Shown: piece after piece, positions 1 to 64,000 of the stretch
How the letters are laid out: every line of letters starts with the position of its first letter
How positions within the stretch are numbered: position 1 is the stretch's first letter
NCBI RefSeq assembly: GCF_001724815.1
Contig: NZ_MEDO01000014.1
Location: 62,001-126,000 of the forward strand
From: Arenimonas sp. SCN 70-307
GTDB lineage: Bacteria; Pseudomonadota; Gammaproteobacteria; Xanthomonadales; Xanthomonadaceae
Reading direction: 5' to 3'
DNA: 64,000 bases
Made by a program: the position numbers and the translations under genes
The notes under the pieces: model-generated
What the model was told of the DNA's origin: nothing
Database searches by the model: none
Seen by the model: the letters and a program-made list of their open reading frames with translations, nothing else

Positions 1-533
1 AAGGCCTGCTGGTTGATGTCGAGCCACATGAAGCCGCCGTAGGGCTGGTTCTTCACGTTGACGCGGATCTCCTCCTTCACCACGTCCTGCTGGTTCTTGA
101 GCGTGCGCTCGTTGAAGTCCAGCGTGGTCATGCGGTCGGCCTCGAGCCACAGGATCGGCTCGAGCGCCGAGGCCGGCGCGACCTCGATGTAGTTGGTGAA
201 GTCCGGGCGGGTCGAACCGTTGTTGCGGCCGCCGCCGGAAGTGATGACCTTGTCGAACACGCCCTCGCCCGCCTTCGGCGTGCCCTCGAACATCAGGTGC
301 TCGAACAGGTGGGCGAAGCCGGTGCGGTTGCGCGGCTCCTGGCGCATGCCGACCCTGTAGACCACGCTCACGCCGACCACCGGCGCGCTGTCGTCGGGGG
401 ACACGACCACCGTCAGGCCGTTGTCGAGGGTCTTGACCGCCACCGGGATCTCCCAGCGGTCGGAGGCCTGGCCCAGGGCTGGCAGGGCCAGCAGCAGGCC
501 CAGCGGAAGCAGGCGTCGCAATTGGGTCTTCAT
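1..533 (-). CDS. M16 family metallopeptidase (insulinase/pitrilysin), N-terminal part, truncated by window edge
   Basis: Reverse-strand reading from ATG at 533: MKTQLRRLLPLGLLLALPALGQA signal peptide, then ...TGFAHLFEHLMFEGTPKAGEG... with the inverted HxxEH zinc motif (HLFEH). Confidence 0.9.
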   Translation of the reverse strand, partial: MKTQLRRLLPLGLLLALPALGQASDRWEIPVAVKTLDNGLTVVVSPDDSAPVVGVSVVYRVGMRQEPRNRTGFAHLFEHLMFEGTPKAGEGVFDKVITSGGGRNNGSTRPDFTNYIEVAPASALEPILWLEADRMTTLDFNERTLKNQQDVVKEEIRVNVKNQPYGGFMWLDINQQA

Positions 534-602
534 GGGTTCGCTCGTGGCAGGGGACCCGGCGAGCCTACCCCGCCCGCACCACCCGCCGCACCGTGGCGAA
601 GG

Positions 603-1472
603 TCACGCCCCGCGGCCGCCGCGCACCCCGAGCCAGGCCCCGCCGACCAGCAGCGCGAGCGCCACCGCCTGGCTCCAGTGCGGACTTGCCTGCCCGGCCA
701 GCAGCAGCCAGCCGGTCGACAGCAGGGGCGCGGCGTAGGACAGGGTGCCCAGCGTGGCGATGTCGCCGCGCTTGGTGCCGATGTCCCAGAGCCAGAAAGC
801 CGCGCCGGTGGGCCCCAGGCCCAACGCCACGATCGCCAGCCACTGCCCCGGCGTCGGCGCCACCGTGGCCTCGAAGGCCAGGTGGGCCAGCCCGCCCAGC
901 ACGCCCACCGCCAGGCAGGCGCCGGCCATGGCGCTGCTCGGCACCTCGCCGAAGCGCCGGTTGAGCACCGAATACAGCCCCCACGTGACCGCCGCGCCGA
1001 GCGCAGCCGCGTAACCGAGCGCATGCTGCGGCTCAAGCCTCGGCATGCCGCCGCGCCCCACCACCAGCACCGCCGCCGCCAGGCCCAGGGCCGTGCCCAG
1101 CCACTGCCCGGCGCGCACGCGGGTGCCGCCCAGCAGCGCGGCGAACACCACGATCAGCAGCGGCCACAGGTAGTTGAGCAGGTTGGCCTCGACCACCGGC
1201 GCCCGCTTGAGCGCGAGGAAATACAGCGCGTGGTAGCCAAACAGCGCACCGATGCACAGCAGGCCGGCCGCCGCCGGCTGGCGCAGCGCCGCCAGGCCCG
1301 GGCCGCCCGGCCGCAGCAGCAGCGCGCAGCCGGCGAGGCCGGCGATGCCGAAGCCCATCGCCAGCAGCTGGAACGGCGGGATGCCCGGCGTGGCCGTGGT
1401 CAGCACCGCCAGCGAGGACCACAGCAGCACCGCGCCGAAGCCGGCGGCGGTGGCGCGCGTGCGCGGCGTCAT
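603..1472 (-). CDS. EamA/DMT family transporter
   Basis: 289 aa, ~10 hydrophobic segments, EamA-like N-terminus (MTPRTRATAAGFGAVLLWSSLAVL). Confidence 0.85.
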   Translation of the reverse strand: MTPRTRATAAGFGAVLLWSSLAVLTTATPGIPPFQLLAMGFGIAGLAGCALLLRPGGPGLAALRQPAAAGLLCIGALFGYHALYFLALKRAPVVEANLLNYLWPLLIVVFAALLGGTRVRAGQWLGTALGLAAAVLVVGRGGMPRLEPQHALGYAAALGAAVTWGLYSVLNRRFGEVPSSAMAGACLAVGVLGGLAHLAFEATVAPTPGQWLAIVALGLGPTGAAFWLWDIGTKRGDIATLGTLSYAAPLLSTGWLLLAGQASPHWSQAVALALLVGGAWLGVRGGRGA

Positions 1473-2743
1473 CCGCGCGTGTCCCCGGGCTCCAGGCCGA
1501 CGTTGCTGGTGGCCGAGTCGTAGGTGGCCTGGTCGAGCAGGCCGGTCTGGCGCGCCACCAGCACCGGCACCAGCACCTGGCCGGTGACGTTGGTCATGGT
1601 GCGCATCATGTCCAGGATGCGGTCGATGGCCAGCAGGTAGCCCAGGCCCTCGAGCGGCAGGCCGGCGGCGCTGAGCACCACCGTCGCCATCACCACCGCG
1701 GTGCCGGGCACGCCGGCGGTGCCGAAGCTGCCGAGCACCGAGGCCAGCAGGATGGCGATGTACTGCGCCATCGTCAGTTCGATGCCGAAGTACTGGGCGA
1801 TGAACAGCGAGGCCAGCGCCGGATAGATGGCGCCGCAGCCGTCCATCTTGATGCTCGCGCCCAGCGGCACCGCGAACGCGGCGTATTCCTGGCGCACGCC
1901 GAGGTTGTGCGTGGCCGCGCGCAGCGACACCGGCAGCGCGCCGAAGCTAGACGAAGTGGCGAAGGCCACCTGCATCGCCGGCGCCGCGCCGCGGAAGAAC
2001 TTGATCGGGTTCAGGCCGTGCGCCAGCAACAGGCCGCCGTAGACGAAGACGATGTGCAGCGCGCAGGCCAGGAACAGCGCGCCCACGAAGCCGCCCAGCG
2101 GCAGCAGCCGCTCGAAGCCGTAGGTGCCCACCAGCGCGGCGATCAGGCCGAAGGTGCCGATGGGCGTGAACTCGAGCACGAAGCGGGTGACCTGGATCAT
2201 CACTTCGCTGGCCTCGCCGGCCAGCGCGCGCAGCCTGGCGGTCTTCTCGCCCAGCTTGACCAGCGCGAAGCCGAGCAGGCCGGCGAAGAAGATCACCTGC
2301 AGGATGCGGCCCTCGGCCAGGGCCTTGAAGGGGTTGGCCGGCACCACGTCCAGCAGCACCTGCACCGGGCCGGGCACCTCGCGCACCTGGTAGTCGGCGG
2401 CCATCGCCAGCTCGCCGACGCCGCTGCCGGGCTTGAACACCAGGCCCACGCCCAGGCCCACGCCCACCGCCAGCACGGCGGTGATGGCGAACCACAGGAA
2501 GGTGCGCCCGCCGAGCGCGGCGATCGATTTCTGCCCGGCCAGGCCCGACACCGCGGCGATGACCGCGAAGAACACCAGGGGCGTGGCGATCATCTTGATC
2601 AGGGTGACGTAGAGCGTGCCCAGCGGCTGGAACCAGGTGGCCGCGGCCGGTCCCATCAGCCAGCCGGCCAGGGCGCCCAGGGCGAAACCGGCCAGCACGC
2701 GCTGCCAGAAGGGGATGCGGAACCAGGCGGAAACCAGGGCCAT
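1469..2743 (-). CDS. Dicarboxylate/amino acid:cation symporter (DAACS family)
   Basis: 424 aa; FATSSSFGALPVSL and KMDGCGAIYPALASLFIAQ motifs of the glutamate/dicarboxylate symporter family; stop overlaps start of the EamA gene. Confidence 0.92.
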   Translation of the reverse strand: MALVSAWFRIPFWQRVLAGFALGALAGWLMGPAAATWFQPLGTLYVTLIKMIATPLVFFAVIAAVSGLAGQKSIAALGGRTFLWFAITAVLAVGVGLGVGLVFKPGSGVGELAMAADYQVREVPGPVQVLLDVVPANPFKALAEGRILQVIFFAGLLGFALVKLGEKTARLRALAGEASEVMIQVTRFVLEFTPIGTFGLIAALVGTYGFERLLPLGGFVGALFLACALHIVFVYGGLLLAHGLNPIKFFRGAAPAMQVAFATSSSFGALPVSLRAATHNLGVRQEYAAFAVPLGASIKMDGCGAIYPALASLFIAQYFGIELTMAQYIAILLASVLGSFGTAGVPGTAVVMATVVLSAAGLPLEGLGYLLAIDRILDMMRTMTNVTGQVLVPVLVARQTGLLDQATYDSATSNVGLEPGDTRG

Positions 2744-2840
2744 GCCGGCGCTCTCAAGCTGAACGATTGCCGACGATAACGGCCCCGGCCCGCCCGGTCA
2801 CGCGCTTCGTCACGGGGGGGAAACACACCGTTGCGCGATA

Positions 2841-3938
2841 ATGGCCGAACTTCCCGGAGATCCCATGACCCTGCTGCTTTTCCTGGCCGGCCTGGCCCTG
2901 CTGATCCTTGGCGCCGACCTGATGGTGCGCGGCGCCTCCCGCCTCTCGCTCTCGCTCGGCATCGCCCCGCTCGTGGTCGGCCTGACGGTGGTGTCCTTCG
3001 GCACCAGCGCGCCGGAGCTGGCCATCTCGGTGAAGTCCGCCCTCGACGGCCAGGCCGACCTGGCGCTGGGCAACGTGGTGGGAAGCAACATCTTCAACGT
3101 GCTCTTCATCCTGGGCCTGTCGGCCCTGGTGGCGCCGCTGGTGGTCGACCGCCAGCTGATCGGCCAGGACGTGCCCATCCTCATCGGCCTGAGCCTGCTG
3201 GTGGGCTGGATGGCGCTGGACCGGGACATCTCGCGCGGCGACGGCCTGGTGCTGGTGCTGCTGCTGGTCGCCTACACCGGCCTGCTCTACTGGTCCGGCC
3301 GCCGCGCGGCGCCGGCCGCCGTCGAGGACCCGCTGGTGGTGGGCGCCGAGTCGCCCTGGCTTTCGAAGCTGTGGGTGCAGTTGCTGCTGATCGTGGTGGG
3401 GCTGGCGCTGCTGGTGCTTGGCTCGCGCTGGCTGGTGACGGCGGCCATCGAGATGGCCACCGCCTTTGGCGTCAGCCCGCTGGTGATCGGCCTGACCATC
3501 GTCTCGGCCGGCACCTCGCTGCCCGAGGTCGCCACCTCGGTGGTGGCGGCCGCGCGCGGCGAGCGCGAGATCGCCGTGGGCAACGTCATCGGCAGCAACA
3601 TCTTCAACCTGGCGGCGGTGCTGGGCATCTCGGCGCTGATCCCGGCGGACGGGCTGTCCGTGGCGCCTGCCCTGCTGGCCTTCGACCTGCCGGTGATGAT
3701 CGCCGTGGCGATCGCCTGCGTGCCGGTTCTGTTCACCGGTCACCTGATCGCGCGCTGGGAAGGCGCGCTGTTCCTGGCTTATTACATCTTCTACGTCACC
3801 TACCTGGTGCTCTTCGCCCAGGACCACGACGCCCTCGACAGCTACTCGCTGGTGATGACGACGGTGGTGATCCCGCTCACGGTGGTGACGATGGCCGTGG
3901 TCGCCTGGCGCGAGCTTCGCCCGCGCCGGCCGGCCTGA
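2841..3938 (+). CDS. Calcium/sodium antiporter (CaCA family, YrbG-like)
   Basis: 365 aa with duplicated alpha repeats (SFGTSAPELAIS / GNVVGSNIFN and SAGTSLPEVATS / GNVIGSNIFN). Confidence 0.93.
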   Translation: MAELPGDPMTLLLFLAGLALLILGADLMVRGASRLSLSLGIAPLVVGLTVVSFGTSAPELAISVKSALDGQADLALGNVVGSNIFNVLFILGLSALVAPLVVDRQLIGQDVPILIGLSLLVGWMALDRDISRGDGLVLVLLLVAYTGLLYWSGRRAAPAAVEDPLVVGAESPWLSKLWVQLLLIVVGLALLVLGSRWLVTAAIEMATAFGVSPLVIGLTIVSAGTSLPEVATSVVAAARGEREIAVGNVIGSNIFNLAAVLGISALIPADGLSVAPALLAFDLPVMIAVAIACVPVLFTGHLIARWEGALFLAYYIFYVTYLVLFAQDHDALDSYSLVMTTVVIPLTVVTMAVVAWRELRPRRPA

Positions 3939-3941
3939 GGT

Positions 3942-4358
3942 TCAGAACGGCTTGAAATAAACCAGCCAGAGCACCGGGATCGCCAGCACCAGCGGGATCT
4001 CGTTGAACCAGCGCAGCGCCGTCGGCGAGGGCAGCGACGCCCCGCCGGCCGCGCGCTTGATCCAGCGGCCCGTGAACACGAAGTGCACCAGCAGCATCAC
4101 CACCAGCAGCAGCTTGGCGTGCAGCCAGCCGCCGCTGCGGTCGAAGTGCATCCACAGCGTGAGCCCCAGCAGCAGGGCGATGCCGAACATCACGTGGCCG
4201 AAGCGGTAGAGCCGCCGGCCCATCAGTGCCAGGCGGTCGCGCACGGCCGGCTCGGCGCCGGCCTCGGCGAGGTTGACGAGGATGCGCGGCAGGTAGAACA
4301 CGCAGGCCATCCACGCGATCACGAACAGCACGTGGAAGAGTTTGGTCCAGAGGTACAT
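3942..4358 (-). CDS. CopD/HemJ-like membrane protein (UPF0093-type)
   Basis: MYLWTKLFHVLFVIAWMACVFYLPRILVNLAEA... typical HemJ/CopD-like N-terminus; internal start chosen within longer ORF. Confidence 0.8.
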   Translation of the reverse strand: MYLWTKLFHVLFVIAWMACVFYLPRILVNLAEAGAEPAVRDRLALMGRRLYRFGHVMFGIALLLGLTLWMHFDRSGGWLHAKLLLVVMLLVHFVFTGRWIKRAAGGASLPSPTALRWFNEIPLVLAIPVLWLVYFKPF

Positions 4359-4380
4359 CGGTCGGTCGTCCTTGGCCGCG

Positions 4381-5175
4381 TCAGCGGCAGTTGGGGCGGC
4401 GGCCCGCGGCGCGGGCCTGTTCCTGGGTGGCCTTGAGGCCGGGGGCCGAGGCGCGCAGCGACTGGATGCGCGCCTGCGGGTCGGGATGGGTGGACAGGAA
4501 GGTCGGTGCGCGGCTGCCGCCGGTGGCGCGCACCATGTTTTCCCAGACGGTGGCCGCGGCGGCCGGGTCGAAGCCGGCCTGGGCCATGTAGCGCTGGCCC
4601 AGCAGGTCGGCCTCGGACTCGTGCTGGCGCGAGAACGGCAGCAGCACGCCGGCCTGGGCGCCCACGCCGAGCAGCCCCAGCAGCTGCTGGCGCTCGCCGC
4701 CGGTGGCGGCGTTGAGCACCTGCAGCGCGGTGTCGGCGGCGAAGCGCTGGGAAACACGCTCGGCGGCGTGGCGCGAGACCACGTGGCCCATCTCGTGGCC
4801 GACCACGGCGGCCAGCTGGTCCTGGTCGGTGGCCACCTTGAACAGGCCGGTGTGGATGCCGATCTTGCCGCCCGGCAGGGCGAAGGCGTTGGGGTTGTCG
4901 TCCTGGATCAGCACCACCTCCCAGGCCGTGCCGCGCTGGTTGGCGGGCAGCACCGCGACGAGCGCGTCGGCGATGCAGCGGGCCTGGCGCAGGCGGGCCG
5001 GGTCGTTGGCCACCTTGCCGCCGGACTTGATCTGGGTGAAGGCGCTGGCGCCCATGCGGTCCATGTCGGCATCGGACACCAGGATCAGCTGGCTGCGGCC
5101 GGTGGGCGCGGTGGCACAGGCCGCCAGCAGGCCGGCGAGGAGCATTGGGAGCAGCTTCGAGCGCGGGTTTCGCAT
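4381..5175 (-). CDS. M48 family metalloprotease, putative lipoprotein
   Basis: Lipobox-like MRNPRSKLLPMLLAGLLAACAT; HEMGHVVSRH (HExxH) motif. Confidence 0.9.
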   Translation of the reverse strand: MRNPRSKLLPMLLAGLLAACATAPTGRSQLILVSDADMDRMGASAFTQIKSGGKVANDPARLRQARCIADALVAVLPANQRGTAWEVVLIQDDNPNAFALPGGKIGIHTGLFKVATDQDQLAAVVGHEMGHVVSRHAAERVSQRFAADTALQVLNAATGGERQQLLGLLGVGAQAGVLLPFSRQHESEADLLGQRYMAQAGFDPAAAATVWENMVRATGGSRAPTFLSTHPDPQARIQSLRASAPGLKATQEQARAAGRRPNCR

Positions 5176-5269
5176 CGTCGTCCTCCGTCGCGGATGGGGC
5201 CCCATGATTCCGGCAATGGCCAGAAGCCGCAATAGCGAAGCGGTTCAGGCGCTTGCGCCGGCCTTGCGC

Positions 5270-5275
5270 TATAAT
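5270..5275 (+). promoter_or_regulatory. Candidate -10 element (TATAAT) upstream of deaD
   Basis: Exact TATAAT in a very GC-rich context 66 bp before the deaD start; no convincing -35 at optimal spacing. Confidence 0.4.
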
Positions 5276-5341
5276 GCGCCGGTCTCCTTCGTGTCCGTGG
5301 TGTGCCGGAATGCGAAGCTCCCCGCCCATCCCGGACTTCCC

Positions 5342-7228
<1,887 letters not shown>

Positions 7229-7243
7229 GCCGCCGGCAATACC

Positions 7244-7270
7244 GGGGCCATCCCGCCCCGGGATGGCCCC
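7244..7270. terminator. Hairpin between convergent deaD and downstream gene, possible bidirectional terminator
   Basis: Perfect 12-bp inverted repeat GGGGCCATCCCG-CCC-CGGGATGGCCCC, 15 bp after deaD stop; only a weak T tract follows. Confidence 0.5.
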
Positions 7271-7279
7271 AAGCGTTTT

Positions 7280-7302
7280 GTAGGAGGGCCTTCAGGCCCG
7301 AC
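7280..7302. repeat. GTAG-type REP-like palindrome
   Basis: gTAGGAGGGCCTTCAGGCCCGAC: GTAGGAG followed by GGGCC-TTCA-GGCCC hairpin, similar in form to GTAG-headed REP/SMAG-type elements. Confidence 0.4.
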
Positions 7303-7307
7303 GCTCT

Positions 7308-7949
7308 TCAGCGCATCGCGCCCAGCGTCTCCCGGAGCAGCGGCAAATGCGGCCGCAGCAACTCCGCATTGTGACGCGCCGCCTCCAGCGCGGCCGCGTC
7401 CTCCGGCGCGGCGAAATCCGGCAGGCCCGGCAAGCCGGCCAGGCCGGCCACGTCGCCGGCGTTCGGCATCGGCACCAGCTGCGACATCGCCGCCAGCGAC
7501 TGCCGGCGGATCCAGGCGTATTCCTCGCGCGAAAGCCCCACCTCGTTCACGCCCGCGGCCTGCGCGGCGCGCAGCTTCGACACCGAGCCGGCCAGCTCGC
7601 CGTAGGCGCTGCCCAGGTCGGCCAGCGAAGGCGCGGCGCCGCCCTGCGCGCGCTCGTTGGCCTGCCGGGCCAGGCGCGCCAGGTCCGGACCCATGTCGGC
7701 GGCGATGCGCTTTTGCACGCGCACGAAGGCCTCCACCTGCGCCGGCGTCATGCGGCCGTCCGCCGGCGGCGCGTAGGGCGACTGGTTGGCGATGTCGCTG
7801 CCCAGGTCGACCGCGCTCACCCACTCCTTCGCGCCCTCGAGCCCGGCGTTCCACATCGGCCGCAGGATGAACCACCAGCCGGCCACGGCACCGACGATGG
7901 CCAGCAGCACCACCACCAGGCAGCCCGCCAGGACCTTTTTGATCGCCAT
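7308..7949 (-). CDS. Hypothetical membrane-anchored protein
   Basis: 213 aa, N-terminal TM segment (MAIKKVLAGCLVVVLLAIVGAVAGWWFILRP); internal start in longer ORF; no family recognised. Confidence 0.7.
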   Translation of the reverse strand: MAIKKVLAGCLVVVLLAIVGAVAGWWFILRPMWNAGLEGAKEWVSAVDLGSDIANQSPYAPPADGRMTPAQVEAFVRVQKRIAADMGPDLARLARQANERAQGGAAPSLADLGSAYGELAGSVSKLRAAQAAGVNEVGLSREEYAWIRRQSLAAMSQLVPMPNAGDVAGLAGLPGLPDFAAPEDAAALEAARHNAELLRPHLPLLRETLGAMR

Positions 7950-8019
7950 CGCCCGCTCCTCGTCGCCTCGTTCGCCCGAGGATAGTCCGGCGCCCCCGCG
8001 AGCGGCTACAGTCGCGGCC

Positions 8020-9198
8020 ATGGAACACGACGTACTGGTGATCGGCGGCGGCGCCGCGGGCCTGATGTGCGCGCTCACCGCGGGGCGTCGCGGCCGGCGC
8101 GTGCGCGTCATCGAGCACGCCAACCGCTGCGGCAAGAAGATCCTGATGTCGGGTGGCGGACGCTGCAATTTCACCAACACCGGCACCACGCCGGCGAACT
8201 TCCTTTCGGCCAACCCGCACTTTTGCAAGTCGGCGCTGGCGCGCTACCGGCCCGAACACTTCATCGCCATGGTCGAGGCGCATGGCATCGCGTACCACGA
8301 AAAGGAACTCGGCCAGCTGTTCTGCGATGAGTCCTCGAAGCAGATCGTGGCCATGCTGCTGGCCGAATGCGCCGACGCCGGCGTGACGGTGGAGACCAGC
8401 TGCAGCGTCGAATCGCTCGGGACCCTGCCCGGTGGCGGCTACGAGCTGGCCACCTCGCGCGGCACGTGGCGCGCACCTTCGCTGGTGGTGGCCACCGGCG
8501 GCCTGTCGATCCCGTCCATGGGCGCCACCGGCTTTGGCTACGAGCTGGCGCGGCGGTTCGGCCACGAGGTGCTGCCCACCCGCGCCGGCCTGGTGCCGCT
8601 CACGCTCAGCGGCAAGCACCAGGCGCATTACGCCGACCTCGCCGGCGTGGCCTTCCCGGTCTCGGCGCGCTGCGGCAAGGCGCGCTTCGACAACGCCCTG
8701 CTCATCACCCACCGCGGCCTCAGCGGCCCGGCCATCCTGCAGGTCTCGAACTACTGGGAGCCCGGCAGGGAGCTGCTGCTCGACCTGCTGCCCGGGCTCG
8801 ACGCCGAGGCCTTCCTGCTCGAGCGCCAGCGCACCCAGCCCGCCGCCGAACTGCGCACCGTGCTGGCCGACGTGCTGCCGCGGCGATTCGCCGAGCGCCT
8901 GTGCGAGGCCTGGTTCCCGAGCAAGCCGATGCGGCAGTTCACCCACCGCCAGTTGCCCGACCTGGCCCGCCAGCTGGCGAACTGGCCCATCGTCGCCAGC
9001 GGCACCGAGGGCTACCGTACCGCCGAGGTGACGCTGGGCGGCGTGGACACCCGGGGCGTGTCGTCCTCGACCATGGAATCGAAGCACCAGCCGGGCCTGT
9101 ATTTCATCGGCGAGGTGCTGGACGTGACCGGCTGGCTGGGCGGCTACAACTTCCAGTGGGCCTGGGCCAGCGGCCACGCCGCCGGCAGCGCCGCCTGA
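8020..9198 (+). CDS. NAD(P)/FAD-dependent oxidoreductase, HI0933/YhiN family
   Basis: MEHDVLVIGGGAAGLMCALTAGRRG Rossmann motif, KILMSGGGRCNFTN, C-terminal GEVLDVTGWLGGYNFQWAWASG. Confidence 0.93.
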   Translation: MEHDVLVIGGGAAGLMCALTAGRRGRRVRVIEHANRCGKKILMSGGGRCNFTNTGTTPANFLSANPHFCKSALARYRPEHFIAMVEAHGIAYHEKELGQLFCDESSKQIVAMLLAECADAGVTVETSCSVESLGTLPGGGYELATSRGTWRAPSLVVATGGLSIPSMGATGFGYELARRFGHEVLPTRAGLVPLTLSGKHQAHYADLAGVAFPVSARCGKARFDNALLITHRGLSGPAILQVSNYWEPGRELLLDLLPGLDAEAFLLERQRTQPAAELRTVLADVLPRRFAERLCEAWFPSKPMRQFTHRQLPDLARQLANWPIVASGTEGYRTAEVTLGGVDTRGVSSSTMESKHQPGLYFIGEVLDVTGWLGGYNFQWAWASGHAAGSAA

Positions 9199-9260
9199 AG
9201 GCGCGCCGCGGCGCCGTTTCGCGTTACTTTTGCCAGGCCCCAACGCCCCGGAGTGATGCC

Positions 9261-11048
9261 ATGACCCGCCCGACGCGCAGCCGCGCCCTGCCTGCCCTTG
9301 CCCTGCTCGCCCTCGCCGGCGGTTTCGCCCACGCCGGCGAGCAGGCCATCATCGTGCTCGACGCCTCGGGCTCGATGTGGGGCCAGATCGGCGGCAAGCC
9401 CAAGCTCGAGATCGCCCGCGAGACCCTGGCCACGGTGCTGCGCGACACGCCGCCGGACATGGCCCTGGGCCTGGTCGCCTACGGCCACCGCGAGAAGGGC
9501 AACTGCGGCGACATCGAACTGGTGGTGCCGGTGCGCACCGGCAGCGCCGGCGACATCGCCGGCGCCGCCGCGAAGATGAAGTTCCTGGGCATGACGCCGC
9601 TCTCCGACGCCGTCGCCCGCGCCGCCACCGAGCTGCGCTACACCGAACGAAAGGCCACCGTCATCCTGATCACCGACGGCCTGGAAACCTGCAAGGCCGA
9701 TCCCTGCGCGCTGGGCAAGGAGCTCGAGTCCGCCGGCGTGGACTTCACCGCGCACGTGGTGGGCTTTGGCCTGAGCGCCGAGGAAGGCAAGCAGGTGGCC
9801 TGCCTGGCCGAGAACACCGGCGGGCGCTACCTCGCCGCCAATGACGCCGCCGGCCTGGCCGCGGCGCTCACCGAGACCGTGGTCGAGGCCCCACCGGCGC
9901 CGCCGCTGCCCGAGGCCAGCCTGCAGGCGCCGGACGCGGTGCCGATGTCCTCGCGCTTCGAGGTCGCCTGGACCGGCCCGGCCGACCGCTACGACGAGGT
10001 GCAGGTCTTCGACCCGGCCGGCAACGGCGGCCGCGGCAAGGTCATCGACAACCAGCGCGTGCTGGGCGACCGCCGCGCCGGCGACCGGCGTGTCGAGCTG
10101 GTGGCGCCGGCCACGCCGGGCGACTACGTGCTGCGCTATTACCACGGCGCGCAGGCGCGGGTGATCGCCACCCGCCCGGTCGCCGTCACCGAAGCCGAGG
10201 TCGCGCTGCGCGCGCCGGACGAAGTCGCCATCGCATCGAGCATCGTGGTCGGCTGGACCGGCCCGGGCGCGCGCTATGACGAAGTGCAGGTCTTCGACCC
10301 CGCCGGCAACGGCGGCCGCGGCAAGGTGGTGGACAACAAGCGCGTCAATGATGGCCCCGGCGCCGCGAAGCGCGAGGTCACCGTCGTCGCCCCGGCCACG
10401 CCCGGCGACTACCAGCTGCGCTACTACAACGGCGACAACGCCCAGGTGCTGCTCGCGCGCCCGCTGAAGGTGGTGGCCGCCGAAGTCGCGCTCGCCGCGC
10501 CGGACTCCGTGCCGGCCGCGTCGTCCTTCACCGTCGGCTGGACCGGCCCCGGCGCGCGCTACGACGAGATCCAGGTCTTCGATCCGGCGGGCAATGCCGG
10601 CCGCGGACGGGTGGTGGACAAGAAGCGCGTGATCGACGGCCCCGGCGCGGCAAAGCGCGAGGTCACGCTGGTCGCCCCGGCCGCCGCCGGCGCCTACCGG
10701 CTGCGCTACTACAACGGCGACAACGCCAGCGTACTGCTCGAACGCCCGCTGGCGGTCAGCGCCATCGAGGTGCGCCTCGACGCCCCGGCCAGCGGCGCGG
10801 CCGGCCAGAAACTCACCGTCGGCTGGACCGGCCCGGGCGCGCGTTACGACGAGATCCAGGTCTTCGACCCGGCCGGCAACGGCGGCCGCGGCAAGGTGCT
10901 GGCCAACCGCCGGGTGCAGTCCGACCCGGGCCAGGCCGCGCGCCAGGCCACGCTCACCCTGCCCCTACAGCCGGGCAAGTATCAATTGCGCTACTACAAC
11001 GGCGACAACAGCGCCGTCCTGCACAGCCAGCCCTTCACCGTGGAATAA
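9261..11048 (+). CDS. Secreted VWA-domain protein with four tandem ~95-aa C-terminal repeats
   Basis: Signal peptide; DASGSMWG (MIDAS DxSxS); four copies of WTGP..RYDE[VI]QVFDPAGN.GRG[KR]V....LRYY. Confidence 0.9.
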   Translation: MTRPTRSRALPALALLALAGGFAHAGEQAIIVLDASGSMWGQIGGKPKLEIARETLATVLRDTPPDMALGLVAYGHREKGNCGDIELVVPVRTGSAGDIAGAAAKMKFLGMTPLSDAVARAATELRYTERKATVILITDGLETCKADPCALGKELESAGVDFTAHVVGFGLSAEEGKQVACLAENTGGRYLAANDAAGLAAALTETVVEAPPAPPLPEASLQAPDAVPMSSRFEVAWTGPADRYDEVQVFDPAGNGGRGKVIDNQRVLGDRRAGDRRVELVAPATPGDYVLRYYHGAQARVIATRPVAVTEAEVALRAPDEVAIASSIVVGWTGPGARYDEVQVFDPAGNGGRGKVVDNKRVNDGPGAAKREVTVVAPATPGDYQLRYYNGDNAQVLLARPLKVVAAEVALAAPDSVPAASSFTVGWTGPGARYDEIQVFDPAGNAGRGRVVDKKRVIDGPGAAKREVTLVAPAAAGAYRLRYYNGDNASVLLERPLAVSAIEVRLDAPASGAAGQKLTVGWTGPGARYDEIQVFDPAGNGGRGKVLANRRVQSDPGQAARQATLTLPLQPGKYQLRYYNGDNSAVLHSQPFTVE

Positions 11049-11051
11049 GCC

Positions 11052-12830
11052 ATGCCCCACTACACCGCCCCGCTGCGCGACATGCGCTTCGTGATGTTCG
11101 ACCTGCTGCAGGCCGAGGCCGAGCTCGCCGCCCTGCCCCGCCACGCCGGCCTGGACCGCGAAACCATCGAGGCGGTGCTGGAGGAAGGCGCGAAGTTCGC
11201 CAGCCAGGTCATCCAGCCGCTCAACGCCGCGGGCGACCGCGAGGGCTGCACCTGGCACGGCGACGGCGTGGTCACCGCGCCGCCGGGCTTCAAGGAGGCC
11301 TACCGGCAGTTCGTGGACGCCGGCTGGCCCTCGCTGGCCTGCGAGCCGGACTTCGGCGGCCAGGGCCTGCCGACGCTGGTCAACAACCGCCTGTACGAAA
11401 TGTGGAACTCGGCCAACCAGGCCTGGCTGATGTACGCGGGCCTCTCGCACAGCGCCTACGAATGCCTGCTGGCCTTCGGCAGCGACGAGCAGAAGCAGGT
11501 CTACCTGACCAAGATCGTCTCGGGCGAATGGACCGGCACCATGTGCCTGACCGAGCCGCACTGCGGCACCGACCTGGGCCTGCTCAAGACCCGGGCCGAG
11601 CCGAACGGCGACGGCAGCTACGCGCTCACGGGCACCAAGATCTTCATCAGCGCCGGCGAGCACGACCTGGCCGGGAACATCCTGCACCTCGTGCTCGCCC
11701 GCCTGCCCGACGCGCCGGCCGGCACCAAGGGCATCTCGCTGTTCCTGGTGCCCAAGTTCATCCCGGACGCGAACGGCGGCGTCGGCGCGCGCAACACCAT
11801 CCGGGCCGGCTCGATCGAACACAAGATGGGCATCCACGGCAACGCCACCTGCGTGATGAACCTCGACGGCGCCCGCGGCTGGCTGATCGGCGAGGCCAAC
11901 AAGGGCTTGGCGGCGATGTTCGTGATGATGAACTCGGCGCGCCTGGGCGTGGGCATGCAGTCGCTGGGCCAGGCCGAAGTGGCCTACCAGAACGCCGCCG
12001 CCTACGCGAAGGACCGCCTGCAGGGCCGCGCCGCCACCGGCCCGGCATCGCCGGGCAAGCCGGCCGATTCGATCCTGGTGCACCCGGACGTGCGCCGCAT
12101 GCTGCTCACCGCCCGCGCCTACAACGAAGGCGGCCGCGCCCTGGCCGCCTGGAGCGCACTGCTGCTCGACCGCGAGCACTCGCATCCCGACGCGGCCGTG
12201 CGCGAGGAGGCCAGCGAGCTGATGGCCCTGCTCACCCCGGTGGTCAAGGCCTTCCTCACCGACAACGGCTGGGAGACCACCACGCTGTGCCAGCAGGTGC
12301 TGGGCGGCCACGGCTACATCGCCGAGTGGGGCATGGACCAGTTCGTGCGCGACGCGCGCATCAACATGATCTACGAGGGCACCAACGGCATCCAGGCACT
12401 GGACCTGCTGGGCCGCAAGGTGCTGATGGACGGCGGCGCGAAGTTCGGCCGCTTTGCCGCGCTTGTGCAGGCCACGCTGGCCGAACTGCAGGGACGCCCG
12501 GAACTGGCCGAGTTCACCGCGCCGCTGGGAAAACTGCTGGCCGACACCGTGGCCCTGACGCAGGAAATCGGCGCCAGGGCCAAGGCCGACCCGAACGAAG
12601 TCGGCGCCGCCTCGGTGCCCTACCTGCGCATCGTCGGCCACCTGTGCTTCGCCTGGCTGTGGGCGCGCATGGCGGCGCTGTCGGTGGGCAAGGACGACGA
12701 ATTCCATGCCGCCAAGCTGGCGACCGCGCGCTTCTACTTCGCCTGGCTGTTGCCCGAGGTCGAACAGCGTTTCCGCGAAGCCCGCGCCGGCGCGCCGACG
12801 CTGATGGCCTTGCCCGCCGACGCCTTCTGA
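11052..12830 (+). CDS. Acyl-CoA dehydrogenase (long form with C-terminal extension)
   Basis: 592 aa; MCLTEPHCGTDLG, QVLGGHGYIAEWGMDQFVRDARINMIYEGTNGIQ motifs. Confidence 0.94.
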   Translation: MPHYTAPLRDMRFVMFDLLQAEAELAALPRHAGLDRETIEAVLEEGAKFASQVIQPLNAAGDREGCTWHGDGVVTAPPGFKEAYRQFVDAGWPSLACEPDFGGQGLPTLVNNRLYEMWNSANQAWLMYAGLSHSAYECLLAFGSDEQKQVYLTKIVSGEWTGTMCLTEPHCGTDLGLLKTRAEPNGDGSYALTGTKIFISAGEHDLAGNILHLVLARLPDAPAGTKGISLFLVPKFIPDANGGVGARNTIRAGSIEHKMGIHGNATCVMNLDGARGWLIGEANKGLAAMFVMMNSARLGVGMQSLGQAEVAYQNAAAYAKDRLQGRAATGPASPGKPADSILVHPDVRRMLLTARAYNEGGRALAAWSALLLDREHSHPDAAVREEASELMALLTPVVKAFLTDNGWETTTLCQQVLGGHGYIAEWGMDQFVRDARINMIYEGTNGIQALDLLGRKVLMDGGAKFGRFAALVQATLAELQGRPELAEFTAPLGKLLADTVALTQEIGARAKADPNEVGAASVPYLRIVGHLCFAWLWARMAALSVGKDDEFHAAKLATARFYFAWLLPEVEQRFREARAGAPTLMALPADAF

Positions 12831-12831
12831 G

Positions 12832-13404
12832 CTACTTGCGCCAGAGCGCCTTCCAACCCTCGGGGCCCAGCTTGCGCAGGGCCTCGATGTTGGCTTCGTA
12901 GATGCGGTCGGCGTCCGGGAAGGCCGCCACCGCCTTGTCCACGCTGTCCTCGCGCAGCAGGTGCAGCGTGGGATACGGCGCGCGGTTGCTGAAGTTCCCC
13001 ATGTCGTCCGGGTCGGCATCGGCGAACTGGTAGCGCGGGTGGAAGCTGGCCACCTGCAGCACGCCCTCGAGCGAGAGCTCCTCGACGGCGGCGTCGGCGA
13101 TGTCGAGGAAATCGTTGTAGCCGAGGAAATCGCCCAGCACGAAGGGGTGGATGAGCAGCGTCGTCTCGATGTCGGCGGCGTCGGCCGCGGCCAGCAGCTG
13201 CAGCTCGTGCAGCAGGTCCTCGAGCAGGCCTTCCTCGTCGGTGGCCTGGCTGACCACGTAGCGGATCTGGCGCTTGGCGTGCACCGCCTTGGCGAAGGGG
13301 CACAGGTTGAGGCCGATCACGGCCTTCTCCAGCCACTCGCGCATCGCGGCGATGACGGCGTCGTCGGTCAGCGGCTCGTCGCCGTGCAGGGGATCGTGGG
13401 TCAT
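12832..13404 (-). CDS. DUF1415 family protein
   Basis: 190 aa; WLEKAVIGLNLCPFAKAVH... and HPFVLGDFLGYNDFLDIAD, recognised as DUF1415-type. Confidence 0.8.
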   Translation of the reverse strand: MTHDPLHGDEPLTDDAVIAAMREWLEKAVIGLNLCPFAKAVHAKRQIRYVVSQATDEEGLLEDLLHELQLLAAADAADIETTLLIHPFVLGDFLGYNDFLDIADAAVEELSLEGVLQVASFHPRYQFADADPDDMGNFSNRAPYPTLHLLREDSVDKAVAAFPDADRIYEANIEALRKLGPEGWKALWRK

Positions 13405-13408
13405 GTCC

Positions 13409-14719
13409 TTACTCCTTCCTGCGCAGCGCGGCGGCGCGGGTCAGGTCGTTCCACCAATAACGGGCGAAGGAGCGCATCACGCCGCGGCCCGGATCGAAAG
13501 GGCGGCCGTCGGCCAGGCGCTCCATCTGCTGGTAGTACCAGCCCTGCGCGCCGAGCACGTTCACCATCTTGGCCAGCAGCCAGGGGCTGGCCGGCGAGAG
13601 CCGGCCGCGCGGGCGCAGGTGCAGGCGGTGCTCGAAGGCCGGCAGTTCGTCGATCTCGCCGGCCAGGAGGCGCCGCGCCACGTCGGGGTGGGTGCAGAAC
13701 GGGCGGGCCAGGCCGATCACGTCGGTGTCGCCGCTGGCCAGCGCGGCCTCCATGCCGGCGCGGGTGCGGAAGCCGCCCGTCACCATGAGCGGCATGCGCG
13801 CCACGCGCCGGATGGCGGCGGCGTATTCGAGGAAGTAGGCCTCGCGCACGCGGGTGCTGGCGCGCACCTGCACCGCGTCGCCGTCGCGGCCGCTGACGCC
13901 CAGCAGGCGCGGCTGTTCGTAGTTGCCGCCGGAGATCTCCAGCAGGTCCACCGACTCGCCGCTGAGCAGCTCCACCACGCCCAGGCAGTCGGCGTGGCTG
14001 AAGCCGCCCTTGCGGAAGTCGTCGGAATTGAGCTTCACCGACACCGGGAAATCCGGCCCCACCGCCTTGCGCGCCGCGCGCACGGCTTCGAGCAGGAAAC
14101 GCGCGCGATTGGCCAGCGGGCCGCCCCAGGCGTCGGTGCGGCGGTTGGTGACCGGCGAGAGGAAGCTGGAAATCAGGTAGCCGTGCGCGCCGTGCACCTG
14201 CACGCCAGTGAAGCCGGTGTCGCGGGCGATGGCGGCCACCTCCCCGAAGCGCGCCGCCAGCGCCACGATCTCGTCCTCTCGCAGGGCGCGCGGGCGGGCG
14301 TAGTTGCCCATCAGGTCGAGCTGCACGTCCGAGGGCGCCAGTGGCTGGCGGGTGACATAGCGCGGCGACTGCCGGCCAGCGTGGGAGACCTGCATCCACA
14401 GGTGGTTGCCGGCGCGGGTGCCGGCGGCGGCCCAGCGGCGCAGGCGCGCGCGGGCCTCGGCGTCCACGCTCGGCGCGAAGGTGGGGTCGATGGCGACGTT
14501 GCCGGGGCGCTCGAGCACGCGCTTGTCGATCATCACGTTGCCGGTGATCAGCAGGCCGGCGCCGCCCTCGCTCCAGGCGGCGTAGAGGCGGTCGAGGCGC
14601 TCGGTGGCACGCAGGCGCGAATCGCCCAGGCCTTCGGTCATGGCCGCCTTGCACAGGCGGTTGCCGAGGGTGGCACCGCAGGGCAGCCGCAGCGGCTGGG
14701 CCAGGGGGTCTGACATCAC
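13409..14719 (-). CDS. NADH:flavin oxidoreductase/NADH oxidase (OYE-like) family
   Basis: 436 aa; LCKAAMTEGLG, GVQVHGAHGYLISSFLSPVTNRRTDAWGGPLANRARF. Confidence 0.92.
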   Translation of the reverse strand: MMSDPLAQPLRLPCGATLGNRLCKAAMTEGLGDSRLRATERLDRLYAAWSEGGAGLLITGNVMIDKRVLERPGNVAIDPTFAPSVDAEARARLRRWAAAGTRAGNHLWMQVSHAGRQSPRYVTRQPLAPSDVQLDLMGNYARPRALREDEIVALAARFGEVAAIARDTGFTGVQVHGAHGYLISSFLSPVTNRRTDAWGGPLANRARFLLEAVRAARKAVGPDFPVSVKLNSDDFRKGGFSHADCLGVVELLSGESVDLLEISGGNYEQPRLLGVSGRDGDAVQVRASTRVREAYFLEYAAAIRRVARMPLMVTGGFRTRAGMEAALASGDTDVIGLARPFCTHPDVARRLLAGEIDELPAFEHRLHLRPRGRLSPASPWLLAKMVNVLGAQGWYYQQMERLADGRPFDPGRGVMRSFARYWWNDLTRAAALRRKE

Positions 14720-14807
14720 GGGCTCCGGTGTCGCGCTCAGGCCGACACCTTACTGCAAAGCCCGTTGGCTTCAAGCGACGGCCGGCGGACCGGCCGTCGC
14801 GGAGCGC

Positions 14808-15716
14808 TCACTGCTGCGAGGTCTTGACCAGCAGCTGCTTGGCCAGCGCACCGTGCAGGCGGCCGATGCCGCGCGCCAGGTGCAGGGTGACGAAGAACAG
14901 CAGCGTGCCCACCAGCATGACGATCGCAGCGCCGCCGGGGCCGTTGATGACGCCGTCGTTGAACTCGAGCTCGCCCATCGGCAGGCCGAAACCCTGCAGC
15001 AGCGCGGCCAGCCCGCCCAGGCCCAGGCCCAGCGAGAGCGCGCCCAGGGTCACCGCGACCGTGAAGTACAGGACGCCCAGCGGCAGCATCAGCAGCTGGT
15101 AGAGCATGGTGCTCCAGGTGCGCGGGTCGGTGAACATGGCGGCGATGCGCTCGAGCCAGGGCAGCTCGCGGCTGGCGTACACCGGCCGGCGCGGCATGCG
15201 CTCGCCCAGCAGCACTTCGACGATGCGTCCTTCCACCAGCGACAGCACCCGCACCAGGCCCACGAACAGGATCACCACCGGGATGCCGATGATGGTCAGC
15301 GCCAGGCCGCCCGAGAGGCTCGCGCCGGTCACCACCGCGGTGAAGTAGACGATGCCGGTGGCCAGCGAGAGCAGCATGTAGAACAGCGCCGTCCACGCCC
15401 GCGGGTCGGAGGCCACGCCGAAGAAGCGGCCCGAGGTGCTGGCGCGCGGCGGCGCCGGCGGCGCGCGCAGGGCGCGCGTCACCTTGACCTCGGTGTCGCG
15501 GTAGATGTCGGCCACTTCCTCGGGCGCGCCATAGCTCGAGGCCACCGAGGCGATCAGCTCGGCCTCGGCCATGCCGGGGTTGGCGGCCAGCTCGGAACGC
15601 AGGTATTCCTCGGCGTCGTAGAGCGCGTCCTGCACCAGGGCCGGGTCGGCGCCGCGCAGGGCGGCACGCAGCTGCTCGAGGTATTCGGGGATGGAACGCG
15701 GGAGCACGGCGGTCAT
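14808..15716 (-). CDS. HAAS-type signalling-domain membrane protein
   Basis: MTAVLPRSIPEYLEQLRAALRGADPALVQDALYDAEEYLRSEL (HAAS-like) plus multiple TM segments; overlaps PadR gene by 4 bp. Confidence 0.75.
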   Translation of the reverse strand: MTAVLPRSIPEYLEQLRAALRGADPALVQDALYDAEEYLRSELAANPGMAEAELIASVASSYGAPEEVADIYRDTEVKVTRALRAPPAPPRASTSGRFFGVASDPRAWTALFYMLLSLATGIVYFTAVVTGASLSGGLALTIIGIPVVILFVGLVRVLSLVEGRIVEVLLGERMPRRPVYASRELPWLERIAAMFTDPRTWSTMLYQLLMLPLGVLYFTVAVTLGALSLGLGLGGLAALLQGFGLPMGELEFNDGVINGPGGAAIVMLVGTLLFFVTLHLARGIGRLHGALAKQLLVKTSQQ

Positions 15717-16078
15717 GTGAGGTTTCCTTCCAGCACGGAATCGACGGAGTCGCGGGTGGTGCGCCAGCTGCCGGCCCATTCGGCCAGCACCTGCCTGCCC
15801 AGCGTGGTGATGCGGTAGTAGCGGCGCGGCGGGCCGCTGACCGAGGGCTCGACGTGGCTCTCGGCCAGCCCGGCGCCGCTGAGGTTTCGCAGCACGGGGT
15901 AGAGCGCGCTCTGCTTGCCGCCCAGCAGCGGATCGCCGGTCTGCTCGAGGCGCTTGGCGATCTGGTAGCCGTACAGCGGCTCGTCCGACCGCGCCAGCAC
16001 CGCCAGCAGCACCAACGAGACGGTGCCGGCGCTGAGCTCCTTCTGGAACTTCTTCTGGTGGGTCTCGGTGTCGACCAT
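15713..16078 (-). CDS. PadR family transcriptional regulator
   Basis: 121 aa; EPLYGYQIAKRLEQ...GGKQSALYPVLRNLSGAGLAES...YYRITTLGRQVL. Confidence 0.9.
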   Translation of the reverse strand: MVDTETHQKKFQKELSAGTVSLVLLAVLARSDEPLYGYQIAKRLEQTGDPLLGGKQSALYPVLRNLSGAGLAESHVEPSVSGPPRRYYRITTLGRQVLAEWAGSWRTTRDSVDSVLEGNLT

Positions 16079-16255
16079 GGCCTGTCCCGGTGTGAGTCAT
16101 ACCCGCTGGTTGCGGATAGTGTGGACTCAATAATACCTAGCCGCCCCTGGCCCGGCAGTGCCGCAAGTCATGGGCCCGCGGGGTGCCTGCGTCTTGCATC
16201 CCTCGCCGCCTTGGGTAACTTGGGGGGCAGTCCCAGCCCCCCGGAGTCTGCTTCG

Positions 16256-17050
16256 ATGAGCGCCGCGTCCATGCCAGGTCCGATGCCCGTGCTGTTCCTC
16301 GGGCACGGTTCGCCCATGAACGCCATCGAGGACAACGCCTGGCGGCGGGCCTGGCAGGCCCTGGGCCGCCGGTTGCCGCGCCCGAAGGCCATCCTGTGCA
16401 TCTCGGCGCACTGGGAAACCCAGGGCGTTTACGTGGGTTCGGCCGAGAAGCCGGACACCATCCACGACTTCCGCGGCTTCCCCAAGGCCCTGTTCGACGT
16501 GCGCTACCCGGCCCCGGGCAGCCCGGAGCTGGCGCACCGGGTGGCTGAACTGGTCACCAGTCCGCGCGTGCACCTCGACTCCCACCGCGGCCTCGACCAC
16601 GGCGTGTGGAGCGTGCTGCAGCCCATGTTCCCCGAGGCCGACATCCCGGTGGTGCCGCTGAGCCTGTCGAGCCTGCAGCCCGGCGCCTGGCACTACGACC
16701 TGGCGCGCCAGCTCGACCCGCTGCGCGACGAAGGCGTGCTGGTGGTGGGCAGCGGCAACATCGTGCACAACCTGCGCTACTGGCGCCTGGGCCAGACCGA
16801 GCCGCTGGACTGGGCGCAGCGCTTCGACGAGGACATCGCCGAGCGCATCGCCGAGGGCCACCACGAGGGCATGATGGGCTATGAAACCCTCGGCCCCGAC
16901 GCCCTGCTCGCCATCCCGACGCCCGAGCACTACCTGCCGCTGCTGTACGCGCTGGGCCTGCAGCGCGACGAGGACAGCGTCGAATTCATCAACGCCGACG
17001 TGGTCGGGCCCATCTCGATGCGCTCGGTGCTGATCGGGATGCCCGCCTGA
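16256..17050 (+). CDS. DODA-type extradiol ring-opening dioxygenase (YgiD-like)
   Basis: VLFLGHGSPMNAIEDN...ILCISAHWET...HRGLDHGVWSVLQPMFPEADIPV. Confidence 0.92.
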   Translation: MSAASMPGPMPVLFLGHGSPMNAIEDNAWRRAWQALGRRLPRPKAILCISAHWETQGVYVGSAEKPDTIHDFRGFPKALFDVRYPAPGSPELAHRVAELVTSPRVHLDSHRGLDHGVWSVLQPMFPEADIPVVPLSLSSLQPGAWHYDLARQLDPLRDEGVLVVGSGNIVHNLRYWRLGQTEPLDWAQRFDEDIAERIAEGHHEGMMGYETLGPDALLAIPTPEHYLPLLYALGLQRDEDSVEFINADVVGPISMRSVLIGMPA

Positions 17051-17916
17051 TGGCCGACAACCCGGTCCTCGTGCTGTTCCTGCCGCTGGCCCTGGCCGTG
17101 GTGATGGCCGGCCTCGGCCTGCACCTGACCCTGGCCGACTTCCGCCGCGTGGTGGCCCTGCCCAAGGCCATGGCCGTGGCGCTGGCGGTGCAGGTCCTGC
17201 TGCTGCCGCCGGTGGCCTTCGGGCTGGCGCGCGCCTTCGACCTGCCCGGTGAACTGGCCCTGGGCCTGGTGCTGCTGGCGGCCTCGCCCGGCGGCGTCAC
17301 CGCCAACCTCTTCAGCCACCTCGCCCGCGGCGACGTGGCGCTCAACATCAGCCTCACCGCCATCAACAGCCTGCTGGCCCTGGTGACGCTGCCGCTGTGG
17401 ACGGCGCTGGCGCTGTCGGTCTTCCTCGGCGCCGAGGCCAGCGTGCCGCCGCCCACCCGCAAGGTGGTCGAAGTGGCGCTGCTCATCGTCGGCCCGGTCG
17501 CGCTGGGCATGGCGCTGCGCGCCTGGCGCCCGGCGCTGGCGGCCGCGGCCGAAAAGCCCGTGCGCCACCTGTCCTCGCTGCTGCTGGGCGCGCTGATCGT
17601 CATCGCCTTCGCCTCCGAGTGGGAGATCGTGCGCGCCTACGCGCCGGTGGTGGGCGTGGCGGCGGTGCTGTTCAACCTCGTCAGCCTGCTCTCGGGCTAC
17701 TTCGTGGCGCGAGGCGTGCGCCTGGGCGAGCCGCAGGCGATCGCCATCGCCTTCGAGATCGGCATCCACAACGGCACCCTGGCCATCTTCATCGCCATCG
17801 AGGTGCTGGGCCGCGCCCAGGCCTCGATCGCCCCGGCGATCTACGCGCTGAGCATGTACCTCACCGGCGCCATCTTCGCCGCCTGGCTGCTGCACCGGCG
17901 CAAGGCGGCGGCGTGA
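17050..17916 (+). CDS. Bile acid:sodium symporter (BASS) family protein
   Basis: 288 aa; AASPGGVTANLFSHLARGDVALNISLTAINSLLAL. Confidence 0.9.
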   Translation: MADNPVLVLFLPLALAVVMAGLGLHLTLADFRRVVALPKAMAVALAVQVLLLPPVAFGLARAFDLPGELALGLVLLAASPGGVTANLFSHLARGDVALNISLTAINSLLALVTLPLWTALALSVFLGAEASVPPPTRKVVEVALLIVGPVALGMALRAWRPALAAAAEKPVRHLSSLLLGALIVIAFASEWEIVRAYAPVVGVAAVLFNLVSLLSGYFVARGVRLGEPQAIAIAFEIGIHNGTLAIFIAIEVLGRAQASIAPAIYALSMYLTGAIFAAWLLHRRKAAA

Positions 17917-18509
17917 GCAAGGTCTACGACAAGAGGTACTTCGACGGCTGGTACCGCAAGCGCGACCTCGGCGGCGGCGCGGCGCTGGCGCGCAAGGTGG
18001 CGCTGGCGGTGTCGGTGGCCGAATACCACCTGGGCCGGCCGCTCAAGTCGGTGCTCGACGTCGGCTGCGGCGAAGGCGCCTGGCGCGCGCCGCTGCTCAG
18101 GCTGCGGCCGAAGCTGCGCTACCTGGGCGTGGACAACAGCGACTACGCCATCGAACGCTACGGCGCGCGCCGCAACCTGCACTGGATGCCCTTCGGCGAC
18201 CTGGCTGCGCTGCCGCTGTCGGAATCGGTGGACCTGCTGGTGTGCTCGGACGTGATGCACTACCTGCCCGACGACGAGCTGCTGCGCGGCCTGAAGGAGT
18301 TTTCGCGCCTGTGCCACGGCGTCGCCTTCCTGGAAGTGTTCGCCGAGGGCGACGAGATCGTCGGCGACCTGGTCGGGCTGCAGCGCAGGCCCGCGGCCTG
18401 GTACCGCAAGGCCTTCGCCCGCGCCGGCTTCAGCGCGGCCGGCTCGCACGCCTACCTCAGCGCCGCGCTGGCGGCGCGCGCCACCGCGCTCGAGCTGCCC
18501 GGCCGGTGA
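17913..18509 (+). CDS. Class I SAM-dependent methyltransferase
   Basis: GTG start overlapping upstream stop; VLDVGCGEGAWRAPLL motif I, LLVCSDVMHYLPDDEL. Confidence 0.88.
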   Translation: MSKVYDKRYFDGWYRKRDLGGGAALARKVALAVSVAEYHLGRPLKSVLDVGCGEGAWRAPLLRLRPKLRYLGVDNSDYAIERYGARRNLHWMPFGDLAALPLSESVDLLVCSDVMHYLPDDELLRGLKEFSRLCHGVAFLEVFAEGDEIVGDLVGLQRRPAAWYRKAFARAGFSAAGSHAYLSAALAARATALELPGR

Positions 18510-19489
18510 GCGACGCCGGCACACCGTACGCCAACCTCGACCCCGACCGCATCCTCGACGCCGTCGAATCGCTCGGCCTGCACGCCGACGGCCGCGTGCT
18601 GGCGCTCAACAGCTACGAGAACCGCGTCTACCGCATCGGCATCGAAGACGGCGCGCCGCTGGTGGCCAAGTTCTACCGCCCCGGGCGCTGGAGCGACGAG
18701 GCGATAGAGGAAGAGCACGCCTTCGCCGCCGAACTCGTGGCCGCCGAGCTGTCGGTGGTGGCGCCGCTGGCTTTCGCCGGCCGCACCCTGCACCACGCCG
18801 GCGGCCACCGCTTCGCGCTGTTCCCGCTCCGCGGCGGCCACGCGCCCGAGCTGGGCGACCGCGACACCCTGGCCCACCTGGGCCGCGTGCTCGGCCGCCT
18901 GCACGCCGTCGGCGCGGCGCGGCCCTTCGTGCACCGCGGCGCCATCGGCATTGAAAGCCACGGCGAAGACCCGGTGCACTTCCTGCTCGAGGGCGGCTGG
19001 CTGCCGCCCGAACTCGAGGCCAACTTCGAAACCCTGGCCGAAGCCCTGCTCGATGCGATGGACGCGGCCTGGGAGCGCGCCGGCGCCATCGCCACGCTGC
19101 GCCTGCACGGCGATTGCCACCCGGGCAACATCCTGTGGCGCGAGGGCCAGGCGCACTTCGTCGACCTCGACGACTGCCTCTCGGGCCCGGCGGTGCAGGA
19201 CCTGTGGATGCTGGCCGGCCGCCGCGAAGACGGCCCGCGCGGCTGGCAGTGGCTGCTCGAGGGCTACGAGCAGTTCCGCGCCTTCGACCGCCGCGAGCTG
19301 CACCTGGTCGAGGCCCTGCGCACGCTGCGCCTGCTGCACCACAACGCCTGGATCGCACGGCGCTGGTCCGACCCGGCCTTCCCGCCGGCCTTCCCCTGGT
19401 TCGAGGCGCCGCGGCACTGGGAGTCGGTGATCACCCAGATGCAGGAGCAGCTCGCCGCCCTGCACGAACCTCCGCCCGACCCACGCTGA
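18506..19489 (+). CDS. srkA: Serine/threonine kinase, SrkA/RdoA (YihE) family
   Basis: GTG start overlapping MTase stop; [41 protein letters not shown] motifs. Confidence 0.9.
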
Positions 19490-19542
19490 GCCCGCGCTGC
19501 GCTAACCTTCGGCCCACGAACCACACCGCCAAGGATCCAACG

Positions 19543-20472
19543 ATGCGCCTGCGCCCCGCCCTCACCGCCCCGCTGCTGGCCCTGGCCGTGGCCGCCTGCG
19601 CGCATGCGCCCGCCGCCGCGCCCGCCAAGGCCCTGACCACGCAGGAGGTGATCGACGCCTCGACGCCGGCCGACTGGCGCCCGCTCGACCCGGCCAACAC
19701 GCTCTACCTGCAGCTGCCCTCGGGCATGGTGGTGGTCGAGCTGGCGCCGCAGTTCGCGCCCGAGCACGTGGCCAACATCCAGGCGCTGGCCCGCGGCCAC
19801 TATTTCGACGGCCTGTCGATCAACCGCTCGCAGGACAACTTCGTGGTGCAGTGGGGCGACCCGGCCGGCGACGAGGTGGTGCTGCGCCGTCCGCTGGGCG
19901 AAGCCAGGGCCGCGCTGCCGGCCGAGTTCTCGCGCCCGGCCGAAGGCCTGGCCTTCAATGCCCTGCCCGACCCGGATGGCTGGGCGCCGCAGGTGGGCTT
20001 CGCCGGGGGCTTCGCCGCCGCGCGCGACCCGAAGGCCGGCAAGGCCTGGCTCACGCACTGCTACGGGACCGTCGGCGCCGGCCGCGCCGCCGCGCCCGAC
20101 AGCAGCAACGGCAGCGAGCTGTATGTCGTCATCGGCCAGTCGCCGCGCCAGCTGGACCTCAACATCACCACCGTCGGCCGCGTGGTCGTGGGCATGGAAC
20201 GCCTGAGCGTGCTGCCGCGCGGCAGCGGGCCGCTGGGCTTCTACGCCGACGCCGCGCAGCGCGTGCCGATCCTGGCCGCGCGACTGGCCACGGACGTGCC
20301 CGAGGAGGCGCGCGCACGCATCGAGGTGATGCGCACCGACACCGCCACCTGGGACGCCTACGTCGAATCGCGCCGCAACCGCCGCGACGAGTGGTACGTG
20401 CATCCGGCCGGCCACGTGGACGTGTGCAACCTGTCGGTGCCGGTGCGGCCGATCGCCGCGCCCAAGGGCTGA
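19543..20472 (+). CDS. Cyclophilin-type peptidylprolyl isomerase, lipoprotein-like
   Basis: Lipobox-like [48 protein letters not shown]. Confidence 0.88.
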
Positions 20473-20718
20473 ATGGCCTGGTTCGTCTACCTGATCGAAT
20501 GCACCGACGGCAGCGTGTACACGGGCGTGGCGGTGGACGTGGCGCGCCGCTACGCCCAGCACGCGGCCGGCAAGGGCGCCCGCTACACCCGCTCGCACCC
20601 GCCGGCGCGCCTGCTCGCCAGCTTCCCCCACCCCGACCGCTCAAGCGCGCTGAAGGCCGAACACGCCATCAAGCGGCTCAGCGCGGCTGAAAAACGCGCC
20701 CTCGCCAACCCCGCATGA
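20473..20718 (+). CDS. GIY-YIG nuclease family protein
   Basis: 81 aa; [27 protein letters not shown]. Confidence 0.92.
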
Positions 20719-21641
20719 ATCCGACCCGCAAGGCCCACCTGCAGATGCACTTCTGCGTGCTGCTGTGGGGCTTCACCGCCATCCTCGGCAAGCTGATCAC
20801 CCTCGGCGCGATGGCGCTGGTGGTCTGGCGCATGGCCCTGGTGGCCACCGCGCTGATGCTGGTGCCGCGGGTCTGGCGAGGCCTGCGGGCGCTGCCGGCG
20901 CGGCTGTGGGGCATCTACTCGGGCATCGGGCTGCTGGTGGCGCTGCACTGGCTCACCTTCTACGGCGCGATCAAGCTGGCCAACGCCTCGGTCGCGGTGA
21001 CCTGCATCGCGCTGGCCACGGTGTTCGTGCCCGTGGTGGAACCCTGGATCACCGGCCGGCGCTTCGCGCCGCGCGAACTGCTGCTGGGCGTGGCGGTGGT
21101 GCCGGGCGTGGCCCTGGTGGTGGGCGGCGTGCCGGCCGACATGCACCTGGGCATCGTGGTGGGCACGCTCTCGGCGCTGCTGGTGGCTTTTTTCGGCGCG
21201 CTCAACAAGCGCTTCGTGCACGAGGCCGACCCGCTCACCGTCACCGGCGTGGAGCTGGGCGTGGGTGGCCTCGCGCTGGCGCTGCTCACGCCCGTGCTGC
21301 CCTGGTTCGGCACGCCCTGGGTGCTGCCGGGCGCGAGCGACCTGGGCCTGCTGCTGGTGCTGGCCCTGGCCTGCACCCTGCTGCCGTTCGCGCTGTCGCT
21401 GGTGGCGCTGCGGCACCTGAGCGCGTTCTCGGCGCAGCTGGCGGTGAACCTCGAGCCCATCTACGCCATCGTGCTGGCGATCGTGCTGCTGGGCGAGCAG
21501 CGCGAGCTGGGCGGGCTGTTCTACCTGGGCGTGGTGGTGATCCTGGCCGGCGTGTTCCTGCACCCGCTGCTCTCGCCGGGGCCGGCGCACAAGCCCGAGC
21601 CGGCCAACCTCGGCACCGCCGAGGCCAAGGGCCTCGACTAG
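20715..21641 (+). CDS. DMT family transporter (EamA)
   Basis: 308 aa, ten hydrophobic segments; overlaps GIY-YIG stop. Confidence 0.88.
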   Translation: MNPTRKAHLQMHFCVLLWGFTAILGKLITLGAMALVVWRMALVATALMLVPRVWRGLRALPARLWGIYSGIGLLVALHWLTFYGAIKLANASVAVTCIALATVFVPVVEPWITGRRFAPRELLLGVAVVPGVALVVGGVPADMHLGIVVGTLSALLVAFFGALNKRFVHEADPLTVTGVELGVGGLALALLTPVLPWFGTPWVLPGASDLGLLLVLALACTLLPFALSLVALRHLSAFSAQLAVNLEPIYAIVLAIVLLGEQRELGGLFYLGVVVILAGVFLHPLLSPGPAHKPEPANLGTAEAKGLD

Positions 21642-22183
21642 CCGCGCCCGCGCCGCAGCCGCGGCGTGATCTCCAGCGTGCCGGCGGCGTCCACCCACTG
21701 CAGCACGCCGTCCTGCACCATCACCTGCACGTCCATGCCGCGGGCCAGGCGCGCGCCCAGGGCCTTCGATTCCTCCGGCGCGACGTCGAGCACCACCAGG
21801 TTGGCGCAGCGCGCCAGCGCGGCCTCGTTCTTCTCCCACCATAGGTCGGCGGCGCGGCCGCCGTAGGTGATCACCACCACCTCGCCGGCGCGGCCGCAGG
21901 CGCGGCGCACCCGCGATTCATCGGGCTGGCCGAGCTCGATCCACTGCTCGACCGCGCCGGTGAGGTCCTTGCGCCACAGGTCGGGTTCGTCCTCGGTGCT
22001 GATGCCGCGGCCGAAGGCCAGGGTTTCGTGCGCGTGCAGGGCGAAGGCCAGCAGCCGCAGCATCACGCGCTCGTCGGTTTCCGACGGGTGCTGGGCCAGC
22101 ACCAGCTCGTGGGCGGCGTAGTAGTGCCGGTCCATGTCGCTGACCTGCAGGCTGGCCTTGTGCACGGTGGACTTGGGGGCCAT
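21638..22183 (-). CDS. YaeQ family protein
   Basis: 181 aa; MAPKSTVHKASLQVSDMDRHYYAAHELVLAQHPSETDERVMLRLLAFALHA. Confidence 0.92.
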   Translation of the reverse strand: MAPKSTVHKASLQVSDMDRHYYAAHELVLAQHPSETDERVMLRLLAFALHAHETLAFGRGISTEDEPDLWRKDLTGAVEQWIELGQPDESRVRRACGRAGEVVVITYGGRAADLWWEKNEAALARCANLVVLDVAPEESKALGARLARGMDVQVMVQDGVLQWVDAAGTLEITPRLRRGRG

Positions 22184-22310
22184 CGCGGTTCCATCTCGGG
22201 TTGGGGCCGGCAGACTGGCCCAGGCCGCCGCCGCTGTCCAGCCCGGGCGTTTGCCAGCCGGGCCCGGGGCGTGGACACTGTGCGCGGGGAAAACAGGGGA
22301 GCCACGCCAC

Positions 22311-22901
22311 GTGGACGTTTACGAGAAGATCAAGCGCCTGTTCGGCTGGGGCGGCAAGCCCGCGCGGGCGACCACGCCCGCGGGCCCGGCCGAGGTCGCC
22401 GAGGCCCAGCCGTCCGGCCCCGAGCGCCGGGGCAAGCCGCGCACCAATGCCCGCAGCGGCACCCGCATGCTGGTGATCGACGACTCGCCGACCATCGTCG
22501 CCCTTCTCTCGCGCATGCTGCGCCAGAACGACTACCAGGTGCTCGAGGCGGCCGACGCCGAGCAGGGCCTGGAGATCGCCCGCGCCCAGGCGCCGGAGCT
22601 GATCTTCCTGGACATCGTGCTGCCGGGCATGGACGGTTTCGCCGCGCTGCGCCAGCTGCGCAAGGACCCGTACACGCGCGACATCCCGGTGATCATGATC
22701 AGCGGCAACGAACAGGCCACCGAGCAGTTCTACGTGCACCGCATCGGCGCCGACGACTTCATGAAAAAGCCCTTCTCGCGCGCCGAGGTGTTCGCCCGCA
22801 TCGAGCGCCTGCTCGACGCCAACCGCGTGCCCCGCCGCCTGCCCCAGGGTGGCGCCCAGGCCGCGGACGCCGGCGAGGACGAGGCGGCCGCCTCGTCCTG
22901 A
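22311..22901 (+). CDS. Response regulator (CheY-like receiver) with N-terminal linker
   Basis: GTG start; MLVIDDSPTIVALLSRML...LIFLDIVLPGMDGF...FMKKPF. Confidence 0.85.
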   Translation: MDVYEKIKRLFGWGGKPARATTPAGPAEVAEAQPSGPERRGKPRTNARSGTRMLVIDDSPTIVALLSRMLRQNDYQVLEAADAEQGLEIARAQAPELIFLDIVLPGMDGFAALRQLRKDPYTRDIPVIMISGNEQATEQFYVHRIGADDFMKKPFSRAEVFARIERLLDANRVPRRLPQGGAQAADAGEDEAAASS

Positions 22902-22913
22902 ACCGCGCGGGCG

Positions 22914-24158
22914 TCAGCCGCCGCGGGCCAGCCGGGCGATGAGCTCCCCGGCCGGTTCGGGCCGGCCCACCGCCCAGCCCTGCACGAGGTTGCAGCCCAG
23001 GTCACCCAGCGCCTCGAGCGTGTTGGCGTCCTCGACGCCCTCGGCCACCACGCGCATGCCCATCTGCCTGGCGAAGGCGATCATCGCCTTGACCATCTGC
23101 AGCGAGCGCAGGTCGCCGAGCATGCCGGTGACGAAGGACTGGTCGATCTTCATCTCCGTGGCCGGGAATTCCTTGAGGTAGGCCACCGAGGCATTGCCCA
23201 CGCCGAAGTCGTCGATCGAGACGCGGATGCCGGCCGCATTGAGCTGGCGCAGCTGCGTGGCGCCGCGCTGGATGTCGGAAACGATGGCGGTCTCGGTCAC
23301 CTCCAGCACCAGGTCGCGCGGCTCGGCGTTCCAGAGCCTGAGCCCGCCCAGGAGCTGCTCGACCAGGCCGCGCTCGGCGAAGGCGGTGGCCGAGAGGTTC
23401 ATCGACACCACCAGCGGCAGGCCGGCGGCGCGCGCCTCGGCCACCGTCTGCAGGCAGGCATTGATGGACCAGCGGGTGAACTGGCTGATCATTCCCGAAG
23501 ACTCGGCCACGGGGATGAACACCGCGGGGCTGATCGTGCCCTTGGACGGATGTTCCCAGCGCGCCAGCGCCTCGGCGCCGATCACCTTGCGCTGGCGCAC
23601 GTCCATGATCGGCTGCAGGTGCATCAGCAGCTGGCCGGCGTTGATGGCCTGCAGCAGTTCGGCCGCGTCGATGCTGGTGGACTGCACCGGCGTGCCCCCG
23701 AGCAGCATCCGGTCGGGCAGCTGCCGCGCCTGCATCATCGCCTGCTCGGCCTGGCGGCACAGGGTCTCGGCGCTGTCGCCGTGCTCGGGATACATCGCGA
23801 TGCCCACCGCCACCGCCGCCAGCACCGGCTGGCCGTCGGCGATGATCGGCGCCTCGAACTGCCGCAGCAGCTTGGAGGCCGCCAGCATCGCGTGGCTGCC
23901 GTCGCGCAGCCCGGGCAGCACCAGGGCGAAGTCGCCCGAGCCGAGCTCCACCAGCTCGTCGCCGGGGCGCAGCACCCCGCGCACGCGGGAGGCGGCTTCG
24001 GCCAGCAGGGCGTCCATGGCCTGGTAGCCGGCGCGGATGCGCAGCTGGCGCAGCCCCTGCATGCCCAGGCACAGCACGCCCAGCGGCCTGCCGGAGACGC
24101 GGCTGTCCTCGAGGTGCGAGGCCAGGCGTTCGGGCAGTCCGCCGTTGCGCATCATCAT
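22914..24158 (-). CDS. EAL-domain c-di-GMP phosphodiesterase with degenerate GGDEF domain
   Basis: EALARW, SMNLSATAF, LEVTET, IDDFGVGNAS, KIDQSFV, EGVED motifs; GGDEF position reads GSGDF. Confidence 0.92.
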   Translation of the reverse strand: MMMRNGGLPERLASHLEDSRVSGRPLGVLCLGMQGLRQLRIRAGYQAMDALLAEAASRVRGVLRPGDELVELGSGDFALVLPGLRDGSHAMLAASKLLRQFEAPIIADGQPVLAAVAVGIAMYPEHGDSAETLCRQAEQAMMQARQLPDRMLLGGTPVQSTSIDAAELLQAINAGQLLMHLQPIMDVRQRKVIGAEALARWEHPSKGTISPAVFIPVAESSGMISQFTRWSINACLQTVAEARAAGLPLVVSMNLSATAFAERGLVEQLLGGLRLWNAEPRDLVLEVTETAIVSDIQRGATQLRQLNAAGIRVSIDDFGVGNASVAYLKEFPATEMKIDQSFVTGMLGDLRSLQMVKAMIAFARQMGMRVVAEGVEDANTLEALGDLGCNLVQGWAVGRPEPAGELIARLARGG

Positions 24159-24171
24159 CGCGGCACCCGCC

Positions 24172-25392
24172 TCACGCGAGGAACAGCTCGGCGGGGTCGA
24201 GGCCGAAGGCGCCGGGTTCCAGCGCCTGGGTGATCTTGACCGCGTTGTCGCCCAGGTCGGCGCCGTAGTTCATCAGGTCGACGTCGCGGAACGGGCTGTA
24301 GGGCTGCTTGTCCTTGTCGAGCAGCAGCATCAGGCGCGGGCGCAGGCGGCGCACCTGGTTCTGCGCCATCACCACGCCCACCTCGCCGGTGCTGAGCTCG
24401 ACCAGCGAGCCGGTGGGATAGACGCCCAGGCACTGCAGGAACTGCTCGACCACCTCGGACTGGAAGAGCCGGTCGCGGGCGCGGTAGAGCGCCTGCAGGG
24501 CGCCGTGGCGCGATTCGCCGTTGCGGTGCGGGCGGTCGCTGCGCAGCGCGTCGTAGGTGTCCACCACGCCGCCGATGCGGCCGGCGAGCGGGATCTTGTC
24601 GCCGGCCAGGCCCTGCGGGTAGCCGCTGCCGTCGTGGCGCTCGTGGTGGCCGGCCACCAGCTCGCGCGCCCACTTGCCGGTGACGCCGGCCTGGTCGAGC
24701 AATTCCATGCTGCGCCCGACGTGGCCGCGCATCAGCGCCATGGCCTCCGGGTCGAGCGTGCCGTCGTGGTGGGTGAGTTCGGCCGGCACGCTGGACATGC
24801 CCGCATCGAGCAGGAAGCCGCCGGTGGCCAGCTCGACCAGCACCTCGCGGGGCAGCGCCAGGTGGCGGCCGAAGGCGGCCGCCAGGGCACTGCAGTTGAC
24901 GGCGTGGCTGTAGGCGTAGTCGTCGCGCTTCATCAGCGCCATCAGCCAGAACAGCGCATCGGCATTGCGGATCAGGCTTTCCACCATCGGTTCGATGGCT
25001 TCCTGCACCACGCCGGGCTCGAGCCGGCGGCCGTTGCGCACGTCGTCGGCGATGCGCTGCGCCAGGGCCCTCAGCCCGCCGTGGGCTTCGCGGGCGTGCG
25101 GGATCTCCTCGGCCAGCCCGACGGTGTTGTGGTACTCGGGGCCACGCGGCGGGAAGACGTTGCGCGGGCCGGCCGAGACCCGCAGCGAGGGCCGCGAGGG
25201 GGAAACGCTCTTCTCGACGTCGATGAAGACGCTGGTGCAGTAGGCCGAGAGCAGCTCGATGTCGTCGTCGGAGGAAATCTCGAAGCCCTGGAACGGAAAG
25301 GGCGTACCCACCCAGTCGCGGTCGAGGCGACTGACGTACATCCCCTTCTCCAGCAGACCGACGAGCATCTGCCGCTCTTCCAGAAACTTCAC
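24172..25392 (-). CDS. HD-GYP-domain protein with substituted HD dyad
   Basis: HHERHDGSGYPQGLAGDKIPLAGRIGGVVDTYDALRSDRPHR (GYP signature) but GGFLLDAGMSSVP where the HDIGK motif is expected. Confidence 0.88.
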   Translation of the reverse strand: MKFLEERQMLVGLLEKGMYVSRLDRDWVGTPFPFQGFEISSDDDIELLSAYCTSVFIDVEKSVSPSRPSLRVSAGPRNVFPPRGPEYHNTVGLAEEIPHAREAHGGLRALAQRIADDVRNGRRLEPGVVQEAIEPMVESLIRNADALFWLMALMKRDDYAYSHAVNCSALAAAFGRHLALPREVLVELATGGFLLDAGMSSVPAELTHHDGTLDPEAMALMRGHVGRSMELLDQAGVTGKWARELVAGHHERHDGSGYPQGLAGDKIPLAGRIGGVVDTYDALRSDRPHRNGESRHGALQALYRARDRLFQSEVVEQFLQCLGVYPTGSLVELSTGEVGVVMAQNQVRRLRPRLMLLLDKDKQPYSPFRDVDLMNYGADLGDNAVKITQALEPGAFGLDPAELFLA

Positions 25393-25453
25393 CGATTGTC
25401 CCTCCCGTTCCGGCGGTTACGTTACCACGGAGACCCCCCCGGCAAACCCCGCC

Positions 25454-26968
25454 ATGGCCAAGCCCCTGCTCGTTTTCGTCCACGGCTGGTCGGTGACCAG
25501 CACCGCCACCTATGGCCAGCTGCCCGCCCGGCTCAGGCGCGAGGCCGGGCGCCGCGGGGGGCCGGGGCTCGACGTGGCCCACGTGCACCTGGGCCAGTAC
25601 GTGAGCTTCCGCGACGAGGTGCGGGTGGAGGACATCGCCCGGGCCTTCGAACACGCCATCGGCCGGGTGCTGGCCGAAGCCGGCGGGCGCCGGCGCTTCG
25701 CCTGCATCACCCACAGCACCGGGGCGCCGGTGGTGCGCGAATGGCTCGACCGCCACTACGTGCGCACCGGCCGCCTGGCCGACTGCCCGCTCTCGCACTT
25801 GGTGATGCTGGCCCCGGCCAATTTCGGCTCGGCCCTGGCCCAGCTGGGCAAGGGCCGCCTGGCCGGCATCAAGGCCTGGTTCAACGGGGTCGAGCCCGGC
25901 CAGGGCGTGCTCGACTGGCTCGAACTCGCCAGCCCCGAGTCGCTGGCGCTCAACCTGCGATGGATCCACGAATACCCCGCGCTCGGCCTCACCCGCGGCA
26001 CCAACCCGGTGTTCCCCTTCGTGCTGTGCGGCGACGCCATCGACCGCAAGCTCTACGACCACATCAATGCCTACACCGGCGAAACCGGCGGCGACGGCGT
26101 AGTGCGGCTGGCCGCGGCCAATCTCAACGCCCGCCACGTCGTGCTCGAGCAGCCGCCGGCACCGGCCGGGGAAACCCTGCCCTCGGCGCGCAAGCGGCTG
26201 GGCGAACTGTCGCTGCGCGCCAACGTGCGCTCGGCGCGCACGGCGTTTCGCATCCTGCCCGGGCTGTCGCACAGCGGCACCGACATGGGCATCCTCGCCA
26301 GCGTGCGCGACGACGATGCGCCGCATCCGACCGTGGACGCCGTGCTGCGCTGCCTGGCGGTGGCCGACGACGCCGGATACCAGCGCGCCTGCGACGAGTT
26401 CGAGGCCGCCAACGCGTTGCACCAGGCGCCGGCGCGGCGGGTCGAGCTCGAAAAAATCCCGGTGCTGCCCGACCGTCGCTACATCCACGACCCGCACGCG
26501 ATGGTGGTCTTCCGCCTGCTCGACGACGCCGGCGCGCGCGTGGGCGACGTCGACCTGCTGCTCACCGCCGGTCCGAAGGGGGACCCGAACCAGCTGCCCG
26601 AGGGCTTCCTCACCGACCGCCAGGGCAACCGGCGCGCGGCCGGGCACGTGAGCTTCTTCCTCAACCACGCCGCGCTCGCGGGCTGCGAGCCCATCCTCGA
26701 CGAACGCGGCAAGCTGCTGCGGCCCGAACGTATCGCGCGGCCGCCCTACGGCCTGAAGCTGCAGCCGCGCGGGCCGGAGCGGCTGGTCGAACACTGGCCG
26801 ACGCGGCTGGGCGCGGGCCTCGCCGACCTGCTCGGCGTCATCGAACCCAACCAGACCACGATCATCGACATCGTGCTGCACCGCGTCGTGCGCGAGGGCG
26901 TGTTCCGCTTCACCCGCAGCCTCGCGGCGCGCAGCTTCCGCGACGATCCGCCGGGCGGCGCGATCTGA
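25454..26968 (+). CDS. Alpha/beta-hydrolase (lipase/phospholipase-like) with long C-terminal region
   Basis: 505 aa; LLVFVHGWSVTSTATYGQLP oxyanion-type start, ITHSTGAPVVREWL (HSTG nucleophile elbow), LPGLSHSGTDMGIL. Confidence 0.8.
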   Translation: MAKPLLVFVHGWSVTSTATYGQLPARLRREAGRRGGPGLDVAHVHLGQYVSFRDEVRVEDIARAFEHAIGRVLAEAGGRRRFACITHSTGAPVVREWLDRHYVRTGRLADCPLSHLVMLAPANFGSALAQLGKGRLAGIKAWFNGVEPGQGVLDWLELASPESLALNLRWIHEYPALGLTRGTNPVFPFVLCGDAIDRKLYDHINAYTGETGGDGVVRLAAANLNARHVVLEQPPAPAGETLPSARKRLGELSLRANVRSARTAFRILPGLSHSGTDMGILASVRDDDAPHPTVDAVLRCLAVADDAGYQRACDEFEAANALHQAPARRVELEKIPVLPDRRYIHDPHAMVVFRLLDDAGARVGDVDLLLTAGPKGDPNQLPEGFLTDRQGNRRAAGHVSFFLNHAALAGCEPILDERGKLLRPERIARPPYGLKLQPRGPERLVEHWPTRLGAGLADLLGVIEPNQTTIIDIVLHRVVREGVFRFTRSLAARSFRDDPPGGAI

Positions 26969-27055
26969 GCCCTGACCAACGGCAGGGGCCGCTGAACGGA
27001 AGTTTCGCATAGGCTGGGACACCATCCGGGCTTCCGTGAACAACGAGGTATCGCC

Positions 27056-27967
27056 ATGGCCAGCCGCCGCGAGTTCCTGTCCGCCGCCATCGCCGTCGCC
27101 ACCGCCGCCGCGCTGCGGCCCGCCTTCGCACTCACGCCGCCGGCCACCGGCGCCATCGAGCTGCGCGCCATCCCGTCCACCGGCGAGAAGATCCCGGTGA
27201 TCGGCATGGGCACCTCGGGCAGCTTCGAAGTGGACGTGGCCGGCCGCGAGCCGCTCAAGGAAGTGCTGCGGCGTTTCGTCGCCGGCGGCGCCAGCGTCAT
27301 CGACACGTCGCCCAACTATTCCAACGCCGAGGACGTGCTGGGCGACCTGCTGGCCGAGCTGGGCCTGCGCGACCGGATCTGGCTGGCCACCAAGCTCGCC
27401 GCCGACGACCGCGCGGCCGGCGAGGCGCAGTTCGCCGACTCGCTGCGGCGCCTGCGCACCGACCGCGTCGAGCTGCTGGCCGTGCACAACCTGCGCGACT
27501 GGCGCACCCAGCTGGCGCTGGCGCGCGAGCTCAAGGCCCAGGGCAAGGTGAAGTACATCGGCCTCACCCACTTCCGCGACGAAGCCCACGACCAGCTGGC
27601 CGACATCGTCGCCGCCGAGAAGCCCGACTTCGTGCAGATCAACTACTCGGTGTCGGCGGTGAACGCAGAAAAGCGCGTGCTGCCGGTGGCCGCCGACAGC
27701 GGCGTGGCGGTGATGATCAACCGCGCCTTCGACGACGGCCGCCTGTTCTCGCGCGTGGCCGGCCAGGCCCTGCCGGGCTGGGCCGCCGAGGTGGGCATCA
27801 GCAGCTGGGCGCAGCTGTTCCTGCGCTTCGCCACCAGCCACCCGGCGGTGACGGTGGTCATCCCGGCCACCGGCAAGCCCGAGCGCCAGAGCGACAACCT
27901 GCTGGCCGGCAGCGGCCCGCGCCTGACCGAGGCGCAGCGCGCCGAACTCGTGGCGATGTTCCGCTGA
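27056..27967 (+). CDS. Aldo/keto reductase with Tat-type signal
   Basis: MASRREFLSAAIAVATAAALRPAFA; GMGTSGSFEVD...VIDTSPNYSNAEDVLG...YIGLTHFRDEAHDQL. Confidence 0.88.
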   Translation: MASRREFLSAAIAVATAAALRPAFALTPPATGAIELRAIPSTGEKIPVIGMGTSGSFEVDVAGREPLKEVLRRFVAGGASVIDTSPNYSNAEDVLGDLLAELGLRDRIWLATKLAADDRAAGEAQFADSLRRLRTDRVELLAVHNLRDWRTQLALARELKAQGKVKYIGLTHFRDEAHDQLADIVAAEKPDFVQINYSVSAVNAEKRVLPVAADSGVAVMINRAFDDGRLFSRVAGQALPGWAAEVGISSWAQLFLRFATSHPAVTVVIPATGKPERQSDNLLAGSGPRLTEAQRAELVAMFR

Positions 27968-27968
27968 C

Positions 27969-29282
27969 ATGACCGACGCCGCGGGCTTCGCCAGGCGCCT
28001 GCTGACCCGGGTCCTCGGCGTCGAGGAAGACGAACTACCGCCGGTGGCGGCGGGCATGCTGATGTTCTTCCTGCTGTTCGCGGGCTACTTCATGCTGCGG
28101 CCCGTGCGCGAGACCATGGGCATCGCCGGCGGCGTGCGCAACCTGCAGTGGCTGTTCACCGGCACCTTCATCGCCACCCTGGTGGCGATCCCGCTGTTCG
28201 GCACCATCGCCAGCCGCGTGGCGCGCCGGCGCATCCTGCCCTGGACGTATGGCTTCTTCGCCACCAACCTGCTGGGCTTCGCGGTGGCGATCAGCGCCGC
28301 GCCCGACAATGCCTGGCTGGCGCGCGGCTTCTACATCTGGCTGTCGGTGTTCAACCTGCTGGCGATCTCGGTGGCCTGGAGCGTGCTGGCCGACCTGATG
28401 CCGTCCTCCCAGGCCAAGCGCCTGTTTGCCCTGGTGGCCGCCGGCGCCAGCGCCGGTGGCCTCGCGGGCCCGGCGATGGGCCTGGTGCTGGTCGGGCCGC
28501 TGGGACACGGCGGGCTGATGGCCGTGGCCACGGCGCTGCTGGTGGGCTCGGCCGCGGCGGCGATGTGGCTGCAGCGCTGGCGCGATGCGCACCCGCTCGA
28601 TGCCGCGGACGCCCCGGCGCGGCGGGCGCCGCTGGGCGGCAACCCCTTCGCCGGCATCGGCACCGTGCTGCGCTCGCCCTACCTGCTGGGCATCGCCACC
28701 TTCGTGGTGCTGCTGGCGACGGTGACCACCTTCCTGTACTTCGAGCAGGCGCGGCTGGTGGAGATGCATTTCCCCGACCCGATCGACCAGACCCGCGTGT
28801 TCGGCCTGCTCGATGCGCTGGTGCAGACCCTGGCCATCCTCACCCAGCTCTTCCTCACCGGCCGCATCGTGCGCCGGCTGGGCCTGGTGGTGCTGCTGAC
28901 GACGGTGCCGGTGGTGATGGTCGGCGGCTTCCTGTGGCTGGCGATGGCGCCCACCTTCGCGGTGCTGGCGATCGTGATGGTCACCCGGCGCGCCGGCGAG
29001 TACGCGCTGGCGCGGCCGGGCCGGGAGATGCTGTTCACCGTGGTCGCGCCGGACCAGAAGTACAAGGCCAAGAACGTCATCGACACCGCCGTCTACCGCG
29101 GCGCCGACGCCGTCAGCGGCTGGGTGAAGGCCGGCATCGATGCCATCGCCTCCAGCCCGGCGGTGGTGGGCGTGCTCGGCGCAATGGTGGCGCTGGCCTG
29201 GGCCGGCACGGGCTTCGGGCTGGCCCGGGCCCAGGGGCGCCGCGAGGCCGCCGCGACGGCCCCGGCGGGCCGGCCCGGTTAG
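27969..29282 (+). CDS. MFS-type/ATP-ADP-translocase-like transporter
   Basis: 437 aa, ~12 TM; FLLFAGYFMLRPVRETMGIAGGVRNLQWLFTGTF and KYKAKNVIDTAVYRGADAVSGW, typical of NTP/NDP-exchanger-like MFS proteins. Confidence 0.8.
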   Translation: MTDAAGFARRLLTRVLGVEEDELPPVAAGMLMFFLLFAGYFMLRPVRETMGIAGGVRNLQWLFTGTFIATLVAIPLFGTIASRVARRRILPWTYGFFATNLLGFAVAISAAPDNAWLARGFYIWLSVFNLLAISVAWSVLADLMPSSQAKRLFALVAAGASAGGLAGPAMGLVLVGPLGHGGLMAVATALLVGSAAAAMWLQRWRDAHPLDAADAPARRAPLGGNPFAGIGTVLRSPYLLGIATFVVLLATVTTFLYFEQARLVEMHFPDPIDQTRVFGLLDALVQTLAILTQLFLTGRIVRRLGLVVLLTTVPVVMVGGFLWLAMAPTFAVLAIVMVTRRAGEYALARPGREMLFTVVAPDQKYKAKNVIDTAVYRGADAVSGWVKAGIDAIASSPAVVGVLGAMVALAWAGTGFGLARAQGRREAAATAPAGRPG

Positions 29283-29588
29283 CGTTTCTAACCCGGTAAG
29301 GACAACTAGCGAAAGCTTGTCCGGATTTGCTGGTAATCGCTGACGCAGGCCTTGTGCATCAGGCACATGGCGAGGCGGTGTTAGCGATGCTTCCCTGTCC
29401 AGCCGGCCTGTCGCCGGCCGCCCCGCTTGCCGGCCGCGGCGGCGAATGTTCCCCTGTCCCTGCCCGCCCGCAACCCACCCTCGTCGGGGAGCCCGGGCCA
29501 CCGGAATTGCAGTCAACCGCCCCCTGGCGTTGACCTCCTTCGGCAGGGTACTCAACTGTTTCGGGACAGTTGGCCCTGCCTTCTTTTT
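29283..29588 (+). ncRNA. Candidate sRNA or structured leader ending at intrinsic terminator; 5' end unknown
   Basis: Non-coding gap; GAAA-capped hairpin (AGC-GAAA-GCT inside GGACA/TGTCC), two copies of GCGA(A)TGYTTCCC(C)TGTCC, strong terminator at 29542-29588. Confidence 0.35.
29542..29588 (+). terminator. Rho-independent terminator
   Basis: GGCAGGG-TACT-CAACTGT-TTCGGG-ACAGTTG-G-CCCTGCC-TTCTTTTT: two 7-bp stem blocks and a 3' T tract. Confidence 0.85.
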
Positions 29589-29632
29589 GTCCGCGGCGCG
29601 TAAACTGCAGGCCCTCCACGCAGCGGCCGCGC

Positions 29633-30082
29633 ATGACGATCTGGGTTGACGCCGACGCCTGTCCGAACCTCATCAAGGACATCCTCTTCCGCGCCGCCGG
29701 GCGCGCGAAGGTGGCGGTGGTGCTGGTGGCCAACAGCTGGATCCGCACCCCGCCCTCGCCCTTCATCCGCTCGATGCAGGTGGCCGGCGGACCGGACGTG
29801 GCCGACGACGCCATCGCCGAACGCTGCACCGCCGGCGACCTGGTGGTGACCGCCGACATCCCCCTGGCCGCGCGTGCGCTCGACCAGGGCGCGCTGGCCC
29901 TCAACCCGCGCGGCGAGCTCTACACCGCCGACTCGATCGCCCAGCGCCTGTCGATGCGCAACTTCATGGACGAACTGCGCGGCGCCGGCGTCAACACCGG
30001 CGGCCCGCCAGCCCTGCACCCACGCGACGTACAAGCCTTCGCCAACGCCCTCGACCGCTGGCTAACCCACCACCCCAAATGA
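29633..30082 (+). CDS. YaiI/YqxD (DUF188) family protein
   Basis: 149 aa; [27 protein letters not shown]...[16 protein letters not shown]...NPRGELYT. Confidence 0.94.
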
Positions 30083-30153
30083 ACCAGGTTGATTTTAGGT
30101 AGGAAAAAGATGACCAAGACTGATCAGATGGCTGACCTAAAATGAACCTGGTT
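30082..30153 (+). promoter_or_regulatory. Inverted-repeat element spanning the S4-domain gene start
   Basis: AACCAGGTTGATTTTAGGT (30082-30100) and ACCTAAAATGAACCTGGTT (30135-30153): 18/19 complementary; 34-nt loop. Confidence 0.7.
30110..30145 (+). CDS. Putative 11-aa leader peptide (MTKTDQMADLK)
   Basis: ATG preceded by AGGAAAAAG; stop TGA overlaps ATG of the S4-domain gene (ATGA). Confidence 0.4.
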   Translation: MTKTDQMADLK

Positions 30154-30363
30154 GAATTTGTTTTGGATCGGGAGTTTGTGGCGCTCAATGACTTGTTGCG
30201 CCTGGCCGGGCTGTGCGACAGCGGCGGCATGGGCAAGGCCATCGTCGCCAGCGGCGAGGTGACGGTGGACGGCGAGGTCGAACTGCGCAAGACCGCCAAG
30301 ATCCGCGCCGGCCAGGTGGTGCGCTGGGGCGACGCCGAAATCAGGGTGCGCGGCGCGGACTGA
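30142..30363 (+). CDS. S4-domain RNA-binding protein (YbcJ-like)
   Basis: 73 aa; EFVALNDLLRLAGLCDSGGMGKAIVASGEVTVDGEVELRKTAKIRAGQVVRWG. Confidence 0.9.
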   Translation: MNLVEFVLDREFVALNDLLRLAGLCDSGGMGKAIVASGEVTVDGEVELRKTAKIRAGQVVRWGDAEIRVRGAD

Positions 30364-30366
30364 GCC

Positions 30367-32049
30367 TCAGCGGCCGCCGCCGCTGCGCCAGATCGTCCAC
30401 ACCAGCCACACGCCGCCCACGGCGGCGCCGAGGAAACCCAGCAGGCCGAACACCGGCAGGCCCAGCAAGGTCGGGCCGCCCTCGACCGTCATCACGATCG
30501 ACGAACCGATGATCAGCGCCGCCACCACGATGCCCACGGTAAGGCGATTGGCCGAATGCGCCACCTGGTCGCCGAAGGCCTGGAGGCGTTCGACGTCGAG
30601 GTTGACGTTCATCCGGCCCTGCCGCAGCGCACGCAGCGCCTGGCGCAGCTGGCCGGGCAGCGAGGAGAGCAGCTCCAGCGTATCGCCGGCGGCGCGCCGC
30701 CCGCGGCGGGCGATCGCGCGCGGCGAATAGCGCGCCAGCATGGCGCGGCGCAGGTAGGGCGCCGCTTCCGAGGCCATGTCGAAGTCCGGGTCCAGGCGCC
30801 GGCCCACGCCCTCGAGCGTCACCAGCACCTTCACCATCATCGCCAGGTCGGCCGGCAGCACCACCGCGTGCTCGCGCAGCATCGCGGCGATCTCGGTGAG
30901 CATGTTGCCCAGGCGCAGCTCGCCCAGCGGCACGCCGTGGTAGTGGTCGATGAAGGCGTCCACTTCGGTTTGCAGCGCCGCTTCGTCCACGCGCTCCTCG
31001 CCGGCCCAGTCGAGCATCACCTCGGCCACCTGGCCGGCGTCGCGGCGCACCAGGCCATCGAACAGGTCGAGCACCTGGTGCCGGCGCGCCTCCGACAGGC
31101 GCCCGACCATGCCGAAGTCGAGCAGCGCCAGCCGGTCGCCCTCGAGCCGGATGACGTTGCCGGGGTGCGGGTCGGCGTGGAAGAAGCCGTCCTCGAACAG
31201 CATCTTCATGCCGGCGCGCGCACCGATGCGGGCCAGCCGGTGCAGGTCGGCGCCGGCGGCGCGCAGCGCGGCCTCGTCGCCCAGCGGGATGCCGTCGATG
31301 AACTGCTGCACGTTCATGCGCTCGCAGGTGTGCGGCCAGTGCACCCGCGGCACCACCACGGCCGGCTCGTCGGCCAGGTTGGCGGCGATGCGCTCGGCGT
31401 GGCGGCACTCGGCGGCCAGGTCGAGCTCGCGCGAGAGCGAGGCCTGCAGCTGGCGCACCAGGGCCTGGGGCTGGTAGCGGCGCAGCTCGGGCGACTCGGC
31501 CTCGAGGATGCGCGCCAGCCGCTGCAGCAGGCGCATGTCGGCCTCCACCAGCGGGCGGATGCCGGGGCGGCGCACCTTCACCGCCACCTCGCTGCCGTCC
31601 TTCAGGCGCGCGCGGTAGACCTGGGCGATGGAGGCGGCGGCGATGGGCGTTTCGTCGAACGCGGCGAACACCGCATCGACCGGTCCGCCGAGGTCTTCCT
31701 CGAGCTGGCCGCGCACCTCGTCGAAGGGCACGGCCGGCACCTGGTTCTGCAGCTTCTCGAACTCGGCGATCCACTCGGGCGCGAACAGGTCCACGCGCGT
31801 GGCCAGCAGCTGGCCGAGCTTGACGAAACTCGGACCCATTTCCTCGAAGGCGCGGCGCACGCGCTCGGGCGGCGCCAGCGTGGCCAGCTCGGCCACGTGT
31901 TCGGAGCGCACCAGCCGCCCGGCCCGCTCGAGCGCGCCGGAAAGCCCCACGCGCCGCACCAGGTCGCCGAAGCCGTAGCGCATGAACACCGAGGCCACCT
32001 CCTGCAGGCGGCCCAGGTCACGCGCGGCGCTGATGGTTTCCCAGAACAC
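30367..32049 (-). CDS. ABC1/AarF/UbiB family kinase-like protein
   Basis: 560 aa; GPSFVKLGQLLATRVDLFAPEW, AAASIAQVYRARLKDGSEVAVKVRRPG, GFFHADPHPGNV. Confidence 0.94.
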   Translation of the reverse strand: MFWETISAARDLGRLQEVASVFMRYGFGDLVRRVGLSGALERAGRLVRSEHVAELATLAPPERVRRAFEEMGPSFVKLGQLLATRVDLFAPEWIAEFEKLQNQVPAVPFDEVRGQLEEDLGGPVDAVFAAFDETPIAAASIAQVYRARLKDGSEVAVKVRRPGIRPLVEADMRLLQRLARILEAESPELRRYQPQALVRQLQASLSRELDLAAECRHAERIAANLADEPAVVVPRVHWPHTCERMNVQQFIDGIPLGDEAALRAAGADLHRLARIGARAGMKMLFEDGFFHADPHPGNVIRLEGDRLALLDFGMVGRLSEARRHQVLDLFDGLVRRDAGQVAEVMLDWAGEERVDEAALQTEVDAFIDHYHGVPLGELRLGNMLTEIAAMLREHAVVLPADLAMMVKVLVTLEGVGRRLDPDFDMASEAAPYLRRAMLARYSPRAIARRGRRAAGDTLELLSSLPGQLRQALRALRQGRMNVNLDVERLQAFGDQVAHSANRLTVGIVVAALIIGSSIVMTVEGGPTLLGLPVFGLLGFLGAAVGGVWLVWTIWRSGGGR

Positions 32050-32058
32050 CCCGCCACG

Positions 32059-32427
32059 TTACCCCATGCAGAAGAAATTGAGCTTGTTGCCGTCGGGGTC
32101 GCGGAAATAAGCGGCGTAGAAGCCCTTGAAACGCTCGCCCGGCGCACCCTCGTCGCGGCCGCCGAGCGCGAGCGCCCGGGCATGCAGCGCATCGACCTGG
32201 GCCGGCGTGCGCACCGCCAGCGCGACCATCGTGCCGTTGCCCGGCGTCGCGGCCTGGCCGTCGAAGGGCCTGATCACGCCGACGCTCGGCGACTGCATGC
32301 CGGTTCCCCAGGCGACGAAGCGATCGCCCTCCATGATGCGCCTGGCGCCCAGCTCGCCCAGCAGGGCGTCGTAGAAGGCGCAGGCACGCGCCATGTCGTT
32401 GGTGCCGAGGGTGACGTAGCCGATCAT
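32059..32427 (-). CDS. VOC family protein (glyoxalase/bleomycin-resistance fold)
   Basis: MIGYVTLGTNDMARACAFYDALLGELG...FRDPDGNKLNFFC. Confidence 0.93.
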   Translation of the reverse strand: MIGYVTLGTNDMARACAFYDALLGELGARRIMEGDRFVAWGTGMQSPSVGVIRPFDGQAATPGNGTMVALAVRTPAQVDALHARALALGGRDEGAPGERFKGFYAAYFRDPDGNKLNFFCMG

Positions 32428-32516
32428 TGGCAATCCTCCGTGGTGTGTCCCGGCAGTCTGGCCGGGTACGCCGGCCGGGGCGAGGGGCATCGCCGCCAGG
32501 ACCGTCCGATCTGGCC

Positions 32517-34187
32517 TCAGAGCATGGGCAGCTGCAGCCCCTGCTCGCGGGCGCAGGCCTTGGCGATGTCGTAGCCGGCGTCGGCGTGGCGCATCACGCC
32601 GGTGCCGGGGTCGTTCCAGAGCACGCGACCGAGGCGCGCGGCGGCGGCCTCGGTGCCGTCGGCGACGATGACCACGCCGCTGTGCTGGCTGTAGCCCATG
32701 CCGACGCCGCCGCCGTGGTGCAGCGACACCCAGGTGGCGCCGCCGGCGACGTTGAGCATGGCGTTGAGCAGCGGCCAGTCGGAGACGGCGTCGGAACCGT
32801 CGAGCATGGCTTCCGTTTCGCGATTGGGGCTGGCGACCGAGCCGGAGTCGAGGTGGTCGCGGCCGATCACGATCGGCGCGCTCACTTCGCCGCTCTTCAC
32901 CATTTCATTGAAGGCCAGCGCGAGGCGGTGGCGATCACCCAGGCCCACCCAGCAGATGCGCGCCGGCAGGCCCTGGAAGCTGATGCGCTCGCGCGCCATG
33001 TCCAGCCAGCGGTGCAGGTGCGGGTTGTCGGGAATCAGTTCCTTGACCTTGGCGTCGGTCTTGTAGATGTCCTCGGGGTCGCCGCTCAGCGCCACCCAGC
33101 GGAAGGGGCCGATGCCGCGGCAGAACAGCGGCCGCACGTAGGCCGGCACGAAGCCCGGGAAGTCGAAGGCGTCCTCGCAGCCCACGTCGAAGGCCATCTG
33201 GCGGATGTTGTTGCCGTAGTCGAAGGTGGGCACGCCCATGTCCTCGAAGTTGAGCATCGCCTCGACGTGGATGCGCATCGAATGCTTGGCGGCGCTGATG
33301 ACCCGCGCGGGGTTGTTCTTCTGCTCGCTGAACCACTCCTCCAGCGACCAGCCGGCCGGCAGGTAGCCGTGCAGCGGGTCGTGGGCGCTGGTCTGGTCGG
33401 TGACGGCGTCGGGGCGCACGCCGCGGCGCACGAGCTCGGGCAGGATTTCGGCGGCATTGCCCAGCAGTGCGATCGAGATGGCCTTGCCTTCGGCGGTGTA
33501 CTTCTCGATGCGCGCGAGCGCGTCGTCGAGGTCCCTGGCCTGTTCGTCCACGTACCGGGTGCGCAGGCGCATGTCGATGCGCGACTGCTGGCATTCGATG
33601 TTGAGCGAGCAGGCGCCGGCCAGCGAGGCCGCCAGCGGCTGCGCGCCGCCCATGCCGCCCAGGCCGGCGGTGAGGATCCAGCGGCCGGTGAGGTCGCCGC
33701 CGTAGTGCTGGCGGCCCATCTCGACGAAGGTTTCGTAGGTGCCCTGCACGATGCCCTGCGAACCGATGTAGATCCAGCTGCCGGCCGTCATCTGGCCGTA
33801 CATCATCAGGCCCTTGGCATCGAGCTCGTTGAAGTGCTCCCAGCTGGCCCAGTGCGGCACCAGGTTGGAGTTGGCGATCAGCACGCGCGGCGCGTCGGGA
33901 TGCGTGGGGAACACGCCCACCGGCTTGCCCGACTGCACCAGCAGGGTCTGGTCGTCGCGCAGCGTGCGCAGGGTCTCGAGGATCTTGTCGTAGCTGGGCC
34001 AGTCGCGCGCGGCGCGGCCGATGCCGCCATAGACCACCAGCTCGGCCGGGTTCTCGGCCACCTCGGGGTCGAGGTTGTTCTGGATCATCCGGTACGCGGC
34101 TTCGGTGAGCCAGGAGCGGCAGCTGAGCTGGTTGCCGCGCGGGGCGGCGATCTTGCGGGACGGGTCGTTGCGGCGGCTGGCGGTCAT
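32517..34187 (-). CDS. hutU: Urocanate hydratase
   Basis: 556 aa; [70 protein letters not shown]. Confidence 0.97.
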
Positions 34188-34240
34188 CGGAGGCTCCCTG
34201 GGGATTTGCCCAGTATAAATCGCCCCCCACGGCGAGGCGC

Positions 34241-35002
34241 CTACATGCCGCGGAAACGATGCAGGAAGGCCGAACTCACCGGCAGCGTCTCGGCGCGGCC
34301 GCGCAGGCTCAGGCGCGCCTTGCCCAGCTCGTCCTTGCGCACGCGGTCGATGGCCGACACCCGCACCACCACGCCGCGGTGCACCTGCCAGAACTCCTCG
34401 GGGTCGAGCCCGGCCAGCAGCTCCTTGAGCGGCGTGCGGATCACCGCCTCGTCTTCGCCGGCCACCACCCGCACGTATTTGTCCTGCGCCTGGAAGTACA
34501 GCACTTCGTCGATGCCGAGCATGCGCACGTTGTCGCCGATGCTGGCGCTGATCCAGCGGATGCGGCGCTCGCCCTCGGGGCGCAGGCGTGCCTCGAGCTG
34601 CTCGAGCCGGGCCTGCAGGTCGTCGCCGCGGGGCGCGGCCAGCCGCTCGCGCAGGCGCTCGATGGCGGTGGCCAGGCGCGCCGGCGCCACCGGCTTGAGC
34701 AGGTAGTCGACTGCACCGGCCTCGAAGGCGCGGATGGCGTAGTCGTCGTAGGCGGTGGTGAACACCACCTGGCCGCCCGCGGCCACCACCGCCCGCGCCA
34801 CGTCCAGGCCCGAGACGCCCGGCATGCGGATGTCGAGGAAGGCCACGCGCGGCCGGTGCACGGCCACGGCCTCGAGCGCGGCGATGCCGTCCTCGCAGGC
34901 GGCCACGACCTCGAGGTCGGGCCAGGCCTCGGCGAGCATGTCGAGCAGGGCGGCGCGCTGCGGCGCCTCGTCTTCGGCGACGATGGCGGTGACCTGGCTC
35001 AT
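34241..35002 (-). CDS. LytTR-family response regulator (AlgR-like)
   Basis: Receiver ([15 protein letters not shown]) plus LytTR output ([47 protein letters not shown]). Confidence 0.92.
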
Positions 35003-36240
35003 GCACCCTCCCCGGCCGCGTCCAGCGGCACGATGATTTCGGCCACCGCGCCGCGGCCGCCGGCGAGGTTGCGCAGGCTGAAGCTGGCGGCGCCGCCGTA
35101 GCGCGTGGCCAGCTGCTCGCGCACGTTGGCCAGGCCCATGCCGCTGCCCAGGCCCGGCTGCAGGCCGGCGCCGTCGTCCACCACGCTCAGCACCAGGCGC
35201 TCGCCGCGCAGGCTGGCGCGCACCTCCACGCGGCCCGGGCCGGGCTGCGGCTCGATGCCATGCTTGATGGCGTTTTCGACCAGGGTGATCAGCAGCAGCG
35301 GCGGGAACGGCCGCTCGCGCAGCGCCGGCTCGGCCTCGACCGCATAAGCCAGCCGCCCGCCCATGCGCAGGCGCATCAGCTCGAGGTAACTGGCGCAGAT
35401 GTCGAGCTGCTGGCCGAGCGTGGAATAAAGCAGCGCCTCGCCGTCGCGCAGCTTGGGGATGGTGGCGCGAAGGTGCGCCACCAGGGCGTCGAGCGTGGCC
35501 TCGGCCTGGGCCGGGTCCTGGCGCACCAGCGCGCGCACCGAGGCCAGGGTGTTGAACAGGAAATGCGGCTCCACCTGGGCCTGCAGCAGGCCCAGGCGCA
35601 GGTCGGCCTGCTGCTTCTGCGTGCGCAGGGCGCGCAGCTCGCGGGTGCGCTGCGCCGACTGCCAGCGCTGGTGCTCGCGGAAGTAGGCGCGCAGCGCCAG
35701 GCCGCCACCGAGCAGGCCGTAGATGCCCGCGAGCACGACGATGTTGATGGCCATGGCCAGGGGTTTGACCGAACGCGCCACCTCGGGCTCGCGATCGGTC
35801 ACCACGCCGGCCTCGACCAGCGCCGGCCGCACGGTGCGGTCAATCTCGCCCGAAGCCCAGCGGTCGATGGCGAAGCTCGCGCCCATGCCCAGCAGCACCG
35901 CCAGCACCACCACGCGCGCTTCGCGCCGGCGCGGCCAGCGCCGGTGCCGGACCGCCGTCGCCAGCGCCGGCCCGCCCATGGCCATCAGGAAGAAGGCTCC
36001 CCCCTGCAGCGCCGTGACCCGTGCGCCGCGCAGCCAGTCGTCGGTGAGCGCGGCGATGCCGAAACCCGAGAGCAGCGCGAAACACAGCACCGCGATGCCG
36101 AACACCAGCGCACGCCCGGCCAGCCAGCGGCGGCTGAATACCGGATAGCGTTGGTAGCGGTTCCAGGGCGCGTCGCCGCCCACCAGCACTTCGGCGGGCA
36201 GCGGTTGGCGCAGTGAATAGGTCGTGCCTGGCTCGCTCAT
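34999..36240 (-). CDS. LytS/AlgZ-like sensor histidine kinase
   Basis: [47 protein letters not shown]; overlaps regulator start. Confidence 0.92.
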
Positions 36241-36263
36241 GGTCGCCGCAGGATAACGAGGGC

Positions 36264-37652
36264 TCAGGGGGTCGCGCCACGCGCGGGCAGGCGCCTGGCC
36301 GGCACGACGCCGCCGCCCTGGATCCACACGAAGCCGAGGCTGCCGTCGGGCTGGGGCGTCGGGCGCAGCACGGCGTCGAATGCCCGCGGGTAGAAGTCCC
36401 CCGCGCTGTCGTAGCCCATCGCGAAGGCGGGCTGGCCCTCGGCCTGGATCTCGAGCGCATCGCCCTTGCGGCGCACCGCCATCTTCATCGCGCCCTGCAG
36501 CTGGTAGTCGCCGGCGAGCGCGTCGAGCAGTTCCGCCGGCGCCTTCTGCTCGCGTCGCGGCGCGCCCAGCGGCACCGTCGGGTCGAGCAGGTGCAGGCCC
36601 AGGCTGCCCAGGCCACCCAGCGAATGCAGCGCGGTGTCCGAGAGCACCACCACGCCGCGGCCGCCTTCGCGGTCGAAGGCGACCATCGAGGAGAAACCGC
36701 CCGTGCCGCCTTCGTGGACATGCACCGCGCGGCCGTTGAGCGGCGCGAGGAACCAGCCCATGCCCATCCTTGGCTGGCCGCCGGTCCAGGCCGGCTGCTG
36801 GGTGAGGTCGAGCGCCGGCTGCAGCGCCTGCGGCGCCTCGCCGAGCTGGGCCTGCACGTACGCGACCATGTCGTCGAGCGTGGCGCGCACGCCACCGACG
36901 CCGCCGGTGTCGTCGCGGAAGGTCCAGGCCGGCACGGCGCTGCGGTTGGGCGCATGGCCCCGTGCCGCCTGCACGCCCTGCGGGCGCTGGTCGAGGTACG
37001 CGCCGTCCATGCCCAGCGGCGTGAACAGGCCTGCGTCGAGCCGCGCTTCCAGCGGCTGGCCGCTGCGCCGCGCCAGGGCCTCGGAAAGCAGCATCACGGC
37101 GAAGTTCGAGTATTCGAAAGCGCTGCCGGGGGGGCGCGAAAGCGTCACCCGGCCGAGCGCGGCGTGCAGGTCGGCGGCGCGCATGCCGGCGTAGGGGTCG
37201 GTCGGATTGGTGATGGCCACGCCCGGCGGCAGGGCCGGCAGGCCGCTGGTGTGGGTGACCAGGTGCCGCAGCCGGATCGGTTCGCCTTCGAAGGCGGGCA
37301 CGGTCGTGCCCTCGGGCAGCCAGCTGGCCAGCGTGTCGTCGAGCGAGGCGCGGCCGGCCTGGATTTCCTGCGCGAGCAGGACCGCGACCATCGTCTTGCT
37401 GACCGAACCGATCTCGAAGGCGGTGGACGGACCGATCCGCGGCGCGGCGTCGGGGTCGGCGCAGCCGTAGGCGCGCGCCACGCCACCGGCCTCGATCACC
37501 GCGACGGCGAAACAGGCACCGGTGCGGTCGCCGTGCAGGCGCTCGCCGAGCTTGCGGCCGAGCTCGGCATCGTCCACCGCGGCCGCCGGGGCCGACAGCA
37601 TCATGGCGAGCGAGAGGCTGGCAAGGGATGGGACCAGGGACATGGCGGGCAC
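36264..37652 (-). CDS. Serine hydrolase (class C beta-lactamase/D-Ala-D-Ala carboxypeptidase-like)
   Basis: FEIGSVSKTMVAVLL (SxxK), FEYSNFAVMLL (YxN), HEGGTGGFSS; signal peptide. Confidence 0.92.
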   Translation of the reverse strand: MPAMSLVPSLASLSLAMMLSAPAAAVDDAELGRKLGERLHGDRTGACFAVAVIEAGGVARAYGCADPDAAPRIGPSTAFEIGSVSKTMVAVLLAQEIQAGRASLDDTLASWLPEGTTVPAFEGEPIRLRHLVTHTSGLPALPPGVAITNPTDPYAGMRAADLHAALGRVTLSRPPGSAFEYSNFAVMLLSEALARRSGQPLEARLDAGLFTPLGMDGAYLDQRPQGVQAARGHAPNRSAVPAWTFRDDTGGVGGVRATLDDMVAYVQAQLGEAPQALQPALDLTQQPAWTGGQPRMGMGWFLAPLNGRAVHVHEGGTGGFSSMVAFDREGGRGVVVLSDTALHSLGGLGSLGLHLLDPTVPLGAPRREQKAPAELLDALAGDYQLQGAMKMAVRRKGDALEIQAEGQPAFAMGYDSAGDFYPRAFDAVLRPTPQPDGSLGFVWIQGGGVVPARRLPARGATP

Positions 37653-37754
37653 CTCCGGGTTGGGCAGGTTGGCAGCCTGGCCCGGCCCGGGGCGCCCTGC
37701 CGGCGTTTGCGACGAAACCGCGTCCGCGGGGGACGAAGCGGCCCCAGCGGGGTC

Positions 37755-39020
37755 TCAGCCGGCCAGCAGGCGCCGCATCGCCAGGCCGAAACGCGCGGCG
37801 ATGGCGTCGGAGCCGGCGTGGCGGCCTTCGCGCACGCGGGCCACGCCCGCCACGTGCACTTCGCGCACCAGCGGGCGGTTGCCGGCGAAGACGAAGCGGT
37901 CGAGCAGGTCGTCGGCGGTCGCGCCCGCGAGCGCGGGCGCGTCGCCGTCGAGCACGATGCGATCCCCGGCCGAAGCCGGCTGGCCGCAGGCACGCAGGCC
38001 GCCGGCGTGCGCCTGCTGGAACAGCAGCGCGCCGGTGCTGGGCCGGGCCGGCGACACCGCCACGTTGCGACGGTGCGTGCGCAGGCGCTGGCCGTACTCG
38101 AGCCAGCGCAGCTCTTCGACCACCGACACCGACACGTGCGAGTCGCTGCCCACGCCCCAGTGCCCGCCCGCGGCGAGGTAATCGGCCAGCGGGAAGAAAC
38201 CGTCGCCGAGGTTGGCCTCGGTGGTCGGGCAGATGGCCACGGTGGCGCCGCTGGCGGCGATGCCGCGCACTTCGCCCTCGTCGAGGTGGGTGGCGTGCAC
38301 CAGGGTCCAGCGCGCATCCACGCCGGCGTTGTCGAGCAGCCAGCGCACCGGCCGCGAACCACGCAGGGCCACGCACTCCTCCACTTCGGGCAGCTGTTCG
38401 GCGACATGGATGTGGATGGGCATCGGCTCGCCGGCGATGGCCACCAGCAGCGCCTGCATCGCGTCCGGGGGCACGGCGCGCAGGCTGTGCAGGGCCACGC
38501 CCACGTCCAGCGTGTCGTCGCGCAGCGCACGCAGCGACTGCAGCAGGGCCAGGTAGTCGTCGGGCGCATGGCCGAAGCGGCGCTGGCGCTCCGACAGCGC
38601 GCGGCCGTCGAAGCCGCCGCTCATGTAGAGCACCGGCAGCAAGGTGAGCCGGATGCCGGTGTCGCGCGCGGCGGCGATGAGCGCCTTCGACATCGCCGCC
38701 GGGTCGGCATAGGGCCGGCCATCGGGCTGGTGGTGCAGGTAGTGGAACTCGCAGACGGTGGTGTAACCGGCCTCGAGCATCTCGGCGTAGAGCTGGCAGG
38801 CCACCGCGTGCAGGGTGTCGGGGTCGAAGCGGCCGGCGAAGCGGTACATCAGCTCGCGCCAGGTCCAGAAGCTGTCGTTCGGGTCGCCCTGGCGTTCGGC
38901 CAGGCCGGCCATGGCGCGCTGGAAGGCGTGTGAATGCAGGTTGGCCAGCCCGGGCAGCCACCAGTGGCCGTCGGCGGACTGGCGGGGCATGGCGGGCTGG
39001 GCAGCGGCTGCAGGCGACAT
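37755..39020 (-). CDS. hutF: Formimidoylglutamate deiminase
   Basis: [75 protein letters not shown]. Confidence 0.92.
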
Positions 39021-39066
39021 CGCGGCAGTTTCGCATGGCGCCCGAGCCGCCGCATACAATGCCGGC

Positions 39067-40227
39067 ATGGGCGCCCTTTCCGGCTACACGGTCCTCGAAC
39101 TCTCGCGCGTGCTCGCCGGGCCGTGGTGCGGCATGACCTTGGCCGACCTGGGCGCCGACGTCATCAAGCTCGAGTCCTTCGACGGCGACGACACCCGCGG
39201 CCTGGGCCCGCCCTTCCTCGACGGCATGTCGGCCTACTTCGCCTGCTGCAACCGCAACAAGCGCTCGCTGGCCATCGACCTGCGCAACCCGGCCTCGCGC
39301 CCGCTGCTCGAGGCGCTGGTGCGCGGCGCCGACGTACTGGTGGAGAACTTCCGAACGGGCGGCGCCGAAGCGCTGGGCGTAGGCTACGAGGCCATGGCGG
39401 CCATCAACCCGCGCCTCGTGTACTGCTCGATCTCGGGCTACGGCCGCAGCGGCCCGGAAGCCGCGCGCCCGGGCTACGACTACGTGGTGCAGGCCGAGGC
39501 CGGGCTGATGTCGATCACCGGCCCGGCCGATGGCGAACCCTCGAAGGTGGGCGTGGCCGTGGCCGACCTGGCCACCGGCCAGAACGCCGCCACCGCCATC
39601 CTGGCCGCGCTGCTGCAGCGCGGGCGGGATGGCCGCGGCCAGCGCATCGACGTCTCGCTGTTCGACACCCAGCTGGCGATGCTGGCCAACGTGGCCGGCA
39701 ATGCCTTGTTCACCGGCGTCGACGCGCCGCGCTACGGCAACACCCACCCGAGCATCGTGCCCTACCAGGCCTTCCGCGCCAGCGACCGCACGTTCGTGCT
39801 GGCCGTGGCCAGCGAGAAGCTCTGGCGCCAGCTGTGCCACGCGCTGGGCCGCGAGGACTGGCTGGCCGACGCGCGCTACGCCAGCAACGCGGCGCGCGTG
39901 GCCAACCGCGGGCCGCTGTGCGAGGCGCTGGCGGCGGTGTTCGCCGGCCAGCCGGCCGCGCACTGGCTCGCGCTGTTCGACCACGCCGGCATCCCGGCTG
40001 CGCCGATAAACACCGTCACCCAGGCGCTGGACCACGAAGTGGCCAGGGCGCGGGGAATGCGGGTGGAAATCGGCGGCATCCCGATGGTGGGCAGCCCGAT
40101 CAAGCTCTCGGCCTCGCCGCCACGGCTCGAGCGTCCACCGCCGAAGCTGGGCGAGCACGGCGAAGAAATCACCCGCGCGCTCGGCTTCGATGCCGCCGCG
40201 CTGCGTGCCGCGGGGGCCATCCGGTGA
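39067..40227 (+). CDS. CaiB/BaiF family CoA-transferase
   Basis: [76 protein letters not shown]. Confidence 0.94.
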
Positions 40228-41459
40228 TCGGGCGGCTCGCCCCTCCCTGGGACCGGCTGCTGCTCGACGCGCGTCTGGCCACGCTGCGCGACGACCTCGG
40301 CGCCTACGGCGTGGTCGAGGACGGCGCGCTCGCCTGGAAGGACGGGCTGATCGCCTACGCCGGTCCCGCCGCCGGGTTGCCCGGCGAGCCGGCCGCGCTG
40401 GCGGCGCGGGTCGAATCGGCCGCCGGCCGCTGGATCACGCCGGGCCTGGTGGATTGCCACACGCACCTGGTGTTCGGCGGCGACCGCGCGCGCGAGTTCG
40501 AGCGCCGGCTGCAGGGCGCCACCTACGAACAGATCGCCCGCGAAGGCGGCGGCATCGCCTCGAGCGTGCGCGCCACCCGCGCCCTCGACGAAGACGCGCT
40601 GCTGGCGGCCTCGCTGCCGCGCGCCCGCGCCCTGCTGGCCGACGGCGTGACGACCATCGAGATCAAGTCCGGCTACGGCCTGGACTTCGAATCCGAGCAG
40701 CGGATGCTGCGCGTGGCGCGGCGCATCGGCGACGCGCTGGGCGTCACCGTGCGCACCACGTACCTGGCCGCGCACGCCCTGCCGCCGGAATTCGCGGGCC
40801 GCGCCGACGACTACATCGAAGCCGCCTGCGCCTGGCTGCCGAAACTGCACGAACAGGGCCTGGTGGATGCCGTGGATGCCTTTTGCGAGGGCATCGGCTT
40901 CACGCCGGAACAAACGCGCCGCATGTTCGAAGCCGCGCGTGAGCTCGGCCTGCCGGTGAAACTTCACGCCGACCAGCTCAGCGACCTCGGCGGCGCCGCG
41001 CTGGTGGCGGGCTTCGGCGGTCTCTCGGCCGACCACATCGAATGGACCGGCGAGGACGCCGTGCGCGCCATGGCCGCGGCCGGCACCGTGGCGGTGCTGC
41101 TGCCGGGCGCCTTCCACGTGCTGCGCGAAACGAAGCTGCCGCCGATCGAAGCGCTGCGCGAACGCGCGGTGCCGATGGCCGTGGCCACCGACCTCAACCC
41201 GGGCACCTCGCCGCTGCAGTCGCTGCGGCTGGCGATGTCGCTGGCCTGCACGCACTTCCGGCTCACGCCCGAGGAAGCCCTGCGCGGCGCAACCCACCAT
41301 GCCGCGCTCGCCCTGGGCCTGCACGATCGCGGTCGGCTCGTGCCCGGCCAGCGCGCCGACTTCGTGCAGTGGCAGGTCGGCCACCCGGCGGAACTGGCTT
41401 ATTGGCTCGGCGGCGACCTCGTGCACGCCATCCACGTCGCCGGCCGCCGCCTCAAATGA
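40224..41459 (+). CDS. hutI: Imidazolonepropionase
   Basis: GTG start overlapping CaiB stop; [52 protein letters not shown]. Confidence 0.96.
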
Positions 41460-41460
41460 A

Positions 41461-41513
41461 AATGGGGCCAGAGCGCATGGGCGTTTGCAACGCCCAGGTG
41501 CTCTGACCCCATT
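41461..41513. repeat. REP-like long hairpin / possible bidirectional terminator between hutI and thx
   Basis: AATGGGGCCAGAGCGCATGGGCGTT-TGC-AACGCCCAGGTGCTCTGACCCCATT: 25-bp arms, 2 mismatches and one G:U. Confidence 0.65.
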
Positions 41514-41526
41514 GGGTAACGCGGTA

Positions 41527-41697
41527 TTACTTGGCGGCGGCCTTCTTGGTGGCCTTCTTGGCCGGCGCCTTGGCGACCGGGGCCTTGACGGCCGGAGCCT
41601 TCGCAGCGGTCACCTTGGTGGCCGACTGGGGACGGGCATTGCCGTAGCTGGCGGCGTAACGCTTGCCCTTGGTGGTCTTCTTGTCGCCCCTACCCAT
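41527..41697 (-). CDS. 30S ribosomal protein THX-like with Ala/Lys/Pro-rich (histone H1-like) tail
   Basis: MGRGDKKTTKGKRYAASYGNARP (Thx-like core) + KVTAAKAPAVKAPVAKAPAKKATKKAAAK. Confidence 0.8.
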   Translation of the reverse strand: MGRGDKKTTKGKRYAASYGNARPQSATKVTAAKAPAVKAPVAKAPAKKATKKAAAK

Positions 41698-41775
41698 GAT
41701 GTTTCCTTGAAAGTGTGTGTCGCGGGGCGCGTAGCCTACCATCGCGCCCCCGCCGCACCAAGCCGCCCGGATGTT

Positions 41776-42219
41776 TCAGTGGCTGTGGCCGTAGGACAGG
41801 CGCAGGTTGACGATGTGGGCGATGCCGATCAGCACGCCGCCCACGGCCATGGCCGCCGCGTGCGGCAGGCCCGAGGTATGCAGCGGCGAGTACAGCAGCG
41901 CCGTCCAGACCAGGGCCAGGCCCGGCGCCACCAGCAGCCAGGCGTGGTAGGCGCGGTGGCCGCGGTAGCCCATCCACAGGCTCAGCACCGCCAGCACGGT
42001 GGCCAGGCTGGTGAAAGCCCACTCCAGGCCGTGCCAGGCCACCAGGCCGAGGCCCAGCGCCGGCACCAGGGCGAGCGCCACCGGCACCAGCGCGCAGTGC
42101 AGCGCGCAAATGAAGGCGCCCCAGGCGCCCATCCGGTCGGCCCACGCGGGCAGTCGCAGGCGCGGGCGGGGAATGGAGGACATGGCGGGGGCGATCCTGG
42201 GGGCGGGGCTTGCGGGCAT
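41776..42219 (-). CDS. MerC-domain membrane protein
   Basis: WADRMGAWGAFICALHCALVPVALALVPALG; several TM segments; C-terminal GHSH; start assigned at MPASPAP. Confidence 0.8.
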   Translation of the reverse strand: MPASPAPRIAPAMSSIPRPRLRLPAWADRMGAWGAFICALHCALVPVALALVPALGLGLVAWHGLEWAFTSLATVLAVLSLWMGYRGHRAYHAWLLVAPGLALVWTALLYSPLHTSGLPHAAAMAVGGVLIGIAHIVNLRLSYGHSH

Positions 42220-42223
42220 GGGC

Positions 42224-42239
42224 GAATGGTATAACATTC
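42224..42239. promoter_or_regulatory. Zur/Fur-box-like palindrome 1
   Basis: GAATGGTATAACATTC, near-palindromic, in the 71-bp divergent promoter. Confidence 0.5.
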
Positions 42240-42240
42240 C

Positions 42241-42263
42241 GTAATGCAACAGTATAACATTCC
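42241..42263. promoter_or_regulatory. Zur-box-like site 2
   Basis: Reverse complement GGAATGTTATACTGTTGCATTAC resembles a gammaproteobacterial Zur box recalled as GAAATGTTATAATATAACATTTC (17/23). Confidence 0.55.
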
Positions 42264-42290
42264 CTCAACCATCACCCGAACCGAAAACCC

Positions 42291-44378
42291 ATGACCCCAG
42301 CACTCCGCCCCGCCCCGCTCGCCCTGGCCGTCCTGTTCGCCCTCGCCTCCCCGGCCTGGGCCCAATCCGGGTCGGAAGAAAAGAAGACGACCCCGCACAC
42401 CCTGGAAGCCATCGAAGTGACGGCCTCGCCGCTGCGCCAGAGCATCGACGACCTGGCCCGCCCGGTGGACGTACTGGCCGGCGAGGAGCTCGACGACCGC
42501 AAGGCCGGCAACCTCGGTGAAACCCTCGATCGCCTGCCCGGCGTGCAAAACGCCAGCTTCGGCGCCGGCGTCGGCCGCCCGGTCATCCGCGGCCTCGAGG
42601 GCGCGCGCGTGCAGGTGCTGGCCAACGGCAACAGCGCGCTCGACGTGTCCACGGTCAGCGCCGACCACGCCATCGGCATCGAGCCTTTCCTGGCCGACCA
42701 GGTCGAAGTGCTCAAGGGCCCGGCCACCCTGCTCTACGGCAGCGGCGCCATCGGCGGCGCGGTGAACGTGGTCGACGGCCGCGTGCCCACCGCGCAGGTG
42801 GGGCGCACCTTCTCCGGCCGCGCCGAGATCCGCCACGGCAGCGTCGACGACTCGGGCACCGGCATGGCCCGCGTCGACATGGACGCCGGCCCGCTGACCT
42901 TCCACGTCGACGTCTTCCGCCGCAGCGCCAGCGACTACCGCATCCCCGGCTACGCTTTCTCCGACGCGAAGATCGCCGAGGAAATCGAGGAAGGCGAGGA
43001 CCCCGACCACTTCGCCCGCGGCCGCCTGCCCAACAGCGAGCTCACCACCCAGGGCGGCGCCGTGGGCGGCAGCTGGTTCGGCCAGCGCGCCTGGTTCGGT
43101 TTCGGCGCCAGCACCTACCGCAGCGACTACGGCATCCCGCCGGGTGCGCACGCGCACGGCGAGGAGGAAGACGAGCACGAGGACGAGGACCACGACCACG
43201 AGCACGAGGAGGAAGTGGTGCGCCTCGACCTGCGCCAGGACCGCTTCGAGGCCCGCGGTGGCGTGCGCGATCTGGGCGTGCTCGAGGAAATCAACTGGCG
43301 CGTGGTGCGCAGCCTCTACGAGCACACCGAGCTCGAGGGCGACGAGATCGGCACCCGCTTCCAGAACGACGGCCTCGAGGCCCGCTTCGAAGCCGTGCAG
43401 CGCGAGCGCAACGGCTGGCGCGGCGCCTTCGGCCTGCAGTTCTCCGAGCGCGACTTCTCGGCCATCGGCGACGAGGCCTTCGTGCCGCCGTCGCTGAGCC
43501 GCGACATCGGCCTGTTCGCGCTCCAGGAGAAGGACTTCGGCCAGTACAAGCTCGAGTTCGGCGCCCGCCACGATCGCGTGCGCGTGACGCCCGAAGCCGA
43601 GGCCGACGCCGTCAGCCGTTCGGCCAGCAGCCTCGCCGCCGGCGGCCTGTGGCGCTTCAGCGATGCCGTGCACCTGAGCCTGAACCTCAACCGCGCCGAG
43701 CGCGTGCCCACCGCCGAGGAACTGTTCTCCGACGGCCCGCACATCGCCACCGGCAGCTTCGAGATCGGCGACGCCGGCCTCGACAACGAGGTCGCGCTGG
43801 GCGCCGAGCTCGGCCTGCACCTGCACCAGGGCCGCTTCGAGGGCAGCGTGTCGGTGTTCCGGACGCAGTTCGACGACTTCATCTACCTCGCCGACACCGA
43901 CGAGGAGGAAGACGACCTGCCCGTGCGCCTGTGGACCCAGGGCGACGCCGTGTTCACCGGCTGGGAAGCCGAGCTGGGCGTGGAGCTGGCCGACAACGCC
44001 AGCGGCCGCTGGCAGCTGCGCCTGTTCGCCGACGGCGTGGACGGCAAGCTCGACGCCGGTGGCCGCCTGCCGCGCATCGCCCCGGGCCGCGTCGGCAGCG
44101 ACCTGGTCTGGCAGCAGGGTCCGTGGCGCGCGCGCCTGGGCGCCGTGCGCGTGGCCACCCAGAACGACGTGGCCGAGGGTGAAAGCGCCACCGAGGGCTA
44201 CACCCTCGTGGACGCCGGCGTGGCCTATCAGTGGAACGTGGGCAATGCCGGCTGGGAGGTCTTCGTCGAAGGCCGCAACCTCGGCGACCGCGAGGCGCGC
44301 CAGCACACCTCCTACCTGAAGGACTACGCCCCGCTGCCGGGCCGCAACCTGATGAGCGGCGTGCGCATCAGCTTCTGA
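42291..44378 (+). CDS. TonB-dependent receptor, ZnuD-like, with His/acidic-rich loop
   Basis: Plug (DRLPGVQNASFGAGVGRPVIRGLEGARVQVL), C-terminal F; insert HAHGEEEDEHEDEDHDHEHEEE. Confidence 0.92.
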   Translation: MTPALRPAPLALAVLFALASPAWAQSGSEEKKTTPHTLEAIEVTASPLRQSIDDLARPVDVLAGEELDDRKAGNLGETLDRLPGVQNASFGAGVGRPVIRGLEGARVQVLANGNSALDVSTVSADHAIGIEPFLADQVEVLKGPATLLYGSGAIGGAVNVVDGRVPTAQVGRTFSGRAEIRHGSVDDSGTGMARVDMDAGPLTFHVDVFRRSASDYRIPGYAFSDAKIAEEIEEGEDPDHFARGRLPNSELTTQGGAVGGSWFGQRAWFGFGASTYRSDYGIPPGAHAHGEEEDEHEDEDHDHEHEEEVVRLDLRQDRFEARGGVRDLGVLEEINWRVVRSLYEHTELEGDEIGTRFQNDGLEARFEAVQRERNGWRGAFGLQFSERDFSAIGDEAFVPPSLSRDIGLFALQEKDFGQYKLEFGARHDRVRVTPEAEADAVSRSASSLAAGGLWRFSDAVHLSLNLNRAERVPTAEELFSDGPHIATGSFEIGDAGLDNEVALGAELGLHLHQGRFEGSVSVFRTQFDDFIYLADTDEEEDDLPVRLWTQGDAVFTGWEAELGVELADNASGRWQLRLFADGVDGKLDAGGRLPRIAPGRVGSDLVWQQGPWRARLGAVRVATQNDVAEGESATEGYTLVDAGVAYQWNVGNAGWEVFVEGRNLGDREARQHTSYLKDYAPLPGRNLMSGVRISF

Positions 44379-44402
44379 CGGAGCGCGGCCGCCGCGCGGG
44401 GA

Positions 44403-45671
44403 TTATTCGTAATCCTCGCCGGCGGCCGGGTCGGGCGCCTCCGGGCGCTCGCCCGGATCCGGATCCTCTTCGACCACCGGGCGGGCCTCGCCCGCATCCT
44501 GCACCGCGCGCTGTTCGCTGGTCTGGATACCCAGGTGGTAGGCGGCATAACCCGGCAGCACCACCTGGTTCTGCGACATGCCGATGACGCGGCCCGCGAC
44601 GGGCGCAAGCAGGTAGCGCTCGACGTTCGCCACCGGGTCGATCACCCGGCCCAGGCGCTGGCCGGCCTGCACGTGCTGGCCGAGCGTGACTTCGCTGATC
44701 AGCAGGCCGCCGGAATTGGCGCGCACCCAGCGCGAGTCGAGGAAGATCGGCGCCGGCTCGGGTCGCTTGGCGATCACTTCGGGGTCGAGCCCCTCTTCGG
44801 CACTGGCCGCGCCGGGATCCTCGCGCATGCCCGTATGCACCATCAGCCGCTCGATGGCGGCGACGGCCTGGGCGATCTCGGCGGTTTCCAGCCGGCCCGG
44901 CGAGCCGGCCTCGAAGGTGACCGAAGGAATGCCGACCGCGGTGGCCGCGACGCGCAGCATGCCCTTGTTGCCCGGGCTGTGCAGCACGACGGTGTTGCCG
45001 AAGTGGCGGCTGAATTCCAGCACTTCCGGGCGCGTGAGGTCGGCGCGCACCTGCGGCAGGTTGCTGCGCTCGAAGGAGCCGGTGTGGAAGTCCACCAGCA
45101 TGTCGCAGTGGCTGACCACGTCCTGGAAGAAGGCGTTGGCGATGCGCGAGGCGATCGAGCCCTGGCGCGTGCCCGGGAAGAAGCGGTTGAGGTCGCGGCG
45201 GTCGGGCAGGTAGCGCGAGCCGCGCGAATAGCCGTGCACGTTGACGATGGGCACGCCGATCACGGTGCCCGACAGGCGGGTGGGATCGAGCGAGTGCGAC
45301 AGCTGGCGCACGATCTCGATGCCGTTGATCTCGTCGCCGTGCACGCCGGCCACCAGGCACAGCACCGGGCCGGCCAGCGCGCCGCGCGTGACCACCACCG
45401 GGCTGGGGATCTCGGCCGTGCTGATGCCGCCGGGCGGGCGCCACTCGAGCTGCATGCGCGTGCCGGGCACGACCAGGCGGTCGAGGATGGCCAGCGGCGT
45501 GACCAGCTGCGCCTGCGGTGCGAGGAAATCGTCCGGCAGCGCCAGGCCGGCCGGTGGCGCGGGCGCGTCGCCGCCGGGCGGCTCGATCGGGAAGTCCTGG
45601 GCGGCCAGCGGGCCGGCGGCCAGGGCCGCCGCCAGCGCCAGCGGCCTCAGGTGGAGGCGCAGGCTTTGCAC
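44403..45671 (-). CDS. Succinylglutamate desuccinylase/aspartoacylase (M14-like) family protein with signal peptide
   Basis: GTG start MQSLRLHLRPLALAAALAAGPLAAQ; VAGVHGDEINGIEIVRQL, DFHTGSF. Confidence 0.85.
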   Translation of the reverse strand: MQSLRLHLRPLALAAALAAGPLAAQDFPIEPPGGDAPAPPAGLALPDDFLAPQAQLVTPLAILDRLVVPGTRMQLEWRPPGGISTAEIPSPVVVTRGALAGPVLCLVAGVHGDEINGIEIVRQLSHSLDPTRLSGTVIGVPIVNVHGYSRGSRYLPDRRDLNRFFPGTRQGSIASRIANAFFQDVVSHCDMLVDFHTGSFERSNLPQVRADLTRPEVLEFSRHFGNTVVLHSPGNKGMLRVAATAVGIPSVTFEAGSPGRLETAEIAQAVAAIERLMVHTGMREDPGAASAEEGLDPEVIAKRPEPAPIFLDSRWVRANSGGLLISEVTLGQHVQAGQRLGRVIDPVANVERYLLAPVAGRVIGMSQNQVVLPGYAAYHLGIQTSEQRAVQDAGEARPVVEEDPDPGERPEAPDPAAGEDYE

Positions 45672-46141
45672 AGGCCGTGCACCTCCAGCGTCTGGGCCCG
45701 CGGCGTGAAGCCCAGGGCCCGCGCCTGCTCGTCGAGCAGGCCGGTGATGCGCTCGTCCTCGAGCTCGATCGCGGCCTGGCACTGGTCGCAGATCAGGAAG
45801 GGCACGGAGTGGCGCTGGTTCGGGTGGTGGCAGCCGACGAAGGCGTTCACCGAGGCCAGGCGGTGGATGAAGCCCTGCTCGAGCAGGAAGTCGAGCGCAC
45901 GGTACACCGTGGGCGGCGCGCTCGAGCCGTTGACTTCCTTCATCGCGTCGAGCAGGTCGTAGGCCTTCACGGGCTTGCCGGCGTCGGCGATCAGGCCCAG
46001 CACCTGGGCCCGCAGCGGCGTCAGGCGCAGGCCGCGCTCGGCGCAGGCCTCCTCGACCGCGCGCACGTAGTCACCGGCCGAATGCACGTGGTGCGAAGGA
46101 TCGGTGCAGTCGTGGGCGTGGGCGTGCTGCTTGCGGGGCAT
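45647..46141 (-). CDS. zur: Fur family transcriptional regulator (Zur-like)
   Basis: LRLTPLRAQVLGLIADAGKPVKAYDLLDAM..PTVYRALDFLLEQGFIHRL..CDQCQAAIEL..HGLCKAC; His-rich N-terminus. Confidence 0.85.
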   Translation of the reverse strand: MPRKQHAHAHDCTDPSHHVHSAGDYVRAVEEACAERGLRLTPLRAQVLGLIADAGKPVKAYDLLDAMKEVNGSSAPPTVYRALDFLLEQGFIHRLASVNAFVGCHHPNQRHSVPFLICDQCQAAIELEDERITGLLDEQARALGFTPRAQTLEVHGLCKACAST

Positions 46142-46172
46142 GGGCCTAGGTTGGGGCCTTGGCCCCCACAAA

Positions 46173-47570
46173 TCAATTGAGTTTGGCGATGGCGGCATCG
46201 ATGCGCGCCAGCGCCTCGTCCTTGCCTGCCAGGAACACCGTGTGGTCGATCGACGGGCTCACCTGGGTGCCGGTGATGGCCACGCGCAGCGGCTGGGCGA
46301 TCTTGCCCAGGCCCAGGCCCAGGGCCTCGGCGGTGGCCTGCAGGGCACCGTGCACCGACTCGGCGCTCCACTCGTCCAGCGCGGCCAGGCGGGCGCGCAC
46401 CTCGGCGAGCGGCGCGCGCGCGGCGGCGACCAGGTGCTTGGCCACGGCCGCGTCGTCGTACGCCGTCAGCGGCTGGTACCAGACCGCGGCGCGTTCGGCC
46501 ATTTCCTTCAGCGTCTGCACGCGGTCGCGCAGGGCGACGACCACGTCGGCCGGATTCGGGCCCTTGGACAGGTCGTAGCCGGCGGCCAGGAGCTGGGGTT
46601 CGAAGTGTTTCGCCACCTCGGCCGGGTCGTCGGTCTTGAGGTAGTGCTGGTTGAGCCAGCCGAGCTTGGCCGGGTCCAGGCGCGAGGCCTTCTGGTTCAC
46701 GTCCTCGATGGCGAACAGCGACTTGAGCTCGTCGCGGCTGAAGATCTCCTGGTCGCCGTGCGACCAGCCCAGGCGCGCGAGGTAGTTCACCAGCGCATGC
46801 GGCAGGTAGCCCTCTTCCTTGTACGACATCACGTTGGCCGCGCCCGAGCGCTTGGACAGCTTGGCGCCCTCGGGGTCGAGGATCATCGGCATGTGCGCGA
46901 AGTGCGGCACCGGCGCGCCGAGCGCCTTGTAGATGTTGATCTGGCGCGGGGTGTTGTTGACGTGGTCGTCGCCGCGGATGACGTCGGTGATGCCCATGTC
47001 CAGGTCGTCGACCACGACGGCGAAGTTGTAGGTCGGATAACCGTCGGAGCGGAAGATGACGAGGTCGTCGAGCTCGTCGTTGCTCCACTCGATGCGGCCC
47101 TTGATCTTGTCCTCGAACACCACGCTGCCGCCGATGGGGTTCTTGAAGCGGATGACGCGATTCGGGTCGTCGCGGTACGGCTCGTTGCGGTCGCGGTAGT
47201 GGCCGTTGTAGCGCGGCTTGAGGTTGGCGGCCATGGCGGCCTCGCGCATGGCCTCGAGCTCTTCCTTGGTCTCGTAGGCGTAGTAGGCGGTGCCGGCGGC
47301 GACCATCTGCTCGGCCACCTCGCGGTAGCGGTCCAGGCGCGCGGTCTGGAAGATCGGGCCCTCGTCGTACTCCAGGCCCAGCCAGTCCATGGCCTCGAGG
47401 ATGGCGTCGATGGCGGCCTGGGTGCTGCGCTCGCGGTCGGTGTCCTCCACGCGCAGGATGAACTGGCCGCCCCGGCGCCGCGCCTCGAGGTAGCAGTACA
47501 GCGCCGTGCGGGCGCCGCCGATGTGCAGGAAGCCGGTCGGGCTGGGGGCAAAACGGGTGCGGCAGGTCAT
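46173..47570 (-). CDS. gltX: Glutamate--tRNA ligase
   Basis: [28 protein letters not shown] (KMSKS-like). Confidence 0.97.
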
Positions 47571-47697
47571 CGGGCCAGGCTCAGGTTCGGTAAGCCGCGC
47601 ATTTTACGCCAAACCCCCGCGGGCGGCCCTCTTCGGCGGTGGCCCGTCGCCAGGACCGATCCCGGCACCTGAAGCAACCCTGCGATAAACTGCCGCG

Positions 47698-48333
47698 ATG
47701 GACTTTCGCCTCTTCCTCGCCCTGGCCCTGCTGCTTCCGTTTTCCGCGGGCGCGACACCGCCTGCCGCGGTCGTGCCGGAGGCGGAGGCGGAGGCCGTGG
47801 AGGTGGCGCCGCCGCCGCGGGTGCGGCTGGTGACGACGATGGGCGAGATCGTGCTCGAGCTCGATGCGGTCGCCGCGCCGCGCACGGTGGAGAACTTCCT
47901 GGCCTATGCGCGCGAGGGCCACTACAACGGCACCGTGTTCCATCGCGTCGTGCCCGGCCTGCTGGTGCAGGGCGGCGGCTTCACGCCCGACCTGCAGCCC
48001 CGGCCCAGCCGCGCCCCCATCCCCAACGAGGCCGGCAACGGTCTGTCCAACCGCCGCGGCGCCATCGCCGCCGCGCGCGACCGCGGCGTCAGCGAATCGG
48101 CCACCACCCAGTTCTTCATCAACCTCGGCGACAACCCCAACTTCGACCCCCGCCCCGGCGACAGCCCCTACACCGCCGGCTACGCCGTGTTCGGTCGCGT
48201 GGTGCTGGGCATGGACGTGCTCGACCGCATCGCCGCCACGCCCACCGGGGCGCAGGGCCCGTTCACCGGCTGGGTGCCGACCACGCCGGTGCTGATCGAG
48301 CGCGTGGACCTGCTCGACCCCGCCGCGCCATGA
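47698..48333 (+). CDS. Cyclophilin-type peptidylprolyl isomerase, exported
   Basis: [54 protein letters not shown]; signal peptide. Confidence 0.94.
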
Positions 48334-49055
48334 GCCAGCTGGTGGTTTCCGATCTGCACCTGGACGCCGCGCGCCCGGCGACCACCGCCGCCTTCCTCGC
48401 GCTGCTCGCCGGCGAAGCGCGCGACTGCGATGGCCTGTACATCCTCGGCGACCTGTTCGAGGCCTGGGTCGGCGACGACGACCCCGGCGAGCCGGGCGCC
48501 AGCGTCTGCGCGGCGCTCAAGGCGCTGTCGGCGTCCGGCGTGCCGGTGTTCCTGATGCGCGGCAACCGCGACTTCCTTTATGGCCAGCGCATGGCCGAAC
48601 GCTGCGGCGCCACCCTGCTGCCCGACCCCTGCGTGCTGGACCTGCAGGGCGTGCCCACGCTGCTGATGCACGGCGACCTGCTGTGCACGGACGACGCCGC
48701 CTACCAGGCTTTCCGCCGCCAGGTGCGCAGCCCGGAATGGCAGGCCGGTTTCCTGGCCCAGCCGCTGGCCGCGCGCCAGGCCTTCGCCGCGCAGGCGCGC
48801 GCCGCCAGCCGCGAGCACCAGCAGGGCCTGTCGGAAACCATCACCGACGTGAATCCCGCCGCGGTCGCCGCGACGATGTCGCTGCACGGCGTCGGCCGCC
48901 TCATCCACGGCCACACGCACCGCCCGGCGATCCACTCGCTGGAGGTCGCCGGCCGGCCCGCGCAGCGCGTCGTGCTGGGCGACTGGTACGACCAGGGCAG
49001 CGTGCTGCGCGTGGATGCCGACGGGCTGGTGCTGACGACCCTGCCCGTCGCCTGA
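48330..49055 (+). CDS. lpxH: UDP-2,3-diacylglucosamine diphosphatase
   Basis: [45 protein letters not shown]. Confidence 0.95.
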
Positions 49056-49065
49056 GCGGCTGCGC

Positions 49066-49782
49066 TCAGTCCTCGCGGTACAGCGCCGGCCGGAATCCGG
49101 CCACTTCGAACTCGAACACCGGCACCAGCGCGCCCGAGCGCGGCAGTTCGATGCGCACTCTGCGGGCCTGCTGCATCGCTTCGCGGAAGGCCGCCTCGTC
49201 CTGGATGAACAGCGCCGGGCCGGTGCCGGTGTCGGCCGGCTCGCCGGCGAAGGCGCGCGCCGGCGCGTCGTCGAAGCGGATGGAGAGCGTGCACGGCGGG
49301 CCGCAGCGCAGTTCGCCCATTTCCAGCACCAGGTAGGCGCTCACGCCCCAGGCCGGATGCCGGCGCAGCACGAGGCGGGCGTCGGGCGTCGGCGCCGGCA
49401 TGCCTTCCTCCAGGAACTCGTCGTCCACGCGGCTGTAGAGCGCGGCGGTGTGCTGGGTGCCGCCGTCGACGGCGACCGACTGGTAGTCCCACAGCGCGAT
49501 CAGGCGGCGTTGCTCGCGCATGGCCTCGGCCTGCCCGCGCACGTCGCCTATCGTCCTGCGCATCGTGGCCGCGGCCTCGGTGCGGCCGTGGCGGTCGGCC
49601 AGTGCGTCGGCGTGCATCTCGGCGATCTCGAAGTCGCCGGTTTCGCGGGCCGTTTCGTACTGCGCCAGCAGCGCCGCGCCGGCCACCTCGTCCTTCGCCG
49701 GGTCCACCGGTTCGGGCTGGCAGGCGGCAAGCGTCAGCAGCAGCGGCATCAGGGCGAGTCGGCGGACCAGGGCGTGGCGCAT
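49066..49782 (-). CDS. Hypothetical lipoprotein
   Basis: MRHALVRRLALMPLLLTLAACQPEP lipobox; no family recognised. Confidence 0.75.
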   Translation of the reverse strand: MRHALVRRLALMPLLLTLAACQPEPVDPAKDEVAGAALLAQYETARETGDFEIAEMHADALADRHGRTEAAATMRRTIGDVRGQAEAMREQRRLIALWDYQSVAVDGGTQHTAALYSRVDDEFLEEGMPAPTPDARLVLRRHPAWGVSAYLVLEMGELRCGPPCTLSIRFDDAPARAFAGEPADTGTGPALFIQDEAAFREAMQQARRVRIELPRSGALVPVFEFEVAGFRPALYRED

Positions 49783-49786
49783 CGGG

Positions 49787-50599
49787 CTACTCCAGCGATT
49801 CGAGTTGGGCGATTTCATTCTCGTCGAAACCGGCGGCCAGGCGCGCCGGCCGGTTGAAGGGGCCGCGCACGCCGCCGCGCACGGTCTCGCGCACCAGACG
49901 GATGAACTCGCGACCAGGCGCGAGGCCTTCGCGCTCGCAGTGCCAGTGGTACCAGCGGCTGCCGGCGGCGACGTGGGCCACTTCCTCGCGCAGGATGAGT
50001 TCGAGGATCTGCGCCGAGGCCTCGTCGCCATTGCCGCGCAGGCGCGCGATCATGCCCGGCGTCACGTCCAGGCCACGGGCCTCGAGCACGCGCGGCACCA
50101 GGGCCATGCGGCGCAGGCCGGAATCGGCGGTCTTGACTGCCATCTCCCACAGGCCGTTGTGCGCGTCGAAGTCGCCGTAGGCAAAACCCAGTTCAGCCAG
50201 CCGCACCGAGAGCAACTCGAAATGCCGCGCCTCGTCGTCGGCCACGCCGACCCAGTCGGCGTAGTAGGCATCGGGCATGGCCCGGAAGCGATACACCGCG
50301 TCCCAGGCCAGGTTGATGGCATTGAACTCGATGTGGGCGATCGCGTGCAGGAAGGCCGCCCGCCCCTCGACGCTGCCCAGGCCGCGCTGCGGCACGTCGC
50401 GCGGCATCACCAGCCGCGGCTTCTCGGGCCTGCCCGGATCGCCGATCGATGCCGGCGCGGGCGCCTCCTCGCGCGGCGCCAACTCACCGCGCCTGAACGC
50501 CGCCGCCGCCTCGCGCGTCAGCCGCACTTTCTCGGCGGGCTCGCGGGCAGCGATGCAGCGCGCGGCGGCGTCGTGCAGATCGGCGATGTCAGGCACCAC
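49787..50599 (-). CDS. DUF455 family ferritin-like protein
   Basis: 270 aa; [57 protein letters not shown]. Confidence 0.88.
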
Positions 50600-52058
50600 G
50601 GCGCTTGCGCTTGGCGTCGTCGGAGCGCAGTTGCTTGATGCGTTCGAAGTAGCCCGGCTCGATGCCGGTGACGTATTCGCCGCTGAAGCAGGAGCTGTCG
50701 AACTGGCGGCCCGGGAACTTCGGACCGGCGACCGCGGCCTCGAGGTCGGCCAGGTCCTGGTAGATCAGCCAGTCGCAGCCCAGCAGCTTCTCGATCTCTT
50801 CCTCGCTGCGGCCATGCGCCACCAGTTCCTCGGCCGAGGGCATGTCGATGCCGTAGATGTTCGGGTGGCGCACCGGCGGCGCCGCCGAGGCCAGGTAGAC
50901 CTTGCGCGCGCCCGCGTCGCGGGCCATCTGCACGATCTGCTGGCTGGTGGTGCCGCGCACGATCGAATCGTCCACCAGCAGCACCACCCGGTCCTTGAAC
51001 TCCAGCGGGATGGTGTTGAGCTTGCGGCGCACCGACTTCACGCGCTCGCCCTGCCCCGGCATGATGAAGGTGCGGCCGACGTAGCGGTTCTTGACGAAAC
51101 CCTCGCGGTACTTCACGCCCAGCACGTTGGCGATCTCCAGCGCCGCGTCGCGCGAGGTGTCGGGGATGGGGATCACCGTGTCGATGTCGTGGTCCGGGCG
51201 CAGGCGCAGGATCTTCTGGCCGAGCGTGACGCCCATGCGCATGCGCGCCTTGTGCACCGAGATGTTCTCGATCATCGAGTCCGGGCGCGCGAAGTACACG
51301 AACTCGAAGATGCACGGCGCGTGCGGCTGCTCCTGCACGATGGCCTCGGCGTGCAGCTCGCCCTCGGGGGTGATGACCACCGCCTCGCCCGGCAGCACGT
51401 CGCGCACGCGCACGAAGCCCAGTATGTCGAGCGCCACCGACTCCGACGCCACCGCGTACTCGGCGCGGCCGTTGCGCTCGCGCTTGCCCAGCACCAGCGG
51501 CCGGATGCCGTGCGGGTCGCGGAAGGCCACCAGGCCCAGGCCCAGCACCATCGCCACCGCCGCGTAGCCGCCGCTGCAGCGGCGATGCACGCCGGCCACC
51601 GCGGCCATCGCCGCGCGCGGGTCGAGCCGGCCCTGCACCTGCAGTTCATGCGCGAACACGTTGAGCAGCACTTCCGAGTCGGACTCGGTGTTGATGTTGC
51701 GCTTGTCCTGCTCGAACACCATGCGCCGCAGCGCATCGGTGTTCACCAGGTTGCCGTTGTGCGCCAGCGCGATGCCGTAGGGCGAGTTCACGTAGAAAGG
51801 CTGGGCCTCGTCGCTGCCTTCCGAGCCCGCGGTCGGGTAGCGGCAGTGGCCGATGCCGACCTGGCCGGTGAGCAGCTGCATCGCGCGCTCGTCGAAGACT
51901 TCCTTCACCAGGCCGTTGCCCTTGTGCAGGCGCAGCCGGTTGCCGTCGACGGTGGCGATGCCGGCCGCGTCCTGGCCGCGGTGCTGGAGCACCGTCAGGC
52001 CGTCGTAAAGGGCCGCCGCGACGTCGCTGGCGCCGGCGATTCCGATGATGCCGCACAT
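50589..52058 (-). CDS. purF: Amidophosphoribosyltransferase
   Basis: [10 protein letters not shown]-terminal Cys; [40 protein letters not shown] motif. Confidence 0.97.
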
Positions 52059-52061
52059 GGT

Positions 52062-52628
52062 TCAGGTCTCCGGGGTCGGCTGCTGTGCGCTGGCGGGCGC
52101 ATTGCCGTTGAAGGGTTCGACGAGCGCCGCCGGCGCCGCCAGGAATTCGATTTCGGCCCGCGCCTCGGGCGGCAGGAAGCCGGCCATCCACTCGGCGCCG
52201 CGCTGCACCGTGGGCAGGAAGCGCGACTCGCTCCACCAGGCATCGCGCGGCACCGGCGTGAAGCCCAGCAGCAGCACCAGCACGCAGGCCAGCACCGCGC
52301 CGCGCGCCAGCCCGAAGCCGATGCCCAGCACGCGGTCGGTGGCCGACAGGCCGGTGTTGGCGATGAGCTTGCCGATGGCCCAGGTGGCCAGGCCGCCGAC
52401 CACGAGCGTGCCGAGGAACACGCTGGTGTAACCGAGGAACAGCCGCGCCGAGGGCGTCTCGACGAAGGCCATGGACTCGGCCGCGCGCGCGCCGAAGGCC
52501 ACGGCCAGCCAGAACGCGGCGATCCACACCGTGAGCGACAGCACTTCGACCACGAAGCCGCGCCACAAGCCGACGGCCATGGAGACCGCCAGCACCGTCA
52601 GCAGCGCGTAGTCGGCCCAGTTGAGCAT
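52062..52628 (-). CDS. cvpA: CvpA family protein
   Basis: WADYALLTVLAVSMAVGLWRGFVVEVLSL; upstream of purF. Confidence 0.92.
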   Translation of the reverse strand: MLNWADYALLTVLAVSMAVGLWRGFVVEVLSLTVWIAAFWLAVAFGARAAESMAFVETPSARLFLGYTSVFLGTLVVGGLATWAIGKLIANTGLSATDRVLGIGFGLARGAVLACVLVLLLGFTPVPRDAWWSESRFLPTVQRGAEWMAGFLPPEARAEIEFLAAPAALVEPFNGNAPASAQQPTPET

Positions 52629-52630
52629 GT

Positions 52631-53629
52631 TCAGGGGTGAGAGACGACGATCAGGTCGCGCAGGCCCAGCCTGGCGGCGACGCTGTCGCGCAGGCGCTCG
52701 GCGGCGGCGCGGTCGGCCTCGGGGCCGACGCGCACGCGCCAGACCGGGCCACGCTCGGTGTCCACGCGCTGGTGGAAGGCCACGAAACCGCTGGCGCGGG
52801 CGCGGTCGCGCAGCGCGCTGGCGTCGGACTCATTCGAGAAGGCGCCCAGCTGCACCGCGAAGCCGACGTTGGCGGCGGCGGCCGGCCGCGTCGGCGCCGC
52901 CGCCGGCGCCGCCTCGGCATCGAGCGCCATCACCACGGTGGGGCTGCCGGCGACGCGCTCGGCGCGCTGGCGCGCGGCTTCGGCAAGGGCACGCTCGGCA
53001 TACGGCCCGACGCGAACGCGCATGGCCGGCTTGCCGCCCACGTCCACCGACTCGCTGGTGACCGGCAGGCCGGCGGCGCGCAGCTTGTCGGCCAGGGCGC
53101 GGGCGTTGGCCAGGTTGGAGAAGCTGCCGACGTTGACGACGTAGCGGCCACCGCCGGCGCTGGCCGGCAGCGGCTGCGGCGCCGGGGCGGGCGTGGCCGC
53201 GACCGGCGCGGGCTCGGCCACGGGCGCAGGCACCGGAGCCGGCGGCGTGGATTCGCGCGCGATGGGCTGGCCGGTGGCGGCGTCCACCGCCTGCGGCGGC
53301 GCGCCTTCGTCGATCGGCTCCATCGGCAGCGCGTCCACGCGTGGCGCGACGTTGGCGCCGGCGTCCACGGTGGCCACGGCATTGGGGTCGTCGCTGGCCG
53401 GTGTCGGCGCGCCCAGCACCGGCTCGCCGGTGGTTTCGGGCCGCGGCAGCGCCAGCGGCAGTTCGCGGGTCTCGAAATCCTGGTCGGGCGCGTCGGGCAT
53501 GGACAGCGGCACCCGGGCGGCGTCCGGCGTGGTTTCGTCGGGGCCCTGCAGCAGCATCGGCAGGAAGATCATCGCCAGCGCCACCAGCACGGCGGCACCG
53601 ATCAGGCGCTGTTTCAGGGCGGAATCCAT
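52631..53629 (-). CDS. SPOR-domain protein (two SPOR-like repeats)
   Basis: LKQRLIGAAVLVALAMIFLPML TM; YVVNVGSFSNLANARALADKLRAAG and FAVQLGAFSNESDASALRDRARASG. Confidence 0.9.
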   Translation of the reverse strand: MDSALKQRLIGAAVLVALAMIFLPMLLQGPDETTPDAARVPLSMPDAPDQDFETRELPLALPRPETTGEPVLGAPTPASDDPNAVATVDAGANVAPRVDALPMEPIDEGAPPQAVDAATGQPIARESTPPAPVPAPVAEPAPVAATPAPAPQPLPASAGGGRYVVNVGSFSNLANARALADKLRAAGLPVTSESVDVGGKPAMRVRVGPYAERALAEAARQRAERVAGSPTVVMALDAEAAPAAAPTRPAAAANVGFAVQLGAFSNESDASALRDRARASGFVAFHQRVDTERGPVWRVRVGPEADRAAAERLRDSVAARLGLRDLIVVSHP

Positions 53630-53691
53630 CGGGGTTTCGGTCCGGCCGGAGGGGTGGCGCGAATTATAGCCGGTCTGCCCCTCGCGCCGGT

Positions 53692-54939
53692 TCAGCCGGC
53701 CGCCATCACCGCCGCCACGGTGTGGAAGGAACCGAACACCAGCACGCGCCCGCCGGGGCCGGCGGCAAGGGTGGCGGCGGCCAACGCCTCGGCCAGGCTG
53801 CGGTGCGGGTGCAGGATTTCGGCCGGCAGGTGCTCGGCCAGGCGCCGCGCCAGCTCGTCCACCGCCAGGCCGCGCGGGCCGGCGTCGGTGATCGGGCCCA
53901 GGTGCCAGGCGCGCAGCCAGGGCGCCAGCGGCGCGCAGATGCCGCCCAGGTCCTTGTCGCCCAGGGCGCTGAACACCGCCACGGTGGGCTTGGGATGGAG
54001 CTCGAGCCAGCGCGCCAGCTGGCGGGCCCCCTGCGGGTTGTGGGCCACGTCGAGCACGCGTTCGGGCGTGCCGGGAAGCACCTGCAGGCGGCCGGGCGCG
54101 CGCGCGCCGGCGACGCCGGCGCGGATCGCATCGTCAGGCACCGGCAGGTCGAGCGCGCGCAGGGCGGCGATGGCGGCGGCGGCGTTCTCGCGCTGGGCCG
54201 GGGCCGGCATGGCCGGGTCGGGCAGCTCGATGGCGTAGCCGGGCTCGCGCCAGCGCCAGCCGGCCTCGAGCGGGTCGATCAGGTAATCGGAATGGCCGCG
54301 GATGGCGAAGGCGCCGATCGCGTAGGCGCGCCGCAGCACCGACGAGGGCGGGTCCTTTTCGCCCAGCACGCAGGGCTTGCCGGCGCGCAGGATGCCGGCC
54401 TTCTCGGCGCCGATGCTCTCGCGGTCGGGGCCCAGGTAGTCCTGGTGGTCGAGATCGACCGTGGTGATCACCGCGCAGTCGGGGTCGACGATATTGGTGG
54501 CATCGAGGCGGCCGCCGAGGCCGACCTCGAGGATGGCCAGGTCCAGGCCCGCCTGTTCGAACAGCAGCAGCGCGGCGAGCGTGCCGTACTCGAAGAAGGT
54601 CAGCGGCGTGTCGCCGCGCGCGGCCTCGATGCGCTCGAAGGCCTGCACCAGCGCCGCGTCGTCCACCGGCTTGCCGTCGATGCGCACGCGCTCGTTGTAT
54701 CGCAGCAGGTGCGGCGAGGTGTAGGCGCCGGTGCGCAGGCCCGCCGCGCGGGCGATGGCCTCCAGGAAGGCCACGGTCGAGCCCTTGCCGTTGGTGCCGC
54801 CGACGGTGACGACCCGGCGCCCGGGCTTGCCGATGCCCAGCCGCCGGGCGACCGCGCCCACGCGCTCGAGCCCCATGTCGATCGACCGGGGATGGACCTG
54901 CTGCTGGTATTCCAGCCACTGCTCGAGGGTGCGCGCCAT
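53692..54939 (-). CDS. folC: Bifunctional folylpolyglutamate/dihydrofolate synthase
   Basis: VGGTNGKGSTVAFLEAI, YTSPHLLRYNERVRIDG, DVAHNPQGA. Confidence 0.95.
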   Translation of the reverse strand: MARTLEQWLEYQQQVHPRSIDMGLERVGAVARRLGIGKPGRRVVTVGGTNGKGSTVAFLEAIARAAGLRTGAYTSPHLLRYNERVRIDGKPVDDAALVQAFERIEAARGDTPLTFFEYGTLAALLLFEQAGLDLAILEVGLGGRLDATNIVDPDCAVITTVDLDHQDYLGPDRESIGAEKAGILRAGKPCVLGEKDPPSSVLRRAYAIGAFAIRGHSDYLIDPLEAGWRWREPGYAIELPDPAMPAPAQRENAAAAIAALRALDLPVPDDAIRAGVAGARAPGRLQVLPGTPERVLDVAHNPQGARQLARWLELHPKPTVAVFSALGDKDLGGICAPLAPWLRAWHLGPITDAGPRGLAVDELARRLAEHLPAEILHPHRSLAEALAAATLAAGPGGRVLVFGSFHTVAAVMAAG

Positions 54940-55018
54940 GGCGGCATTATCCGCCGCCGCCGCCCCGTCGCACAGTCGCGGTTTGGCCCCGGCATGCGAA
55001 CTGGCCTACCCTCCTGCC

Positions 55019-57687
<2,669 letters not shown>

Positions 57688-57691
<4 letters not shown>

Positions 57692-58335
57692 AGCGCCCGG
57701 TGCACCGCCTCGCCGAACAGCGGGGTGTGGTGCTGGCAGTCGTTGAGGCGCACCACTTCCAGCGCGTCCACGCTGGCACCCTCGAGCAGGTTGAGCGTGG
57801 TGGGTGCCTGGCGGAACGACCACAGCCGTGCCAGCGGCAGGCCCAGGATGCGGCACAGCAGCACGCGGTTGACCGCGTCGTGCGCCACCACCAGCAGCGT
57901 GTCGGCCTCGCCCAGGCCCTCGCAGGCGGCGGCGAAGGCCGGCCAGGCGCGTTCGAGCACCTGCCCCAGCGACTCGCCGCCGCCGGGCATCTGCACCGTG
58001 GCCGGTGATTCGCGCCAGGCGCGCAGGCGCTCGGGGTCGCGGGCGCGGATTTCCGAGGCCAGCAGGCCCTCCCAGTCGCCATGCGCGATTTCCGCCAGGC
58101 CCGGATCGAGCGTGAGCAGGCCGGCGCGCGACTCGCCGAGCGCGAGCTCGGCGGTGCGGCGCGCCCGCGACAGCGGCGAGGCCACCGCGCGGCTGATGGG
58201 CAGTTCGCGCAGGCGCTCGCCCAGCGCGCGCGCCTGGCCTTCGCCGGTTTCCGAGAGCGCGATGTCGCGCTGGCCCTGGTAGCGGCCTTCGGCGTTCCAC
58301 GGCGTCTCGCCGTGGCGGGCTAGCAGGATGCGCAT
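57688..58335 (-). CDS. Histidine phosphatase family protein
   Basis: MRILLARHGETPWNAEGRYQGQRDIALSETG. Confidence 0.93.
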
Positions 58336-59903
58336 CAGAGCTGCTCCATCGAGAGGATGCCGGGGATGCCGCGCAGCGACTGCAGCTGCGCCGGCGCCAC
58401 TTCGCGGTCGACCGTGATCGCCGCCACCGCGCCGCCGTCGCCGGTGGCGCCGAGCGAGAAGTTGACGATGTTCACGCCGGCCGCGCCCAGGTGCGAACCG
58501 ACCAGGCCGATGACGCCGGGCTTGTCCTCGTTGCGCATCAGCAGGATGTGCGCCTGCGGGTCGAAGTCGAGCTCGACGCCGTCCAGGCGCACCACGCGCG
58601 GACCGCGGTGCAGCGTGGCCTCGAGTTCGCGCACCTGGCCGGCGCCCTCGACGCGGATGCGCAGCAGGCGGTCGAAGCCGTCGCCGTCGCCGCCCAGGGT
58701 TTCGGCCACCTCGAGCCCGCGGGCGGCGGCCTCGTGCAGCGCGTTCACCGGCGTCACCCGGCCCGAGGCCGGGCCCAGCAGCGCGGCGACGAGCAGGCGC
58801 GTCAGCGGGCGGGTGTCCAGGCCCTCGGTGCGGCCGGCATAGGTGACGTGCAGCTTCACCGGCGCTGGCACCAGGCGCGCGGCCAGGCGGCCGAGCGCGG
58901 TCATCAGCGGCATCCACGGGCCCACTTCGCGCGCGGTCTCGGGCGTGAGCGGCGGCAGGTTGACGCAGCCGGCCACCGCGCCGGTGGCCACGAAGTCGAT
59001 GATCTGGCGAGCGAGGATGGTGCTCACCGCCTGCTGCGCCTCGCCGGTGCTGGCGCCCAGGTGCGGCGTGAGCACCAGGCGCGGATGGCCGCGCAGCGGC
59101 GACTCCTTGGGCAGTGGCTCGGTGGCGAAGGTGTCGAGCGCGGCGCCGGCCAGGTGGCCTTCGTCGAGCAGCTGCAGCAGCGCGGCCTCGTCGACCAGGC
59201 CGCCGCGGGCGGCGTTGATCAGGAAGGCGCCCTGCTTCATGCCGCGCAGGCGGGTTTCATCGAGGAGGTTGGTGGTGTCCTTGGTGCGCGGGATGTGCAG
59301 CGTGACGACATCCGCCCAGGCCAGCAGCTGCTCGAGCGCCATCAGCGGCACGCTGCCCTTGCCGGCGGCGGCGGCGGGCAGGAAGGGATCGTGCGCGGCC
59401 ACTTCCATGCCGATGCCCTGGGCCTTGCGCGCCACGGTGGCGCCGATGCGGCCCAGGCCGATCACGCCCAGTTTCTTGCCTTCGAGCTCGAAACCGGTGA
59501 GCCCGGCCTTGGGCCATTCACCGGCCTTCATGCCGGCGTCGGCGCGCGGTACGTGCCGGGCCAGCGCGAACAGCAGGGAGATGGCGTGTTCGGCGGCGGC
59601 GAGCGTGTTGCCGTCGGGCGCGTTCATCACCGCGATGCCGCGCGCGGTGGCGGCCTCGACGTCGATGGTGTCCACGCCGGCGCCGGCGCGGCCGATCACG
59701 CGCAGCTTGTCGGCCGCCGCCAGGGCCTCGGCCGGGACCTGGGTGGCCGAACGCACCAGCACGGCATCGAAGCCGGCCAGCCGCTGCGCCAGGACGGCGG
59801 GGTCCTTCACCGGCTCGCTCGTTTCCACCGCCCATCCCGCTTCGCGGAACAGGGCCAGTCCATCCTCATGGATGCCATCACAGGCCAACACGCGCATCGC
59901 CAC
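58335..59903 (-). CDS. serA: D-3-phosphoglycerate dehydrogenase
   Basis: 522 aa; KKLGVIGLGRIGATVARKAQG, NAARGGLVDEAALLQLL, C-terminal ACT domain (NEDKPGVIGLVGSHLG). Confidence 0.94.
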   Translation of the reverse strand: MAMRVLACDGIHEDGLALFREAGWAVETSEPVKDPAVLAQRLAGFDAVLVRSATQVPAEALAAADKLRVIGRAGAGVDTIDVEAATARGIAVMNAPDGNTLAAAEHAISLLFALARHVPRADAGMKAGEWPKAGLTGFELEGKKLGVIGLGRIGATVARKAQGIGMEVAAHDPFLPAAAAGKGSVPLMALEQLLAWADVVTLHIPRTKDTTNLLDETRLRGMKQGAFLINAARGGLVDEAALLQLLDEGHLAGAALDTFATEPLPKESPLRGHPRLVLTPHLGASTGEAQQAVSTILARQIIDFVATGAVAGCVNLPPLTPETAREVGPWMPLMTALGRLAARLVPAPVKLHVTYAGRTEGLDTRPLTRLLVAALLGPASGRVTPVNALHEAAARGLEVAETLGGDGDGFDRLLRIRVEGAGQVRELEATLHRGPRVVRLDGVELDFDPQAHILLMRNEDKPGVIGLVGSHLGAAGVNIVNFSLGATGDGGAVAAITVDREVAPAQLQSLRGIPGILSMEQL

Positions 59904-60323
59904 TCTCCTTCTACTCGACGGGGAGGGCCGGCCAGCCGCCCGGGCGGGCGGCCACGCCAGCCCCGGGTTCAGGCCCCGGACACGCCAACGGCCGCCGAAG
60001 CGGCGCGCTTGTACCCAAGGAGACCGACCGTCTGCCGCTGCGCCGGAACGCGGGCAAGGAAGCTCGCCGCCAACGGGCGCACGAACCGCGCGATTGCGCT
60101 GTGACCTTCAGAAAACCGATGCGGGACGACGCCACCGGCGTGACTGCGGGTCTGGAGACGGGGCTGCATGAGCATGGGAGTCCAGAGTCCTACGCCCCCA
60201 CGATACCGCGCGCCCGGAGCAAAGCCCAGCCCTTCACGCCCGGATTCCATGACCAATGGCCTACTCCCCCCCGCCCCAAAAGCCCTAGGCTCCGTGCTTC
60301 GCTTCCCGTCCCGAGACCCGCCC

Positions 60324-62420
60324 ATGACCTTCCGCGCCAAGCCCCTTGCCCTCGCCCTTTCGATTTCCTTCGCGCTGGCCGCCTGCCAGCCGGCCGCAGA
60401 CCAGGCCGCCACCGCGCCGGAAGCGCCGAAGCTGCAGGTTGATCTGTCGCAGGTCGCGCAGCAGCCGATCGCCTTCAACGCCGCCGACCTCGACACCTCG
60501 ATCGAGGCCTGCCAGGACTTCAACGGCTTCGTGAACTCCAAGTGGCTCGCCGCCAACCCGGTGCCGGGCGACCGCACGACCTGGGGCGCCTTCCCGGCGC
60601 TGGGCGAGCGCTCGCTGCAGGTGCAGCACGAGATCGCCAAGGCCGCCGCCGCCGGCAGCTGGCCGGCGGGCTCGATGGAGCAGAAGGTGGGCGACTTCTT
60701 CGCCTCGGGCATGGACGAAGCCGCGATCGAGGCCGCCGGCCTGTCGCCGATCCAGGCCGAGCTCGACGCCATCGCCGCGCTCACCGCCACCAGCGACATC
60801 CCGGGCTTCATCGGCGATGCCTACGCCAGCGGCCAGGGCATGCTCTTCAGCTTCTTCGCGATGGCCGACTACAACGACTCGACCACCAACATCGCCTACG
60901 CCGGCCAGGGCGGCCTGTCGCTGCCCGAGCGCGCCTATTACCTGGAAGACCGCGAGGACTACAAGCAGGCCCGCGCCGCCTTCCTCGACCACGTGACCAA
61001 GCTGCTGGTGCTGGCCGGCACCGACGAGGAAACCGCCAAGGCCCAGGCCCAGGTCGTGCTCGACTTCGAAACCCGCCTGGCCAAGGCCTCGCTCGGCCGC
61101 CTCGAGCTGCGCGACCCGGCCACCCGCTACAACCCGGTGACCCTGGCCGACGCCGACGCGATGACGCCGAACTTCAACTGGACGGCCTTCTTCGCCGACC
61201 TGGGCGTGGCCGCGCCGGAGAAGTTCTCGCTGGCCAACCCGAACTTCTTCAAGGAGTTCGACGCCATGCTCGCCGACGTGCCGCTCGAACAGTGGCAGAC
61301 CTGGCTGCGCTTCCGCGCCATCGACGGCGCCGCGCCCTACCTGAGCAAGGCCTTCGTCGAGCGCAACTTCGAGTTCTACGCCAAGACCCTGCGCGGCCAG
61401 CAGCAGCAGCAGGAGCGCTGGAAGCAGGTGCTGGGCGCGCTCAACGGCTCGATGGGCGAAGGTTTCGGCCAGCTGTACGTGGCCCAGGCCTTCCCGCCGG
61501 AGTCGAAGGCGAAGATGGAGGAGCTGGTGGCCAACCTGATGGCCGCGCTCAAGGTCCGGCTCGAGAACCTCGAGTGGATGAGCGAGGAAACCAAGGCCAA
61601 GGCGATCGAGAAGTGGTCGTCGTTCACGCCCAAGATCGGCTACCCGGACGTGTGGCGCGACTGGAGCGGCCTGGAGGTCAAGCGCGACAGCTACGCCGGC
61701 AACCTGATGGCGGCTGCGGCCTTCAACTACCGCTACATGCTCGACAAGATCGGCAAGCCGGTGGACCGCAACGAGTGGGGCATGAGCCCGCAGACGGTGA
61801 ACGCCTACTACCGCGCCACCGCCAACGAGATCGTGTTCCCGGCCGCCATCCTGCAGCCGCCGTTCTTCGACGTGAACGCCGACGACGCGCTCAACTACGG
61901 CGGCATCGGCGCGGTGATCGGCCACGAGATGCTGCACGGCTTCGACGACCAGGGCAGCAAGTTCGACGCGGCCGGCAACATGGCCAACTGGTGGACCGAC
62001 GAAGACCGCGCCAAGTTCGAGGCCGCCGCCACGAAGCTGGCCGACCAGTACAGCGGCTACGAGGCGCTGCCGGGCCTGTTCGTGAACGGCCGCCTGGGCC
62101 TGGGCGAGAACATCGCCGACCTCGGCGGCACCACGGTTGCCTACGACGCGCTCAAGCGCGCCCAGGGCGAGGGCTACACCGACCCGATGATCGACGGCTT
62201 CAGCCAGGACCAGCGCTTCTACATGAACTGGGCCACGGTCTGGCGCATCGCCTTCACCGAAGCCCAGCTCAAGCAGCAGCTGACGGTCGGCCCGCACTCG
62301 CCGGGCATGTTCCGCGCGATCGGCGCGCCCTCGAACCAGCCGGCCTTCGCCGCCGCCTTCGGCTGCAAGGAAGGCGACAAGATGGTGCGCTCGGGCGACG
62401 ACCGCGTCGTCATCTGGTGA
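60324..62420 (+). CDS. M13 family metallopeptidase, lipoprotein (copy 1)
   Basis: LSISFALAACQPA lipobox; VIGHEMLHGFDDQGSKFD; NAYYRATANEIVFPAAILQPPFF. Confidence 0.95.
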   Translation: MTFRAKPLALALSISFALAACQPAADQAATAPEAPKLQVDLSQVAQQPIAFNAADLDTSIEACQDFNGFVNSKWLAANPVPGDRTTWGAFPALGERSLQVQHEIAKAAAAGSWPAGSMEQKVGDFFASGMDEAAIEAAGLSPIQAELDAIAALTATSDIPGFIGDAYASGQGMLFSFFAMADYNDSTTNIAYAGQGGLSLPERAYYLEDREDYKQARAAFLDHVTKLLVLAGTDEETAKAQAQVVLDFETRLAKASLGRLELRDPATRYNPVTLADADAMTPNFNWTAFFADLGVAAPEKFSLANPNFFKEFDAMLADVPLEQWQTWLRFRAIDGAAPYLSKAFVERNFEFYAKTLRGQQQQQERWKQVLGALNGSMGEGFGQLYVAQAFPPESKAKMEELVANLMAALKVRLENLEWMSEETKAKAIEKWSSFTPKIGYPDVWRDWSGLEVKRDSYAGNLMAAAAFNYRYMLDKIGKPVDRNEWGMSPQTVNAYYRATANEIVFPAAILQPPFFDVNADDALNYGGIGAVIGHEMLHGFDDQGSKFDAAGNMANWWTDEDRAKFEAAATKLADQYSGYEALPGLFVNGRLGLGENIADLGGTTVAYDALKRAQGEGYTDPMIDGFSQDQRFYMNWATVWRIAFTEAQLKQQLTVGPHSPGMFRAIGAPSNQPAFAAAFGCKEGDKMVRSGDDRVVIW

Positions 62421-62430
62421 CCTGACCCAG

Positions 62431-62482
62431 GGGGTCGGAGGTGGTTTTGCACGGCAAAACCACCTCCGACCCCTACCTTTTT
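62431..62482. repeat. Perfect 20-bp REP-like palindrome with T-tract, also possible terminator
   Basis: GGGGTCGGAGGTGGTTTTGC-ACG-GCAAAACCACCTCCGACCCC followed by TACCTTTTT. Confidence 0.75.
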
Positions 62483-62494
62483 CCGGAGACCCCC

Positions 62495-64000
62495 ATGCCC
62501 TTCCGCACCCTCAAGCCCCTGACGCTGGCGCTCGCCGTCACCGTCGCCCTCGCCGCCTGCCAGAAGACCGAGGCGCCGGACGACGCCGCGGCGGCACCCG
62601 CCAAGCCGGCCGTGGACCTGGCCAGCCTCAGCATCCCCGCCATCTCGCTGCAGGCCAGCGACCTCGATCCCGGCATCCCGGCCTGCCAGGACTTCGACGG
62701 CTTCGTGAACTCCAAGTGGCTTGCCGCCAACCCGGTGCCGGCCGACCGCACCACCTGGGGCCCGTTCGTCGTGCTTGCCGAGCGCTCGCTGGAAATCCAG
62801 CGCAAGCTGGTCGAGAACCTCGCCGCGCAGACCGATGCCAGCGGCACCGCCAAGCTCATCGGCGACGTCTGGGCCACCGGCATGGACGAAGCCGCGGTGA
62901 ACGCCGCCGGCATCGCACCCATCCAGCCGCTGCTCGACCAGATCGCCGCGCTCGAGAGCCCGCAGCAGATCGCCGACTTCGTCGCCGCCAGCTATGCCAA
63001 GGGCCAGGGCTACCTGTTCGGCTTCGGCCCGCTGGCCGACTTCCAGGACTCGAGCACCAACATCGCCTACGCCACCCAGGCCGGCCTGGGCCTGCCCGAC
63101 CGCGACTACTACTTCGACGACAAGCACGCCGAAGTGCGCGCGGCCTATGTGAAGCACATCGCCAACGTGCTGCGACTGGCCGGCGCCGACGAGGCCACCG
63201 CCGCGGCCCAGGCCGGTGAAGTGATGGCCTTCGAGACCCGCCTGGCCAAGGTGTCGGCCTCGAGCGAGCAGCTCTCGCGCGACGTGTCGCTCTACTACAA
63301 CCCGGTGAGCGTGGCCGACGCCGACGCGCTGACGCCGAACTTCAAGTGGTCGGCCTTCTTCGCCGCCCAGGGCATCGAGGCGCCGGCGATGTTCTCGCTG
63401 GCCCAGCCCGACTTCCACAAGGAAGTGAGCGCCATGCTGGCCGACGTGCCGGCCGCCACCTGGCAGGCCTACCTGCGCTTCCAGACCATCGACGGCCTCT
63501 CGCCCTACCTGTCGGACGAGTTCGCGCAGGAGAACTTCGACTTCTACGGCAAGACCCTGCGCGGCCAGGCCGAGATGCAGCCGCGCTGGAAGCGCGTGCT
63601 CAACACCATCAACGGCCAGATGGGCGAGGCCCTGGGCAAGGAATACGTGGACGTCGCCTTCCCGCCCGAGGCCAAGGCGCGCATGCAGGAGCTGGTGGGC
63701 AACCTGTCGGAGGCCCTGAAGACGCGCATCGAGAACCTCGAGTGGATGGGCGCCGAGACCAAGGAGCAGGCGCTGGTGAAGTGGGCCGCGTTCACGCCCA
63801 AGATCGGCTACCCGGACAAGTGGCGCGACTGGAGCGGCCTGCAGACCGGGCGCGACAGCTTCGTGGCCAACCTGATGGCCGCCGGCGAGTTCAACCACCG
63901 GTTCAACCTGTCCAAGATCGGCCAGCCGGTGGACAAGACCGAGTGGGCCATGAGCCCGCAGACGGTGAACGCCTACTACAACCCGCTGGCCAACGAGATC
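62495..64000 (+). CDS. M13 family metallopeptidase, lipoprotein (copy 2), truncated by window edge
   Basis: LAVTVALAACQKT lipobox; same architecture and shared blocks (DFxGFVNSKWLAANPVP, MSPQTVNAYY) as copy 1. Confidence 0.94.
   Translation, partial: MPFRTLKPLTLALAVTVALAACQKTEAPDDAAAAPAKPAVDLASLSIPAISLQASDLDPGIPACQDFDGFVNSKWLAANPVPADRTTWGPFVVLAERSLEIQRKLVENLAAQTDASGTAKLIGDVWATGMDEAAVNAAGIAPIQPLLDQIAALESPQQIADFVAASYAKGQGYLFGFGPLADFQDSSTNIAYATQAGLGLPDRDYYFDDKHAEVRAAYVKHIANVLRLAGADEATAAAQAGEVMAFETRLAKVSASSEQLSRDVSLYYNPVSVADADALTPNFKWSAFFAAQGIEAPAMFSLAQPDFHKEVSAMLADVPAATWQAYLRFQTIDGLSPYLSDEFAQENFDFYGKTLRGQAEMQPRWKRVLNTINGQMGEALGKEYVDVAFPPEAKARMQELVGNLSEALKTRIENLEWMGAETKEQALVKWAAFTPKIGYPDKWRDWSGLQTGRDSFVANLMAAGEFNHRFNLSKIGQPVDKTEWAMSPQTVNAYYNPLANEI

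Follow-up and report, generated by a model that had tools for sequence, protein, structure and literature searches.

A putative TIRYT-linked mobile repeat at the yaiI–S4 junction of an Arenimonas genome and its probable effect on S4 translation

The stretch of DNA analysed here (the window) comprises 64,000 nucleotides of Arenimonas sp. SCN 70-307 (contig NZ_MEDO01000014.1, positions 62,001 to 126,000), in which two forward-strand genes follow each other closely. The upstream gene (29633..30082) encodes a 149-aa protein of the yaiI/yqxD family (DUF188; PF02639, E = 2e-48; PRK00124 above cut-off) and the downstream gene (30142..30363) a 73-aa S4-domain protein (S4_2, YbcJ-like; PF13275, E = 1.6e-22), whose start is collinear with that of its relatives. 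Sequence reading, repeat search and pattern searches place an inverted-repeat doublet at their junction, with the left arm at 30079..30100 (+) and the right arm at 30135..30156 (−), the latter overlapping the first S4 codons. The yaiI TGA (30080–30082) falls within the left arm, and YaiI ends in a shorter C-terminal tail than its relatives do. The outer left part of the repeat, CCAAATGAACCAGGTTGATTTTA (30075..30097, +), is identical over 23 nt to two other sites in the same genome (G000), C14:171401 and C4:90804-90826. A Shine-Dalgarno-like AGGA (30101..30104, +) sits in the inner repeat sequence, which reads AGGTAGGAAAAA around this tetramer in the window copy and AGGTAAGAAAAA in the copy at C2:152652. 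It serves an 11-codon mini-ORF, MTKTDQMADLK (30110..30145, +; ATG at 30110), whose TGA (30143–30145) overlaps the S4 ATG (30142–30144) as ATGA. Direct reading and the repeat search thus bear out the geometry described in an earlier note on this DNA, which had reported arms at 30082–30100 and 30135–30153 with a G-G mismatch, the AGGA, the 11-codon ORF and the ATGA overlap.

An independent repeat search delimited the inverted repeat as 24 nt (30077–30100/30135–30158; 88%) around a 34-nt loop. Since the arm core AACCAGGTT forms a palindrome by itself, the search also reported a direct repeat of 25 nt (30072/30135). The predicted RNA fold of 30060–30180 has a free energy of −39.4 kcal/mol, compared with −25.5 ± 3.6 kcal/mol for shuffled sequences (z = −3.9), and none of 200 shuffles equalled it; the stem is far above chance. 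The mini-ORF is only mildly unusual, since 2.9% of dinucleotide shuffles of the 59-nt spacer contain a Shine-Dalgarno-like tetramer followed by an ATG-initiated ORF that closes on the same ATGA, a share that rises to 7.8% when GTG and TTG starts are counted. Further downstream, S4 codons 6–20 (30157–30201) are unusually AT-rich and T/G-ending, whereas the corresponding codons of relatives end in C; this may be a remnant of the insertion discussed below or the result of selection for weaker structure at the start.

We compared the junction of the single available genome of the window's species with those of five syntenic relatives, G021, G016, G011 (Arenimonas sp. UBA12134), G019 and G022. In all five, yaiI and S4 are adjacent and the S4 ATG overlaps the yaiI TGA as ATGA, whereas the window genome alone carries a 59-nt spacer with the repeat. 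The earlier note had interpreted the hairpin as a leader-peptide switch and had named lack of conservation of the stem or mini-ORF in close relatives beforehand as a result that would refute it. Neither the stem nor the mini-ORF is conserved: both are missing in five of five relatives, so that a conserved, purpose-built switch fails this comparison, the pattern expected of a riboregulator, a stem and leader ORF kept at orthologous loci, does not hold among them and a TIRYT-type repeat instead appears to have been inserted in the window lineage. Two other copies in the window genome, C2:152652 and C15:50828, likewise have empty counterparts, the flanking genes being joined without the element in G019 and G016. 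No target-site duplication or transposition event emerged from these comparisons.

The S4 frame is collinear with that of every one of the five relatives, the first codon included, and therefore the S4 start has been retained. We also considered the mini-ORF as the ancestral S4 start, given the resemblance of MTKTD to MTRID in G021 and G016; this was rejected because the start of the window S4 protein, MNLVEFVLDRE, aligns without gaps to MNRIEFELDRE (G011, G019 and G022) and MTRIDFELDRE (G021). Old coding sequence might still conceivably have contributed to the hairpin loop. In G011, G019 and G022 the S4 start, ATGAACCGCATTGAATT, already resembles the arm, and the right arm may therefore derive partly from native sequence, for example through insertion at a similar site, with that part converted or mutated and not inserted. 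As judged from the alignment, the exact insertion boundary is blurred by this arm-like native start and by a yaiI tail unlike that of relatives.

Searching the window genome with its own junction DNA returned four more significantly similar stretches, and the arm, GAACCAGGTTSATTTTA, occurs at about 15 loci besides that of the window in this 2.9-Mb genome. The 20-mer TGAACCAGGTTGATTTTAGG (≤3 mismatches) gave 20 matches and its reversed-pattern control none; a degenerate 17-mer (≤2 mismatches) gave 46 half-sites and its reversed control one. Across a wider collection of genome contigs the 17-mer matched 92 stretches, many of them single exact matches in distant phyla that we take as chance. The majority of copies are inverted doublets of 65–90 bp with the layout GAACCAGGTTSATTTTA-(35–54 nt)-TAAAATSAACCTGGTTC, while some are single or tandem. 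Inner stems vary between copies and usually remain largely palindromic; the two copies in G003, for instance, have different inner stems that are each self-complementary. Genus-wide, 19 of 27 distinct full-length doublets have perfectly symmetric arms. At arm position 11 both arms carry G in 13 of the 27 and C in 12; these counts include orthologous copies and are therefore not independent. The window arms disagree at positions 1 and 11, position 11 being the G-G mismatch, which departs from the family pattern: only one other doublet is mismatched there. The window copy pairs badly, with two arm mismatches and 6 of 20 inner pairs formed, and may therefore be a decayed one. By a heuristic gene call based on codon-position G+C, rather than annotation, most copies lie no more than about 15 nt from a stop codon, often between convergent genes. 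The mini-ORF was found neither at other repeat copies nor in relatives.

The family doublet at C2:152652-152726 surrounds a perfect hairpin of the bidirectional intrinsic-terminator type, AAAAAACGCCCCATCGGGGCGTTTTTT, seems to lie between convergent genes and has AGGTARGAAAAA in common with the window copy. A related variant, a palindrome of 23 bp, TCAAATGAACCWGGTTCATTTGA, is scattered through two further genomes of the Arenimonas group, G041 and G023. In G023 it lies on either side of a transposase fragment that shares 72% identity with the transposase of the window genome described next. The public metagenome-assembled genome JAIBEO01, titled Rhizobium sp. B101, has repeat coordinates that match those of the genus-mate G022 and seems misnamed.

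Elsewhere in the window genome, C4:89981-90682 encodes a 234-aa protein that matches Y1_Tnp (PF01797, 48.3 bits) and scores 74.5 bits against REP_Tyr_transpos (NF047646), just below the cut-off of 80. It contains TNHVHLL (NHVH), WEGRF (WE) and YIELNP. Subclass 2.1 (group 1) of the TnpA-Y1 family is defined by NHVH, W[EQ] and YIELNP motifs and a length of about 238 aa, and its authors consider it probably equivalent to the TIR-associated "TIRYT" transposases (PMC6006769); by sequence, the C4 protein matches this subclass in motifs and length. Family arms flank the C4 gene in inverted orientation, as they do in G022 and G011 (40–48 nt in the window genome and G011, 36 nt in G022; 40 bp cited for C4). 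Among the genus genomes, homologues at least 74% identical occur only in these three, which carry 26–31 half-sites each and to which abundant exact-type copies are confined. In G021, the nearest relative at yaiI–S4, the best homologue reaches 48% and half-sites number zero. Repeats also occur without a full-length close cognate transposase in G019 (3 half-sites), G003 (4) and the variant-bearing G041 and G023. The C4 protein is the family's likely cognate enzyme and presumably moved the window repeat. A second Y1 transposase of this genome (C10:17346-18029) is flanked by tandem inverted repeats, AAGAAACGGGGTCAGGTTCACTT; its TIRs (GGGGTCAG) contain the published GGGGWSAS box, and the 3' part of this repeat, CAGGTTCAYTT, is common to the window family.

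The repeat coincides with marked differences in the computed accessibility of the S4 start. The window S4 start has no Shine-Dalgarno of its own, with a predicted anti-Shine-Dalgarno duplex of −2.2 kcal/mol compared with −4.0 to −6.6 kcal/mol in relatives, and the computed cost of opening the site is 22.4 kcal/mol compared with 6.5–13.4 kcal/mol. For the mini-ORF start, the sole well-placed upstream initiation site before S4, the corresponding values are −6.4 and 17.4 kcal/mol. When a ribosome is placed on the yaiI stop codon in the model, opening the mini-ORF and S4 sites would cost 6.9 and 9.5 kcal/mol, respectively, and translation of yaiI is therefore predicted to open the structure. Because the S4 AUG is buried and lacks a Shine-Dalgarno, its translation is plausibly coupled via the mini-ORF, which could in that case deliver ribosomes to the S4 start codon for re-initiation. 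Such coupling would plausibly be an accident or a secondary use of an insertion.

We therefore consider it very probable that the hairpin at 30075–30156 is a copy of a TIRYT-linked mobile repeat that arrived in the window lineage and probably altered S4 translation; both the action of the transposase and the consequence for expression we infer from the comparisons above. The hairpin would be a dispersed non-autonomous element, made of two inverted copies of a terminal-inverted-repeat motif and mobilised by a subclass 2.1 TIRYT whose gene lies elsewhere in the genome. It would have landed on a junction that was ancestrally an ATGA overlap, pushing yaiI and S4 apart, giving yaiI a new stop codon, taking away the S4 Shine-Dalgarno and burying the S4 AUG. 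S4 would now be coupled to yaiI and/or to the 11-codon ORF ending in ATGA, and its output would be lower or more dependent on translation than before. A more specific version, to which we give tentative credence at best, is that the ribosome-binding site of the TIRYT-mobilised hairpin starts the mini-ORF and that its ATGA restarts the buried S4 gene, which would have turned a direct coupling into an adjustable leader.

It is also possible, if rather doubtful, that the insertion acts mainly on yaiI, the stop-codon hairpin stalling terminating ribosomes and destabilising the message, with S4 lowered by polarity. The hairpin begins at the yaiI stop codon and many copies lie 0–15 nt past stops, and in E. 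coli, according to Liang 2015 as cited in PMC12306157, translation is lowered by REPs at a distance of less than 16 nt from a stop codon, REPs within 15 nt being reported to stall terminating ribosomes and destabilise the message. These effects were shown for another repeat class and would apply here by analogy. Such an effect would be compatible with, rather than exclusive of, the preferred reading of an inserted TIRYT-linked repeat.

The switch proposed in the earlier note, in which the S4 AUG stays hidden in the stem until ribosomes on the mini-ORF melt it and the S4 protein feeds back by binding the stem, we regard as very unlikely. In its favour, the S4 AUG is buried in the computed fold and has no Shine-Dalgarno, the mini-ORF has one and overlaps S4 as ATGA, and Huber et al. 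2019 (PMC6728339) observed strict coupling for 13 of the 14 overlapping pairs of this type that they tested. Against a dedicated switch stand, besides the five relatives without hairpin and mini-ORF, the recurrence of the stem as a transposase-associated repeat beside many unrelated genes, the lack of any Rfam match to the hairpin region, the poorer pairing of the window copy relative to most others and the appearance of such a mini-ORF with a Shine-Dalgarno in 3–8% of shuffles. The suggested autoregulation finds no support, as nothing ties the stem to S4 protein binding.

That the inverted repeat terminates or attenuates transcription ahead of S4 is hardly credible: a moderately T-rich stretch follows the stable hairpin, and the C2:152652 copy does enclose a terminator hairpin, but the loop spans 34 nt and the stem is rich in A and T, unlike a GC-rich, short-looped stem with a U tract, A and T tracts lie on the wrong sides in most copies, and a scan of 29560–30400 found no terminator. 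The same scan found no sigma-70 promoter. A DNA-uptake sequence was rejected because the repeat occupies only about 15 loci, and an ordinary GTAG REP because the tag is missing, the 5' GTAG/GGAG tetranucleotide at the palindrome foot being absent from the copies inspected.

A description of the motif GAACCAGGTTSATTTTA was not found in the literature searched. The closest parallel to the preferred reading is provided by the TIR families of another member of the Xanthomonadaceae, S. maltophilia K279a (Di Nocera et al. 2013, PMC3733652), which are self-complementary, dispersed in moderate numbers and often present as close dimers, and whose TIRtrons hold a RAYT-like gene between long non-GTAG inverted repeats. 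The Arenimonas family agrees with TIRYT systems in the Y1 motifs and size of its transposase, the long non-GTAG inverted repeats flanking the gene, and its dispersed TIR singles, dimers and groups. It differs in that the arm has no GGGGWSAS box; only some TIRs share this box and others are unrelated (PMC3733652), and hence it is not strictly defining. Like the REPINs and BIMEs associated with RAYTs (Bertels and Rainey 2011, PMC3116915), the family consists of extragenic inverted doublets that form long hairpins with conserved ends and a variable spacer with compensatory changes, and is linked to a Y1 transposase. Unlike them, it lacks GTAG, occupies about 15 loci rather than hundreds and has a transposase of subclass 2.1, a group in which PMC6006769 found no typical REPs. 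The little-studied subclass 2.1 (TIRYT) thereby gains an Arenimonas family that comes with a transposase, empty sites and doublets that covary, and a convincing riboswitch-like hairpin can evidently be a transposase-spread repeat. With respect to ATGA coupling (PMC6728339), the window differs in that the upstream partner is an 11-codon ORF inside a repeat and the coupling is a prediction; yaiI–S4 in the relatives and mini-ORF–S4 in the window both overlap as ATGA, and the locus represents a natural case in which such a repeat has come between two overlapping genes and may have changed how they are translated.
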